From Bryobacterales bacterium (GTDB lineage Bacteria > Acidobacteriota > Terriglobia > Bryobacterales > Bryobacteraceae), in the NCBI GenBank assembly GCA_003166865.1, contig PMUP01000049.1:1-50815 (forward strand): a DNA stretch of 50,815 nucleotides, given 5' to 3'. Position numbers and translations under genes: made by a program. Of this stretch, positions 1 through 50,815 are shown piece after piece (the first letter of the stretch is position 1; each line of letters opens with the position of its first letter). The notes beneath the pieces were generated by a model that was not told where the DNA came from, did not search any database, and worked only from the letters and a program-made list of their open reading frames with translations.

Positions 1-1461
1 ATCTGCTGCGGGGTTGTGAATCGCGGCGTGGCGATATACCAGAACCTGATCATCGCGCCCATCATCGATGGAAGGCTTGAGGCGCTGGATGCGGAGACCG
101 GCAAGGTTGTGTGGGAATCGCGAGTCGCTTATCCGCAGGAGAACTACACCGTCACCATGGCTCCGCGCATCGCGAAAGGAAAGGTAATTATCGGCGTCAG
201 CGGCTCGGAGTATCCGGTGCGTGGATTTTTCGCCGCCTTCGATGCGGATACCGGCCGTTTTGCGTGGAAGTTTTATACTGTACCCGGCGATCCGTCAAAG
301 CCTTTCGAGAATGCGGCCATGAAAAAGGCTTCCGAGACATGGTCCCCGGAGGCGTGGAAGATGGGCGGCGGTGGCACGGTTTGGGACGGAATGGCGTGGG
401 ATCCCGAGTCGGATTTGATTTACGTCGGCACTGGCAACGCCGGACCCTGGCCCGAAGAGCTTCGTCAATCGAAAGGTAAGGATAACCTCTATGCCTGCTC
501 GGTCCTCGCGGTGCGGCCGGATACCGGCGAATTGAAGTGGTATTTCCAGATGGTTCCCGGCGATTCCTGGGACTATGACAGCGTGCAACAGTTGATGCTT
601 GCCGATCTCACCATCAAAGGACGGCCGCGCAAAGTCATCATGCAGGCCAACAAAGACGGCTTTTACTATGTGCTTGATCGTGTCACGGGCGAGTTCATCT
701 CCGGTCAGCCTTGGGTGCAGGTCACCTGGGCCAAGGGCCTGGATGAGGTGACCGGGCGGCCGATCGTAAACGACGAAGCTCACTACGGCGGCGAGGCAGT
801 TATGCTGACCCCCGGACCGGGAGGCGGACATAACTGGTCTCCCATGTCCTTCAATCCGAGCACCGGCCTGGTTTATGTTCCCAGTTCCACCGGCGGCCTC
901 AACGCATATATGGTAGATGAGGACTTCGTCTACAAGCCGGGCGAAAAGAACTTGGGTATCATCCGGCCAAAGGCACAGCCCGCGACTCCGGATACAGCCG
1001 GCGCCCCCACTGCGGCGCAGACGGCTCCAACAACCAGGCCCTCTCCGCCGTCCATTGGACCAACTCCGCCGGAAGGTCAGCGCAATATTCTGGTCGCTTG
1101 GGATCCGGTGACTCAAAAAGAGCGCTGGCATGCACCCGGCGGCGGTTCGATCGGTGGCGGGACTGTCTCCACTGCGGGGAATCTGGTGTTGCAGGTGATT
1201 CCCGACGGGCGCCTGGTAGCCTATCGCGCCGACACTGGAGAGAAGGTTTTGGATTTCAAGACTGGCCTGCACGGCGGCATGGGTCCGCCGATCACATACA
1301 TGCTTGACGGCAAGCAGTACGTCTCCTTGATGGGCGGCACGGGCAAAGTCATCCCTTCCGTGGGACTCCCTCCGCCCCCTCCCTCGACGACTCCTCCCGG
1401 CTTGCCCCGGTTGTTGACGTTCGTTCTGGACGGCACGCCGTTACCGAGCGCGAGCCAGTAG
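1..1461 (+). CDS. PQQ-dependent alcohol dehydrogenase (5' end cut off)
   Basis: The reading frame is open from the first base, so the gene begins upstream and about 487 residues of the C-terminal part are visible. It starts with adjacent cysteines (bases 4-9) followed by VVNRGVAIY; vicinal cysteines like these form the disulfide ring near PQQ in quinoprotein ethanol dehydrogenases. Further signs are repeated beta-propeller blades, the GTGNAGPW segment around base 430 (calcium/PQQ-contact region) and SWDYD at about 568-582, where the family places its catalytic Asp. A Pro/Thr/Ala-rich insert (about 970-1080) interrupts the last blades and the C-terminus is proline-rich. No CxxCH haem motif follows, so it would need a separate cytochrome c as acceptor. 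Expected to be periplasmic, oxidising alcohols. Substrate unknown. Confidence 0.88.
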   Translation: MCCGVVNRGVAIYQNLIIAPIIDGRLEALDAETGKVVWESRVAYPQENYTVTMAPRIAKGKVIIGVSGSEYPVRGFFAAFDADTGRFAWKFYTVPGDPSKPFENAAMKKASETWSPEAWKMGGGGTVWDGMAWDPESDLIYVGTGNAGPWPEELRQSKGKDNLYACSVLAVRPDTGELKWYFQMVPGDSWDYDSVQQLMLADLTIKGRPRKVIMQANKDGFYYVLDRVTGEFISGQPWVQVTWAKGLDEVTGRPIVNDEAHYGGEAVMLTPGPGGGHNWSPMSFNPSTGLVYVPSSTGGLNAYMVDEDFVYKPGEKNLGIIRPKAQPATPDTAGAPTAAQTAPTTRPSPPSIGPTPPEGQRNILVAWDPVTQKERWHAPGGGSIGGGTVSTAGNLVLQVIPDGRLVAYRADTGEKVLDFKTGLHGGMGPPITYMLDGKQYVSLMGGTGKVIPSVGLPPPPPSTTPPGLPRLLTFVLDGTPLPSASQ

Positions 1462-1506
1462 ACTCATTCGGCCCGACGATAGCGATGATAATAGTGTTAG
1501 GGCTCC

Positions 1507-1731
1507 ATGTCGCTCGAACAGGCAATTCTGGACGCCGTCCGGGCCTTACCGGCGGAGAAGCAACAAGAAATTCTGAGTCATGCTGCTCGGCTTCGAGACG
1601 AATCCGTCAAGAAGAAGCCGTTCAAGAGTGTGAGGGGCCTCTGGGCAGACCTGGGTATTTCGCTGTCGTCTGATGAGATCGAGGAGAATCAGAGCGATAT
1701 GTGGAAGGACTTCCCCAGGGACGACATCTGA
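1507..1731 (+). CDS. VapB-like antitoxin, small
   Basis: A 74-residue acidic, helix-rich protein. The N-terminal half (LEQAILDAVRALPAEKQQE) resembles the helical segment of small antitoxins that pair with PIN-domain toxins. The C-terminal half is acidic and tryptophan-containing (ENQSDMWKDF), typical of the disordered toxin-binding tail. Its TGA overlaps the ATG of a downstream remnant with PIN-domain features (1732-1929), the usual arrangement for vapBC. The family call rests on this context and the sequence style, not on a strong motif. If the toxin is dead, this is an orphan antitoxin. Confidence 0.55.
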   Translation: MSLEQAILDAVRALPAEKQQEILSHAARLRDESVKKKPFKSVRGLWADLGISLSSDEIEENQSDMWKDFPRDDI

Positions 1732-1929
1732 TGCCTGCCGGCAGCCAACGCTCTGGACTCGGCCACTGAGGCCGGGGACTTCATCCACGTCCCATCGATC
1801 CGTGAGCCGCAGCGAGATTCCGGATCTGCCGGTGATCGAATTGTGACCACCACGGCGGCGGCGCTACGCGTCCCGCTGATCAGTCGTGACGGGAAGATTC
1901 GCGCATCGCAGATTCAAACGATCTGGTAG
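1732..1929 (+). pseudogene. Remnant of a PIN-domain (VapC-type) toxin
   Basis: In the frame directly after the antitoxin stop, the bases read ALDSATEAGDFIHVPSI, then 12 unlike residues, then DRIVTTTAAALRVPLISRD and a C-terminus of GKIRASQIQTIW before TAG at 1927-1929. The first block matches the region just after the first helix of PIN toxins. The second matches the end of the domain, with its conserved Asp, 'T.A' helix and 'LISRD' strand. The N-terminal strand with the first catalytic Asp and roughly 40 central residues are missing, and the overlapping ATG at 1731 runs into a stop within 13 codons. This looks like a toxin gene eroded by internal deletion. Confidence 0.6.
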
Positions 1930-2234
1930 GGCCAACCCTCTTAACCATCCGGTGACTTCGCTCCGCCCGATCATTTTCCCTCCCGCTCAACCACTTCCAT
2001 TTCCTCTCTCGCGCAGTCGCCGCTCTTCTCTGTTATTCTCAACCCGAATGCCTGTCGCGTTTTATTCCGCCTGCGTGGCTTCGTTTTCGCAAATCTCAAA
2101 AAAACCGACCGCGCACACACAACACCCCTCCTTGCGCCACCCGTTGCAGAAAGATTCCGGCCCAGCCGCAATCCACCTCCCACTTCCCACAGCCCACCAC
2201 CGCCTTCCCAGCCGCCTGATAACCTGAATCTTAC
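1930..2234 (+). other. Non-coding gap upstream of RNase J
   Basis: About 305 bases without a convincing gene. The plus strand is strongly pyrimidine-rich from 1965 to 2225 (runs of CCC, TTC and CTC), which gives spurious long open frames on both strands. No clear promoter hexamers, hairpin or RNA gene could be picked out. It presumably holds the promoter and 5' leader of the RNase J gene. Confidence 0.5.
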
Positions 2235-3905
2235 ATGTCTGATCACAAGCTGCAGTTGATCCCGTTGGGTGGTTTGGGTGAGTTCGGTATGAACTCGATG
2301 GCCATCCGCTACGGGGACGAAATCATCGTCGTGGACGCCGGCATGATGTTCCCGGATGCCGAACTGCTCGGCGTCGACATCGTTACGCCCGACTTCGCGT
2401 ATCTCGAGCAGAATCGTGACAAGGTTCTTGCCTTGATCCTGACCCACGGTCACGAAGATCACATCGGCGCGGTTCCGTTCCTGCTCAGCGAAATCAATGT
2501 GCCTGTTTACAGCGCGGCGTTTACGCTGGCTTTGGTGGAGCGGCGCTTGGAAGAGCACGGACTTTTGGACGGCGCGAAGCTCCACAAAGTGAAGCCCGGC
2601 TCCAAGGTGTCCATCGGAGCGTTCAGCATCGAGTTCATTCACGTCACGCACTCCATCGTGAGTGCCATGGCGCTGGCCATTACCACGCCGCTCGGCGTCA
2701 TCATTCACACCGGCGACTTCAAGGTGGATCCCACGCCCACCGACAACGAGCCTTTCGATCTTCACACTTTCGCCGAATACGGCAAGCGCGGAGTCCTGCT
2801 GCTGATGTCGGACTCCACCAACGTCGACCGGCCGGGCTACACCGAAAGCGAGCGCGCCGTGCGTCCGCGCCTGGACGAAATCTTCTATCGCGCCGAGCGG
2901 CGTCTGGTGATCTCCTGCTTCAGTTCTTCTATTCACCGTCTCCAGCAAATCCTGGATGTGGCTGCCGAGTATGGCCGCAAAGTGGCGTTTCTTGGACGCA
3001 GCATAAATAACGTCACGGAAATCGCGCATTCGCTCGGCTTGTTGCATCTGCCGGATGGAATTCTGTTGCGCCCGCAGGACATCATGCAGGCCGCTCCGGA
3101 CAAAGTCGTGGTGGTTGCTTCCGGCACCCAAGGCGAGCCAATGTCGGCGCTGTCGCGGATCGCCGTCGATAATCACAAAAACCTGTCAGTGGACCGCGGC
3201 GACACGGTGGTGCTTAGCGCGCGCATCATTCCCGGCAACGAGAAGGGCATTTACCGGATGATCAACCACTTTGCCAAACGTGGCGCCGACGTGATCTACG
3301 GCAGCATGAATCCGCCCGTGCATGTGTCGGGGCATGGAAGTATCGAAGAGCTGAGACTGATCCTGAACCTGCTCCGGCCCCGCTATTTTCTCCCGATCCA
3401 CGGCGAGTATCGCCAGATGGCTAAACACGCCGCGCTGGCTTCACACCTACGGGGCGCGGGCCTGGAGGAAACTTTCACGCTCGAAACCGGCGAGACGCTT
3501 GAAATCGATCGCACCGGCGCGCGCCGGGGCGAAAAAGTCGCGGTGGGCCGAGTATGCATCGACTCCGGAACCATCGACGAAGTGGTGGAAGACATCGTGA
3601 TTCGCGACCGCCGCCATCTTTCCGAAGACGGCTTCGTGCTGCCGATCATCGCCATCAATAAGCATTCCGGCAAGAGCGAAACGCTGCCGGAAATCGTGAG
3701 CCGCGGCTTCATGTCGTTTGAGGACGGCTCAGGACTTTTGCAGCAGGCGCGCCAAGTGGTGGCCAGGACGCTCGAGTCATCCAGCCGGGAAGAGCTGACC
3801 GATTGGGGCGTGATGCAGGAAAAAATCCGGGCGGATTTGAAGCGTTTCTTGAACAAAGAAACGCAGCGCAGGCCGTTGATCATGCCGGTGATCTTAGAGG
3901 TTTAG
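2235..3905 (+). CDS. rnj: Ribonuclease J
   Basis: A 556-residue beta-lactamase/beta-CASP ribonuclease, the usual length for RNase J. It combines 5'-3' exonuclease and endonuclease activity in mRNA turnover and rRNA maturation, in the cytoplasm. The N-terminus has the family pattern IPLGGLGEFGMNSMAI, the zinc-binding motif HGHEDHIGA at residues 71-79, a downstream GDFK (motif III type) and SDSTN, the beta-CASP segment FSSSIHRLQ, and PIHGEYRQ near residue 390, followed by the C-terminal domain. The start ATG at 2235 gives the normal N-terminus. The FAD oxidase lies directly downstream on the same strand. Confidence 0.95.
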   Translation: MSDHKLQLIPLGGLGEFGMNSMAIRYGDEIIVVDAGMMFPDAELLGVDIVTPDFAYLEQNRDKVLALILTHGHEDHIGAVPFLLSEINVPVYSAAFTLALVERRLEEHGLLDGAKLHKVKPGSKVSIGAFSIEFIHVTHSIVSAMALAITTPLGVIIHTGDFKVDPTPTDNEPFDLHTFAEYGKRGVLLLMSDSTNVDRPGYTESERAVRPRLDEIFYRAERRLVISCFSSSIHRLQQILDVAAEYGRKVAFLGRSINNVTEIAHSLGLLHLPDGILLRPQDIMQAAPDKVVVVASGTQGEPMSALSRIAVDNHKNLSVDRGDTVVLSARIIPGNEKGIYRMINHFAKRGADVIYGSMNPPVHVSGHGSIEELRLILNLLRPRYFLPIHGEYRQMAKHAALASHLRGAGLEETFTLETGETLEIDRTGARRGEKVAVGRVCIDSGTIDEVVEDIVIRDRRHLSEDGFVLPIIAINKHSGKSETLPEIVSRGFMSFEDGSGLLQQARQVVARTLESSSREELTDWGVMQEKIRADLKRFLNKETQRRPLIMPVILEV

Positions 3906-3925
3906 AATTCAGAATTCAGAATTCA
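3905..3925 (+). repeat. Three tandem copies of GAATTCA
   Basis: A perfect 7-bp unit repeated three times, starting on the last base of the RNase J stop codon and followed by GGATTG. It sits exactly where the N-terminus of the downstream FAD oxidase should be. A change in the number of 7-bp units would shift any frame read through it. Confidence 0.9.
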
Positions 3926-4002
3926 GGATTGAAGACGCGTCGGGATTCTGCGGGCAGGCCGACCGCGTCATTGCGCCCGCCTCAGAAGCAGAACTCCTCG
4001 AC

Positions 4003-5250
4003 GTGATCGCAGCCGCCTCGGAGCAACGCATTCCCATGACGATTCTCGGAACCGGCACCGGATTGACTGGAGGAGGAGTTCCGCAGGGCGGCTGGGCGAT
4101 TTCGCTCGAGAAATTTCGGCGCCTCGAAATCTTTCCGGGCCGAGCCATCGCAGGCGCCGGCGTATCGCTCGAAGCGGTGCAAGCCGCTGCTTCCCGCACC
4201 GGTCAGTTCTACGCACCCGACCCGACTGAGCGCACCGCCAGCATCGGCGGGACCATCGCCACCAACGCCAGCGGATCGCGCAGCTTTCGTTATGGCAGCA
4301 CGCGCCGGCATCTTCTCGCGCTGCGAGTTGCGCTCATGGATGGCCGCGTTCTCGACATTCATCGCGGCGACAAAATCGATTTCGCCGTGCCCGCCCTTCC
4401 GCTGCCTGACACCACCAAGAACACGGCTGGTTATCAACTCGCGCCGGGAATGGACTGGATTGACCTGTTCACGGGCAGCGAGGGCACGCTCGGCATCGTG
4501 GTCGAAGCCGAGTTGCAACTTTTGCCTGCTCCTGCCGCTGTGCTGGCGGGCGTCGTCTTCTTCGGAACCGATGCCGCGGCTCTCGACGCCGTTGACGCCT
4601 GGCGCGACATCCCAGGCCTCCGCATGATCGAATACTTCGACGAAAGATCGCTCGCGTTCTTGCGCCCGCACTTCGAGGAGGTGCCCGAGCATGCCGGCGC
4701 AGCGTTGCTGATGGAACAGGAAAACAGCGACATCGATTTCTGGGCCGAGCACGCGTCAGAGCACGCGAACGAAGACAGTTGGTTTGCCGAGAGCGATCGG
4801 GACCGCGAGCGCTTCCGGCGCTTCCGTCATGCGCTACCTGAGTTGGTCAACGATACCATGCGCCGCCGAGGGTTTATGAAACTTGGCTCCGATTACGCCG
4901 TCCCGCTCGCGCGCAATCGCGAGATGCTTGAGTTTTACCATGCGCAGTTGCTGCAGCAAGCGCTCGACTACATGATCTTCGGACACATCGGCGACGCGCA
5001 TGTGCACGTCAACATCCTGTCCAAGTCGCAGGCTGAATTCGAAGCTGGTCAGCGGCTCATGCTCGACTTCGCGCGGTACGCGGTGGAGCTCGGTGGCACC
5101 GTCTCGGCCGAGCACGGCCTAGGCAAACGTAAGGCGCACCTGCTCGAACTGCAGTACACGCCCGCTCAGATCGAAGCGATGAAGGCGGTAAAGAAGCGTC
5201 TGGACCCGCAGTGGCTTCTGAACCGCGGAAACCTGTTCGTGCCGCCGTAG
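4003..5250 (+). CDS. FAD-linked oxidase, GlcD/D-lactate dehydrogenase type
   Basis: At least 415 residues from the first standard start (GTG 4003). It has the FAD-binding type 4 fold: TGTGLTGGGVP (pyrophosphate loop, about residue 16), a TASIGGTIATNASGSRSFRYG segment and GSEGTLGIVVEAEL. The C-terminal cap has HIGDAHVHVNIL and the family-typical SAEHGLGKRKAHLLE, ending in NRGNLFVPP. It should oxidise a 2-hydroxy acid such as D-lactate or glycolate at the membrane or in the cytoplasm. The frame is open and family-like upstream of 4003 (an EDASGFCGQADRVIAPASEA-like stretch from 3931), so translation probably begins earlier, perhaps at ATT 3928. Even then the usual first 40 or so residues are missing. 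It may be N-terminally truncated. Confidence 0.85.
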   Translation: MIAAASEQRIPMTILGTGTGLTGGGVPQGGWAISLEKFRRLEIFPGRAIAGAGVSLEAVQAAASRTGQFYAPDPTERTASIGGTIATNASGSRSFRYGSTRRHLLALRVALMDGRVLDIHRGDKIDFAVPALPLPDTTKNTAGYQLAPGMDWIDLFTGSEGTLGIVVEAELQLLPAPAAVLAGVVFFGTDAAALDAVDAWRDIPGLRMIEYFDERSLAFLRPHFEEVPEHAGAALLMEQENSDIDFWAEHASEHANEDSWFAESDRDRERFRRFRHALPELVNDTMRRRGFMKLGSDYAVPLARNREMLEFYHAQLLQQALDYMIFGHIGDAHVHVNILSKSQAEFEAGQRLMLDFARYAVELGGTVSAEHGLGKRKAHLLELQYTPAQIEAMKAVKKRLDPQWLLNRGNLFVPP

Positions 5251-5270
5251 TCACCGCTTTCGGTAATTGC

Positions 5271-6907
5271 CTATTGCCCTTTGCGCAGCTGATCCAGCAG
5301 TTGCTGCACGCGTGGATCGGGATCGAGCTTCTGCGCTGCTTCCAATTCGGCAATCGCGCTGGGCAGTTGGCCTTCTACATGCGCGAGCGCCCTCCCTAGA
5401 TTGGCATGAGCTTGCACCAGCCTAGGTTGCAACCGCACTGCGGCCTTCCACTCCTGAATAGCGTCGGGCATCCGTCCCGGCGTTCGGGCAAAAGCGTTCC
5501 CCAGATTCTTGTGCAGCTGGGCGAATCGCGGTTGACTGTGCAAGGCTGCTTGATATTCGGCGATTGCGTCGGGCAGCCGTCCCGGTATCTTCTCCAAAGC
5601 GGTTCCCAGATTCAGGTGTGCACGGGCGTCACCGGGAACCACATTGACCGCGCTCGACCACAGGCTCAGTTCATCGTGCCAATCGAAGTTGCGGGCGTAT
5701 GTTCGGATGGCGAGTGCCAGGCACGCGACCACCCATCGCGATCCAGCCAACCCCGGGGGCTTGCGGGCCAACTGGAAGAAAATCGGCGCCCTAGCTCGTA
5801 GATCGCGGCAACCACGCATCCAACCAAGCCGATCGAGGGCAGATAGAGGAAGCGCTCGGCCATTATCGGCACCTCCAGCGCGGTAGGCGAGAGAGCAACG
5901 AAAAAGAAAAAGACGAAGAAGAACATCGCCTTCGATCTGCGCCGCCAACGGACCGCAAGCGCAATGGCGCATAGGCAGACGGCCAGCACGATCAGCACCT
6001 TGCCATCTTCCCAGGTCGAAAGCTTCCATCTGAAACCGGGAATCGCGTTGAAGGAATAATCGGCTGACAAGTGGTCCGGCCAGACAAAAAGCCGTATGGC
6101 TTTGCCGATGATCTTGAGGATGCTGACGAGCGCAGTCCAGAACCCGGAGGCAGCAGCCAGATTCTCGCTGACGACCGACATTATCGACGTGTGCAGCTGG
6201 ATACGCAGATAGGCGAAGGCGGCAAAAGGCAACAACAAGGCAGCGTAGGCAGGGGCGCGGGCGCGCCAACTCGCGCGCTCGGACCACGTAAGATCGTAGA
6301 CCAGCAGGATGCCCGGCAAATCGGCGGCGTTCTCTTTGGACAGCAGTCCGATGGCTTGCGCGGCCACCATTGCCGCCAGCAGCTCGGCGCGGCCCACGAT
6401 GTTGGTGACCGATTCGGTGAGCAGCGGATGCAATCCCCAGATCGCAGCGAACGCCAAGGCCAGCGCCGGCGCGTCAAAAATCAAAATGCCCAGTGCGTAC
6501 ACCAGAGACACATTCACACCGTGCAGCACGAAATTAAACCAGTGATAACCTGCCGGGTTCGCGCCATTGTCGAACACCGCATAGTTCACTAGGTACGACA
6601 AAGTGGTGACCGGCCGATAAAGTCCCTATGTGGGAGCGATGTGCCAATACCCTTCGGTCAGAATAGCCCCGATGTTCCGCGCTGTTACTGGCCGGATGCG
6701 GGGATCTTCGAGGAGCGCCGGAGTGTTATCGAAGAAAATGCCGGCTTGAAAGGAATTGGAATACGCCGCCAGAGCCAATGCCCAAAGCAGCAGCAGGCGG
6801 CGCCCGTGTCGACTCCAGACCAGGCTAACAATCTTGCGCACGAAGTGCTGCCTGGCCGCGGGTGGTGGTGTCTCGCGGGATCTGCGAGGCTTTTGAATCT
6901 TCCTCAC
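5271..6907 (-). pseudogene. Broken copy of the membrane/TPR glycosyltransferase-like gene
   Basis: A degenerate duplicate of the intact gene at 7004-9142. It starts with the same RKIQKPRRSRETPPP and ends in a near-identical QLLDQLRKGQ. Four lesions are visible. A TCG codon has become TAG at 6628-6626. An 81-bp segment is missing near 6380, corresponding to 8526-8606, which in the intact copy lies between 9-bp GCCGCCAGC repeats, so it fits slippage. A net two-base insertion around 5715-5760 shifts the frame. Only three C-terminal TPR units remain instead of seven. The rest is still highly similar at DNA level. No single protein of the original kind can be made from it. Confidence 0.88.
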
Positions 6908-6940
6908 TTCACGAGCAGCATAACGCGCTGATTGATCCCC

Positions 6941-7001
6941 ACCATCATGCGCGTCCTACGTTAACCTGTCGAAAAAGCGCCTGCCGATCTTCTGGCGGGC
7001 T
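6941..7001 (+). other. Possible decayed copy of the his attenuator
   Basis: The gap between the two duplicate genes contains ACCATCATGCGCGTC at 6941-6955 and CGCCTGCCGATCTTCTGGCGGGCT at 6978-7001. These resemble the His-codon run (ACCATCATCGGCACGTC) and the terminator (CGCCCGCCGACAACTTGGCGGGCT) of the real attenuator at 9182-9290, in the same order. The leader ATG and the T-run are gone. This suggests that the duplicated unit included the his leader, whose left copy then decayed. The resemblance is by eye only. Confidence 0.5.
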
Positions 7002-7003
7002 GC

Positions 7004-9142
7004 CTATTTCCGCCCTTTGCGCAGCCGGTCCAGCATCTGCTGCACTTGTGGATCGGGATGGATCCTCTGCGCCGCTTCCAATTCGGCAATCGCGCTGGGC
7101 AGTTGGTCTATCTGCGCCAGCGCGCTCCCCAGATTGGCATGCGCTTGCGCCAGATTGGGTTGTAACTGAAGCGCGGCCCGCCACTCCCGAATGGCATCCG
7201 TCAGCCGGCCCGGCGTCTGGGCTAGAGCGTTCGCCAGGTTGTTGTGCGCCTCGGCGAATCGGGGCTGACTGTGCAGCGCTGCTTGATATTCGGCGATTGC
7301 GTCGGGCAGGCGGCCGGGCATTTGCGCGAACGCGTTTCCGAGGTTGTAGTGCGCTTCGCCGAGATCGGGGTCGCTGCTCACCGCTGCCTGCCACTCGCCC
7401 ATCGCGTCCGTCAAGCGCCCAGGCATCCGCTCGAACGCGTTGCCTAAGTTGTTATGCGCCTCCGCGAAATCGGGCTGAATTCGCAAGGCCGCCTGAAACT
7501 CCCCGATCGCGTCGGGCAGTTGTCCCGGCATTCGCGCCAGCAGGCAGCCGAGGTTATAGTGCATAGCGGCGGCCCCGTCTCCTTTCATGCGCAGCGCCGC
7601 CTGGAACTCGGTGACCGCATCCTGGGCGCGGTCGGGCATTTGCGCCAGCGCGCGTCCCAGGTTGTAATGCTCTTGCGCGCCATTCGGCGAGATCCGCAAT
7701 GCTGTTTGAAGCTCGGCAATCGCGTCGGGCAATCGTCCTGGTATCTGCGCCAAAGCGTTTCCCAGATTCATGTGTGCGCGGGCATTCCAGGGAACCACAT
7801 TGACCGCGCTCGACCACAGGCTCAGCTCATCGTGCCAATCGGAGTTGCGGGCGTATGTTCGCATGCCGAGTGCCAGGCACACGACACCCATCGCGATCCA
7901 GGCAACCTGCGGGCTTGCGGGCCAGCTTGGCGAAAGCCGGCGCCCAAGCGCGTAGATCGCGGCAACTACGCATCCAACCAAGCCGATCGAGGGCAGATAG
8001 AGGAAGCGCTCGGCCATTATCGGCACCTCCAGCGCGGTAGGCGAGAGAGCAACGAAAAAGAAAAAGACGAAGAAGAACATCGCCTTCGATCTGCGCCGCC
8101 AACGGACCGCAAGCGCAATGGCGCATAGGCAGACGGCCAGTACGACCAGCACTTGGCCATCTTCCCAGGTCGAGAACCTCCAGCCGAACTTGGGAATCGA
8201 ACTGCGCGAATAGTCGGCTGACAAGTGGTCCGGCCAAATAAAAAGCCGGATGGATTTGCCGATGATCCTGAGGCTGTTGGCCCGCGGTGCCCAGAACCCG
8301 GAGCGACTTGCAAGACCCTTGCTGAGGGCCACCGCTAAGCGCGTGTGCAGTTGGCTCCGCAGATAGAGGAACGCGGCAAAAGGCAACGCCAAGGCAGCGT
8401 AGGCAGGGGCGCGGGCGCGCCAACTCGCGCGCTCGGACCACGTAAGATCGTAGACCAGCAGGATGCCCGGCAAAACGGCGGCGTTCTCTTTGGACAGCAG
8501 TCCGATGGCTTGCGCGGCCACCATTGCCGCCAGCCACCAGTGCTTGCGCCGTCCTGTGGCGGAAGCCCACTGTACATAGCACAACAAGCCCGCCAGGACT
8601 CCGAACGCCGCCAGCAGGTCGGCGCGGCCCACGATATTGGTGACCGATTCGGTGAGCAGCGGATGCAATCCCCAGATCGCAGCGAACGCCAAGGCCAGCG
8701 CCGGCGCGTCAAAAATCAAAATGCCCAGTGCGTACACCAGTGACACATTCACACCGTGCAGCACGAAATTAAACCAGTGATAACCTGCCGGGTTCGCGCC
8801 ATTGTCGAACACCGCATAGTTCACTAGGTACGACAAAGTGGTGACCGGCCGATAAAGTCCCGATGTCGGAGTGATGTGCCAATACCCTTCGGTCAGAATA
8901 GCCCCGATGTTCCGCGCTGTTACTGCCCGGATGCGGGGGTCTTCGAGGAGCGCCGGAGTGTTATCGAAGAAAATGCCGGCTTGAAAGGAATTGGAATACG
9001 CGGCCAGAGCCAATGCCCAAAGCAGCAGCAGGCGGCGCCCGTGTTGACTCCAGACCAGGCTAACAATCTTGCGCACGAAGTGCTGCCTGGCTGCGGGCGG
9101 TGGTGTCTCGCGGGATCTTCGAGGCTTTTGAATCTTCTTCAC
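7004..9142 (-). CDS. TMTC-like membrane protein with seven TPR units
   Basis: A 712-residue protein starting at GTG 9142. A basic cytoplasmic N-terminus (KKIQKPRRSRE) is followed by about ten hydrophobic segments up to about residue 400, then seven tandem TPR units of about 36 residues (AHxNLGxALxxxPGRLxDAIxEF). The membrane part has FFDNTPALLEDPRI, PDHLSADYS and AERFLYLPSIG, which resemble the conserved loops of TMTC-type (DUF1736) O-mannosyltransferase-like GT-C proteins. It probably transfers a sugar from a lipid carrier on the outer face of the inner membrane, with the TPR part binding partner proteins; that is inference. A TATACT box (9157-9152) lies nine bases from the start codon, so the mRNA may have almost no leader. 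It diverges from the his operon. Confidence 0.8.
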   Translation of the reverse strand: MKKIQKPRRSRETPPPAARQHFVRKIVSLVWSQHGRRLLLLWALALAAYSNSFQAGIFFDNTPALLEDPRIRAVTARNIGAILTEGYWHITPTSGLYRPVTTLSYLVNYAVFDNGANPAGYHWFNFVLHGVNVSLVYALGILIFDAPALALAFAAIWGLHPLLTESVTNIVGRADLLAAFGVLAGLLCYVQWASATGRRKHWWLAAMVAAQAIGLLSKENAAVLPGILLVYDLTWSERASWRARAPAYAALALPFAAFLYLRSQLHTRLAVALSKGLASRSGFWAPRANSLRIIGKSIRLFIWPDHLSADYSRSSIPKFGWRFSTWEDGQVLVVLAVCLCAIALAVRWRRRSKAMFFFVFFFFVALSPTALEVPIMAERFLYLPSIGLVGCVVAAIYALGRRLSPSWPASPQVAWIAMGVVCLALGMRTYARNSDWHDELSLWSSAVNVVPWNARAHMNLGNALAQIPGRLPDAIAELQTALRISPNGAQEHYNLGRALAQMPDRAQDAVTEFQAALRMKGDGAAAMHYNLGCLLARMPGQLPDAIGEFQAALRIQPDFAEAHNNLGNAFERMPGRLTDAMGEWQAAVSSDPDLGEAHYNLGNAFAQMPGRLPDAIAEYQAALHSQPRFAEAHNNLANALAQTPGRLTDAIREWRAALQLQPNLAQAHANLGSALAQIDQLPSAIAELEAAQRIHPDPQVQQMLDRLRKGRK

Positions 9143-9150
9143 TTCACGAG

Positions 9151-9174
9151 CAGTATACCGAACCTGCTATACTG
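9151..9174. promoter_or_regulatory. Divergent -10 boxes forming an inverted repeat
   Basis: CAGTATA (9151-9157), ten bases, then TATACTG (9168-9174): a perfect 7-bp inverted repeat. Read on the plus strand, TATACT with an upstream TG (9165-9173) is an extended -10 for the his leader. Read on the minus strand, TATACT (9157-9152) serves the membrane/TPR gene. No good -35 was found for either, which extended -10 promoters can tolerate. The two promoters overlap, so the genes may compete for polymerase, or a dimeric regulator may bind the repeat. Confidence 0.65.
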
Positions 9175-9181
9175 TTTCTGC

Positions 9182-9238
9182 ATGCACTCCGCCCGTCACC
9201 ACCATCATCGGCACGTCTGGCGATCGGCGGCATTCTAA
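9182..9238 (+). CDS. hisL: His operon leader peptide
   Basis: An 18-codon frame, ATG 9182 to TAA 9236-9238, encoding MHSARHHHHRHVWRSAAF. Six of 18 residues are histidine, four of them consecutive (codons 6-9). It ends 65 bases before hisI, with a terminator hairpin between them. There is no Shine-Dalgarno sequence, but the -10 TATACT ends only eight bases before the ATG, so the transcript probably begins at or within two bases of the start codon and the peptide would be translated from a leaderless mRNA. Ribosome stalling at the His codons when charged tRNA-His is scarce is the expected sensor of attenuation, as in known his leaders. Confidence 0.88.
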   Translation: MHSARHHHHRHVWRSAAF

Positions 9239-9261
9239 CGAATTTCTGAAGTGAACCCGCC

Positions 9262-9289
9262 GCCCGCCGACAACTTGGCGGGCTTTTTT
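9262..9289 (+). terminator. Intrinsic terminator of the his leader
   Basis: A perfect 7-bp GC-only stem (9262-9268 with 9277-9283), an 8-base loop and six T at 9284-9289, ending 14 bases before the hisI ATG. The T-run is on the plus strand only, so it terminates plus-strand transcripts. No other plus-strand gene ends nearby (the last one stops at 5250), so it must act on the his leader transcript. Confidence 0.9.
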
Positions 9290-9303
9290 ATTGGTATGGA
9301 CAC

Positions 9304-9711
9304 ATGAATCTCGATTTCAGCAAACTCGATTTCACTAAACTCAACGGTCTGGTCACGGCCGTCATTCAAGATCACGCCACGGGCCGGGTCCTGATGGTCG
9401 GCTTTATGAACGAAGAGGCTTTCCACAAGACCGTCGAAACCGGTTACGCGACCTTCTTCAGCCGTTCGCGCAACAAGCTTTGGCTAAAAGGCGAATCGTC
9501 CGGCCACAAGCTGGTGGTGAAAAACATCTCGACCGATTGCGATCTGGACGCCCTGCTCATCCAGGTGGAGGCGCTAGGTCCCGGCGTGTGCCACGAAGGA
9601 TACCAGAGCTGCTTCTTTCGCAAACTCGAGGGCGGCGAATGGACGGAATCGGAGCCGCGGGCCTACGATCCGGCAGCGGTTTATCCGGGCAAACCAGGGA
9701 GCAAATCGTGA
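9304..9711 (+). CDS. hisI: Phosphoribosyl-AMP cyclohydrolase
   Basis: 135 residues, the size of a stand-alone HisI with no fused HisE domain. It opens the purine ring of PR-AMP, step 3 of histidine synthesis, in the cytoplasm. Visible family features are [33 protein letters not shown], the metal-binding DCDLDALL, and [15 protein letters not shown] with the two zinc-ligand cysteines. It is the first enzyme gene after the attenuator and its TGA overlaps the GTG start of hisG. The enzyme for the preceding step, HisE, is not in the window. Confidence 0.96.
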
Positions 9712-10577
9712 AACTCAAGCTCGGCATTCCCAAGGGCAGCCTGGAAAACGCGACCATCGATTTGTTCCGCCGCGCCGGCTTCAACATCACCACCAGCTCG
9801 CGATCCTATTTTCCCGCCATCGACGACCCGGAGATCGAATGTATGATGATCCGCGCTCAAGAAATGGCCCGCTACGTCGAAGATGGCGTGCTGGACGCCG
9901 GACTCACCGGCCGCGACTGGATTGAAGAAAGTGAAGCGAAGGTTCATGCGGTGGCCGACTTGATCTACGCCAAGCAGAGTTTCGGCAAAGTGCGCTGGGT
10001 GCTGGCCGTGCCGGAAACCTCCCCATTCCAAAGTGTGAAAGATCTCGAGGGCAAGATTATCGCGACGGAGCTGGTAGCCACCACGCGGCGCTATCTCGAG
10101 AAGAATGGCGTGACGGCCAAGGTGGAATTCAGTTGGGGCGCCACGGAAGTGAAACCACCTGTGTTGGCCGATGCCATCGTGGAGGTGACCGAGACCGGTT
10201 CCTCGCTGCGCGCCAACAAGCTGCGCATTGTCGAGACGGTGCTTGAATCCAACACGCAGCTCATCGCAAATATCGATTCCTGGAAAGATGCCGAGAAGCG
10301 CCGCAAACTCGAGGACATTCGCTTGCTGCTGGACGGCGCCATCAATGCGCTGGGCCGTGTGGGCTTGATGCTCAACGTGCGCAAAGAGTGCTTGCCCGCG
10401 ATTCTGGGCATTCTTCCGGCGCTGAAGAAACCGACCATCTCCAATCTCAGCGACGATGAGTGGGTGGCGGTTCACACGATTCTCGAAGAGATCACCGTGC
10501 GCAATATCATTCCGCGGCTGAAGGAAGCCGGGGGGCAGGGAATCGTCGAGTATCCATTGAACAAGATCGTGATGTAA
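9708..10577 (+). CDS. hisG: ATP phosphoribosyltransferase, long form
   Basis: 289 residues from GTG 9708, which overlaps the hisI stop (GTGA) and has GGGAG about six bases upstream. It makes phosphoribosyl-ATP from ATP and PRPP, the first and feedback-controlled step. Family features are [16 protein letters not shown] at the N-terminus, [13 protein letters not shown] and [20 protein letters not shown]. The C-terminal part of about 75 residues ([18 protein letters not shown] to the end) is the regulatory domain of the long, HisZ-independent form, so histidine inhibition is expected. Longer open frames upstream read through hisI and are not real. Confidence 0.96.
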
Positions 10578-10579
10578 GC

Positions 10580-11827
10580 ATGCTTCGAATCTTTCCATTG
10601 GCCGAAGCTCAGAGCTTCATCACGCGCAAAACGATCCGGCTAGCCGCGGCCGAACAAGTGGTCGCGCCGATTTTGGAAGCTGTGCGCAATCGCGGCGATG
10701 AGGCCGTTCTCGAATACGCGCGCAAGTTCGACAGGCTGGAGGGCGACAGCTTGACGGTGTCCACGGCGAAGTCGCGCGTGTCGCCCGAGTTTCGATCCGC
10801 GCTCGAGACCGCGACCAAGAACATCCGCGAATATGCGGAGCTGCAGCTTCCCCGCGAAACTTGGGTCGAATTCCCGGATGGCCGCCGTTTGGGATACATC
10901 GTCCGCCCGCTCGAATCGATGGGCGCGTATATTCCGGCGGGACGTTATCCGCTGCCGTCCACGCTGTTGATGACGGTGATTCCCGCGCAGGTCGCCGGAG
11001 TGGGGACCATTTGCGTTACGTCGCCGCATCCCAGCGCCGAGATTCTCGCGGCAGCGCAGTTTCTCGGGGTCGACAACATCTTCCGGATTGGCGGCGCGCA
11101 GGCCATCGCCGCGCTCGCCTTCGGCACCGCGACCATTCCCAAAGTAGATCGTATCGTTGGTCCGGGCAACATTTACGTCGCCGCCGCGAAGAAGTTGCTC
11201 GCCGGCGAAGTGGGAATCGATTTTGTCGCCGGACCCACGGAGATAGTCATCATCGCCGATGACGCCGATCCGCGCTACATCGCGGCCGACATGCTCGCGC
11301 AGGCCGAGCACGATGTGGAAGCCTCCGCGATTCTCCTGACCACTTCGCGAACCTTAGCCGAACGCGTGGCTCTCGAAGTATCGCGACAACTTGGATTACT
11401 GCCAACTGCCGCGGTGGCTTGCGAGGCGATTCGCGACAACAGCGCCGTGATCTTGTGCCCGTCCCTGGACGCCGCCGTGGAAGCATCCAATCGGCTGGCG
11501 CCCGAGCACATGTCGATTTATGACGAGAGCCTGCTGCCGAAGATTCGGCACGCAGGTAGCGTTTTCATTGGTCCGAACAGTCCCGAAGCGGCGGGCGATT
11601 ACGCCACCGGTCCCAATCATGTGCTTCCCACTTCCGGCGCGGCGCGAATTCGGGGCGGTCTTTCTTCCGCCGATTTCGTGAAGCTGATTTCGGTGCAAGA
11701 GCTGACCTCGAGCGGTCTGCGGCAACTCGCGCCGGCAATTACGACCCTGGCTCGCGCCGAGGGCTTAGAAGGGCATGCCCGATCCGTAGAGGTACGTCTA
11801 GGTGCTGAGGTGCGTCTTGGCAAATAG
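10580..11827 (+). CDS. hisD: Histidinol dehydrogenase
   Basis: 415 residues from ATG 10580, two bases after the hisG stop. A zinc enzyme that oxidises L-histidinol to L-histidine in two NAD-dependent steps. It shows AYIPAGRYPLPSTLLMT, the signature IVGPGNIYVAAAKKLL, DFVAGPTEIVIIADD, AEHDVEASA with the zinc-ligand His, and LAPEHMSIYDE with the catalytic Glu-His pair. The last residues contain a short duplication (EVRLGAEVRLGK) from a 17-base direct repeat at about 11789-11820. It overlaps the start of hisC. Confidence 0.96.
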   Translation: MLRIFPLAEAQSFITRKTIRLAAAEQVVAPILEAVRNRGDEAVLEYARKFDRLEGDSLTVSTAKSRVSPEFRSALETATKNIREYAELQLPRETWVEFPDGRRLGYIVRPLESMGAYIPAGRYPLPSTLLMTVIPAQVAGVGTICVTSPHPSAEILAAAQFLGVDNIFRIGGAQAIAALAFGTATIPKVDRIVGPGNIYVAAAKKLLAGEVGIDFVAGPTEIVIIADDADPRYIAADMLAQAEHDVEASAILLTTSRTLAERVALEVSRQLGLLPTAAVACEAIRDNSAVILCPSLDAAVEASNRLAPEHMSIYDESLLPKIRHAGSVFIGPNSPEAAGDYATGPNHVLPTSGAARIRGGLSSADFVKLISVQELTSSGLRQLAPAITTLARAEGLEGHARSVEVRLGAEVRLGK

Positions 11828-12896
11828 GAAACTCGACCTGCCTCCCGGTGTGCTGCAGCCGCGCGAGGCGGTGCTCAGAATGGCGCCGTATTCGCCGCCC
11901 ACCGGCGGCCGTGCCGGCAAGCTGCGCTTGGATTTCAACGAAAACACCGTCGGCGCGTCCCCGAACGTGATCGAATATCTTCGCGAGCATTTGAGCGCGG
12001 ATGGACTCGCCGTTTATCCCGAGTACGGCGAGATCAAGCAGGAACTGGCTGGCTTTTTCGCTGTCGAGCCGGACGATTTCATCCTCACCAACGGAACGGA
12101 CGAGGCGATCCAGGTGCTCGTCAACACTTATATTGATGACGGCGGCGAGGTGCTTCTGTTGCGGCCATCTTACGCCATGTACCGTTTCTACGCCGAAGTC
12201 GCTGGCGCGAGTATCCGCGAAATTCCGTACCGGGCGCAAAAGCTGGCCTTTCCGCTCGAAGAATTGTTGGATGCGATCCGGCCGTCCACGCGCGCGATCC
12301 TGATTGCGAATCCGAACAATCCCACCGGCACTGGAACATCGCGCGCGGGCATCGAGCGGATTCTCGAAAAAGCCACCAACGCCGCCGTTTTGATCGATGA
12401 AGCATATTACGAATTCTCGGGCATCAGCGCGCTGCCTTTGCTCAACGATTATCCGAATCTGTTTGTGAGCCGTACCTTTTCGAAAGTCTACGGAATGGCG
12501 GCCATGCGGCTGGGCTGCCTGTTCTCGCAGTCAGGCAATGTCGAGTTTCTTCACAAGGCGCAATCGCCGTACAGCGTGAACACAGTCGCGACGCTGGCGG
12601 CTCACGCTGCCATTCAAGACAGGGCGTATATCGAAAAGTACGTTACCGAAGTTCTGGCCGCGCGAGAGCTGCTCTATGTTGGCCTCGAAAAGCTCGGCAT
12701 CCCGTACTACGAAAGCAACGCAAACTTCGTGCTGTTCGAAGCCGGCAAGCGCGCCATCCCTGTGCGCGACGAGCTGCGCCGCCGCGGTGTGCTGGTCCGC
12801 GATCGGAGCTACGAGATCGCCGGCTGTGTCCGCGTCACGGTCGGCACGCGCGATCAGATCCGGCGGTTCCTCGGAGAATTGGAGCAACTCTGGTGA
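11802..12896 (+). CDS. hisC: Histidinol-phosphate aminotransferase
   Basis: Up to 364 residues. It converts imidazole-acetol phosphate and glutamate to histidinol phosphate, using PLP. Features are RLDFNENTVGASP near the N-terminus, NGTDEAIQVLV, ILIANPNNPTGT, VLIDEAYYEF and the PLP-lysine motif SRTFSKVYGMAAMRLG. Start is uncertain: GTG 11802 (AGAGG nine bases upstream) or TTG 11817 (GAGG six bases upstream), both overlapping hisD. ATG 11880 would remove residues that look family-like. The small HAD gene follows after 13 bases. Confidence 0.93.
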   Translation: MLRCVLANRKLDLPPGVLQPREAVLRMAPYSPPTGGRAGKLRLDFNENTVGASPNVIEYLREHLSADGLAVYPEYGEIKQELAGFFAVEPDDFILTNGTDEAIQVLVNTYIDDGGEVLLLRPSYAMYRFYAEVAGASIREIPYRAQKLAFPLEELLDAIRPSTRAILIANPNNPTGTGTSRAGIERILEKATNAAVLIDEAYYEFSGISALPLLNDYPNLFVSRTFSKVYGMAAMRLGCLFSQSGNVEFLHKAQSPYSVNTVATLAAHAAIQDRAYIEKYVTEVLAARELLYVGLEKLGIPYYESNANFVLFEAGKRAIPVRDELRRRGVLVRDRSYEIAGCVRVTVGTRDQIRRFLGELEQLW

Positions 12897-12909
12897 TCGA
12901 GGCCTGTCT

Positions 12910-13569
12910 ATGAGTAGCGCGTCGCAAATGCTGGTGTTCGATATGGACGGCGTCCTGGTGGAGGTCAGCGAATCGTATCGTGAAACGCTCGTGCTCACCG
13001 TGAAACATTTCACAGGCGAAACGATTACGCGCGATTCAATTCAAGAGTACAAAAACCAGGGCGGCTGGAATAATGACTGGTCGTTGTCGCAAAGGATTTG
13101 CCGCGACTTCGGTGTCGAGATTCCGTACGCTACCATCGTGGAGTACTTCAATTACTTGTTTCTCGATCAAGGGATGATCCATCGCGAACGCTGGATACCG
13201 CGCGATGGGCTGCTGGATCGCTTGGCCGAGAAATTCGAATTTGCCATCTTCACCGGCCGCACCACCGAAGAAGCTGAGATCACGCTGAAACGCGAGGGCT
13301 TGCGCGACCGCTTCCTGCTGGTTACGGCCAACGATGTTGAGCACGAGAAGCCTGCGCCCGACGGCCTGCTGAAGATCGCCGCGCTGCATCCGTCAAAGAA
13401 GCTGCTTTATATCGGCGACACCGTCGACGACGCGCGCTGCGCCAAGGCCGCATACGTCCCCTTCATTGGCGTCGCCGCACGCCGCAGCCCGCGCCGCGAT
13501 GAACTGGTCGAGCTGCTGCAATCGGAAGGCGCTATCCAAGTGGTCGAGGACATTAATGAGATTGGCTAG
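12910..13569 (+). CDS. HAD phosphatase, candidate histidinol-phosphate phosphatase
   Basis: 219 residues, inside the his operon between hisC and hisB. All HAD motifs are present: FDMDGVL (nucleophile and acid Asp) near residue 9, TGRT (motif II), EKPAP (motif III Lys) and GDTVDD (motif IV). The N-terminal cap region with [17 protein letters not shown] and GGWNNDW resembles the subfamily IA 'hyp1' group, which I recall being associated with his genes in other bacteria. The operon has every late-step enzyme except histidinol-phosphatase, so this gene is the natural candidate; the role is inferred. It overlaps hisB by 14 bases, which suggests translational coupling. Confidence 0.85.
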
Positions 13570-14143
13570 CGTCCAGAGACATACCAAGGAGACGCAGATC
13601 AAGGGCTCTCTTAAGATCGAGGGCCGCGGTCGCTATGAAATCTCCACAGGCATTCGTTTCTTCGATCACATGCTGGAGCTTTTTGCCAAGCACGGTGGTT
13701 TCGATCTGAAAGTGAAGGCGACGGGCGATCTGGAAGTCGACCAGCATCACACGGTGGAGGACGTCGGCATCGTGCTTGGCCAACTGGTTTCCAAGGCCCT
13801 CGGCGACCGCAAGGGCATCAATCGCGCGGGCTATTTCGTGATGCCGATGGACGAGACGCTGGCGGTGGTCGCGCTCGATCTCGGCGGCCGTCCGGCGCTG
13901 GTCTACGACGACAAGGTGAAGGTTCGCCTGGTGGGTGATCTGCAGAGCGAGTTGGTGGAAGACTTCTTCGGCGGCTTTGTCAATCACGCAGGCGCGAATC
14001 TGCACGCCAAAGTTCTGTACGGCCGTTCGAATCATCACAAGATCGAAGCCATCTTCAAATGCTTCGCGCGCGCGCTGCGTTACGCGTGTTCCAAGGACGT
14101 CCGCCTGAAGGAGCAATTGCCATCCACCAAAGGGTTGCTATGA
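13556..14143 (+). CDS. hisB: Imidazoleglycerol-phosphate dehydratase
   Basis: 195 residues, the single-function form without a fused phosphatase. It dehydrates imidazoleglycerol phosphate, in a manganese-dependent reaction. It shows [35 protein letters not shown] and [27 protein letters not shown]-type metal-binding His clusters. The start ATG 13556 lies within the end of the HAD gene. The stop overlaps the hisH start (ATGA at 14140). Confidence 0.95.
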
Positions 14144-14745
14144 TCACGATTCTCGATTATGGTGCGGGTAATCTGCGCTCGGTGCAAAACACGCTCTCTG
14201 AGATCGGTGCCGAGTACGAACTGGTGCGTGACGCGGCCGAGTTGAGCCGGGCGAGCAAGATCGTCTTGCCGGGTGTCGGCCATTTCGGCCAAATGATGCG
14301 AGCTCTTGATGAAATGCAGGTTCGCTCGGCCCTGCTGGAACGCATTCGCGTGGGCGTTCCGTTCCTCGGTATTTGTCTGGGATTGCAAGCGTTGTTCGAA
14401 TCGAGCGAAGAAGCGCCCCGGGAACGCGGCCTCGGGATGTTTCAAGGTGAGATCCGCCGCTTCCCGGCCAGCGCACGGGTGCCGCACATGGGCTGGAACG
14501 AGATTGAGCCGGGCGCTGACGCACGCAAGAGCTCGAAGCTTTTGGCGAACCTCGCGCCGCATCCGTACCTCTACTTCGCGCACAGCTATTACGCGCCGGT
14601 GACCGATGCCACGGCCGCGACTTGCCAATACAACGTCCCGTACACGGCGGTACTTGAAACAAAGAACATCTTCGGCGTGCAGTTTCATCCGGAGAAATCC
14701 GGGCCGATTGGCTTGAAGATTGTCCAGAACTTCGTGGAGCTCTAG
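14140..14745 (+). CDS. hisH: Imidazole glycerol phosphate synthase, glutaminase subunit
   Basis: 201 residues. A class I amidotransferase that supplies ammonia from glutamine to HisF. The triad is visible as Cys79 in FLGICLGLQ, and His183 and Glu185 in QFHPEKSG. The N-terminus is the usual [14 protein letters not shown] with [11 protein letters not shown] (oxyanion strand). It overlaps hisB by four bases and lies two bases before hisF, so HisH and HisF should be made in equal amounts. Confidence 0.96.
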
Positions 14746-14747
14746 CA

Positions 14748-15527
14748 GTGCTCGCGAAGAGAATCATCCCCTGTCTGGATGTCACCGGCGGCCGCGTGGT
14801 CAAGGGTGTGAACTTTGTCGGACTGCGCGACGCTGGCGACCCGGTGGAACTCGCCGCGCGCTACAACGGGCAGGGCGCCGACGAACTGGTGTTTCTCGAC
14901 ATCACCGCTTCGAGCGACGCCCGCGACATCCTGGCCGACGTTGTCGCACGCACCGCGCGGAAGGTGTTTATCCCGCTCACGGTCGGCGGCGGCATTCGAT
15001 CCGTCGCCGATGCACGCAAGATCCTGATGTCGGGCGCCGACAAGGTCAGCGTGAACACCGCTGCGGTCCGGCGTCCCAAGCTGATCACCGAGCTGAGCGA
15101 GGAGTTCGGAGCGCAAGCCGTGGTGCTCGCAATCGACGCCCGCCGGAATGCCGCGCAGCGCAATACAGGTGGCAACTGGAATGTTTTTACCCGCGGTGGG
15201 CGCGACGACGAAGGGATGGACGCGGTGGCATGGGCGCTGGAAGGTGAACTGCTGGGCGCGGGCGAAATCCTGCTCACCTCCATGGATACCGATGGTGTGC
15301 GGACCGGCTTCGATTGCGAGCTCACGCACGCCGTCTCGCAAACCACTCACATTCCAGTGATCGCTTCCGGCGGAGCGGGGAAGCCCGAGGATTTCGAGCG
15401 CGTCCTCACCGAAGGCTGCGCCGACGCCGCACTCGCGGCTTCCATCTTTCATTACGGCAGTTATACGGTGAAGGACTTGAAGGACTACTTGCACGCGCAC
15501 AACGTGCCTGTGAGGCCCATGCCGTGA
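14748..15527 (+). CDS. hisF: Imidazole glycerol phosphate synthase, cyclase subunit
   Basis: 259 residues from GTG 14748. A TIM barrel that forms imidazoleglycerol phosphate and AICAR from PRFAR with ammonia from HisH. Visible are [18 protein letters not shown] with catalytic Asp11, [21 protein letters not shown] (phosphate site), AIDARRN with the second catalytic Asp, [18 protein letters not shown] and [12 protein letters not shown]. It overlaps hisA by four bases (GTGA). Confidence 0.96.
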
Positions 15528-16207
15528 TTATTCCCTGCATCGATCTCATGGATGGCAAGGTAGTGCAACTGATCCAAGGCCGCGAGAAGGCGCTCGAAGG
15601 CGGCTCGCCGCTCGAGATGCTGGAGAAATTCCGCGCGTTCCCGCAGATTCAAGTGATCGATCTCGATGCGGCCATGGACAAAGGTTCCAATGACGCTTTG
15701 GTCGAGTTGGTGGCTTCGCGCGCGGTAGCACGTGTGGGCGGCGGCGTTCGATCGGCGGAGCGAGCGCGAGCGCTGATCCAACAAGGGGCCTTCCGTGTGA
15801 TTGTGGGAACGGCCGCCTTCGATCGGGAGAAGCTTGCGGAGATCGCGGATGCCGTGGGGCCGGACCGGCTGGTGATCGCGCTCGATTCCAGGGCCGGCAA
15901 AGTGGTCACCCACGGCTGGACGGAGGCGACGAACATCACCGCGGAGGAAGTGATTCGCCATCTCGAACCCTACTGCTCCGGTTTCCTCTGCACCTATGTG
16001 GATAAGGAAGGCATGCTCGAAGGCACCGATCTGGGCTGGTTCCGGCGTCTCCGCGCGGCCACCCGGCACGAACTCACGGCCGCCGGCGGGATAGCCACCA
16101 TCGACGAAATTCAGGAGCTGCACAAGCTCGGCATCCACGCGGCGCTGGGCATGGCGATCTATACGGGCCGGTTGAATCTGGAAGCGCTAGCGCGACTCAA
16201 CGCGTAA
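15524..16207 (+). CDS. hisA: ProFAR isomerase
   Basis: 227 residues from GTG 15524. A TIM-barrel paralogue of HisF that isomerises ProFAR to PRFAR. It shows [18 protein letters not shown] with catalytic Asp7, [24 protein letters not shown] with the second Asp, and [11 protein letters not shown]. It is the last gene of the operon and its 3' end overlaps the convergent HAD gene by 21 bases. No terminator hairpin was seen there. Confidence 0.95.
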
Positions 16208-16828
16208 TTCCCCCGGATGCTCCGCCCAATAGTCGGGCTCCCAGCGCGCCATTTCTTCGCGGCGCCCGTAGCCCCACAACACCGCGCAGGTCTTGACGCC
16301 CGCTCGGCGGCCGGCCTCCATGTCGGTTGGAGAATCGCCCACGAACAGGCAATCCTCCGGCTTCACGCCAAAAATCTTGAGCGACGCCAGGATCACGTCA
16401 GGCTCCGGTTTGGCGGGGAATCCGTCGGTTCCCTGGACGTGGTCGAAGTAGGGAAGCAGCCCAAACATTTCGAGCACCGCGCGTGTGGTGGGCGTTCCTT
16501 TGGTGGTCGCGGTGGATTTCCGGCCGGGCAGCGCCGCCAATGCTTCCGAGATGCCGGGAAAGGCGCGGGTGGAGGAGTGGCTTCGCGCGAGATACCGCGT
16601 GCGATAATCCGCGATCATCTCATCCATCTGTGCGCGCGGCCGCTCTGGAAAGAGATCCTGGAACAGATCGTAGAGATGGCGTCCGATGTACCGCCGCAGG
16701 AACTCGTCGGTAACGTTGCACTGTGGAGTGCTTGCGAGAACGCCTTGGATGGCGCCGCAAATGTCGACCGCGGAGTCCACGAGTGTCCCGTCTACGTCGA
16801 ACAGGTAGACGGGAAATTGAGGAATCAC
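16187..16828 (-). CDS. HAD phosphatase, phosphoglycolate phosphatase-like
   Basis: 213 residues. It shows YLFDVDGTLVDSAVD (motif I), a helical cap, TTKGTPTT (motif II region), PAKPEPD (motif III Lys) and FVGDSPTDMEAGRRAG (motif IV), the pattern of Gph/PGP-type enzymes that hydrolyse small phosphate esters. It lies just downstream of ftsH on the same strand (18 bases) and converges on hisA. Substrate is unknown. Despite its position it is on the other strand from the his operon and is not needed to explain the pathway. Confidence 0.85.
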   Translation of the reverse strand: MIPQFPVYLFDVDGTLVDSAVDICGAIQGVLASTPQCNVTDEFLRRYIGRHLYDLFQDLFPERPRAQMDEMIADYRTRYLARSHSSTRAFPGISEALAALPGRKSTATTKGTPTTRAVLEMFGLLPYFDHVQGTDGFPAKPEPDVILASLKIFGVKPEDCLFVGDSPTDMEAGRRAGVKTCAVLWGYGRREEMARWEPDYWAEHPGELRVESR

Positions 16829-16845
16829 TCGGGCATCAAGCAGGT

Positions 16846-18765
16846 CTAAGCGGGCTGCGGCCGCTCGCCGCCTAATAGCCCCGGCAAGGGCTTAGGGCCC
16901 TCCGGACGAATCACCTGTTGTTTTTCGCCGTCGTTGGGAGGCATTGTCTTCGGCCGTGAGGAAGCCGGAAGAGTTTCGCCGTCGATCAGCAATTTTACTT
17001 CGGCGCCGTCCAGCACTTCGCGCTCCAGCAGGGCTTCGGCGATGCGCGCCAGTCCATCGGACCGCGCCTCGATAATCTTGCGCGCGCGGTCATAGCCCTC
17101 ATCCACCAGCTTGCGAACCTGCTCGTCGATCAGGATCGCCGTGGCCTCGCTATAGTCGCGATGCTGGGCGATTTCGCGGCCCAGGAAGATCTGCTCTTCC
17201 TTCTTGCCGAAGCTCATCGGCCCCAGCTCGCTCATGCCCCACTCGCACACCATCTTGCGGGCCATGTCGGTGGCGCGTTCGATATCGTTGCCGGCGCCGG
17301 TGGTGATGTGATGCATGAAGATCTCTTCGGCGATCCTGCCAGCCATCAAGATGGCGAGCTGCGCTTGGAGATAGCCCTTGTTGTAGGAGTGCTTGTCGTC
17401 GATCGGCAACTGCATTGTGAGACCCAACGCCATTCCGCGCGGGATGATGGTGACCTTGTGCAGCGGATCGGCCTCCGGAATCATGGCCGCCACCAGCGCG
17501 TGGCCGGCTTCGTGATACGCCGTGTTGCGCTTTTCCTCGTCGCTGATGATGAGCGACTTGCGTTCCACGCCCATCATGACCTTATCCTTGGCCAGCTCGA
17601 AATCGAACTGCGTGACCACTTTGCGATTCTGCCGGGCCGCCACCAGCGCGGCTTCGTTCACCAGGTTGGCCAGATCCGCGCCCGCGAATCCAGGCGTGCC
17701 GCGCGCGACAACCGACAGATCCACATCGTCGGCCAGCGGCGACTTTTTGGTATGCACGCGGAGAATCATCTCGCGGCCCCTGACGTCGGGACGGCCCACC
17801 ACCACGCGCCGGTCGAAACGGCCCGGCCGCAGCAGCGCGGGATCCAAGACGTCCGGGCGATTGGTTGCCGCCACCAGGATCACGCCTTCGTTGGATTCAA
17901 ATCCATCCATCTCCACCAGCAATTGATTGAGGGTCTGCTCGCGTTCATCGTGCCCGCCGCCGAGACCCGCGCCGCGATGCCGTCCCACGGCGTCGATTTC
18001 GTCGATGAAGACGATGCACGGAGCATTCTTCTTGCCCTGTTCGAACAGATCGCGCACGCGGCTCGCGCCCACGCCCACGAACATCTCAACGAAATCCGAT
18101 CCCGAAATGGAGAAGAACGGAACGTTCGCCTCGCCCGCGATGGCGCGCGCCAGGAGCGTCTTGCCGGTTCCGGGAGGACCGATCAGGAGCACGCCTTTCG
18201 GAATACGCCCGCCCAGCTTCTGAAATTTCTGGGGCTCACGCAGGAACTCGATGATCTCCTGCAGCTCTTCCTTGGCTTCTTCCACGCCGGCTACGTCTTT
18301 GAACGTTACCTTCTTCTGCTGGGACGAATGCAGGCGCGCGCGGCTCTTGCCGAAACTCAGCGCTTTGTTCCCGCCGCTCTGCATCTGCCGCATCATGAAA
18401 ATCCAGAACGCCAGCAAAAGAACGAACGGAATCGCGTTTATCAGAATGGAAACCCATCCGCCGCCGGCTTCCTTGTTGTATTTGATGTCCACGCCCTTCG
18501 CCAGCATGGCGTCGTCGAGGCTTTGATGGACGTTGGGGATGACCGCGTGCAACTCCTGATTGTCATCTTTATACGTGCCGTGCAGATCGTTACCACTGAT
18601 GCTCACCGTCTTGATCTTGCCCGCGTTCACATCGTTCATCAACTGCGTGAATGAGAGCTGGGCGTCCGGGCGCGACTTGGTGGTGTGGACCACGGTCCAA
18701 AACAACACCACTACCATGATGATGACCACCCAAAACACCGCGGTCTTAATATTAGAATTATTCAT
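16846..18765 (-). CDS. ftsH: ATP-dependent membrane zinc protease FtsH
   Basis: 639 residues, normal length. Two membrane segments (about 8-26 and 106-126) flank a periplasmic domain. The AAA module follows with Walker A GPPGTGKT (196-203), Walker B VFIDE (252-256) and the second region of homology [19 protein letters not shown], then the zinc protease site HEAGH (418-422). It degrades misfolded membrane proteins and short-lived regulators at the inner membrane. TilS lies 75 bases upstream on the same strand, a common pairing. The proline-rich C-terminus is variable in the family. Confidence 0.97.
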
Positions 18766-18840
18766 GCCATCTCCCTACACGTGGGGCGGTAACTGTACTC
18801 ACTGAATTGGACGTTGCGGCCGCTCGAGTTGATTCCAAAG

Positions 18841-20247
18841 TTACCACCCAGTTTCGGCCACTTGAAGAACGGAACGGGTTTCTGGGCCGGTCGCGAATTC
18901 GGCGGCTGCTCCGAAACGCCTGGCCCACACAATTTTCCCATCATAGGTGATAATCGGCCAGTCCCGGCGCTCCCACAAGGGTACCCGAGCTTCCTGGAAG
19001 AAAAATTTGACCTTTTCCGGTTTGGTTTGCCCCACTCTTCGGTACTGGTCACCAGGTCTCCAGTTACGTAGTTCCAGGCTCGGCGCGCCTTCGCCCCTGT
19101 AAAAACGCCGCCAGTCCAGCTCATTCACCACTGTAGCACAAGGTCGCGCGAGCTCTTCTTTCTCTAGTACCTGCAATGTAATACGGGTGAGGGAGCCAGG
19201 CAGTTCCACCGATCCTGGAATTTGAAGCGAAACCGAAAAGTCCGCAGCCGGGGCCCACGGGCCAGGGGGCGCAAACCGGATCCAATCGAAGGACCGGCAG
19301 ACGTCCAAGCCGGGCGCCTGCATCCGGTCGTGGCCTTCGGCTGAGCGCGCCATTTCCAGCACTCGCTCCACGTGTGCGAAATCAATCCCGTGAAGATCCC
19401 CTTTGACGATCTCCACAGCCCGGCGGACCAGGCGGCGGGCGAGCGCGGGGGGCGCGTCGGCCAGTTGGGACGCACAGAGGATCAGCGGTTGGGGATTCGG
19501 CGTTGGGGGTTGGGGGAGGAGCCCTTGGGATTTCCAATAGGCCTCTTCGTCCCGAGCGAGAGTTGCAAGATTTGAAAGTGCCTGGTCAAGCTGCGGGTTG
19601 AAACCGTCTCGCAGCAGCGGCAGGATTTCGTGGCGAAGCCGGTTGCGGGCATAGGTCCGATCGCGATTGGTCTCGTCTTCTCTCCAGGCGACCCCGTGCT
19701 CCCGCAGCCAAGCCTCGATTTCGCTGCGATCGATCTCCAGCAGCGGCCGAATCAGCACTTCGCCCGTGACCGGTAGAATCCCCGAGAGACCCGTCAGCCC
19801 GGACCCGCGCAGGATGCGGTACAGCACGGTTTCAGCCTGGTCGGTACGGGTGTGACCGGTAGCCACGCGGTCGACCGCTCGCGCTGCGATCAATTCCGCA
19901 TAAAACGCCTGCCGGACATTGCGGGCGGCTTGTTCCAGGTTGCCATCCATCGCTGGAACGTCGGCGTGGCGAATATGGAACGGTAGCGCGAACGTGGACG
20001 CCAGTTGCGCGACGAACTCGGCATCCGCCACCGACGCCCGGCCCCGAATCCCGTGCTCGACATGGATCACGCTCAGCCGCAGGTTCCGCAGCGAATCCAA
20101 GTGACGGGCAAGCTCGCGGAGGCCGTGCAACAGGAACACGGAATCGGCGCCGCCCGACACGGCCACTCCCACGCGCTGCCCGGCTTCGGGCGTCCCGAGG
20201 TCAAACATGCGATGTCGCGCGATGAATTCGGCTACGCGGTCCAGCAT
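18841..20247 (-). CDS. tilS: tRNA(Ile)-lysidine synthetase
   Basis: 468 residues. It modifies C34 of the CAU-anticodon isoleucine tRNA to lysidine, using ATP and lysine. The PP-loop is GVAVSGGADSVFLLHG near residue 29. Further features are VIHVEHGIRGRAS, ATGHTRTDQAETVLYRILRGSGLTGLSGI and YARNRLRHEILPLL, and a C-terminal domain with RNWRPGDQYRRVG and KVKFFFQEARVP. A short Pro/Asn/Gln insert (PQPPTPNPQP, about 19487-19516) comes from a CCCCAA-type low-complexity stretch also found in the ATPase gene near 49040. It probably forms an operon with ftsH. Confidence 0.94.
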   Translation of the reverse strand: MLDRVAEFIARHRMFDLGTPEAGQRVGVAVSGGADSVFLLHGLRELARHLDSLRNLRLSVIHVEHGIRGRASVADAEFVAQLASTFALPFHIRHADVPAMDGNLEQAARNVRQAFYAELIAARAVDRVATGHTRTDQAETVLYRILRGSGLTGLSGILPVTGEVLIRPLLEIDRSEIEAWLREHGVAWREDETNRDRTYARNRLRHEILPLLRDGFNPQLDQALSNLATLARDEEAYWKSQGLLPQPPTPNPQPLILCASQLADAPPALARRLVRRAVEIVKGDLHGIDFAHVERVLEMARSAEGHDRMQAPGLDVCRSFDWIRFAPPGPWAPAADFSVSLQIPGSVELPGSLTRITLQVLEKEELARPCATVVNELDWRRFYRGEGAPSLELRNWRPGDQYRRVGQTKPEKVKFFFQEARVPLWERRDWPIITYDGKIVWARRFGAAAEFATGPETRSVLQVAETGW

Positions 20248-20296
20248 TCCGTCCGCATGATACCGCGCCGGGAGGGGAGGCGAGAGGAGGCCGCGG

Positions 20297-20881
20297 CTAT
20301 TTCGCCGGGCGTGAGCCGGTGATCAGGATGTCCACCAGTCTTTTGGCGCTTTGCTGCCAGTCAGGGCCGGATGCCACATGGGCGACGCCGATGAGCGCCC
20401 GAAGCAGATCGAATGGGTCGAGATCTCTACGTATATCGCCGCTCTTGATTGCGCGCTTTACCAGCGCATCAAACGCTCCCTGGATCTGACCGCGGGAACC
20501 TTCATACAGCTTCGAGGGGCCTCCAACCACCGTATTCAGTGCAGGGGCGATGATCTGCTTTGCCGCAATGTGGTCGACAAACAAGAGCATCCAGGCTCGC
20601 AACGCTTTAATCGGGGGCATGGCCTCAGCGAATCTGCGTTCTGCTGCCGCCAGTTTCTCTACCTCGGTGCGGTAGACCGCCTCGATGAGTGCATCTCGTG
20701 TAGGAAAGTGGCGATACAGAGTTCCGGGTCCGACGCCCGCATGTCTGGCGATGTCGTCCAGGCTGGCGTTCGCCCCAAGGCGCGTAAACGCCTCCTTCGC
20801 AACTTGCACGATGCGCTCGCGATTCCGCTGCGCATCCATGCGCGGCTGTCGAGCTGGGGGTCGTGAACGTTTCGTAGCCAT
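20297..20881 (-). CDS. TetR-family transcriptional repressor
   Basis: 194 residues from ATG 20881. The N-terminus has the TetR helix-turn-helix: RERIVQVAKEAFTRLGANA, SLDDIARHAGVGPGTLYRHFPTRDAL. The rest is a helical ligand-binding domain, of a group with KLAAAERRFAEAMPPIKALRAWM. A longer start at 20908 exists, but it would put the first palindromic operator inside the gene; 20881 leaves both operators upstream. It diverges from the SDR gene, which it probably represses together with itself. The inducer is unknown. Confidence 0.87.
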   Translation of the reverse strand: MATKRSRPPARQPRMDAQRNRERIVQVAKEAFTRLGANASLDDIARHAGVGPGTLYRHFPTRDALIEAVYRTEVEKLAAAERRFAEAMPPIKALRAWMLLFVDHIAAKQIIAPALNTVVGGPSKLYEGSRGQIQGAFDALVKRAIKSGDIRRDLDPFDLLRALIGVAHVASGPDWQQSAKRLVDILITGSRPAK

Positions 20882-20897
20882 CGGCAAAATACTTGCA

Positions 20898-20916
20898 ACC
20901 GGAGACACTCTCCGGT
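20898..20916. promoter_or_regulatory. Palindromic operator 1 (TetR-type)
   Basis: ACCGGAGA CAC TCTCCGGT, a perfect palindrome with 8-bp arms, in the divergent promoter region of the TetR and SDR genes. Site 2 at 20929-20943 shares the same core. Confidence 0.75.
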
Positions 20917-20928
20917 AATCTATTCATG

Positions 20929-20943
20929 CGGAGACTATCTCCG
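20929..20943. promoter_or_regulatory. Palindromic operator 2 (TetR-type)
   Basis: CGGAGA CTA TCTCCG, the same CGGAGA-N3-TCTCCG core as operator 1, with centres 29 bases apart (about three helical turns), so two dimers could bind on the same face. Confidence 0.72.
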
Positions 20944-21002
20944 GTTTTATCAAAGTCGCTACGGTCCGTCAATATTTGTTATGTCACAAGCAGGAAGAGA
21001 AT

Positions 21003-21899
21003 ATGCGTGTCTTCGTCACAGGTGCTACAGGCTTTATCGGCTCCGCTATCGTCCAGGAGCTCATTCATTCGGGCCATCAGGTGCTCGGTCTTACGCGCTC
21101 AGATGCGGGCGCACATTCGCTGATCGCCGCCGGGGCGGAGGTGCACCGCGGTGATCTCGAAAACCTGGAGAGCCTCCGCAGCGGAGCAACCAGTTCGGAT
21201 GCTGTGATTCACACCGCCTTCAATCACGACTTCTCCAAGTACGTGGCGAACTGTGAGGCCGATCGGCAAGTCATCGAGGCGTTGGGCGACGCTCTCGCCG
21301 GCTCCGGCAGACTCCTGATTGTCACCTCCGGGACCGGGATGGCGAACTCAGTGCCAGGTATTCTCGCCACCGAACACGATCTGCCGGCCAGTTCGAAAGT
21401 GGTTCCTCGTGCGGCTTCGGAAGAGGCGGCCGCTTCGGTCGCGGCTCGAGGGGTCCGCGCTGCCATCGTGCGGCTTCCCCAGGTCCATGACACTGTGAAG
21501 CAAGGCCTTATTACTTATGCAATCCATGTCGCCAGCGAAAAGGGTGTTTCGGCGTACGTCGGCGATGGGCTCAACCGCTGGCCCGCGGCTCACCGCCTCG
21601 ATACTGCCCGGCTGTACCGGCTGGCGCTAGAGAAGGCAGACGCAGGCGATAAGTTTCATGCAGTCGCGGAAGAGGGAGTGCCCGTCCGAGACATCGCTGA
21701 GGCCATCGGTCGAGGCCTTCATGTGCCCGTGGTCCCCCTCGCCCCCGAGGAGTCCTTCAAACATTTTGGTTGGCTGGCAGCGTTTGTTGGACGGGATGCC
21801 CCGGCCTCCAGCGTGCATACACGGGAAAAGCTGGGATGGAACCCCACCGGACCCGGTCTCATCTCCGATCTCGAGAACATGCGCTACTTCCCAGTCTGA
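21003..21899 (+). CDS. NAD(P)-dependent SDR-family epimerase/dehydrogenase
   Basis: 298 residues from ATG 21003, with AGGAAGAG just upstream. Extended/atypical SDR: the Rossmann motif VTGATGFIGSAIVQELI (glycine-rich loop at residues 7-13), GLTRSDAGAHSLIAAGAEVHRGD (second strand, with an Arg suggesting NADP preference) and AVIHTAFNHDF. The usual YxxxK is not obvious, as in some atypical SDRs. The C-terminal part resembles epimerases of the 'NmrA/ladderlectin' type seen next to TetR regulators. Probably induced when the neighbouring repressor binds its ligand. Substrate unknown. Confidence 0.85.
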   Translation: MRVFVTGATGFIGSAIVQELIHSGHQVLGLTRSDAGAHSLIAAGAEVHRGDLENLESLRSGATSSDAVIHTAFNHDFSKYVANCEADRQVIEALGDALAGSGRLLIVTSGTGMANSVPGILATEHDLPASSKVVPRAASEEAAASVAARGVRAAIVRLPQVHDTVKQGLITYAIHVASEKGVSAYVGDGLNRWPAAHRLDTARLYRLALEKADAGDKFHAVAEEGVPVRDIAEAIGRGLHVPVVPLAPEESFKHFGWLAAFVGRDAPASSVHTREKLGWNPTGPGLISDLENMRYFPV

Positions 21900-21992
21900 A
21901 AAATGAAGGGAGAAGAGATGATCATTGTCCCTGCCGCTTGCGGCTGAGTTCATACGGCGTTCAGGGAGATCGAAAATGCACGTGTGCCGTTA

Positions 21993-22019
21993 TTGACTCA
22001 CAAACACTTCCGCTATCCT
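21993..22019 (+). promoter_or_regulatory. Possible promoter of the secreted 155-residue protein gene
   Basis: TTGACT (21993-21998) and TATCCT (22014-22019) with a 15-base spacer, shorter than the usual 17. It lies 20 bases before the ATG at 22040. Confidence 0.35.
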
Positions 22020-22039
22020 GACAGAAGAGAACCCGGATC

Positions 22040-22507
22040 ATGAGAAGAGTATTCTCCGCGCTTGCAGCATTCTCTTTTTCAAGCCTCCTTTTACTTTCGG
22101 CGGCTACCCGGATCGACGACCCGAAGACCTTCGTCACCGAAGTCTACCGGCGTCTGGTAGCGGCCCAGTCGACCCATTCGTCGTATACGCCGCCAGACGG
22201 CATTTATACCCCCCGTTTGGAAAAACTCCTGCGCGATGATAAGCGAAAGGCGAAGGGCGAAGTCGGCTGTTTGGATTTCGTGTTCTGGATCAATGCTCAG
22301 GACTGGACAATTACCCATCTCAGCATCACTAGTGCGGATGAGGGTCAAGAACGAAAAACGGTAATCACTAAGTTCCTCAACGGCGGTGAGCCCCAGGAGA
22401 TCCACTTCGATTTCCGCCGCAATGCGGGGCGTTGGCTACTGGATGACGTGCATTCCTTGTCGGCCCCGCCGTGGACGTTATCTGAGATTTTGAAGTGCGC
22501 GCCTTAA
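22040..22507 (+). CDS. Secreted protein of unknown function (DUF3828-like)
   Basis: 155 residues. A signal peptide is visible: basic MRR, a hydrophobic core to about residue 21 and a likely cut near LSAATR. The mature part begins with DDPKTFVTEVYRRLVAAQ, then YTPRLEKLLRDD, CLDFVFWINAQDW, and an edge with ITKFLNGGEPQEIHFDFRRNAGRWLLDDV. This layout (helix, then beta strands ending in 'W.IdDI') is like DUF3828/NTF2-like small periplasmic proteins. Function unknown. It converges on the catalase-like gene with 28 bases between. Confidence 0.7.
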   Translation: MRRVFSALAAFSFSSLLLLSAATRIDDPKTFVTEVYRRLVAAQSTHSSYTPPDGIYTPRLEKLLRDDKRKAKGEVGCLDFVFWINAQDWTITHLSITSADEGQERKTVITKFLNGGEPQEIHFDFRRNAGRWLLDDVHSLSAPPWTLSEILKCAP

Positions 22508-22535
22508 ACGGCGGGCGAACTCCTCCGAGTACGCC

Positions 22536-23507
22536 TTAAGCGCCACTTTTCGCCGCGCTGGTTTCGGCTGCCGCTCTGCGCCGGCGGCCACTGATCAAAT
22601 AGACGGCGGCGCGCAATTCGAGCAGAGGGTCATCAGAAGCCTCGATTCCATCCACGCGCGGGATGGGATCGAAGATGGTCCATTGCTGTTCGTGAGCGTC
22701 GTTTGCCACCGGAGCGGTCAGGGCGATCGTGCCGAGATCCAACAAAGTCCGATCCTCGGGCCAATGCACGGTTGCGTCGTTCACGACATCGCCGTCGTTC
22801 GCCAGTTGAGCCACAACGCGCAGCTTGATCGGGCCTTTCGCGATTCTCTCCGCGAGCTCATCGAATAGGAAGTTCGCGCTCTTGGCCGCCACGGCGGCAG
22901 CGCTCAGATGATCGACGCCGGCTTCCGGGACGATCCGGTAGCGCCCATACCGGCTGGCGCCATCCTTATTCGTGAAGCGCATGGCCGTGATCCCGAAGTA
23001 CGCTTCCCTGGCGAAGCTGGACGGCGCGGGCTTGGGCGCGTGCACGAACGCGAGCGCCGCTGGATGGCTTCCGAGGAATGCTTCAAGAGGAGATCCCGAA
23101 AGCTTGGACGGGTCGCTCGAAGCGACCGCGCGAAAGAACTCCAAAAATTCCTGTCCCGTATGCGTGGGGAATCCGTCGGTCGAATGACTAATGATATCGG
23201 TGTGAACGCGATCGGCCAAATGGAAACGAATCGCACACCCGTGTGGGTTGGAATTGGGATCGGTGTCGGGAATTAGCGGAACGCCGGTGGCGTCTGAGAA
23301 TCGCACGGTGACCGGAGTGGACGCCCGATTCATGTGAGGCGCGCGCGTGAGGGACGCCGCGCCGGGTGATGGCGTAAACGTTCCCGCCAGCAGGATGCCT
23401 TTGGCGTGGGCTGGCCGAAAGCCCGGGTGTAATCCGAAGATCGTGTCGAACTGCTGAATCAGATCCTGGGCCAGTGCCAGGATTTTCTCGTCCGTTGGAA
23501 GCGGCAT
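22536..23507 (-). CDS. Catalase-related haem peroxidase (SrpA type)
   Basis: 323 residues from ATG 23507, preceded by AGGA; a longer upstream frame has no such support. It matches the short catalase family: distal His in PAHAKGILLAGTFTP, VTVRFSDATGVP, NPHGCAIRFHL, and the C-terminal DGIEASDDPLLELRAAVYLIS with the likely proximal haem Tyr. At about 320 residues it lacks the larger catalase domains. Such enzymes use organic peroxides or hydrogen peroxide. The alkaline tail RRRRAAAETSAAK is unusual. No signal peptide is seen. Confidence 0.85.
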   Translation of the reverse strand: MPLPTDEKILALAQDLIQQFDTIFGLHPGFRPAHAKGILLAGTFTPSPGAASLTRAPHMNRASTPVTVRFSDATGVPLIPDTDPNSNPHGCAIRFHLADRVHTDIISHSTDGFPTHTGQEFLEFFRAVASSDPSKLSGSPLEAFLGSHPAALAFVHAPKPAPSSFAREAYFGITAMRFTNKDGASRYGRYRIVPEAGVDHLSAAAVAAKSANFLFDELAERIAKGPIKLRVVAQLANDGDVVNDATVHWPEDRTLLDLGTIALTAPVANDAHEQQWTIFDPIPRVDGIEASDDPLLELRAAVYLISGRRRRAAAETSAAKSGA

Positions 23508-23703
23508 GATTTTCCTATTCTCCCACTGAACTCGACATGATACGATCTGCGAAAAACGCAATCTTCCAAAAACGCGATGCCGGTGTTCACAAACGAACAT
23601 CGGGCTCCGATCGGGACCAAGGCAAGTAGTTGAAACCGCAAGCCGCGAAACTGCGCTCAGGTTGGCAGCGAGATTGCGCTAGTGTGGGTAGAGCCCGTGC
23701 AAT

Positions 23704-24837
23704 ATGACCCTCGAGGCAGTTGAGAAGCAGGCCGGTTTACAAAACGTGCTGGTCGTGGATGATCAGCCAGACGTTCGAGAAGCGCTGCGATTGTTGCTGA
23801 AAGGCGCGGGTTACGGCATCGAAACGGTTGATTCGCCCGACGACGCGCTGGCGTCGGCCGCGCGTCGCGACCACGACCTCATTATCGTCGACATGAACTT
23901 CACGCGCGACACCACGTCAGGCGAAGAAGGCTTGAGGCTGGTGGATCATTTGCATGCGCAGCGGCGGGACGTGCCCATCATCGCCATGACGGGCTGGAGC
24001 ACCATCGAGCTCGCCGTGGAGGCGATGCATCGCGGAGCTTGCGACTTCGTTCCGAAGCCCTGGGACAATAACCACTTCCTTTCGGTGGTTCGCAAGCATT
24101 TGAACGCCGCGCCCGATCCGTTAGCCGCGGAGCTTGCAATCGCGCGGAAGGTGCAGAGAAAGTTATTGCCGCAGCCGCATTTCAGCGCGTACGGGCTGGA
24201 CTGCGAATGCGCGTCGCTGGCGGCTGGAGACATCGGCGGAGATTTGTACGATTTCTTCGAGATCGATGGCGGATCGATGGCATTTCTGCTGGGAGATATT
24301 TGCGGGAAGGGAATCGGGGCGGCTCTGCTGATGGCGAATCTGCAGGCCACCATTCGAGGACAGCAGGACCTGGCGCGCTATCCGTCGCGGTTGCTGCAGC
24401 GTGTGAACGATCTGTTTTTCGAATCCACCCGGCCCGAGCATTTCGCCACGCTGTTCTATGGGGTCTACGAGGCGAGCACGCACACCATCCGGTACGTGAA
24501 CTGCGGACATCCCTCCGCGGTGCTGGTGCGGGCAAATGGAGACTTCGAACTGCTGGACGCAAGCGCGACGGTGCTGGGAGCTTTCAAAGACCGCGGGTTT
24601 GAAGAGCGCTCGGTGGCGATGCGAACCGGTGACCGCCTGGTACTGTTTTCGGACGGTTTCTCCGAGGCCCGAATGGAGGTGATGACGGAGGAAGCCAGCG
24701 CGGATTGGGCGGTGGAAACAATCAGATCGCTCAGCAAATCGCATGAAAACGGCTTGGCAGACACGCTTGCGTCGACTGCGGCTTCCGGCGGAAAGCAGGC
24801 GGACGACATCACGGTGATGGACCTGCGGGTTCTGTAG
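23704..24837 (+). CDS. Response regulator with PP2C/RsbU-type phosphatase domain
   Basis: 377 residues. The N-terminal receiver domain (about 13-130) has Asp19-Asp20, phospho-acceptor Asp63 in IIVDMNF, Thr96 and Lys118 in FVPKPW. A linker (AIARKVQRKLLPQ) leads into the SpoIIE/RsbU phosphatase domain (about 155-377) with GDIGGDLYDFF, GDICGKGIGAALLMA, TLFYGVYE, VNCGHPSAVLVR, LFSDGFSEA and the final DDITVMDL with metal-binding Asp. It probably dephosphorylates an anti-sigma antagonist in response to a histidine kinase; no kinase or partner lies nearby. Confidence 0.92.
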   Translation: MTLEAVEKQAGLQNVLVVDDQPDVREALRLLLKGAGYGIETVDSPDDALASAARRDHDLIIVDMNFTRDTTSGEEGLRLVDHLHAQRRDVPIIAMTGWSTIELAVEAMHRGACDFVPKPWDNNHFLSVVRKHLNAAPDPLAAELAIARKVQRKLLPQPHFSAYGLDCECASLAAGDIGGDLYDFFEIDGGSMAFLLGDICGKGIGAALLMANLQATIRGQQDLARYPSRLLQRVNDLFFESTRPEHFATLFYGVYEASTHTIRYVNCGHPSAVLVRANGDFELLDASATVLGAFKDRGFEERSVAMRTGDRLVLFSDGFSEARMEVMTEEASADWAVETIRSLSKSHENGLADTLASTAASGGKQADDITVMDLRVL

Positions 24838-24892
24838 GGCGCTCAACTGAACTCGGTTTTGGGCGATCTTTTAATAAGGAGCCCACTATCCC

Positions 24893-25423
24893 ATGGACAG
24901 TCCATTGCCACGCCGCGCCGCCGCGAATCCTACGCAGTACAACATCGATGCAATCGCTAAGCTGGAGCACGATGCCCTGAATCGCCGCACTCCCACTGAG
25001 CGAGTGAGCGACGTAGTTACAAAACTTGTAGGCAATCTGGGATTCCTGCTGGCGCAATTGCTGCTGATCGTCGGCTGGTGCCTGGTCAATCTCCACGTGA
25101 TCCCGGGGCTGAAAGCCTTCGATCCATTTCCTTTCGGCGTCCTGGCCCTGCTGGTCTCTTCCGAAGGCGTTTTCTTGACTGTCTTCGTGCTAATCAGTCA
25201 AGGCCGAATGGCCCGCCAGTCCGAACGGCGTTCGCATCTGGATCTTCAAGTCGGCATGCTTTCCGAACAGGAACTGACAACCATTCTTCAAATGTTGCAG
25301 AAACTCTGCCAACACGTGGGCGTCAACGTGGACTCCTCCAAGCAAGAGGTTCAGTCATTCAGTAAAACAACGGACGTACACAAGCTGGCCAGTGAACTCG
25401 AAGACAAACTTCCGGAGGAATAA
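24893..25423 (+). CDS. DUF1003 membrane protein
   Basis: 176 residues. A soluble N-terminus is followed by two hydrophobic segments (about 45-66 and 77-100) separated by the short loop NLHVIPGLKAFDPFPFG, then QGRMARQSERRSHLDLQV, a combination typical of DUF1003 inner-membrane proteins. The C-terminal half is a soluble helix with QELTTILQMLQKL. Function unknown. AAGGAG lies 12 bases before the ATG. Confidence 0.85.
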   Translation: MDSPLPRRAAANPTQYNIDAIAKLEHDALNRRTPTERVSDVVTKLVGNLGFLLAQLLLIVGWCLVNLHVIPGLKAFDPFPFGVLALLVSSEGVFLTVFVLISQGRMARQSERRSHLDLQVGMLSEQELTTILQMLQKLCQHVGVNVDSSKQEVQSFSKTTDVHKLASELEDKLPEE

Positions 25424-25447
25424 CGGGGCCCGCACCACCTAGCCAGT

Positions 25448-25897
25448 TCACACACCAAATTGCCGCAAGTGATGATCCACGTGCCGATAGCCCCAAGTGA
25501 GCCAATCGTGCTCGCTCATCTTCCCAAACGCCGGATGGACTCCGAACGTCTTTCGCTCCGCAAACGCATCCATCAACTCCAGCAACTCGGCGCGATCGCG
25601 TTCCCATTCCGATGGCGGCGTTCCTCCGCGACCCTGCTCGATCTCCGGGCGTGTCGGCACTCCTTGCGGCCACCGTAGAGGCGCGCGCAGTGCGATCCAC
25701 TTCACCAACGTTCGCTGCAGCAGGCTCGTGGCAGTGCTGGCATATTTTTCTCCCATCCCCACGTGGAACGAATCGTTAAGGTGGCACACCATCTGGCGCG
25801 CCGTCATGCGTCCCCACTTCGGGCTGGCGTCCGGGTCAAGCCGCTGGATGCGCTCACGGCAAGCAGCGCGGGCGTTCGGATCGGCAAGTGTGCTCAT
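25448..25897 (-). CDS. DinB-like (DUF1569) protein
   Basis: 149 residues. A four-helix DinB-type fold is suggested by MTARQMVCHLNDSFHVGMG near residue 31 and WGYRHVDHHLRQFGV at the C-terminus; the spaced histidines are the likely metal ligands. The group often carries a divalent metal and may act as a thiol-dependent transferase, but the function of this member is unknown. It diverges from the cupin gene across 65 bases. Confidence 0.75.
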   Translation of the reverse strand: MSTLADPNARAACRERIQRLDPDASPKWGRMTARQMVCHLNDSFHVGMGEKYASTATSLLQRTLVKWIALRAPLRWPQGVPTRPEIEQGRGGTPPSEWERDRAELLELMDAFAERKTFGVHPAFGKMSEHDWLTWGYRHVDHHLRQFGV

Positions 25898-25962
25898 TCG
25901 TTATCATTTTGACTCAACTGTTGTGATAGCATCTCAGTTCGAACCTAACACTGGAGGTTTCC

Positions 25963-26457
25963 ATGCGTGCAATCGCAATTTGCTTGGCTTTCACAATCGT
26001 CGCCGCTGCGGCCTATGCTCAGCAACCGGCCCCAGCCACGAAGACTTACTCCTCTTCCGCTGACGTCGCCGCGCTTCTCGCGAAAGCGAAGTCCGACCAC
26101 AAGGACGGCCAGCCTACCGTCATCGAGAACATTTTGCACCTCGCTCCGTATAACGCGAATCTGGAATACCGGACTGCGGTCGGTCCGGCCGCCGTTCACG
26201 AGCATGAAGCCGAGGTGTTCTACGTACTGGATGGCTCCGCCACGCTGGTCACGGGCGGCAAGCTGGCGAACGAAAAACGAACCAACGCCGAAAACCTTAC
26301 TGGCACGGGCATCGAAGGCGGAAGCTCTCAAGCCGTCGCCAAGGGCGATGTCGTCATCGTTCCCGAAAACACGCCGCACTGGTTCAGCGCGATCAACGGC
26401 TCCGTGGTCCTGATGTCGCTGCACGTGCCGCGATCCTCCGGCGCAGGAACGCACTGA
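25963..26457 (+). CDS. Secreted cupin-domain protein
   Basis: 164 residues. A signal peptide (hydrophobic to about residue 18, cut near AYAQQ) precedes a single cupin barrel: HEHEAEVFYVLDGSATLVTGG (motif 1 with metal-ligand His and Glu) and GDVVIVPENTPHWFSAINGSVV (motif 2 with PxxxPH). It is a periplasmic metal-binding protein, possibly a sugar- or small-molecule-binding enzyme. The following membrane protein starts 17 bases downstream, so they may be co-transcribed. Confidence 0.82.
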   Translation: MRAIAICLAFTIVAAAAYAQQPAPATKTYSSSADVAALLAKAKSDHKDGQPTVIENILHLAPYNANLEYRTAVGPAAVHEHEAEVFYVLDGSATLVTGGKLANEKRTNAENLTGTGIEGGSSQAVAKGDVVIVPENTPHWFSAINGSVVLMSLHVPRSSGAGTH

Positions 26458-26474
26458 GCACGCACCTCTCCCGC

Positions 26475-27914
26475 ATGCTCGTGCGGCTTCGTCCGTACTG
26501 TCTTTTGTTCGTGGCGCTAACGGTCGTGTACCACGCGAACCTGCGGCCAGTGGATTCCGGCGATGCGCTGCCAGGGTCTCTCATACCACTCGCCATCTTC
26601 CTGGATCACACTGTCTCGCTCGATCGCTTTGGACCCTGGATCCACAGTCATGTGCGTCACACCGGCGGAGTCATCCACGCATCTCACGGGCATTATTTCA
26701 GTCTCTATCCGATTGGCGGCCCGTTGTTCGTTTCTCCGCTCTATTTGCCGATCGCCTTCATTAGCCGCTTACGCGACTGGGACCCCGGATCGCTGGTGAT
26801 GTTCGCGAGGATCGCGGAAAAATTCGCCGCCACTGCGATAACGGCTCTCTCAGCCGCCGTCCTTCTGCTGCTATTGAAGCGAATCACCACCGCGCCCTGG
26901 GCCTGGTGCCTGACCTTGGTTTATGCTCTCGGAACCGAAACTTGGTCCATCTCCAGCCAGGCGCTGTGGCAGCACGGCCCGAGTGAACTAGCCATTATCG
27001 GTTGCTTCTATTTTCTGGACTGCTGGTCCCAGGATCGCTCGCCCAATGGATCGCTGTGGCTCTGCGGAGCATGCGCGGCCGCCGCGTTCATCTTTCGGCC
27101 CACCAACGTCGTTCTGCTGCCGGCTCTTCTCGCGGCTCTTTTGATGGCCAAGGCCACGCTCACGCAACAGCTTCGTGTCATCGTCCGTGTTTTGGCCGTG
27201 CCGCTCTTGGGTGGCTTACTCCTCGCCAGCTACAACTTCTACGTGTTTCACCGCCTCTCTGGAGGCTATCCTCTCGATAGCTTCGATGGACCCATCGCCG
27301 CGGGTCTCGCCGGACTCTTCCTGAGCCCTGGCCGCGGCCTGCTGATTTACACCCCGGTCGCGCTCTTCGCACTGTGCGCGTTCCTGCCACGCGCTTTCGG
27401 CCAGCGCCGCCAGCATGCTTCGCTACTGATCGCATCCGTGGTTTTCGTAGTTCTTGACTCCCTCCTCATTGCCAAGTGGCAGATGTGGTGGGGCGGCTTC
27501 TGCTGGGGGCCGCGCTTGCTCACCGAGCTTGTTCCGCCGCTGATCGTGATGATGGCGCTGGGGGTCTCCGCGATCGAACACTCTGGGTTCCGGGCTTGGC
27601 CCCGCCGCGCATTCGCTGTGCTGGCGCTCTACTCCGTCCTCCTCCAAGCCATCGGTGTTTTCTTCTACCCTAAAGGACACTGGGACGGGACCCCCCAGAG
27701 CGTTGACCGGGCGCCGGCTCGGCTCTGGGATTGGCGTGACAATCCCATCGCGCGCACCATTCTCGGCGGTCCCACCTGGGAACCTTACGCTATCGTTGGC
27801 GCAGCGCTCACTGGCGGTCTGGCCGCCGCGCAACGCCGCGTGCGCGAATTGAACGTCAACCCCTACGACGAATCCGCGCCCGGCGTCTCCTCGAATGGGC
27901 GTGGGTTACCATGA
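26475..27914 (+). CDS. Polytopic membrane protein, GT-C glycosyltransferase-like
   Basis: 479 residues with about ten to eleven hydrophobic segments. The large first loop has an Asp (VDSGDALPGSL), and later regions show FRPTNVVLLPALL and WWGGFCWGPRLLTELVPP, patterns common in mannosyl/arabinosyltransferase-like GT-C membrane proteins. It may transfer a sugar from a polyprenyl donor; the substrate is unknown and the family call is tentative. It overlaps the KdsC-like gene by four bases (ATGA at 27911), so the two are translationally coupled. Confidence 0.65.
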   Translation: MLVRLRPYCLLFVALTVVYHANLRPVDSGDALPGSLIPLAIFLDHTVSLDRFGPWIHSHVRHTGGVIHASHGHYFSLYPIGGPLFVSPLYLPIAFISRLRDWDPGSLVMFARIAEKFAATAITALSAAVLLLLLKRITTAPWAWCLTLVYALGTETWSISSQALWQHGPSELAIIGCFYFLDCWSQDRSPNGSLWLCGACAAAAFIFRPTNVVLLPALLAALLMAKATLTQQLRVIVRVLAVPLLGGLLLASYNFYVFHRLSGGYPLDSFDGPIAAGLAGLFLSPGRGLLIYTPVALFALCAFLPRAFGQRRQHASLLIASVVFVVLDSLLIAKWQMWWGGFCWGPRLLTELVPPLIVMMALGVSAIEHSGFRAWPRRAFAVLALYSVLLQAIGVFFYPKGHWDGTPQSVDRAPARLWDWRDNPIARTILGGPTWEPYAIVGAALTGGLAAAQRRVRELNVNPYDESAPGVSSNGRGLP

Positions 27915-28507
27915 AGAACATGTCTTCCGTGATCCACAAACCCGGCGTGAACGAACTCGCAGCCAACATTCGCATGCTTCTCATGGATGTCGACGGCGTC
28001 CTCACCGACGGCAAGGTATTCGGCGTGCCCGATCCCTCGGGCGCCATCGTCGAAACCAAGGGATTCGATACTCAGGATGGCATCGCGCTTCAGTGGCTCT
28101 CCTGGAAGGGCTTGGTCACCGGCGTCATCAGCGGCCGGGTTTCTCCCGCCACCGAACTCCGCGCCAAGCAATGCAATATGACCTACGTCTATCAGGGCCA
28201 CATTGAAAAAATTCCCATCGTCGAAGAGATTCTGGCGCACTCCGGTATCGCGGCTTCGCAAGTCGCCTATATCGGCGACGATCTTACCGACGTCGTGGTG
28301 ATGAATCGCGTGGGCCTCAGCATCGCGCCAGCCAACGCCAGGCCAGAGGTGAAGCGCTCGGTCCAGCACGTAACCGCAAGTGCCGGCGGACAGGGCGCGG
28401 TCCGCGAAGTGTGTGAGCTGTTGCTCAAGGCGCAAGGCCACTGGGACGATCTGCTGCGGAAGTACGAAATCGTAAAAGCGCCCGCGGCGGTCGAAATACA
28501 GAAATGA
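27911..28507 (+). CDS. KDO-8-phosphate phosphatase-like HAD (KdsC family)
   Basis: 198 residues. A short, cap-less HAD protein (C0 type) with IRMLLMDVDGVLTDGKVFG (motif I) near residue 24, ISGR (motif II), QGHIEKIP (motif III Lys) and YIGDDLTDVVVMNRVGLSIAPANA (motif IV). This is the pattern of KdsC, which releases KDO from KDO-8-phosphate for lipopolysaccharide. No other kds genes are near, so another sugar phosphate is possible. It overlaps its downstream neighbour by four bases. Confidence 0.88.
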   Translation: MKNMSSVIHKPGVNELAANIRMLLMDVDGVLTDGKVFGVPDPSGAIVETKGFDTQDGIALQWLSWKGLVTGVISGRVSPATELRAKQCNMTYVYQGHIEKIPIVEEILAHSGIAASQVAYIGDDLTDVVVMNRVGLSIAPANARPEVKRSVQHVTASAGGQGAVREVCELLLKAQGHWDDLLRKYEIVKAPAAVEIQK

Positions 28508-29157
28508 GCGTAAACATCGGCATGGTGGTAGTGGCCCGGTCGGGCCCCGGGGTGCTCCATGAACTGACCGGCGTGATCGCGCATCACAACGGAGATATCG
28601 CCTCGGTCTCCATCATCCAGGAACAGCCCGAGTCGCGCGTCTATTTCGAGATCAATCTTCCGGAAGCGCCGGAGATTTTGCAGGCGGACCTCCAAACGCT
28701 GCCCATTGTTCGCGAGGTCAGCATCGTGAAGACGCTGCAAACGGTCTACGGCAAGCGGATCATCATCGTCGGCGGCGGCGCGCAAGTGGGCCAGGTGGCC
28801 ATCGGCGCCATCTCGGAAGCCGACCGCCACAACATCCGCGGTGAACACATTTCGGTGGACACCATTCCCTTGGTCGGCGAGCAGGTGCTGGCCGATGCCG
28901 TGCGCGCCGTCGGAAGATTGTCGCGCGCCCGGGCGTTGGTGCTGGCCGGAGCGCTGATGGGCGGCGACATCGAGAAGGCCGTTCGCGAAGTGCGCGCCCA
29001 AGGCTTGCTGGTCATCAGCCTGAACATGGCCGGAAGCGTTCCCGATGCGGCCGACCTGGTGGTCTCAGATCCCGTGCAAGCCGGAGTGATGGCCGTGATG
29101 GCGATCGCCGACACCGCCAAGTTCACAATCGCGCGGTTGCACCGCAGAGTCTTCTAG
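28504..29157 (+). CDS. ACT-domain protein (DUF5612-like)
   Basis: 217 residues. The N-terminal half (1-75) is an ACT fold: VNIGMVVVARSGPGVLHELTGVIAHHNGDIASVSIIQE. The C-terminal half (about 80-217) has IIIVGGGAQVGQVAIGAISEAD, a possible nucleotide-binding strand, and GDIEKAVREVRAQGLLVISLNMAGSVPDAADLVVSDP. The arrangement resembles ACT/DUF5612 proteins best known from archaea, which may sense an amino acid. Target unknown. Overlaps the KdsC-like gene (ATGA). A 34-base piece of this gene recurs at 35141-35174. Confidence 0.72.
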   Translation: MSVNIGMVVVARSGPGVLHELTGVIAHHNGDIASVSIIQEQPESRVYFEINLPEAPEILQADLQTLPIVREVSIVKTLQTVYGKRIIIVGGGAQVGQVAIGAISEADRHNIRGEHISVDTIPLVGEQVLADAVRAVGRLSRARALVLAGALMGGDIEKAVREVRAQGLLVISLNMAGSVPDAADLVVSDPVQAGVMAVMAIADTAKFTIARLHRRVF

Positions 29158-29192
29158 ACATGCTTGAGCCTAGGCCATCACCGGAGGCTCAA

Positions 29193-30308
29193 ATGGAAAC
29201 GGTGCTCACGCTGGTCGGCTTAATCTATGACTCGGTAGCCGACGCGTCGCGCTGGCCGTCGTTTCTTGAGGCCTTCGTGGGCGCGATTCGGGGCCGCAAA
29301 GCAACCCTGTCCCTGCGAGATTCAAAGCACCCTGAGTTTGCGATGGTCACCTGGTTCGGCTGGTCCGACGAAGATGTCCGGGTGTATATCGAACGCTACG
29401 CCCCGGCAGACCCGTGGGGTGCTGGCAGCGGCCGCTGGCCGGAAGGGGTGGTCGGCACCGATCGGGATATTTGCCCGAGGGCGGAAATGGAACCGAGCGT
29501 TGCATTCCGGGAATATTACGTTCCCAGAGATGCCATTCATGGAATCGGCGGGACCATTCTCGTTACCGACACTGGCCAGTCCGTGATCGCTGCCGTGCGC
29601 GGAGCCAAAGACGGCCCTTTCGGAGAGCCGGAAAAAGCTATCATTTTACCCCTCTTGCCCCACTTGCGCCGAGCCGCTCTCTTGCACGGTGAGCTGGGTT
29701 CGCTGCGCTCGCAGCTTTCCACATTTACCAGTCACCTGGATCGCTATCCGCACTCATTGCTGCTGATCGATGTCGAGCGCCGACTGCTCTATGCGAACAC
29801 GGCGGCGCGCGAGATCGTGGAATCGAAGGACGGGGTCGTAATAGAAGCCGGCCAGATCTCACTCGCGTCGCGGAAACAAGACGCGGTGTTCCGTCAAGCG
29901 GTGGGCCAAATGGCGGCTGATCACAGCGCTCCTCTGCTGCGGCTGGAAGTTCCCCGTCCCTCGCGCAAGCAGCCTTACCGCTTAATGCTGATGCCCGTCC
30001 AAGCCTCGGGGGTTGTTCCTCTCGCCATCTCGCTTCCGGCGGTATCTGTTCTCATCGTGGACAGTGAATCGCAGGCGGAGCCAGATCCCGCGGTCCTGCG
30101 CGAATTGTTTTCTCTGACGCCCGCGGAAGCGCGTGTCGCAGGAAGATTGGTCCTAGGCCGCAACGTCGAAGAGATCGCGGCCGACGTGGGGACTTCAATC
30201 GAGACAGTCCGGACGCACATCAAACGAATCTTGTCCAAGACGGCAACGGATCGCCAAGGCGAGCTAATTTCTTTGGTGTTACGCTCGGTACCGTTCCGAC
30301 GCCCATAA
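29193..30308 (+). CDS. LuxR-type transcriptional regulator
   Basis: 371 residues from ATG 29193, with GGAGG eight bases upstream (an ATG at 29160 would add 11 residues with no such site). The N-terminal 290 residues are a sensor region of unclear fold. The C-terminus is a LuxR helix-turn-helix: FSLTPAEARVAGRLVLGRNVEEIAADVGTSIETVRTHIKRIL, ending in EL.SLVLRS. It could regulate the palindrome and secreted beta-helix gene that follow. It lies next to the ACT protein, so a small-molecule-linked role is possible. Confidence 0.87.
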   Translation: METVLTLVGLIYDSVADASRWPSFLEAFVGAIRGRKATLSLRDSKHPEFAMVTWFGWSDEDVRVYIERYAPADPWGAGSGRWPEGVVGTDRDICPRAEMEPSVAFREYYVPRDAIHGIGGTILVTDTGQSVIAAVRGAKDGPFGEPEKAIILPLLPHLRRAALLHGELGSLRSQLSTFTSHLDRYPHSLLLIDVERRLLYANTAAREIVESKDGVVIEAGQISLASRKQDAVFRQAVGQMAADHSAPLLRLEVPRPSRKQPYRLMLMPVQASGVVPLAISLPAVSVLIVDSESQAEPDPAVLRELFSLTPAEARVAGRLVLGRNVEEIAADVGTSIETVRTHIKRILSKTATDRQGELISLVLRSVPFRRP

Positions 30309-30364
30309 AAGCTCGTATACCCGATTTGGGTGACGACACCCGCCAAATTCACACATATACTCTA

Positions 30365-30390
30365 CGATCTGAGGTTACAACGTCAGATCG
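30365..30390. promoter_or_regulatory. 26-bp inverted repeat upstream of the beta-helix gene
   Basis: CGATCTGA, ten bases, TCAGATCG: a perfect 8-bp inverted repeat. It starts four bases after a TATACT (30356-30361) and lies in the presumed 5' leader of the gene at 30414. Possible LuxR-type operator or RNA hairpin; the regulator gene ends 57 bases before it. Confidence 0.6.
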
Positions 30391-30413
30391 AAGGTAATTG
30401 ATTAGGAGACACC

Positions 30414-31682
30414 ATGCTGAAAAGACTCATGCCTGGATTAACCGCTCTGTTCTCGCTGGCCCTGAGCGTCGGAATTGTATCGGCTGCGACTCTGGTTGTC
30501 GGAAAGCCTGACACGGCCTGTCCGAACCCTCAGTACACAACGATCGGCGCCGCGGTGAGCGCTGCCGCCGCGGGCGATGGGATCGAAATATGTCCAGCCC
30601 TCTACCCAGAACAGCTAATCATTACCAAGCCGCTGACGCTTCGCGGCATAGACGTGAACGGGGTGAACAGGGTTCTGTTACAGCCCACTCTTACTGACCT
30701 TTCTAGCTTGGCGACCGAGGCCGTCATTACCGTGTCGAACACGCACGGAGTAACGATCCAGAATCTGGCCATCGATGCCAGCCACAATAAGGTCGGCGGT
30801 TGCAGTCCGGGAGTAGCCGGAGTCCATTTCTCAAACTCCTCGGGCGTTCTCGAGAACAACGCCATTTTCGGCGCGCATTTAGCGACGCCTCTCGGTTGTA
30901 CCACATTGCCCTTCGGCAACGGCTTCGGGGTCCAGGTGGATGCCAGCCAAGAGGGAGCATTTACCGTCTGGATTAACGGCAATAGTATTCATGACTTCAC
31001 CGCGAACGGCGTTCAAGTCAACGGCGCATGCACCGCTTGCACGCAACCGCCGAGCATAACGGCTGAAATCACCGGCAACAGCATTTCCGGCGTCGGGCCC
31101 AGCAGCGGAATTTTTCAGTTTGGGGTGTTCGTCCTCAACGGAGCCGTCGCCAAAGTTATCAACAATGTGATCACCGAAGGGCTGTGCGGCGCCCTGTCGA
31201 TTTCCGACTGCATCAATCAGCGGAGCGAGGGCGTGACGCTGCGCGCGATCGGGGACGGCACGGTAGTGGACGGCAACATCATTACCAATGCGCAGAGCGG
31301 CATTTTTATCAATGGCGCCAATCTGCTCACAGTCACCAACAACCAGATCAGAAACATCGATGCCATGAGCGGCATGGATATTCAAGGCTCGGCATCGGGC
31401 TTCTTTACCAACAGCGTGATCGCCAATAACAGCATCTTCAACGTCGGACCCATTGACCAGAATGCCAGCGCTGACGAAGAGGGTTGTGGGATCAACGAGT
31501 ACTCCGGGTCCGGCACGTTTTCGGGAAACCAGATTTGGCAGAACACGGTCAGCGATGCGTACTGCGGTGTGGCCCACGTCGGAGCCGATCCAGTTTATTT
31601 TGGAACGTACTTCAACACGCTCTATACCCAGCTCAACAGCGATCAGTATCCGAATACCTATCCACCGGCGACGGAACCATAA
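30414..31682 (+). CDS. Secreted parallel beta-helix protein
   Basis: 422 residues. Signal peptide to about residue 23 (cut near VSAAT). The mature part is a right-handed beta-helix: ITKPLTLRGIDVNG, GVTIQNLAIDASHN, TVWINGNSIHDFTANGVQV, AEITGNSISGVG and repeated 'N.I...' coils (PbH1 repeats). Such proteins bind or cleave polysaccharides; the catalytic residues could not be located, so it may be a structural or surface protein. AGGAG six bases before the ATG. It is followed by the large fibre-like gene on the same strand. Confidence 0.8.
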   Translation: MLKRLMPGLTALFSLALSVGIVSAATLVVGKPDTACPNPQYTTIGAAVSAAAAGDGIEICPALYPEQLIITKPLTLRGIDVNGVNRVLLQPTLTDLSSLATEAVITVSNTHGVTIQNLAIDASHNKVGGCSPGVAGVHFSNSSGVLENNAIFGAHLATPLGCTTLPFGNGFGVQVDASQEGAFTVWINGNSIHDFTANGVQVNGACTACTQPPSITAEITGNSISGVGPSSGIFQFGVFVLNGAVAKVINNVITEGLCGALSISDCINQRSEGVTLRAIGDGTVVDGNIITNAQSGIFINGANLLTVTNNQIRNIDAMSGMDIQGSASGFFTNSVIANNSIFNVGPIDQNASADEEGCGINEYSGSGTFSGNQIWQNTVSDAYCGVAHVGADPVYFGTYFNTLYTQLNSDQYPNTYPPATEP

Positions 31683-31780
31683 GCAGGGCCCCGCGAATTC
31701 CAGGTTGTTACTTCCGATCCGTTATGACATAGTGGAAACCTTAAATCGGCGGGCGCATCGCAAATCGGAGGAGTAATAAG

Positions 31781-34387
31781 ATGAAGCTCAGTAGCGTTAA
31801 GTCCGTCCTGGCATCTTTGTGTTGGTCTTTCGCGATGATTGCCGGCGGCGCTCGCTTGGCCCACGCTCAATCTTTCGCTTATGTGGTCAACCAGAACTCG
31901 GGCAACGTCTCGGTAATCAGCACTGCCAGTAATACGGTAGTAACCACCGTGACGGTTGGGAACAATCCTCAAGGCATTGCCGCAACGCCTAACGGATCGC
32001 TCGTTTATGTTACCAACACCAACGACAACACTTTTTCCGTAATCAGCACCGCCAGCAACACCGTAACTGCTACAGTGGCGCTGCCGGCCACCGACAGCCA
32101 GCCTTTTGCGGTTGCCTTCGCCCCCAGTGGGACCTACGCGTATATCGTCAGCGGCCATACTATCTCCGTAATCAACACCGCCACTAACACGGTGACAGCT
32201 ACTGTACCGGCAACCGCCGGCACGTGTTGTCTGGACGGTCCGGGCGTTGCTGTGTCTCCGACCGGATCCTATCTTTATGTGGCTCTGGGGCTCGGGAATA
32301 TAGCCGTGATCAGCACCGCCACAAATCAAGTGGTAGCCACGGTTTCAACCACCGGGGGCCAACGAGGCACGGGTCCTGCTTTCCTCGCCATTACACCCGA
32401 TGGCACCCTCGGTTACACTGCGCTCACGGGACCCGCCGTAGTCTCAGTCTTTAGCACCAGCACCAATATGCCGGTGACGACAATCAACGTGGGGAATAAC
32501 CCTAACGGCGTGGCTATCACACGCAACGGCGATTTCGCCTACGTAACGAATTACAATGACGGCACTGTTTCCGTGATCAGCACCGCCAGCAATACAGTGG
32601 TCGCAACGGTTCCGGTCGGAAACGGACCCTATACGGTAGCCATCACGCCGGAGAACCCGGATTCCCTATACTCCCAGTTGAACGGCGGAAACAACTTCAA
32701 CGGCAATCAGGTGGTAAACGGAAATGTTAGCGCGACGAATTTTACGGGCAACGGCTCGGCGCTGACTGGTGTCAACGCCGCAACCGTGGGCGGCGTTCCT
32801 GCTACCAGCTACGCACGCCTGGACGTTGCGAACTCGTTCGCACAAAATCAGACCGTCAACGGCAGCGTGACCGCTACGACTTTCTTCGGCGACGGTTCGA
32901 ACCTGACGAACGTCGTCGCTTCGTCGGCGAACGCCTCGTCGCTCGGCGGCGTTGCCGCCGCCAACTACGCCCGTCTTGATATTGGGAATACGTTCAACGG
33001 CAATGAGCAGATGAACGGCACACTATCCGTGAATGGCTTCCTCAATGGAGGTGGCGTCACAGCGGGAAGTTTCCAGATCAATGCAAACCTCAACACGGCT
33101 GATGCCCTTTACGCGCAACATACCGGCCCTGGCAATGCGTTCCACGCAGTAAACACCCAGAATACCGGGACGGCCGCCCTATTTGAGGCCACCGGAGGTT
33201 CCCAAGCCACGCACGCCATGATTGCCACGGTCGGAAGCCCGGCTGGGGTCGCCGGAACGCTACAGAATAAGGCGGGTGGCGAGATCCTAAGCCTTCAAAA
33301 TGCTTCCGGGGAGGTAGCGAGCGTGGACGGCAACGGGATCTTCCACTTCGCAAGCGGGCAAACTTTCCCGGGGGCTGGCGGTACGATTACGGGGGTGACC
33401 GCGGGAGCGGGTCTCACCGGCGGCGGCACCAGCGGCAGCGTGGGCTTGAGCGTGAATGAGAGCGTAGTGGCTTTCCAATCCGATCTCGCCAACGGCGTCA
33501 ACACGGCGGAAGCCTTCGCCACCAGTGCTGCGAGTACGGCCCAGAGCAACGCCCAAGCCTACGCCAACAGCACTTTCCTGCCCCTCGCGGGCGGCACTCT
33601 GACGGGCGGTTTAAGTGGCACCACGGGGAACTTCAGCGGCAATCTGCAAGCGGCGGCGGGAACGTTCAGCAGCTCCTTGTCCGCAGGTGGTTTGTTGACG
33701 GCCAGCGGCGGCGCTGCACTGCCTGCTACTGGAAACTCGCAGACCTCGGGATCGCCGTCCAATCCCCTCGATCTGATCGCTTCCGCCTCGAACGGCACCA
33801 CCGCCAGCAATCAGACATTCCGCTGGCAGACGGTGAATGCCGATGGCGCGAGCCCGTCGGCGAATTTAAGCCTGTTGTTTGGGTCAGGCTCGGGGACACC
33901 CACGCCCACAAATCTCTCAATTGCACCGACCGGAATCATCTCCTTTGCGTCCGGCCAAACCTTCCCTGGCGCGGGATCGGGAACGATCACGGGCGTTACC
34001 GCCGGCTCCGGCCTCAGCGGCGGCGGCACCAGCGGCAACGTGAGCCTCAGCATCCCCGCTGCGGCAGACCAACACCATGCTCGCCAAACCATCGCTCACC
34101 GTAACGGCGGGAGCGGGTCTCACGGGCGGCGGCCTGGTGTCGCTTGGCGGAACAACGACGTTAGCCCTTGCCACTCACACGTGTGCCGGCGGAACTGCCC
34201 TCACTGCGCTGCCGGCGGGCACGTGTTCTTCTCCATTCGCGGGCTTGTTGGGCGCCAATACGTTTACCGGAACGCAGACCATGCCAAGCCTGACGGTTTC
34301 GGGCCCAGGCACTTTCGGCAGCTCAAGCTACTCCGGCCAAGCGGTTATGGGCACAAGCTCCTCGGGCGTCAGCATCGGAGGTTTTAG
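31781..34387 (+). CDS. Secreted YVTN beta-propeller and fibre-repeat protein, 5' part
   Basis: Signal peptide (cut near AHAQS), then about 290 residues of a YVTN-type beta-propeller with repeats of 'VSVISTASNTVVATV.VG..P' that should form a surface or periplasmic propeller. Then tail-fibre/autotransporter-like repeats: ANSFAQNQTVNGSVTATTFFGDGSNLTNV and similar. The frame is good to about base 34055. After that the residues (HHARQTIAHRNGG) no longer fit, and the natural continuation is in the +1 frame (34077-35078). The last 100 or so residues here are therefore frameshift read-through. The true product was probably about 1100 residues. Confidence 0.75.
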   Translation: MKLSSVKSVLASLCWSFAMIAGGARLAHAQSFAYVVNQNSGNVSVISTASNTVVTTVTVGNNPQGIAATPNGSLVYVTNTNDNTFSVISTASNTVTATVALPATDSQPFAVAFAPSGTYAYIVSGHTISVINTATNTVTATVPATAGTCCLDGPGVAVSPTGSYLYVALGLGNIAVISTATNQVVATVSTTGGQRGTGPAFLAITPDGTLGYTALTGPAVVSVFSTSTNMPVTTINVGNNPNGVAITRNGDFAYVTNYNDGTVSVISTASNTVVATVPVGNGPYTVAITPENPDSLYSQLNGGNNFNGNQVVNGNVSATNFTGNGSALTGVNAATVGGVPATSYARLDVANSFAQNQTVNGSVTATTFFGDGSNLTNVVASSANASSLGGVAAANYARLDIGNTFNGNEQMNGTLSVNGFLNGGGVTAGSFQINANLNTADALYAQHTGPGNAFHAVNTQNTGTAALFEATGGSQATHAMIATVGSPAGVAGTLQNKAGGEILSLQNASGEVASVDGNGIFHFASGQTFPGAGGTITGVTAGAGLTGGGTSGSVGLSVNESVVAFQSDLANGVNTAEAFATSAASTAQSNAQAYANSTFLPLAGGTLTGGLSGTTGNFSGNLQAAAGTFSSSLSAGGLLTASGGAALPATGNSQTSGSPSNPLDLIASASNGTTASNQTFRWQTVNADGASPSANLSLLFGSGSGTPTPTNLSIAPTGIISFASGQTFPGAGSGTITGVTAGSGLSGGGTSGNVSLSIPAAADQHHARQTIAHRNGGSGSHGRRPGVAWRNNDVSPCHSHVCRRNCPHCAAGGHVFFSIRGLVGRQYVYRNADHAKPDGFGPRHFRQLKLLRPSGYGHKLLGRQHRRF

Positions 34388-35078
34388 TAACTCCGGGTAT
34401 GGCGTCCTCGGTTCCAGCACCTCAGGGTACGGTGTCTACGCCTCCAGCTCCTCCGGGGCTGGCCTCTACGGCTCAAGCTCCTCCAGCGTCGGCGTCGAAG
34501 GCTTCAGCACCTCCAGCTTCGGCGTCTCCGGCATGACCGACAGCACGGCCACCACCACGGCCGCGGCTATCTTCGTCAACGGTGGTTCCACCAGCGCTGG
34601 CAACATCCTCCTTGGGGCGCACGGCCAACCTGGGGATATCGGCTCAACTATTGAATTCACCGTGGACGCCAAGGGCGACGTCACAGGCGCCGGCGCAGCC
34701 AAATTTGCCAGTTATTCGGTCAGCGGCACTGCTCCCACGTGCGCCTTCTCGACGGGTGGTGGCACCACCCCGTCCTGCAAGCTGGACACTGGCAGCACGA
34801 ACAGCGCTGGTATCATCATAGCCACCACCGGCTCTGGCTCCCCGGCAGGCACAGGCACGATTACTCTGACCTTTTCCGCTACGTTTGGTGCCGACAAACC
34901 CGTGTGCCTCTATCAGGCCAGTGACGACGGCACCGGCACGTGGAACGGCCTGGCGGTGATGAAGGACAAAACCCCAACTACTGCAAGCGACCTGTTCACC
35001 TGGACAAATGGCGCTTCACCGACATCCCTGACAGTGTCGAAGACCTACTACATTAACTACCACTGCTTCGCCAAATGA
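34077..35078 (+). CDS. 3' part of the frameshifted fibre-repeat protein
   Basis: 333 residues from the first ATG in this frame. Upstream in frame it reads TNTMLAKPSLTVTAGAGL, continuing the theme of the preceding ORF (TVTAGAGLTGGG occurs in both), so the start is not a real gene start. Contents: GLTGGG segment, a stretch of about 10-residue repeats with GVxGSSxS (about 34370-34530), an acidic region, then a C-terminal beta-sandwich with TCAFSTGGGTTPSCKLD, ending WTNGASPTSLTVSKTYYINYHCFAK. It is probably the C-terminal half of the secreted protein starting at 31781. Confidence 0.65.
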   Translation: MLAKPSLTVTAGAGLTGGGLVSLGGTTTLALATHTCAGGTALTALPAGTCSSPFAGLLGANTFTGTQTMPSLTVSGPGTFGSSSYSGQAVMGTSSSGVSIGGFSNSGYGVLGSSTSGYGVYASSSSGAGLYGSSSSSVGVEGFSTSSFGVSGMTDSTATTTAAAIFVNGGSTSAGNILLGAHGQPGDIGSTIEFTVDAKGDVTGAGAAKFASYSVSGTAPTCAFSTGGGTTPSCKLDTGSTNSAGIIIATTGSGSPAGTGTITLTFSATFGADKPVCLYQASDDGTGTWNGLAVMKDKTPTTASDLFTWTNGASPTSLTVSKTYYINYHCFAK

Positions 35079-35140
35079 GATAAGGGCGCGTAGTCTTGCC
35101 GGTTCAGCGCTGCGCGGTTGGTCGCAAGCCATCCGGACAA

Positions 35141-35174
35141 AAGGCTTGCTGGTCATCAGCCTGAAGATGGCCGG
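35141..35174 (+). pseudogene. Fragment of the ACT-domain gene
   Basis: Thirty-four bases matching 29000-29033 of the ACT-domain gene with one difference, reading GLLVISLKMAG in place of GLLVISLNMAG. Sequence similarity may extend weakly to about 35093 upstream. The rest of the 35079-35272 gap has no gene. This looks like a relic of an old duplication. Confidence 0.5.
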
Positions 35175-35272
35175 GACTTGGGCGGACTCGAAAAAAGTTG
35201 GGAACAACCGAAAGCGCGATCTGCCGTATTGGAACAAGCGGACTACGAAGTCGCGGCTCATTGCTAAGCACG

Positions 35273-35527
35273 CTAAGCGTGCGTGGCGGCCACCAGCATC
35301 GGCTTCGCCAGACTCCGGCGGCTTTGTCCTGAGGGCGGATCGGAAATCGAGGCGGCGGCGCTCTTCACCACGCGAACGTATTCATCCGCTTCCGCCACGC
35401 GATCCTGGCATCTCGCGCAGATCAGCAGGTGTTCTTCCCAGAAAGCGCAATCCTACTCGGAAAGCATCTCCATGACAAACTCGTCCAACATGTCTTCTGG
35501 AATGTGACCATCAAAGCTAGCGCTCAC
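35273..35527 (-). pseudogene. Broken anti-sigma-like zinc-finger protein gene
   Basis: Downstream of the ECF sigma gene, on the same strand. From GTG 35527 (GAGGAG nine bases upstream) the frame reads VSASFDGHIPEDMLDEF..., stops at TAG 35455-35453 after 24 codons, then continues open as DCAFWEEHLLICARCQDRVAEADEYVRV to TAG 35275-35273. The second part has the HLxxCxxC zinc-finger typical of zf-HC2 anti-sigma factors (EEHLLICARCQDR). A single changed base (a TAG in place of a sense codon) separates the two halves. It would restrain the sigma factor if read through. Confidence 0.7.
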
Positions 35528-35565
35528 GGCCAGAGCCTCCTCGTCGTTCAGAGGTTCTAGTGCGG

Positions 35566-36339
35566 CTACCTCGCGGAAGTTCTCGCAAAATATGGAACCA
35601 ATGGCTTTTGCTGGAGCCGCCGCTTCCCCAGCTCGCCAAAACGGGCCTTGGCTCGCGACTTCAACAGCCGGAACTGCGTTTCCGTCAGGCCCATTTCGCC
35701 GCAGATCTCTTCCTGTGTCTCTTCATGGAGATAGAAGCGCGTCAGGATCTCGCGATCGCGATCCGAGAGCTGCCGCAGAATATCACGCATGAATTCACCT
35801 TTTTGTTGATGAGCCATGTTCTGCTCTGGATCTCGCCGCCGGTCGGCTACCCGCACTCCCACATCCAGATGCATTTCGTCGCGCCTGCTGTGAACCACCT
35901 GGTCGATGTGTGCCGCCACCTGTCGCCGCACCACCGTCCTCACGAATCCCATCAGCCGATCGGGCTCCCGCAGGTCTCCGCGCCGGATGGCCTGCACCAC
36001 GATCAGAAACGTGTCGTGAACTTTGTCGTCCAGTTCTTGCATCCCCAACTGCCGGCACAAGTAAAACCGGATGCCGCGCGCAAACAGCCGGTACAATTCC
36101 TCCATCCCCGTGTCATCGCCTCTTTGAATCCGCGCCACCAAGTCCGGCCAATCCACGGCGCTGCCCGTGGGCTCCGGCCGCGCAACCGTTTCCAATTCGT
36201 CGTCCTCAACCGCGTCCGCAAAGGTCGTTGCGTCCACCTCCTGTGGCGAATTGCTTGCTCCGTAATTGTTTCCAGTTCGGGAATTGTTTCCAGGTGGCGA
36301 GGGCGCACTTCGTTCCACTGTTCGCAGAGAGGTAGCCAT
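35566..36339 (-). CDS. ECF-type sigma factor
   Basis: 257 residues. A low-complexity N-terminus (about 70 residues) is followed by sigma region 2 (RIQRGDDTGMEELYRLFARGIRFYLC, DDKVHDTFLIVVQAIRRGDLR) and region 4 (LRQLSDRDREILTRFYLHEETQEEICGEMGLTETQFRLLKSRAKAR). Region 3 is absent, as in ECF factors. The broken zinc-finger gene next to it was probably its anti-sigma factor. The target genes are unknown. Confidence 0.88.
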   Translation of the reverse strand: MATSLRTVERSAPSPPGNNSRTGNNYGASNSPQEVDATTFADAVEDDELETVARPEPTGSAVDWPDLVARIQRGDDTGMEELYRLFARGIRFYLCRQLGMQELDDKVHDTFLIVVQAIRRGDLREPDRLMGFVRTVVRRQVAAHIDQVVHSRRDEMHLDVGVRVADRRRDPEQNMAHQQKGEFMRDILRQLSDRDREILTRFYLHEETQEEICGEMGLTETQFRLLKSRAKARFGELGKRRLQQKPLVPYFARTSAR

Positions 36340-36757
36340 GGCGTGCTTGTCCTTTCGAGACTTGAACTCGAGACTTGAACTAGGGGCTATCTCAGGATTG
36401 AGGCGACATCGCGCGTCTTCCGCCGCGTTCGCCCGAGGAGTGCGCCGATGATCTCAATTGGCGCTGAACCCTGGGAGATAGTGCTTTGCCATGCTGCACA
36501 CGTAGGACCAAACGATAAAAGTACTAAGGCCAATACCTGATCGCGCTATGCTGGCGTAGCCTCCAACTTCGAGTAAGAAATTTTGATTGATACGCTAAAT
36601 GAATGAAAAAGAAAGCGTTCCTAAATCTACAAACGCCAGGTAGAGTCGGAGCATGAACTGCGGTTCCGTGCGTGGGGAGCGCACTGGATTTCTTCCGCCC
36701 GCAAGCTTCTCACTCATGTTTCGCGTGGTTCTGCCCCACTGCGGGAGCGTCTTTGAT
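36340..36757. other. Non-coding gap between sigma gene and receiver-like gene
   Basis: About 418 bases with no convincing gene. Only a 30-codon frame at about 36449-36541 with a GAGGAG upstream was seen; its content is not recognisable. The promoter of the sigma gene is expected here (minus strand) but no clear hexamer pair was identified. The region is more AT-rich (36530-36640) than its neighbours. Confidence 0.5.
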
Positions 36758-37141
36758 CTAAACCACGCCCGAGTGTCGCTTCAGGATCTGCTGCAGGTTC
36801 TGCGAGAACGCCGAACGCGCCATCACAATGTTGGCGCCGGCTTCCTGGGCTTGCTGCTTCAGTTCACCTTGCACATGAGATAAATACCCTATCACGCTGA
36901 TTTGCTTCATCTCTCCGTCGCTCTTCATCGTCGAAATCAGCTTCAGCGGCTGAACTGCGTTGAAGTTCAAATCCAGAATGATTAGCAGCGGTTTCTCTTG
37001 CGTGGCCTTCTCGATCACGTCGCGCTCGGACTTCACAAACTCCACCTCGAGACCGGCGCGCTTGGCCGCGTCGCTGATCTTTACCGTGAACATCAGGTCT
37101 TCAACCACCGCCAAGATCTTCTTCTTGCCTAGCTTATGCAT
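36758..37141 (-). CDS. Receiver-domain protein with incomplete active site
   Basis: 127 residues, a single receiver-like fold. Acidic pair Glu14-Asp15 (VVEDL), phospho-acceptor position Asp57 in IILDLNF, but the conserved Thr/Ser (here IGYLS) and the Lys (here MARSAF) are missing. It could be a pseudo-receiver that binds partners without ordinary phosphotransfer. It diverges from the 6-phosphogluconolactonase gene. Confidence 0.75.
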   Translation of the reverse strand: MHKLGKKKILAVVEDLMFTVKISDAAKRAGLEVEFVKSERDVIEKATQEKPLLIILDLNFNAVQPLKLISTMKSDGEMKQISVIGYLSHVQGELKQQAQEAGANIVMARSAFSQNLQQILKRHSGVV

Positions 37142-37287
37142 GGAAATCTACACGCCCGCTCTCGCCGCCTACTCCTTCTGAACTGAATGTTGCGTTAGCT
37201 CGAACTTGGAAACCGCAAGTTGTGTGGAAGGTAAGAACTATTTTAGCATGACGAAGTGTGCGCTTCGTCGCGCCGCCGAGGTTTCGG

Positions 37288-38019
37288 ATGACCGTACAGT
37301 CGTTTGTTTATGAGAGTGCCGAGGCAGCTTCCGTGGCCTGCGCACGCAAACTGGTCGAACTGCTGGAACGCGCGCTCTCCACCCAGCCCCGCGTTTCGGT
37401 CGCCGTCTCGGGCGGCACAACACCCAAGCCGATGTTCGCCGAGATGGCTCAGTCGCACTTCAACTGGACGAATGTTCATCTATTTTGGGTGGACGAACGG
37501 TGCGTTCCACCCACCGACTCGGAAAGCAACTACAAGCTTGCCAAGGACCACTTCATCGACGCCGCTCGTTTCCCCGCAGCCAACGTCCACCGCATCCAGG
37601 GCGAGCTGCCGCCCCAGGAAGCCGCGAAACTCTATGGAGATGACATCCGCGCGTTCTTCAAACTGTCTTCCGGGGCAGTGCCCCAATTCGACGTCATCCA
37701 CCGAGGCCTGGGCCCCGACGCCCATACCGCCAGCCTTTTTCCCGGCGAGCCCCTGATCGACGATCACAAGAATCTGGCCGCCGCCGTGTACGTTGAAAAA
37801 TTTCATCAGTGGCGCGTCACTCTTCTGCCCGCGGTGCTGGAAGCCGCGCGCCACACCCTGATGCTCGCCGCCGGTGACGATAAAGCCCAGCCGCTCCGTT
37901 CCGTCCTGCGTCAGCCTTACGATCCCAAGAAATATCCGGCTCAAATCACCACGTACGACGGCGCGGGCGTGATCTGGTTCCTGGACAAGGCAGCAGCCGG
38001 AACCGCGGTAAGGAGCTGA
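37288..38019 (+). CDS. pgl: 6-phosphogluconolactonase
   Basis: 243 residues from ATG 37288. It hydrolyses 6-phosphogluconolactone in the oxidative pentose phosphate pathway. Visible are VSVAVSGGTTPKPMF, LFWVDERCVPPTDSESNY, and a variant of the family signature, GLGPDAHTASLFPG, which normally has Gly instead of Ala after Asp. HQWRVTLLP and the C-terminal LPAVLEAARHTLMLAAGDDKAQPL fit. The downstream CapA-like gene starts (TTG 38024) only four bases later, so co-expression is likely. Confidence 0.92.
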   Translation: MTVQSFVYESAEAASVACARKLVELLERALSTQPRVSVAVSGGTTPKPMFAEMAQSHFNWTNVHLFWVDERCVPPTDSESNYKLAKDHFIDAARFPAANVHRIQGELPPQEAAKLYGDDIRAFFKLSSGAVPQFDVIHRGLGPDAHTASLFPGEPLIDDHKNLAAAVYVEKFHQWRVTLLPAVLEAARHTLMLAAGDDKAQPLRSVLRQPYDPKKYPAQITTYDGAGVIWFLDKAAAGTAVRS

Positions 38020-38023
38020 TCGG

Positions 38024-38995
38024 TTGGCTCCGACGCGCCGCTCCTTGCTTCTGGTTCCGGCGCTGGGCCTCTTTGCCAGGCACCCTTCAATTGCCGCCGA
38101 TACCCCGCCGCATCCCACCACGCGCATTCTCTGCGGTGGCGATGTCATGCTCTCCCGCTATGTCGGCGCTCGCGCCCGGCACTTGTCCGATCCCGCTTCA
38201 CCCCTCCGCGATCTCGCGCCTCTGCTCTCGTCCGCCGACATCGCCTTTGTAAATCTGGAAGCGCCCTTTTCCGATCATGGCCATCCGGTCGAGAAGGGCA
38301 TGATATTCAAAGCCGAGCCTGAGATGATCGAAGCCCTGCGAGTGGCCGGAATCGACGTCGTCTCCACCGCCAACAATCACGCGCGCGATTGCGGCAGTTA
38401 CGGCGTCAGCTTCACGCTGGATTGGCTTGCCAAGAACGGCATTGCCGCAGCAGGCACCGGCCACACGGCCCAAGAGGCGCACCAGGGCGCGGTCATCGAG
38501 CGTAACGGACACCGCTACGGCTTTCTCGCCTACACCTACGACCAAGCCAACGGCAACCACGCCGATCAAGACGATCGAATAGCAATGATGTGGACCAAGG
38601 TGTCGGACCCGCAACGCATGGCCGCCGACGTCACAAGCTTGCGCTCTCGCGCGGACGTCGTCATCGTCTCCATGCACGCCGGCGTCGAATATCAGAAACA
38701 GCCCAACGCCGAGCAGCGCCGCTTCGCCCACGCGGCCATCGATGCGGGTTCGAGCGTAGTGGTCGGCGCGCACCCGCACGTTACGCAGCCCGTGGAGAGC
38801 TATCGCGACGGCGTGATCTTTTATTCGCTCGGGAACTTGGTCTTCGATCAATTCCAGCGCCAGGAAACTCAACACGGCCTGATCGCCGACCTGCGTTTTA
38901 CTGGCGCGAAATTGACGTCGTACAGCGCCATCCCGGTCGACATCGTCGGCACCGTTCCGCGAGTCGCTCCTCAGCCCATCCCTCCGCACTCATGA
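38024..38995 (+). CDS. CapA-family metallophosphatase-like protein
   Basis: 323 residues from TTG 38024. The N-terminus has TRRSLLLVPALGLFA, a possible Tat-type signal. The PGA_cap fold shows RILCGGDVMLSRYVG, VNLEAPFSD, VVSTANNHARDCG, VIVSMHAGVEY and VVGAHPHVTQPVE, the metal-binding set of calcineurin-like enzymes. Family members are linked to poly-gamma-glutamate capsule or to lipid/peptidoglycan hydrolysis; the substrate here is unknown. It overlaps the patatin gene (ATGA at 38992). Confidence 0.88.
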   Translation: MAPTRRSLLLVPALGLFARHPSIAADTPPHPTTRILCGGDVMLSRYVGARARHLSDPASPLRDLAPLLSSADIAFVNLEAPFSDHGHPVEKGMIFKAEPEMIEALRVAGIDVVSTANNHARDCGSYGVSFTLDWLAKNGIAAAGTGHTAQEAHQGAVIERNGHRYGFLAYTYDQANGNHADQDDRIAMMWTKVSDPQRMAADVTSLRSRADVVIVSMHAGVEYQKQPNAEQRRFAHAAIDAGSSVVVGAHPHVTQPVESYRDGVIFYSLGNLVFDQFQRQETQHGLIADLRFTGAKLTSYSAIPVDIVGTVPRVAPQPIPPHS

Positions 38996-39771
38996 CGGCG
39001 CTGGTTCTATCCGCGGGCGGAATCTTCGGCGCTTATCAAGCCGGAGCTTGGAAAGCCATCGCCGATGTATTTGAACCCGACCTCATCGTCGGCGCTTCCA
39101 TCGGCGCCATCAACGGCTGGGCCATCGCGGGCGGCAGCCATCCCGATGCATTGATCGAACGTTGGCTCAACCTGGACGCCGCAGCCCATTATCGCTGGAA
39201 GTTTCCGCGCACTCCGTTGCACGGCGTGTTCGACACCACGCCGCTTCAGGCCGTGATCCGCGACCTTTACGAATCCTTCCAACTTGGAACAAACCAGCCC
39301 AAAACCAATTTCGCGATGGTGCTCACCGATCTGATGAAGCTGCGCCCCGTGATTCTGCGAGGAAGCCAAGTGAGCTGGCAGCACCTGGTGGCCACCACCG
39401 CGATTATCGGCTTCTTCGACCAGGTGCGCCTCGACGGCCGCATCTATTCCGACGGCGGCCTGCTCTCCGCCGTGCCGCTCTGGGCCGCCGCCGAATTGGG
39501 CGCCACGCGAGCCCTGGTCATCGATGTGCTGCCCGTGCCGCCCGGCAACATCGCCCGCGCATTCGTCGGCGCCATGCGGATGCTCTCGCCGTTTCGCGCG
39601 CATGTCCCGCCCGGCCTCGAAGTCATCCGCCTGGCTCCTCCCGCGCTGCTCGGCACTCCGCTCGAAGCCATCTACTGGACCCGGCCGAATGCCGCAGCCT
39701 GGATTCGCGCCGGACAGGAACAGGCCTCCGCAATAAAACATTCCATTGCGAATTGTTTTGAGAGAGAATAG
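38992..39771 (+). CDS. Patatin-like phospholipase
   Basis: 259 residues from ATG 38992. Lipid acyl hydrolase of the patatin type: ALVLSAGGIFGAYQAGAWKAI (oxyanion GGI), nucleophile Ser in IVGASIGAINGWAIAGG, catalytic Asp in YSDGGLLSAVPLW. The start is translationally coupled to the CapA-like gene. Soluble, no signal peptide seen. Lipid substrate unknown. Confidence 0.9.
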   Translation: MTALVLSAGGIFGAYQAGAWKAIADVFEPDLIVGASIGAINGWAIAGGSHPDALIERWLNLDAAAHYRWKFPRTPLHGVFDTTPLQAVIRDLYESFQLGTNQPKTNFAMVLTDLMKLRPVILRGSQVSWQHLVATTAIIGFFDQVRLDGRIYSDGGLLSAVPLWAAAELGATRALVIDVLPVPPGNIARAFVGAMRMLSPFRAHVPPGLEVIRLAPPALLGTPLEAIYWTRPNAAAWIRAGQEQASAIKHSIANCFERE

Positions 39772-39779
39772 ATGCTGAC

Positions 39780-40106
39780 ATGCCTGCTTACCAGATTTAC
39801 CGTCTGAAGGAAATTCCGCGGCAGCAGTTCCGCTGGACGCCCCACACGCCGGGCGTCGCTGTCGTCAAGCTGAAAGATTATGAAGCCGGACCCGTCATCC
39901 AGGCCGCCAGCCCCTACGCGCTGTGGCTCGACTTGCGTGGGAGCGACAAAGCCATCGCCGTGGGCGATCTCATCGAAGTGGTGGGCGACGTGATCGAGCA
40001 GCGCGGCCAGCTCCGCATTTTCAAATACATAGGTTTTGAAGAGGCGCAATGGTACGTACCAGAACCGGCTCCGCGCGCCACTCCAGATGCGGTGGAGGTA
40101 ACATAA
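39780..40106 (+). CDS. Conserved small protein, unknown function
   Basis: 108 residues. No domain recognised. The content (YQIYRLKEIPRQQFRWTPHTPGVAVVKLKDYE, LWLDLRGSDKAIAVGDLIEVVGD) suggests a small beta-rich soluble protein. It lies in a plus-strand run between the patatin and 2H genes, eight bases downstream of the former. Confidence 0.7.
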   Translation: MPAYQIYRLKEIPRQQFRWTPHTPGVAVVKLKDYEAGPVIQAASPYALWLDLRGSDKAIAVGDLIEVVGDVIEQRGQLRIFKYIGFEEAQWYVPEPAPRATPDAVEVT

Positions 40107-40116
40107 TAGTAAAGGT

Positions 40117-40710
40117 ATGTATAACGATCCCGCCGCGTGGGATCGGGTCAACTCCTTCGCGCTAGTCAGCTACATTCCAGAACCCTTGGCGGGCTTTCTG
40201 GACCGGCTGCGCCAGGAGTTGGTTCCGAACTGTTTTTTGCGCGCCCACGTGACAATTCTGCCGCCCCGTCCCATTTGTTCCTCGCCGGAGGCCGCTTGGG
40301 AAACTGTCCGCACCCTCGCCCCTCGATTCCCGCCCTTCGAAGTGGAACTGGCTCAGGTGGAAGTGTTCCCGGTCACGGATGTCATTTACATCGAAATCGG
40401 ACGCGGCCGTGAAGAGATGCGGAACATGCACGCGGCCCTCAACGCCCAAGGCTTCCTCTGTTACGAACCTTATCCTTACCACCCGCACATCACTCTCGCG
40501 CAGGATCTCAAGGGTGACGAAGTGGACGAGCTGGCCCGCGTCGCCCGAACGCGCTGGGCGGAATGCAAGTTTCCCAAAACGTTCCGGGTCGACAAAGTAG
40601 TCTTCGTCCAAAACACCCGCCGCAATCAATGGCTGGACCTCGGCGAGAGCGCCCTTGGCCACCAGGATTCCCGCCTGGTCGGCGAGCTGGTGGATTTGCT
40701 GGCGGGGTAA
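40117..40710 (+). CDS. 2H phosphoesterase (2'-5' RNA ligase-like)
   Basis: 197 residues. Two HxT-type motifs: HVTILPP (His44, Thr46) and YHPHITLAQD (residue about 124). These act on cyclic phosphodiesters or RNA 2',3' ends. The last 200 bases recur at 41343-41543 with two differences, and a shorter 5' piece at 41268-41337. No function can be given beyond the family. Confidence 0.88.
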   Translation: MYNDPAAWDRVNSFALVSYIPEPLAGFLDRLRQELVPNCFLRAHVTILPPRPICSSPEAAWETVRTLAPRFPPFEVELAQVEVFPVTDVIYIEIGRGREEMRNMHAALNAQGFLCYEPYPYHPHITLAQDLKGDEVDELARVARTRWAECKFPKTFRVDKVVFVQNTRRNQWLDLGESALGHQDSRLVGELVDLLAG

Positions 40711-40716
40711 CGGCCA

Positions 40717-41016
40717 TCAGATTCGATCACGCCAGTAACCCGGCCTCCGCCGTCCATGAGCCACTGCAATGATCTCGATGCCTTCCGTACCCTCGCGAAA
40801 GACGATCAAGTATGGGAATCTATGGAGCACTGCTCTGCGGGTTTTGAATTCGTACAGCTGATGCCGTTCAGGATGCTGCGAAATCTGCGTGATTGCGCGG
40901 TCGAGTTCATTCAGAAACGCTTCCGCAGCTGCGCGGCTCCGCTTCCCGTACCAAGCCATCGCTGCCTCGGCCTCCTCAAGGGCCGCAGGATGGATCCGGG
41001 CACTCTTACCGGTCAC
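40717..41016 (-). CDS. ParE/RelE-family toxin
   Basis: 99 residues. Small basic protein of the RelE/ParE superfamily: IHPAALEEAEAAMAWYG, helix with AFLNELDRAITQIS, HPERHQLYEFKTRRAVLHRFPYLIVF and a basic end AVAHGRRRPGYW. It follows its antitoxin with two bases between. Acts on mRNA or gyrase depending on the subgroup, which cannot be decided here. Confidence 0.85.
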   Translation of the reverse strand: MTGKSARIHPAALEEAEAAMAWYGKRSRAAAEAFLNELDRAITQISQHPERHQLYEFKTRRAVLHRFPYLIVFREGTEGIEIIAVAHGRRRPGYWRDRI

Positions 41017-41018
41017 CG

Positions 41019-41246
41019 CTACCGTCGAGCCAGGAGACGACGCCGCGCCTCATCCCACGGAACCAACTTCGCGGCTCCACTGTCGATCTCTTCCAGCCGG
41101 CGCCGGATTTCCTCGCGCCAGGCTTCCTCGGCGTCTTCGTCGACTTCCGTGTCCAGACTCTCCACTAGTGGACCGATCAGCGCAGCGCGGGCCTCTGGCG
41201 GAAGCTCAAGCGCGTCTTTCAGAACCTCTGCCGCATCGCGTGGCAT
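41019..41246 (-). CDS. Antitoxin, addiction module component
   Basis: 75 residues. Acidic, helical: VLKDALELPPEARAALIGPLVESLDTE, EEAWREEIRRRLEEIDSGAAKLVPWDEARRRL, the pattern of the 'addiction module component' family paired with RelE/ParE-like toxins. It precedes the toxin on the minus strand. Confidence 0.87.
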   Translation of the reverse strand: MPRDAAEVLKDALELPPEARAALIGPLVESLDTEVDEDAEEAWREEIRRRLEEIDSGAAKLVPWDEARRRLLARR

Positions 41247-41267
41247 GGTTCTATTCTACCTTCCTTC

Positions 41268-41543
41268 ATCCCAGAACCTTGGCGGGCTTCTTGGACAAGC
41301 TGTGCGCCAGGTTCCGAACTGTTTCTTGCGCGCCCACGTGACAAGGGTGACGAAGTGGACGAGCTGGCCCGCGTCGCCCGCACGCGCTGGGCGGAATGCA
41401 AGTTTCCCAAAACGTTCCGGGTCGACAAAGTAGTCTTCGTCCAAAACACCCGCCGCAATCAATGGCTGGACCTCGGCGAGAGCGCCCTTGGCCACCAGGA
41501 TTCCCGCCTGGTCGGCGAGCTGGTGGATTTGATGGCGGGGTAA
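41268..41543 (+). pseudogene. Partial copy of the 2H phosphoesterase gene
   Basis: Two joined pieces of the 40117-40710 gene: 41268-41337 matches about 40171-40252 with a small deletion, and 41343-41543 matches 40511-40711 with two differences. The middle half is missing. The toxin-antitoxin pair lies between this and the full gene. Confidence 0.9.
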
Positions 41544-41571
41544 GCTGCGAGAATGATATTCGAGGGAAACG

Positions 41572-41832
41572 ATGAAGATTCAAATCCCGGATGACCTCGC
41601 ACGTGGTCTGGAGGGAATTGCGGCCGCCCAGCAGAAGAGCGTGGAGCAGGTGGCGCTGGAGGGTTTGCGTTCTCTCTTCGATAAAGCGAGTTCGCCCGAA
41701 GCCGTATTGCGAGCCGTTCGGGAACTGCCTCATCCAAGCGCCGCGGCAGTCGATGATCTCGACGCCGCGATCGCAGCTGGACGGCTGCCAGTGCGCGACC
41801 AAGGCGCGTCCGACATGGGGTCGCCGGAGTAG
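41572..41832 (+). CDS. VapB-like antitoxin, orphan
   Basis: 86 residues. Opens MKIQIPDDLARGLEGIAAAQQKSVEQVALEGLRSLF, resembling VapB antitoxin N-terminal DNA-binding parts, with a short acidic tail. No PIN-domain toxin follows. Could be an orphan antitoxin or a small DNA-binding protein. Confidence 0.5.
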   Translation: MKIQIPDDLARGLEGIAAAQQKSVEQVALEGLRSLFDKASSPEAVLRAVRELPHPSAAAVDDLDAAIAAGRLPVRDQGASDMGSPE

Positions 41833-41939
41833 CAGCGAATTCGGACGCTGAATAGCTTTTCGATCGTTGCGCCGGAGGGTGCGCCGCGAGACCATCCATC
41901 TCGACCGCTCTAAGGAAAGTAAAACTCAGTGGCGCCGGA

Positions 41940-42467
41940 TCACAACTGGTCCCGCCGTCTTTCGGCGTGACTCACCCACTCGGTTTCGAGTCTCGGCGGC
42001 CGCGTTAGGGTTTGCATCACCACGCAAAACTGTTCCGTTTTTTCCTGCAATGCACACAGTTGCTCCGGCGTTGCCTCTGGCGCAGCAACATCAAAATGCA
42101 CATGGATGCTCTCGAAGCCGACGGGCAAGTCTTTTGATATGCCAAGGGTTCCTCGAAGATCCAACTTTCCCTCCGCCGTGACCTCGATACATTCGGTTGG
42201 TATGCCCATAGCCGCGGCCACCATCTGACAGGTGATTTGGGCGCACGCCGCCAGAGCCCCCAGCAAAAGGTCTCCCGAACAGGCGCCGGTACCGCCGCCG
42301 CCGACTCCAGGGTGGGCCTCGGCCTGGTAAATGGCGCGCCCGAGGTCGACCGAGCAAGCCACTGGAACGCTCGTCTCGCCAGCTTTCGCCCGCAGGGTGA
42401 TCTGCGAGGCCTGGGGGTCGCTGCGGTAGTGTTCTTTTAGCGGTTTCTGAAGCGATCGGAGATCCAC
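41940..42467 (-). CDS. OsmC/Ohr-family protein
   Basis: 175 residues from GTG 42467 (TGAGG five bases upstream; a 12-residue longer start at 42503 exists). Has GTGACSGDLLLGALAACAQITCQMVA and TEQFCVVMQTL, the two redox cysteines of OsmC peroxidases, which reduce organic hydroperoxides. It diverges from a DUF4242 gene. Confidence 0.82.
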   Translation of the reverse strand: MDLRSLQKPLKEHYRSDPQASQITLRAKAGETSVPVACSVDLGRAIYQAEAHPGVGGGGTGACSGDLLLGALAACAQITCQMVAAAMGIPTECIEVTAEGKLDLRGTLGISKDLPVGFESIHVHFDVAAPEATPEQLCALQEKTEQFCVVMQTLTRPPRLETEWVSHAERRRDQL

Positions 42468-42517
42468 GGCAGCCTCATTTCTTGCTCTGAGACATGCTAG
42501 CATCAGCAGAGGTAAAA

Positions 42518-42790
42518 ATGCCCAAATTCGTAATCGAACGCGAAGTTCCAGGAGCCGGAAATCTGTCGGATGCCCAATGGCAGGCCTTGTCCCAAAAGTC
42601 GGTGAACGCTTTGAGGGGCATGGGTTGCGAGATCCAGTGGCTCCATAGCTACGTGACCGGCGACAAGGTGTACTGCGTGTACCTCGCTCCCGACGAGGCG
42701 ACCATCCACGAACACGCGCGGCGCGTAGGCATTCCTTCCAATCGCGTCTCCGCCGTGCGCCGGCTCATCGATCCGGCCACCGCGGAATAA
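42518..42790 (+). CDS. DUF4242 protein
   Basis: 90 residues from ATG 42518, with AGAGG upstream. PKFVIEREVPGAGNLSDAQWQALSQKSVNAL and IQWLHSYVTGDKVYCVYLAPDEATIHEHARRVGIP match the family. A small dimeric ferredoxin-like fold of unknown role, sometimes called nickel-binding. Confidence 0.82.
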   Translation: MPKFVIEREVPGAGNLSDAQWQALSQKSVNALRGMGCEIQWLHSYVTGDKVYCVYLAPDEATIHEHARRVGIPSNRVSAVRRLIDPATAE

Positions 42791-42809
42791 CCGCTGTCGT
42801 TCCGGTGCG

Positions 42810-45800
42810 CTAACAGGAGGAAGGTGCGGTCTCGGGCAGCAGAGCTTCCTCGATGGCCTTCTCCACCGGCATGGCCCAACCTTCTAACCAGGCCGTCGCG
42901 CCCGCGGCGTTGGCCAATGCCTGCCTGGCGGGATCCAGGATGGCTTCGAGTTTGGCATGTTCAGCGGGCGTCAGCGGAGCACCGATATTTTGGCGCAACG
43001 CAGCCGCTGCGCCTGCCAAACGCAACGAACGCTCCGTTTGCAGTTGAGCCGCCGCTGAGGCCGCGAAGCACTCCAGCAGGCGCGCAATCCCGCGCTTATG
43101 TTCCAATTCCTGAAAAAGTTTCAGGCTTTCCCGGTGCAGGGCGTGAGCCGCGGAAATATTCCGCTGTTCCCTCGCCAAGGTTCCCAAATCCGTCAGCGTG
43201 CCGGCAACGCCCCAACGGTCGCCAAGTTCCCGAAAAATTGCCAGGGCCTGTTCGTACAACCCCTGTGCGGCGGCCGAGTCACCCTGATCCCGGGCGACAT
43301 CGCCCTGAGAGTTCAGCGACCAAGCGACGCCTGTCCGATCTCCCAAACCTAAGAAGATTGAGAGACACTCCGCGTAAAGGGAGCGCGCGCGGGCGTAATC
43401 ACCCTGCAATTTGACGACGCTTGCCAGGTTGCTGAGAGAACGGGCGACGGCCTTCTGGTCGCCCAATTCTCTCCACAGCGTCAGGCCTTCTTCGAACAGA
43501 GAGTGCGCAACTGTGACTTCACCCCGGTGCCGGGCGTTGACCGCCAGCCCGTTTAGAGAAACGGCGACGCCTTGCTTGTCACCTAACCGGCGCGCGATGT
43601 CCAGACTTTCGCTGAAGAGCGCATCCGACGAGGCATAATCCGCCTGCTCGCTCGCAAGCACACCGGCGACAAACGTCGCGCGCTCGCGCGTCTTGGTGGG
43701 AGCTGCCGCTACTGGCAGTTTCAGCAGCTTGCCCAGCCTGTCCCTGCCTTCGGCGAGAAACTCGCGCGTCTCCCAGAAGCGAAACAGGGCCGCGCAGAGA
43801 CGCAAGCCCCACTCGGCATCTCTGGTTTTTGTCAACCATTCCAGGGCCGCGCGAAAATTGTCATGTTCCAGCGCGAAACGCTCCAGCCATTCCGCTTCGT
43901 CCGCGCCGCTGCGCTCGGTAGCCTCTTCTTCGGCCAGCACCAGGCAATAGGCGGCATGCGCGCGCCTCGTTAAGGCCTGCTCGCCGCTGGCCTCCAGTTT
44001 TTCAAGAGCGTACTCGCGAATCGTTTCCAGCATCAGAAAGCGGGATTCACCGTTGCGCTGCTCCACCTGCTGCAGCAGGCTTTTGTCCACCATGGACGCG
44101 GTTCCATCCAGCAGGTCCAAATCGAGATCGCCTTTGGTGTCGCAGACAGCTTCTACGCCTTCCAGATTGCTTCCGCCTACAAACACCGATAATCTTCGGA
44201 AAAGCTTCTGTTCGGCAGGACTCAGCAGATCGTGGCTCCAATCGATCGTAGAGCGAAGCGTCTGCTGCCTCTGCGGCAGGTCCCGCGCGCCGCCCGTCAA
44301 TAACTGCAACCGGTTGGCCAGCCGCGTCAGCATGGAGGCGGGCGAAAGAACTTTGACCCGCGCGGCCGCCAGTTCAATCGCGAGAGGCAGACCGTCCAAC
44401 CGGGCGCAAATTTCGGTAACAGTGCGGGCGTTCTCCCGATTCAATTCAAAATCCGGCTTGGCCGCAACGGCACGTTGTACGAACAGCGCGATCGCAGGGT
44501 ACCGTGACAGCGCCTCCAGCGAAAGCATGGATCTCGAATCCGGCAGCGCCAGTGGCGGCACCGGAAATTCCTGTTCTCCGTATACATGCAGGGCCGCCCG
44601 GCTGGTTACCACGATTTTGAGATTGGGAGCCATGGCCAGGAGTTCGGCCACGGTGGGCGCCGCCGGAGTGAGGTGCTCAAAATTGTCCAGCAGGAGCAGC
44701 ATGGGCGGGTTTAACGAGTTCTGCAGATTCTTCTTGAGGATTTCGAGCGGCGACTGGCTTCCCGCCTCCCGGATTCCCAGCGTCTGAACAATCACCGAAG
44801 CGATCAAGCCCGGATCGGTTAGCGCAGCGAGCGGGACAAAATATGTGCCACCTGGAAAGCGGTCGCCCAGGCCATTCGCCACCTCCACCGCGAGACGCGT
44901 TTTACCGATCCCACCAGGACCGGTAACTGTGACCAGGCGCACATCGGGACGCATCAGGAGTTCCCGGGCGGCCGCTACTTCCTTCTCTCGCCCCACAAAC
45001 CGGGTCCGCTGCACGGGAACGTTGGCTGCCCGGGCCTCCACGTGCTTCACTTCCACCTGCTGAATTGGTTTTTCCGAGAAGCGGTCGCGCATGGCTCCAA
45101 GTTCGCGCGCCAGATCTCGGGTGGAGGCGTAGCGCTTATCGGGCTCCTTCGCCAGGCATTTCTCGATAGCCCAACATAGCGGAGCGGGGATGTCGGGGTT
45201 TTGCACTCCAATTGGCTCGGCTTGATCCCGTAGCAGGGCCGCCATCGTCTCCGCTGCCGTGCTTCTCTGAAAGGGACGCTTTCCAGTCAGCATTTCGTAG
45301 AGCATCAAGCCGAACGAGAACTGGTCTGACCGGAAATCAACCTGGCCGCTGGCAGCCTGCTCCGGTGACATGTACTGCCGCGTTCCCAAGATCTGACCCG
45401 GTTCAGTGGCCGCCGGCTTCGTTGACCGCCGCGAGCCCCACTGCTGACCCGGTTCAGTGTGCCACACGGACATGTTGCCCGCCTCCGGCGGGTTATCGGC
45501 GGCTGGTGGCGCGATCTTCGCCAGGCCAAAGTCGAGGATCTTGACGAATCCGTCGTAGGAGACTATTACGTTTCCGGGCTTCAAGTCCCGGTGCGCGATG
45601 CCCGCTTCATGCGCCTTGGCCAATCCCTCGGCGATCTGCGCCGCGATTTCAATTACCCTTCGTATCGGCAGCAAGCCGACCAGAAGCAGCCCATCCAGCG
45701 TCGTTCCCTCGATCAGCTCCATTGCAATGTAGTGAGTGGAACCGTGCTGCCCGAGTTCGTAGATGGTAACGATATTGGGGTGGTTGAGGCCCGATGCCAA

Positions 45801-46586
45801 GCGCGCTTCCTGCTCGAAGCGGCGCAAGCGATCAGGGTCCGCGGAAAAGGCGGCGGGCAAAATCTTGACCGCAACAGCGCGCTCCAGACGGATGTCGAGG
45901 GCGCGATAGACTTCACCCATCCCGCCGGCGCCAAGCGGCGCGACGATCTCATAGGATCCGAGTTTGTCGCCCGGAGCGCATCTCGCCGAACTGCCGCTGG
46001 CGCCGCCCGGCTTGGGAGAGGGAAGAGTGCCGTAGCCTTCGGCTTCCGTAATGGAGTACGTTCTGACCGGCTGCTGTATGTTCTTGAAACTCATTTCGCC
46101 GAGCGAATGGAACGACAGCGACAGTTTGTTGTGTACGTGGTCGTGAACACTTCCGGAAATGCAGATTCCTCCAGGCTCCGCGGCCGTCTGCAACCGCGCC
46201 GCGACGTTGACACCATCCCCCAGAAGGTCCTGGCCATGCAGCATGACGTCACCCAGGTTGATCCCGATTCGGAATCGCACCTGACGGGAGGATGGCAGCT
46301 GATCGTTTCGCGTGCCCATCGCAGCCTGGATGTCGGTCGCGCAGCGCACCGCTTCCACGGCGCTCCCGAACTCCGCCAGGATCGCATCCCCGGCCGTGTT
46401 GAAAACGCGTCCGCGATGCATCGCCACCAGGGACTCGAATACCTGCTTGTAGCTCCGAAAGGTCCTGAGCGTGCCCTCTTCATCGTCGCCCATAAGGCGG
46501 CTGAATTCGGCAACATCAGCCGAAAGAATCGTCGCTAGCTTTCGCTCCAGGAATTGCGCGTCCAGGCTGTTGGTTTCGTCGGGCAT
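42810..46586 (-). CDS. Fused adenylate cyclase, Ser/Thr kinase, STAND ATPase and TPR protein
   Basis: 1258 residues from ATG 46586 (a longer frame would overlap the poxB gene). Class III nucleotidyl cyclase (about 15-180) with metal Asp24 (SADVAEF) and Asp67 (GDAIL) and LGDGVNVAARL. Kinase (about 212-495) with GAGGMGEVYRA, Lys241, HRDLKPGN and DFGLAK. The activation segment holds an insert (359-399) with TEPGQ repeated before GTRQYMSPEQ. STAND/NB-ARC ATPase (about 528-810) with GPGGIGKTRLAVEVA and LLLLDNFEHL. C-terminal TPR-like repeats. No membrane segment seen. Probably cytoplasmic signalling; targets unknown. Confidence 0.88.
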   Translation of the reverse strand: MPDETNSLDAQFLERKLATILSADVAEFSRLMGDDEEGTLRTFRSYKQVFESLVAMHRGRVFNTAGDAILAEFGSAVEAVRCATDIQAAMGTRNDQLPSSRQVRFRIGINLGDVMLHGQDLLGDGVNVAARLQTAAEPGGICISGSVHDHVHNKLSLSFHSLGEMSFKNIQQPVRTYSITEAEGYGTLPSPKPGGASGSSARCAPGDKLGSYEIVAPLGAGGMGEVYRALDIRLERAVAVKILPAAFSADPDRLRRFEQEARLASGLNHPNIVTIYELGQHGSTHYIAMELIEGTTLDGLLLVGLLPIRRVIEIAAQIAEGLAKAHEAGIAHRDLKPGNVIVSYDGFVKILDFGLAKIAPPAADNPPEAGNMSVWHTEPGQQWGSRRSTKPAATEPGQILGTRQYMSPEQAASGQVDFRSDQFSFGLMLYEMLTGKRPFQRSTAAETMAALLRDQAEPIGVQNPDIPAPLCWAIEKCLAKEPDKRYASTRDLARELGAMRDRFSEKPIQQVEVKHVEARAANVPVQRTRFVGREKEVAAARELLMRPDVRLVTVTGPGGIGKTRLAVEVANGLGDRFPGGTYFVPLAALTDPGLIASVIVQTLGIREAGSQSPLEILKKNLQNSLNPPMLLLLDNFEHLTPAAPTVAELLAMAPNLKIVVTSRAALHVYGEQEFPVPPLALPDSRSMLSLEALSRYPAIALFVQRAVAAKPDFELNRENARTVTEICARLDGLPLAIELAAARVKVLSPASMLTRLANRLQLLTGGARDLPQRQQTLRSTIDWSHDLLSPAEQKLFRRLSVFVGGSNLEGVEAVCDTKGDLDLDLLDGTASMVDKSLLQQVEQRNGESRFLMLETIREYALEKLEASGEQALTRRAHAAYCLVLAEEEATERSGADEAEWLERFALEHDNFRAALEWLTKTRDAEWGLRLCAALFRFWETREFLAEGRDRLGKLLKLPVAAAPTKTRERATFVAGVLASEQADYASSDALFSESLDIARRLGDKQGVAVSLNGLAVNARHRGEVTVAHSLFEEGLTLWRELGDQKAVARSLSNLASVVKLQGDYARARSLYAECLSIFLGLGDRTGVAWSLNSQGDVARDQGDSAAAQGLYEQALAIFRELGDRWGVAGTLTDLGTLAREQRNISAAHALHRESLKLFQELEHKRGIARLLECFAASAAAQLQTERSLRLAGAAAALRQNIGAPLTPAEHAKLEAILDPARQALANAAGATAWLEGWAMPVEKAIEEALLPETAPSSC

Positions 46587-46686
46587 TTGCGTTGCTCCAC
46601 GCTCGGACTTGCCGCGTATGATAGCACCACCGGGGGTAACGGCCAAACCGTAGAAGTGCCCGGCTGGCCTCCTCCACGGCTCCCGT

Positions 46687-48423
46687 TCAGACCAACCCGA
46701 CGTTCCGTTCAATCGTCTTGATCACCGAGTCCATCTTTCCGTTCAATACCTGTTTGGCGACGCTCAGCGTGAAGCCTGCGACCGTATGCCACGGAACGTG
46801 CGACGGCAGCGACAGCGCGTAGGGATCCACCACCGCGTCCACCACCACTGGACCGCCTTTGTGCGCCAGCGCCTCGGCGAGCGCGTCCCTCACATCGCCT
46901 GGTTCTTCGATGCGGATGCCCTTCGCGCCCATCGCCTCCGCGACTTTGGCGAAGTTCGGGTTCTTGAAATCCACGCCGAACGGGACCACGCCGGCTTCCT
47001 GCATCTCGATGTTGACGAAATCGAGCGATTCATTGTTGAGAATGATCTGAACCACCGGCGTCTTCCGCTGGACTTGCGTCAGCAGGTCGCCGAGGCCGAG
47101 CATCGTGAACCCTCCGTCGCCGCACAGCGCGATCGTCTGGCGGCCGGGGTACGCCAGTTGCGCACCGAATGCGTTGGGAGCGGCATTGGCCATCGATGCC
47201 CATGAGAACGAGCCGAAGATCCGCCGGTTTGTCCCGCCCTTCAAATGCCGCGCCGCCCAGATGCAGGCCGTGCCCGTGTCCACAAAAAACATCGCGTCGT
47301 CGGACGCCAGTTCGCTCAGCGTGGCGGCCAGGAACTCGGGACGAATCGGCTTGATCCCCGGTCCTTTTTGGACGTAGTGTTGCAGAAGTTCGTGGAACGA
47401 ATCGGTCTCGGCGACGTGTTTCTCGAGAAAGCGGCTGTCGGTTTTGTCGCCGATTTTGGCGAGCAGTGCGGTCACGGTCGACTTGATGTCGCCCACCAGC
47501 GCCAGATCAACGGCGGTTCTCCGTCCGATGTGTTTCGGGTTCCTATCGATCTGGACTTTCTTCACGTCATCGCCCGGCAGAAATTCCGAGAACGGAAAGT
47601 CGGTGCCGAGCATCAGCAGCAGATCCGCATCGTGAATGGCCTTATAGGCTCCGCCGTATCCCAGCAGGCCGGTCATCCCGACGGCGTTGGGATTGTCATG
47701 CTCCAGCCATTGCTTCCCGCGAAAGGAGTATCCCACCGGCGCCTTCAGTCTGGCCGCGAGTTGCAGCACTTCATCGCGCGCATCGCGGCAGCCGTCGCCG
47801 CCGAAAATCGCCACCTTCTTCGCAGCCTCGATCATTGCGGCCAGCTTGTCGATATCCGCGTCGGCCGGGCGAAACTTCGGCGAAGCAGGCAGCGTGACCT
47901 GGTGGAAAGCATGCTCCGGCGCGTTCGCCGATGCGATGTCGCCGGGCAGCGAGATCACCGTCGGCCCCTTGTCGACCACCGCCGTCAGAATCGCGGTCGT
48001 GAACACCGCCCGCGCCTGTTCAGGGTTGACCACTCGCCCCACGTACAGGCACGCGGTATCGAAAAACTTGTAAGGGTTCAGCTCTTCCAGAGCCGCGGTG
48101 TCCATGATCCCGGTCTCAACATCGCCGGCGATGGCGATGATCGCAGCCCCCTCCTTGCGCGCGTCCATCAATCCATTGAAAAGGTGCGTCACGCCTGGAC
48201 CGGCGGTTCCGCACACCACCACCGGGTTGCCGCTCAGGTAGGCATCGGCGACCGCGGCGAAGACGCCGTATTCTTCATGCCGAACGTGGATGAACTCGAT
48301 CTTGCCGTTGCGCCGCAGCGCGTCGATCACCGGATTCAATGCATCCCCGACGATGCCGTAGCAGCGTTTGACGCCGGCTGACGCCAGCATGTCCCACATC
48401 ACGTCCGCAACTTTTCGTACCAT
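46687..48423 (-). CDS. poxB: Thiamine pyrophosphate-dependent pyruvate oxidase/dehydrogenase
   Basis: 578 residues. Three TPP-enzyme domains: N-terminal with GIVGDALNPVIDAL and the catalytic Glu in HVRHEEYGVFAA, a middle FAD/cofactor region with GMTGLLGYGGAYKAI, and a C-terminal TPP/metal motif GDGGFTMLGLGDLLTQV...NNESL. Best fit is PoxB-type pyruvate dehydrogenase (quinone), which converts pyruvate to acetate at the membrane. Other decarboxylase substrates are possible. Confidence 0.88.
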   Translation of the reverse strand: MVRKVADVMWDMLASAGVKRCYGIVGDALNPVIDALRRNGKIEFIHVRHEEYGVFAAVADAYLSGNPVVVCGTAGPGVTHLFNGLMDARKEGAAIIAIAGDVETGIMDTAALEELNPYKFFDTACLYVGRVVNPEQARAVFTTAILTAVVDKGPTVISLPGDIASANAPEHAFHQVTLPASPKFRPADADIDKLAAMIEAAKKVAIFGGDGCRDARDEVLQLAARLKAPVGYSFRGKQWLEHDNPNAVGMTGLLGYGGAYKAIHDADLLLMLGTDFPFSEFLPGDDVKKVQIDRNPKHIGRRTAVDLALVGDIKSTVTALLAKIGDKTDSRFLEKHVAETDSFHELLQHYVQKGPGIKPIRPEFLAATLSELASDDAMFFVDTGTACIWAARHLKGGTNRRIFGSFSWASMANAAPNAFGAQLAYPGRQTIALCGDGGFTMLGLGDLLTQVQRKTPVVQIILNNESLDFVNIEMQEAGVVPFGVDFKNPNFAKVAEAMGAKGIRIEEPGDVRDALAEALAHKGGPVVVDAVVDPYALSLPSHVPWHTVAGFTLSVAKQVLNGKMDSVIKTIERNVGLV

Positions 48424-48586
48424 GGATTCTCCTTCTCCCCTTAGACGCTCTTATACCAAACTGTGTGGCGCGCAATCCGACCCGTTCACGGCTTTCGCCC
48501 CAACTTTTCACCCACTCCTTCAACCACTTCACCCACCCATCCCCCACTCAACCCCCAATCCCTCGGGCTATTCTCGAATCGACTTT

Positions 48587-50050
48587 ATGCCCACGCGCCT
48601 CCAGCAAGCCGATCAGGCGATCGCCCTCCTCTATCATGCCCGCCTTGCTACGCCGTTCTTTTCCCGCGACGGCCAACCCTGCGCCAGCATCCCCAGGGAG
48701 GTCGATTCCCGCCGCATTTTCCCCCTACGCTCGGCCGATTTCCGCGACTGGCTCACCGCCAATTATTACTCCGAGTTTGAAAGCGCGCCGTCCCCGGAAG
48801 CACTTCGCACCGCGCTCCGCACCCTGGAAGCCCGCGCGCAGTACGGCGACACACCCGCTCAAAAAATCGATCGCCGCCTCAGTTTCGAAGGCGACCCGTT
48901 CGCGCCATCCAAAATCCTTCTCGACCTGGCCAACCCCGCTGGCGAAATCCTGGGAATCACTTCCCACGGCTGGAGCATCACCGACAACCTGAGTCACTCC
49001 TTCCGCCAGTCTTCCTCCACTCTTCCACTGCCCGTTCCCACTGCGGCCAATCCCCAAACCCCAACCCCCAATCCCCTTGACGAGTTCACCGTCCTCTTTC
49101 ATCTCTCGCCAACCTCGCGCACCCGCATCTTTACCTGGCTCGCTGCCGCCCTTCGCCCCATCGGACCGTACCCTATCCTGGTCCTCCGCGGCCCTGCGTC
49201 CAGCGGCAAATCGGTCCTCGCCCGAGCTCTCCGCGTACTGATCGACCCTTCCACCGCCCCGCTCCGCCGCCTCCCCGTGCGCGATCGCGAAGTGCTCCAT
49301 CTCGCCCTGCAAAATTGGATTCTGGTCTTCGATCAAATCCACCGCATCCCCATCAAAATCTCCGAAGCGCTCTGCGCCATCTCCTCCGGCGACGCTCTCG
49401 AAGTCGCTCAGCCCGATGCCCGCGATTCTGCCTTGGTTGAAATCGCGCGGCCTATGATCCTGATCGCTCCACTCGACGAGGCCCAGTCTCCCTGGAACCC
49501 GCCGCGCTCGCTCGCCAACCGCAGCTTGACCGTCGATCTTCCTCCCATTGCCGCTCCTCGCCCCGAGGCCGCCGTTTGGTCCAGCTTCGAGGCGCTGCGT
49601 GCCCCGGCTTTGGCTGCTCTCGCGCAGGCTGTCTCTTCCGCGCTCCTGCATATTCGCGACATCGATCTCGGCAACGTCGCCCGCTTTCCCGATTGCGCCG
49701 CTTGGGCCGCGGCCGCCGCTCCCGTGCTCGGACTCGATGCCAACGCCATCATCGAAGCCGTCGCCGGTCCCGATTCCGTGTGGATTGGCTCCGATCCCCT
49801 TCGCGATACCCTGTATGCGCTCCTGCGCTCCAGCCCAGCCTGGTCCGGCGACGCAACCGCGCTGCTCACTGAACTCCGCGCTCTCGCGCCGCTCGCCACC
49901 CTGCCCAGCTCTCCCAGAGGACTTTCACAAGCGCTCACCCGCATCCCCGGCATTAGCGTTTCCAAGGGCAAAGGGACCCACGGCCAGCGCACGCTTTCGA
50001 TCCTCGCCGCCACTCAGTCCATACGCCGGCCTGCCTCCGAGGTCTTCTGA
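48587..50050 (+). CDS. P-loop ATPase, D5-like
   Basis: 487 residues from ATG 48587. Walker A GPASSGKSVLARALRVLID (about residue 205), a Walker B-like WILVFDQIHRI, then ANRSLTVDLPP (possible sensor), and a C-terminal winged-helix-like region. The layout is like the D5/phage helicase-primase ATPases found on mobile elements. A short Pro/Asn-rich insert (ANPQTPTPNP, about 49036-49075) echoes the one in tilS. Role unknown; no phage genes are near. Confidence 0.72.
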   Translation: MPTRLQQADQAIALLYHARLATPFFSRDGQPCASIPREVDSRRIFPLRSADFRDWLTANYYSEFESAPSPEALRTALRTLEARAQYGDTPAQKIDRRLSFEGDPFAPSKILLDLANPAGEILGITSHGWSITDNLSHSFRQSSSTLPLPVPTAANPQTPTPNPLDEFTVLFHLSPTSRTRIFTWLAAALRPIGPYPILVLRGPASSGKSVLARALRVLIDPSTAPLRRLPVRDREVLHLALQNWILVFDQIHRIPIKISEALCAISSGDALEVAQPDARDSALVEIARPMILIAPLDEAQSPWNPPRSLANRSLTVDLPPIAAPRPEAAVWSSFEALRAPALAALAQAVSSALLHIRDIDLGNVARFPDCAAWAAAAAPVLGLDANAIIEAVAGPDSVWIGSDPLRDTLYALLRSSPAWSGDATALLTELRALAPLATLPSSPRGLSQALTRIPGISVSKGKGTHGQRTLSILAATQSIRRPASEVF

Positions 50051-50101
50051 AATAACACCACCAAACACAAAAGTAGGCCACTTGCGCCACCCGGTTGTGG
50101 C

Positions 50102-50142
50102 GCACGCACTCTTGCGTGCCGTGTCGCGACTCTTCGCGACAC
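50102..50142. repeat. Two tandem palindromes with the same CTCT loop
   Basis: GCACGCA-CTCT-TGCGTGC (50102-50119) and GTGTCGCGA-CTCT-TCGCGACAC (50121-50142), one base apart, each a perfect hairpin with a CTCT loop. They lie in the 112-base gap between the ATPase gene and the next gene. This looks like a REP-type intergenic element. Confidence 0.8.
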
Positions 50143-50162
50143 CTGTAAACTAGAATTAGCTC

Positions 50163-50815
50163 GTGCGTACCTGCACCCTATTCGCGCTCGCCCTCACCCT
50201 GCTCGCCCAATCCGGCGACGCCCCCGACACCACTCCAGCCCAGACCAGCGCCCGCCGCCTCAATCGCTACGAATATAACGCTACCGTGCGCGATCTCCTC
50301 GCCACCCCCTTCCAGCCCGCCGCCGATTTCCCGGCCGACGATTCCGGCTACGGCTTCGACAACATCGCCAGCGTGCTCTCGCTCGCGCCCGCCCTCATGG
50401 AGAAATACCTCGCGGCCGCCGAGAAAATCGCCAAAGCCGCCATCGTCCCGCCCACTGCTCCCCAGCCCTCCGTCCAGCGCTACGCCGCTCGCGACTTCCG
50501 CCTGAAGGTCGACTTTGAAGCCGACTACGACATCTTGATCGCCGTCCACGGCCACGCTGATTCACATCAAGGTGATTCACATCAGGATGTCCCGCCCCAG
50601 GCCACATTCCTGATCGACGGCGTTCCCGCCGCAACCCTCCCTATCGACGACGCTCCCGAAGGCATGCGCGCCGTCCAATTCCGCCTGCACCTCGGCCGAG
50701 GCAACCCGGAGCTCTCCGTTGAACTGACCCCTTCCGGCGCCGGCCTGCGCTACGTCGAAATTCGTGGCGCTTATAATCCTACTCCTCCGCCTCTTCCTGA
50801 AAGCTACGCCCGAGT
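50163..50815 (+). CDS. DUF1587/DUF1592-type protein (3' end cut off)
   Basis: The frame is open from GTG 50163 to the last base. A signal peptide (TCTLFALALTLLAQS) is followed by ARRLNRYEYNATVRDLLATPF and FPADDSGYGFDNIASVLSLAPALMEKYL, the hallmark of the DUF1587 domain of planctomycete/acidobacterial cytochrome-type proteins. A DSHQ direct duplication (GDSHQD region about 50556-50580) is present. The remainder, including haem domains if any, is outside the window. Confidence 0.85.
   Translation, partial: MRTCTLFALALTLLAQSGDAPDTTPAQTSARRLNRYEYNATVRDLLATPFQPAADFPADDSGYGFDNIASVLSLAPALMEKYLAAAEKIAKAAIVPPTAPQPSVQRYAARDFRLKVDFEADYDILIAVHGHADSHQGDSHQDVPPQATFLIDGVPAATLPIDDAPEGMRAVQFRLHLGRGNPELSVELTPSGAGLRYVEIRGAYNPTPPPLPESYAR

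Follow-up and report, generated by a model that had tools for sequence, protein, structure and literature searches.

The his cluster in this contig of a soil bacterium of the Bryobacterales is very probably controlled by a classical ribosome-mediated attenuator that senses charged tRNA-His, and the RNA from which its leader peptide is made is probably leaderless. This reading is carried by the anatomy of the element, its conservation and co-variation among related loci and its calculated energetics, and from it the transcription start, the leaderless translation and a response to histidine are predicted. The window, that is, the whole stretch of 50,815 nucleotides analysed, contains the following features of the locus.

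The leader region and the his cluster

9165 to 9173, forward strand: extended -10 promoter element TGCTATACT, recognized by its sequence, ending 8 nt 5' of the leader ATG
9182 to 9238, forward strand: leader peptide ORF MHSARHHHHRHVWRSAAF, ATG at 9182, stop codon TAA at 9236-9238, His at codons 2, 6-9 and 11
9188 to 9202, forward strand: region 1, partner of region 2 in the 1:2 hairpin (duplex of -16.7 kcal/mol in the window)
9218 to 9231, forward strand: region 2, the 5' arm of the antiterminator according to the pairing tests, including 9224-9230
9256 to 9270, forward strand: region 3, a tandem CCCGCCG CCCGCCG followed by A; 3' arm of the antiterminator and, from 9262, 5' arm of the terminator
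9262 to 9283, forward strand: terminator hairpin (3:4) with 7 G-C pairs, 9 pairs in total and a loop of 4
9284 to 9289, forward strand: T-run of the terminator (T6), read from the sequence
9304 to 9711, forward strand: hisI (PRA-CH, PF01502), by Pfam match, the first gene controlled
9708 to 16207, forward strand: hisG, hisD, an aminotransferase (hisC), a HAD hydrolase, hisB, hisH, hisF and hisA, by Pfam matches

The first-pass annotation had described a leader peptide with six His residues, a terminator stem of 9262-9268 (GCCCGCC) with 9277-9283 (GGCGGGC) followed by the T6 run before hisI, and a complementarity of TCGGCGG (9224-9230) to CCGCCGA (9264-9270), and all of these agree exactly with the sequence. 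The extended -10 element, the 1:2 hairpin and the tandem CCCGCCG CCCGCCG (9256-9269) are additional features; owing to the tandem repeat there is a second sequence with which the antiterminator arm can pair.

The his cluster consists of nine ORFs beginning with hisI (ATG at 9304), of which hisC, hisH, hisF and hisA were named from family and gene context. The spacing of the ORFs suggests that they form one transcript. No obvious Shine-Dalgarno site for hisI was found between the terminator and the start codon (9290-9304). Upstream of the leader an ORF for a TPR protein (7004-9142) lies on the opposite strand, and the his terminator therefore does not serve it. The TPR-protein gene is tandemly duplicated (5271-6925 versus 7004-9160), with three main blocks being 81-97% identical, and the copy at 5271-6907 is broken across several frames.

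According to the proposed mechanism, RNA polymerase would begin transcription on the leader ATG itself or no more than about 3 nt away from it, and a ribosome would initiate on the 5'-terminal AUG. With ample His-tRNA the ribosome would reach the stop codon and cover region 2, so that region 3 would pair with region 4 and transcription would end before hisI. If His-tRNA is short, the ribosome would stall on the His codons and leave region 2 free to capture region 3 once it is made, and transcription would proceed into hisI. If the leader is not translated, the 1:2 hairpin could sequester region 2, favouring termination.

Conservation of the leader and its alternative structures

The best 80 loci from a HisI search of public genomes were fetched, most of them labelled Bryobacterales, Bryobacteraceae, Terriglobia or Acidobacteria. 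At least four His codons (CAY) within 8 codons were present upstream of hisI in 77 of these 80 best loci as well as in the window, although the loci share ancestry and such counts do not come from independent loci. The three loci below this threshold were L054, L056 (two His codons) and L071 (three His codons). L054, on a contig labelled Chthoniobacterales, has no leader and was excluded from the promoter counts onward; L019 and L044 were left out from the pairing tests onward, and L056 from the masking and 1:2 tests. The His run is common to the loci, while leader length, flanks, C-terminus and other residues vary. The leader stop and the beginning of the HisI match were 59-123 nt apart (80 rows, i.e. 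79 loci and the window). Leaders from genomes of the same genus were, by eye, identical to ones fetched before.

A terminator built around a CCCG...CGGG core, the following 8 bases including four or more T, was found in 77 of 79 loci examined and in the window. L019 and L044 have no T-run terminator, just weak other hairpins; upstream of their hisI the His-rich leader and the -10 box are kept, and they have perhaps switched to translational control. In one leader group, which takes in many loci of the family (e.g. L010, L026), a GGAAAGGA tract, absent from the window, lies immediately 5' of the terminator stem. The terminator stretch of the window (9239-9290) folded with z = -3.0 relative to shuffled sequences. 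A scan of 9000-16500 for terminator-like sites gave no excess (7 sites versus 7.0 expected), and 9262-9283 had the longest stem among these 7. In the alignment A1, comprising 60 rows, the terminator stem was 97% paired and nearly invariant; its covariation was no higher than in shuffles (327 of 500 reached it), as the stem is too invariant to co-vary.

The two other pairings were compared over all rows by exchanging arms between loci. For the 2:3 pairing the rows' own arms gave -17.0 kcal/mol and swapped arms -15.8 kcal/mol (0 of 20,000 permutations), own arms being better than the swap mean in 56 of 78 rows. For the 1:2 pairing the values were -19.0 and -16.5 kcal/mol (0 of 20,000 permutations), with own arms better in 57 of 77 rows. 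The 60 rows of A1 were picked by hand from the 78, atypical or shifted arms being omitted, so the selection leans towards structure; the 18 omitted rows are L007, L039, L051, L055, L056, L059, L060, L062, L063, L064, L065, L067, L070, L071, L072, L073, L074 and L079. In this alignment 75% of the cells of the 2:3 helix were paired, versus 34-46% when the helix was slid, and 47 cells were changed on both sides, versus a shuffled mean of 25.6 (0 of 500 shuffles). Two of the five measures for the 2:3 helix, pairs changed on both sides and further pair types, were not above shuffles (reached by 470 and 396 of 500). The antiterminator flank outside the terminator stem has been altered on both sides, as a check for compensatory changes called for: columns 61:123 contained UA in 23 rows, GC in 11, CG in 3, GU in 2 and UG in 1, and were unpaired in 20. 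A central A-C mismatch of the antiterminator was present in 40 of the 60 rows. As related rows can inflate shuffle results, more weight was given to the swap tests, which covered all rows, and to the geometry. Altogether the His run, the terminator with its T-rich tail and the antiterminator pairing recur in the fetched hisI loci, as the first-pass annotation would lead one to expect, and the 1:2 pairing recurs as well.

In the window itself the stability of the antiterminator stretch (9210-9270, z = -0.8) and of the leader stretch (9180-9260, z = +1.0) did not go beyond that of shuffled sequences. Since these single-locus controls were unremarkable, the case rests on the comparison between loci. 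The equilibrium fold of 9210-9290 includes the terminator and not a clean antiterminator, because region 2 can pair with the first CCCGCCG copy; the switch in the window would thus rely on co-transcriptional order. By eye, no other leader from the window's genus showed the doubling of CCCGCCG.

The effect of ribosome position was calculated by masking 15 nt, counted from the start of the A-site codon, and the antiterminator was counted as available when its duplex reached -10 kcal/mol or lower. A ribosome placed on the first codon of the His run left the antiterminator available in all 77 rows. When placed at the leader stop, it abolished the antiterminator in 76 rows and left it in one (L060), an outcome that is partly due to the overlap of region 2 with the stop codon. 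Region 3 was paired at 6 or more of 8 positions before the 3' arm of the terminator existed in 74 of 77 rows when the ribosome occupied the second His codon, compared with 7 of 77 when it occupied the stop. The median gain from adding the terminator 3' arm was -6.5 kcal/mol in the stalled state versus -15.2 kcal/mol at the stop; in the window the values were -2.8 and -16.7 kcal/mol. These calculations agree with the earlier proposal that the arm is covered at the leader stop and free when ribosomes stall at the His codons. The proposal that antiterminator and terminator exclude each other was borne out by the geometry in the masking calculation, but the 7-bp pairing on which it was based is just part of the antiterminator, whose longer arm in the window (9218-9231) pairs with 9258-9270. 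The original observation is thus confirmed, and its interpretation as an attenuator is supported.

Promoter position and competing explanations

Leader starts were assigned as the nearest ATG upstream of the His cluster, or else GTG or TTG; those of L014 and L056 were set by hand, the latter with the promoter in view. In 71 of 80 rows the best -10 hexamer ended 7-9 nt upstream of the leader start; its sequence was TATACT in 52 of all 80 rows, and TGnTAnnnT was found 7-9 nt upstream in 67. A motif resembling a Shine-Dalgarno sequence preceded the leader in 6 of 80 rows, according to one simple test. In a wider sample of the phylum, described below, TAnnnT occurred 7-10 nt upstream of 24 of 29 leaders, versus 125 of 11,600 random positions (1.1%), and many of these leaders had TTGACA further upstream. 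A -10 box 7-10 nt before the ATG implies that the leader is probably leaderless; in the window transcription appears to start at about 9180-9182, as judged from the promoter sequence, which would give a leader RNA almost without a 5' UTR. In the survey PMC3160421, all three of the Acidobacteria genomes were predicted to have leaderless genes. As a general promoter tag the pattern TGNTATACTN{6,10}ATG was rejected, being rare in the genome (4 sites versus 2 for the reversed control).

The same attenuator could instead have a longer 5' UTR and ordinary initiation, the spacing of TATACT being incidental. A promoter consensus scan that does not list the leader promoter is in keeping with this, as are the five leaders of the phylum sample without TAnnnT at 7-10 nt (L119, L140, both of L141, and L170). 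The narrow -10 spacing among the hisI loci, its recurrence far above random positions in the wider sample, often together with TTGACA, and the scarcity of motifs of the Shine-Dalgarno type in that one simple test make it unlikely.

The terminator is strong and near-invariant, as it would also be if it were constitutive and the short ORF were translated for transcription damping or translational coupling, with no response to histidine. This we regard as very unlikely, since the placement of the His codons lets stalling free region 2, and since the mutually exclusive helices retain a difference between own and swapped arms. Short His-rich peptides can bind metals, and a function of this kind might be the reason for which the peptide is conserved. 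Such a role of the peptide by itself is hardly credible, as the peptides have the His run in common but differ in length, flanks and C-terminus, and the motif of region 2 is kept even beyond the ORF. In the loci with shorter leader ORFs (L039, L059, L060, L063, L072 and L079) region 2 is located at the stop or immediately beyond it, which indicates that the RNA arm is conserved and not the end of the peptide.

Distribution and relation to known attenuators

A covariance model (R1) built from 60 rows, including the window, gave matches with E <= 0.01 in 112 of the family's 121 genomes; according to the match list, 99 genomes of the family had a full-length match below 1e-6. The 30 best family matches were all located upstream of a HisI match, 17 being identical upstream to fetched loci and 13 new. 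In the window's own genome the locus was the single strong site (E = 3.9e-15, as expected with the window in the model), and the next match (E = 0.005) was an ordinary terminator. As candidates for further copies, 12 weaker matches (two in the own genome and ten in relatives) were rejected, being by eye ordinary terminators without a His leader. One of these 12, the second match in genome G358, reached E = 4.8e-7 across the whole length of the model, which shows that a match to R1 alone is no proof of the element. A match at 6934-7009 in the window (E = 4.3) was rejected as a duplicated leader remnant, because the upstream duplication does not extend beyond about 9160 and so does not reach the promoter.

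Of 247 genomes of the phylum Acidobacteriota, 150 contained PF01502, and wider regions around HisI were fetched from 60 of these 150, representing 47 families. They contained 40 short ORFs with a His cluster. Of these, 29 in 28 regions have a hisI or hisG match downstream and were therefore counted as his leaders; left uncounted were L134, likewise situated before hisG, and a cluster in L152 that lies 508 nt upstream of hisI. Counted leaders before hisI or hisG thus occurred in 15 of the 47 families sampled; 32 of the 60 regions had none, although the start of the his operon may lie outside those regions. The scan gave a strong terminator for 24 of the 29 leaders and none in L132, L140, L142, L146 and L151. 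On the minus strand of L141 two His-rich leader-terminator units (1194-1274 and 1383-1514, reverse-complement coordinates) are arranged in tandem before hisG, neither with a close -10 box, and form a possible double attenuator.

We consider it likely that the Acidobacteriota have an old, vertically kept leaderless His attenuator. A single start codon at the 5' terminus of the RNA would here link the promoter with leaderless initiation and with a three-way RNA switch. The sequence of the core arm (CGGGC / GCCCG / CGGGC) would be locked because its segments have to take part in two or more helices and, in the majority of loci, are coding as well.

The his leader of E. coli and Salmonella (RF00514, His_leader) likewise has a run of His codons and alternative terminator and antiterminator hairpins before his biosynthesis genes, as described in PMC3896937 and PMC9413887. 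Unlike that leader, the element described here precedes hisI as first gene, is likely leaderless, and in 74 of 80 rows has no motif resembling a Shine-Dalgarno sequence before the leader by the simple test used. An Rfam scan of the window gave no match at the gathering score, and with 9100-9400 at E up to 5 there were sub-threshold matches only, RF00514 not being among them. Firmicutes His-leader attenuators (PMC9413887; Bacillus hisZ and hisS*, PMC2965389) also combine a short ORF containing a His run with alternative hairpins. They belong to another phylum, and PMC9413887 reports three Firmicutes lineages, whereas here the 77 of 80 best HisI loci and the 15 of 47 families carry the leader. 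For Actinobacteria, a search for His-containing leader peptides is cited in PMC4833913.

Leader peptides at the RNA 5' end that control a downstream operon are described for Sinorhizobium meliloti trpL (PMC7298713), Streptomyces lividans leuL and ilvL (PMC8079986), Corynebacterium glutamicum ilvBNC (PMC11857589) and mycobacterial polycysteine ORFs (Canestrari 2020, cited in PMC9031893). As described there, those cases concern other amino acids and other phyla. According to the 2010 survey PMC2965389, hardly any of the predicted attenuators in phyla such as Acidobacteria had been given a function.

Both leader-peptide attenuators and leaderless attenuators are known already, and the evidence supports the His attenuator of the Acidobacteriota as a new, well-conserved case that is probably leaderless. 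The literature consulted on his attenuation and leader peptides in Acidobacteria yielded no description of this element; an earlier prediction may be contained in Lopatovskaya 2010, cited in PMC4833913 and reportedly a comparative study of attenuation. A function is now assigned, with strong comparative evidence, to one attenuator of the Acidobacteriota, and the classical control of histidine synthesis by a leader peptide is extended to another phylum. The probable leaderless start would make the element a natural test of how leaderless initiation is coupled to transcription.
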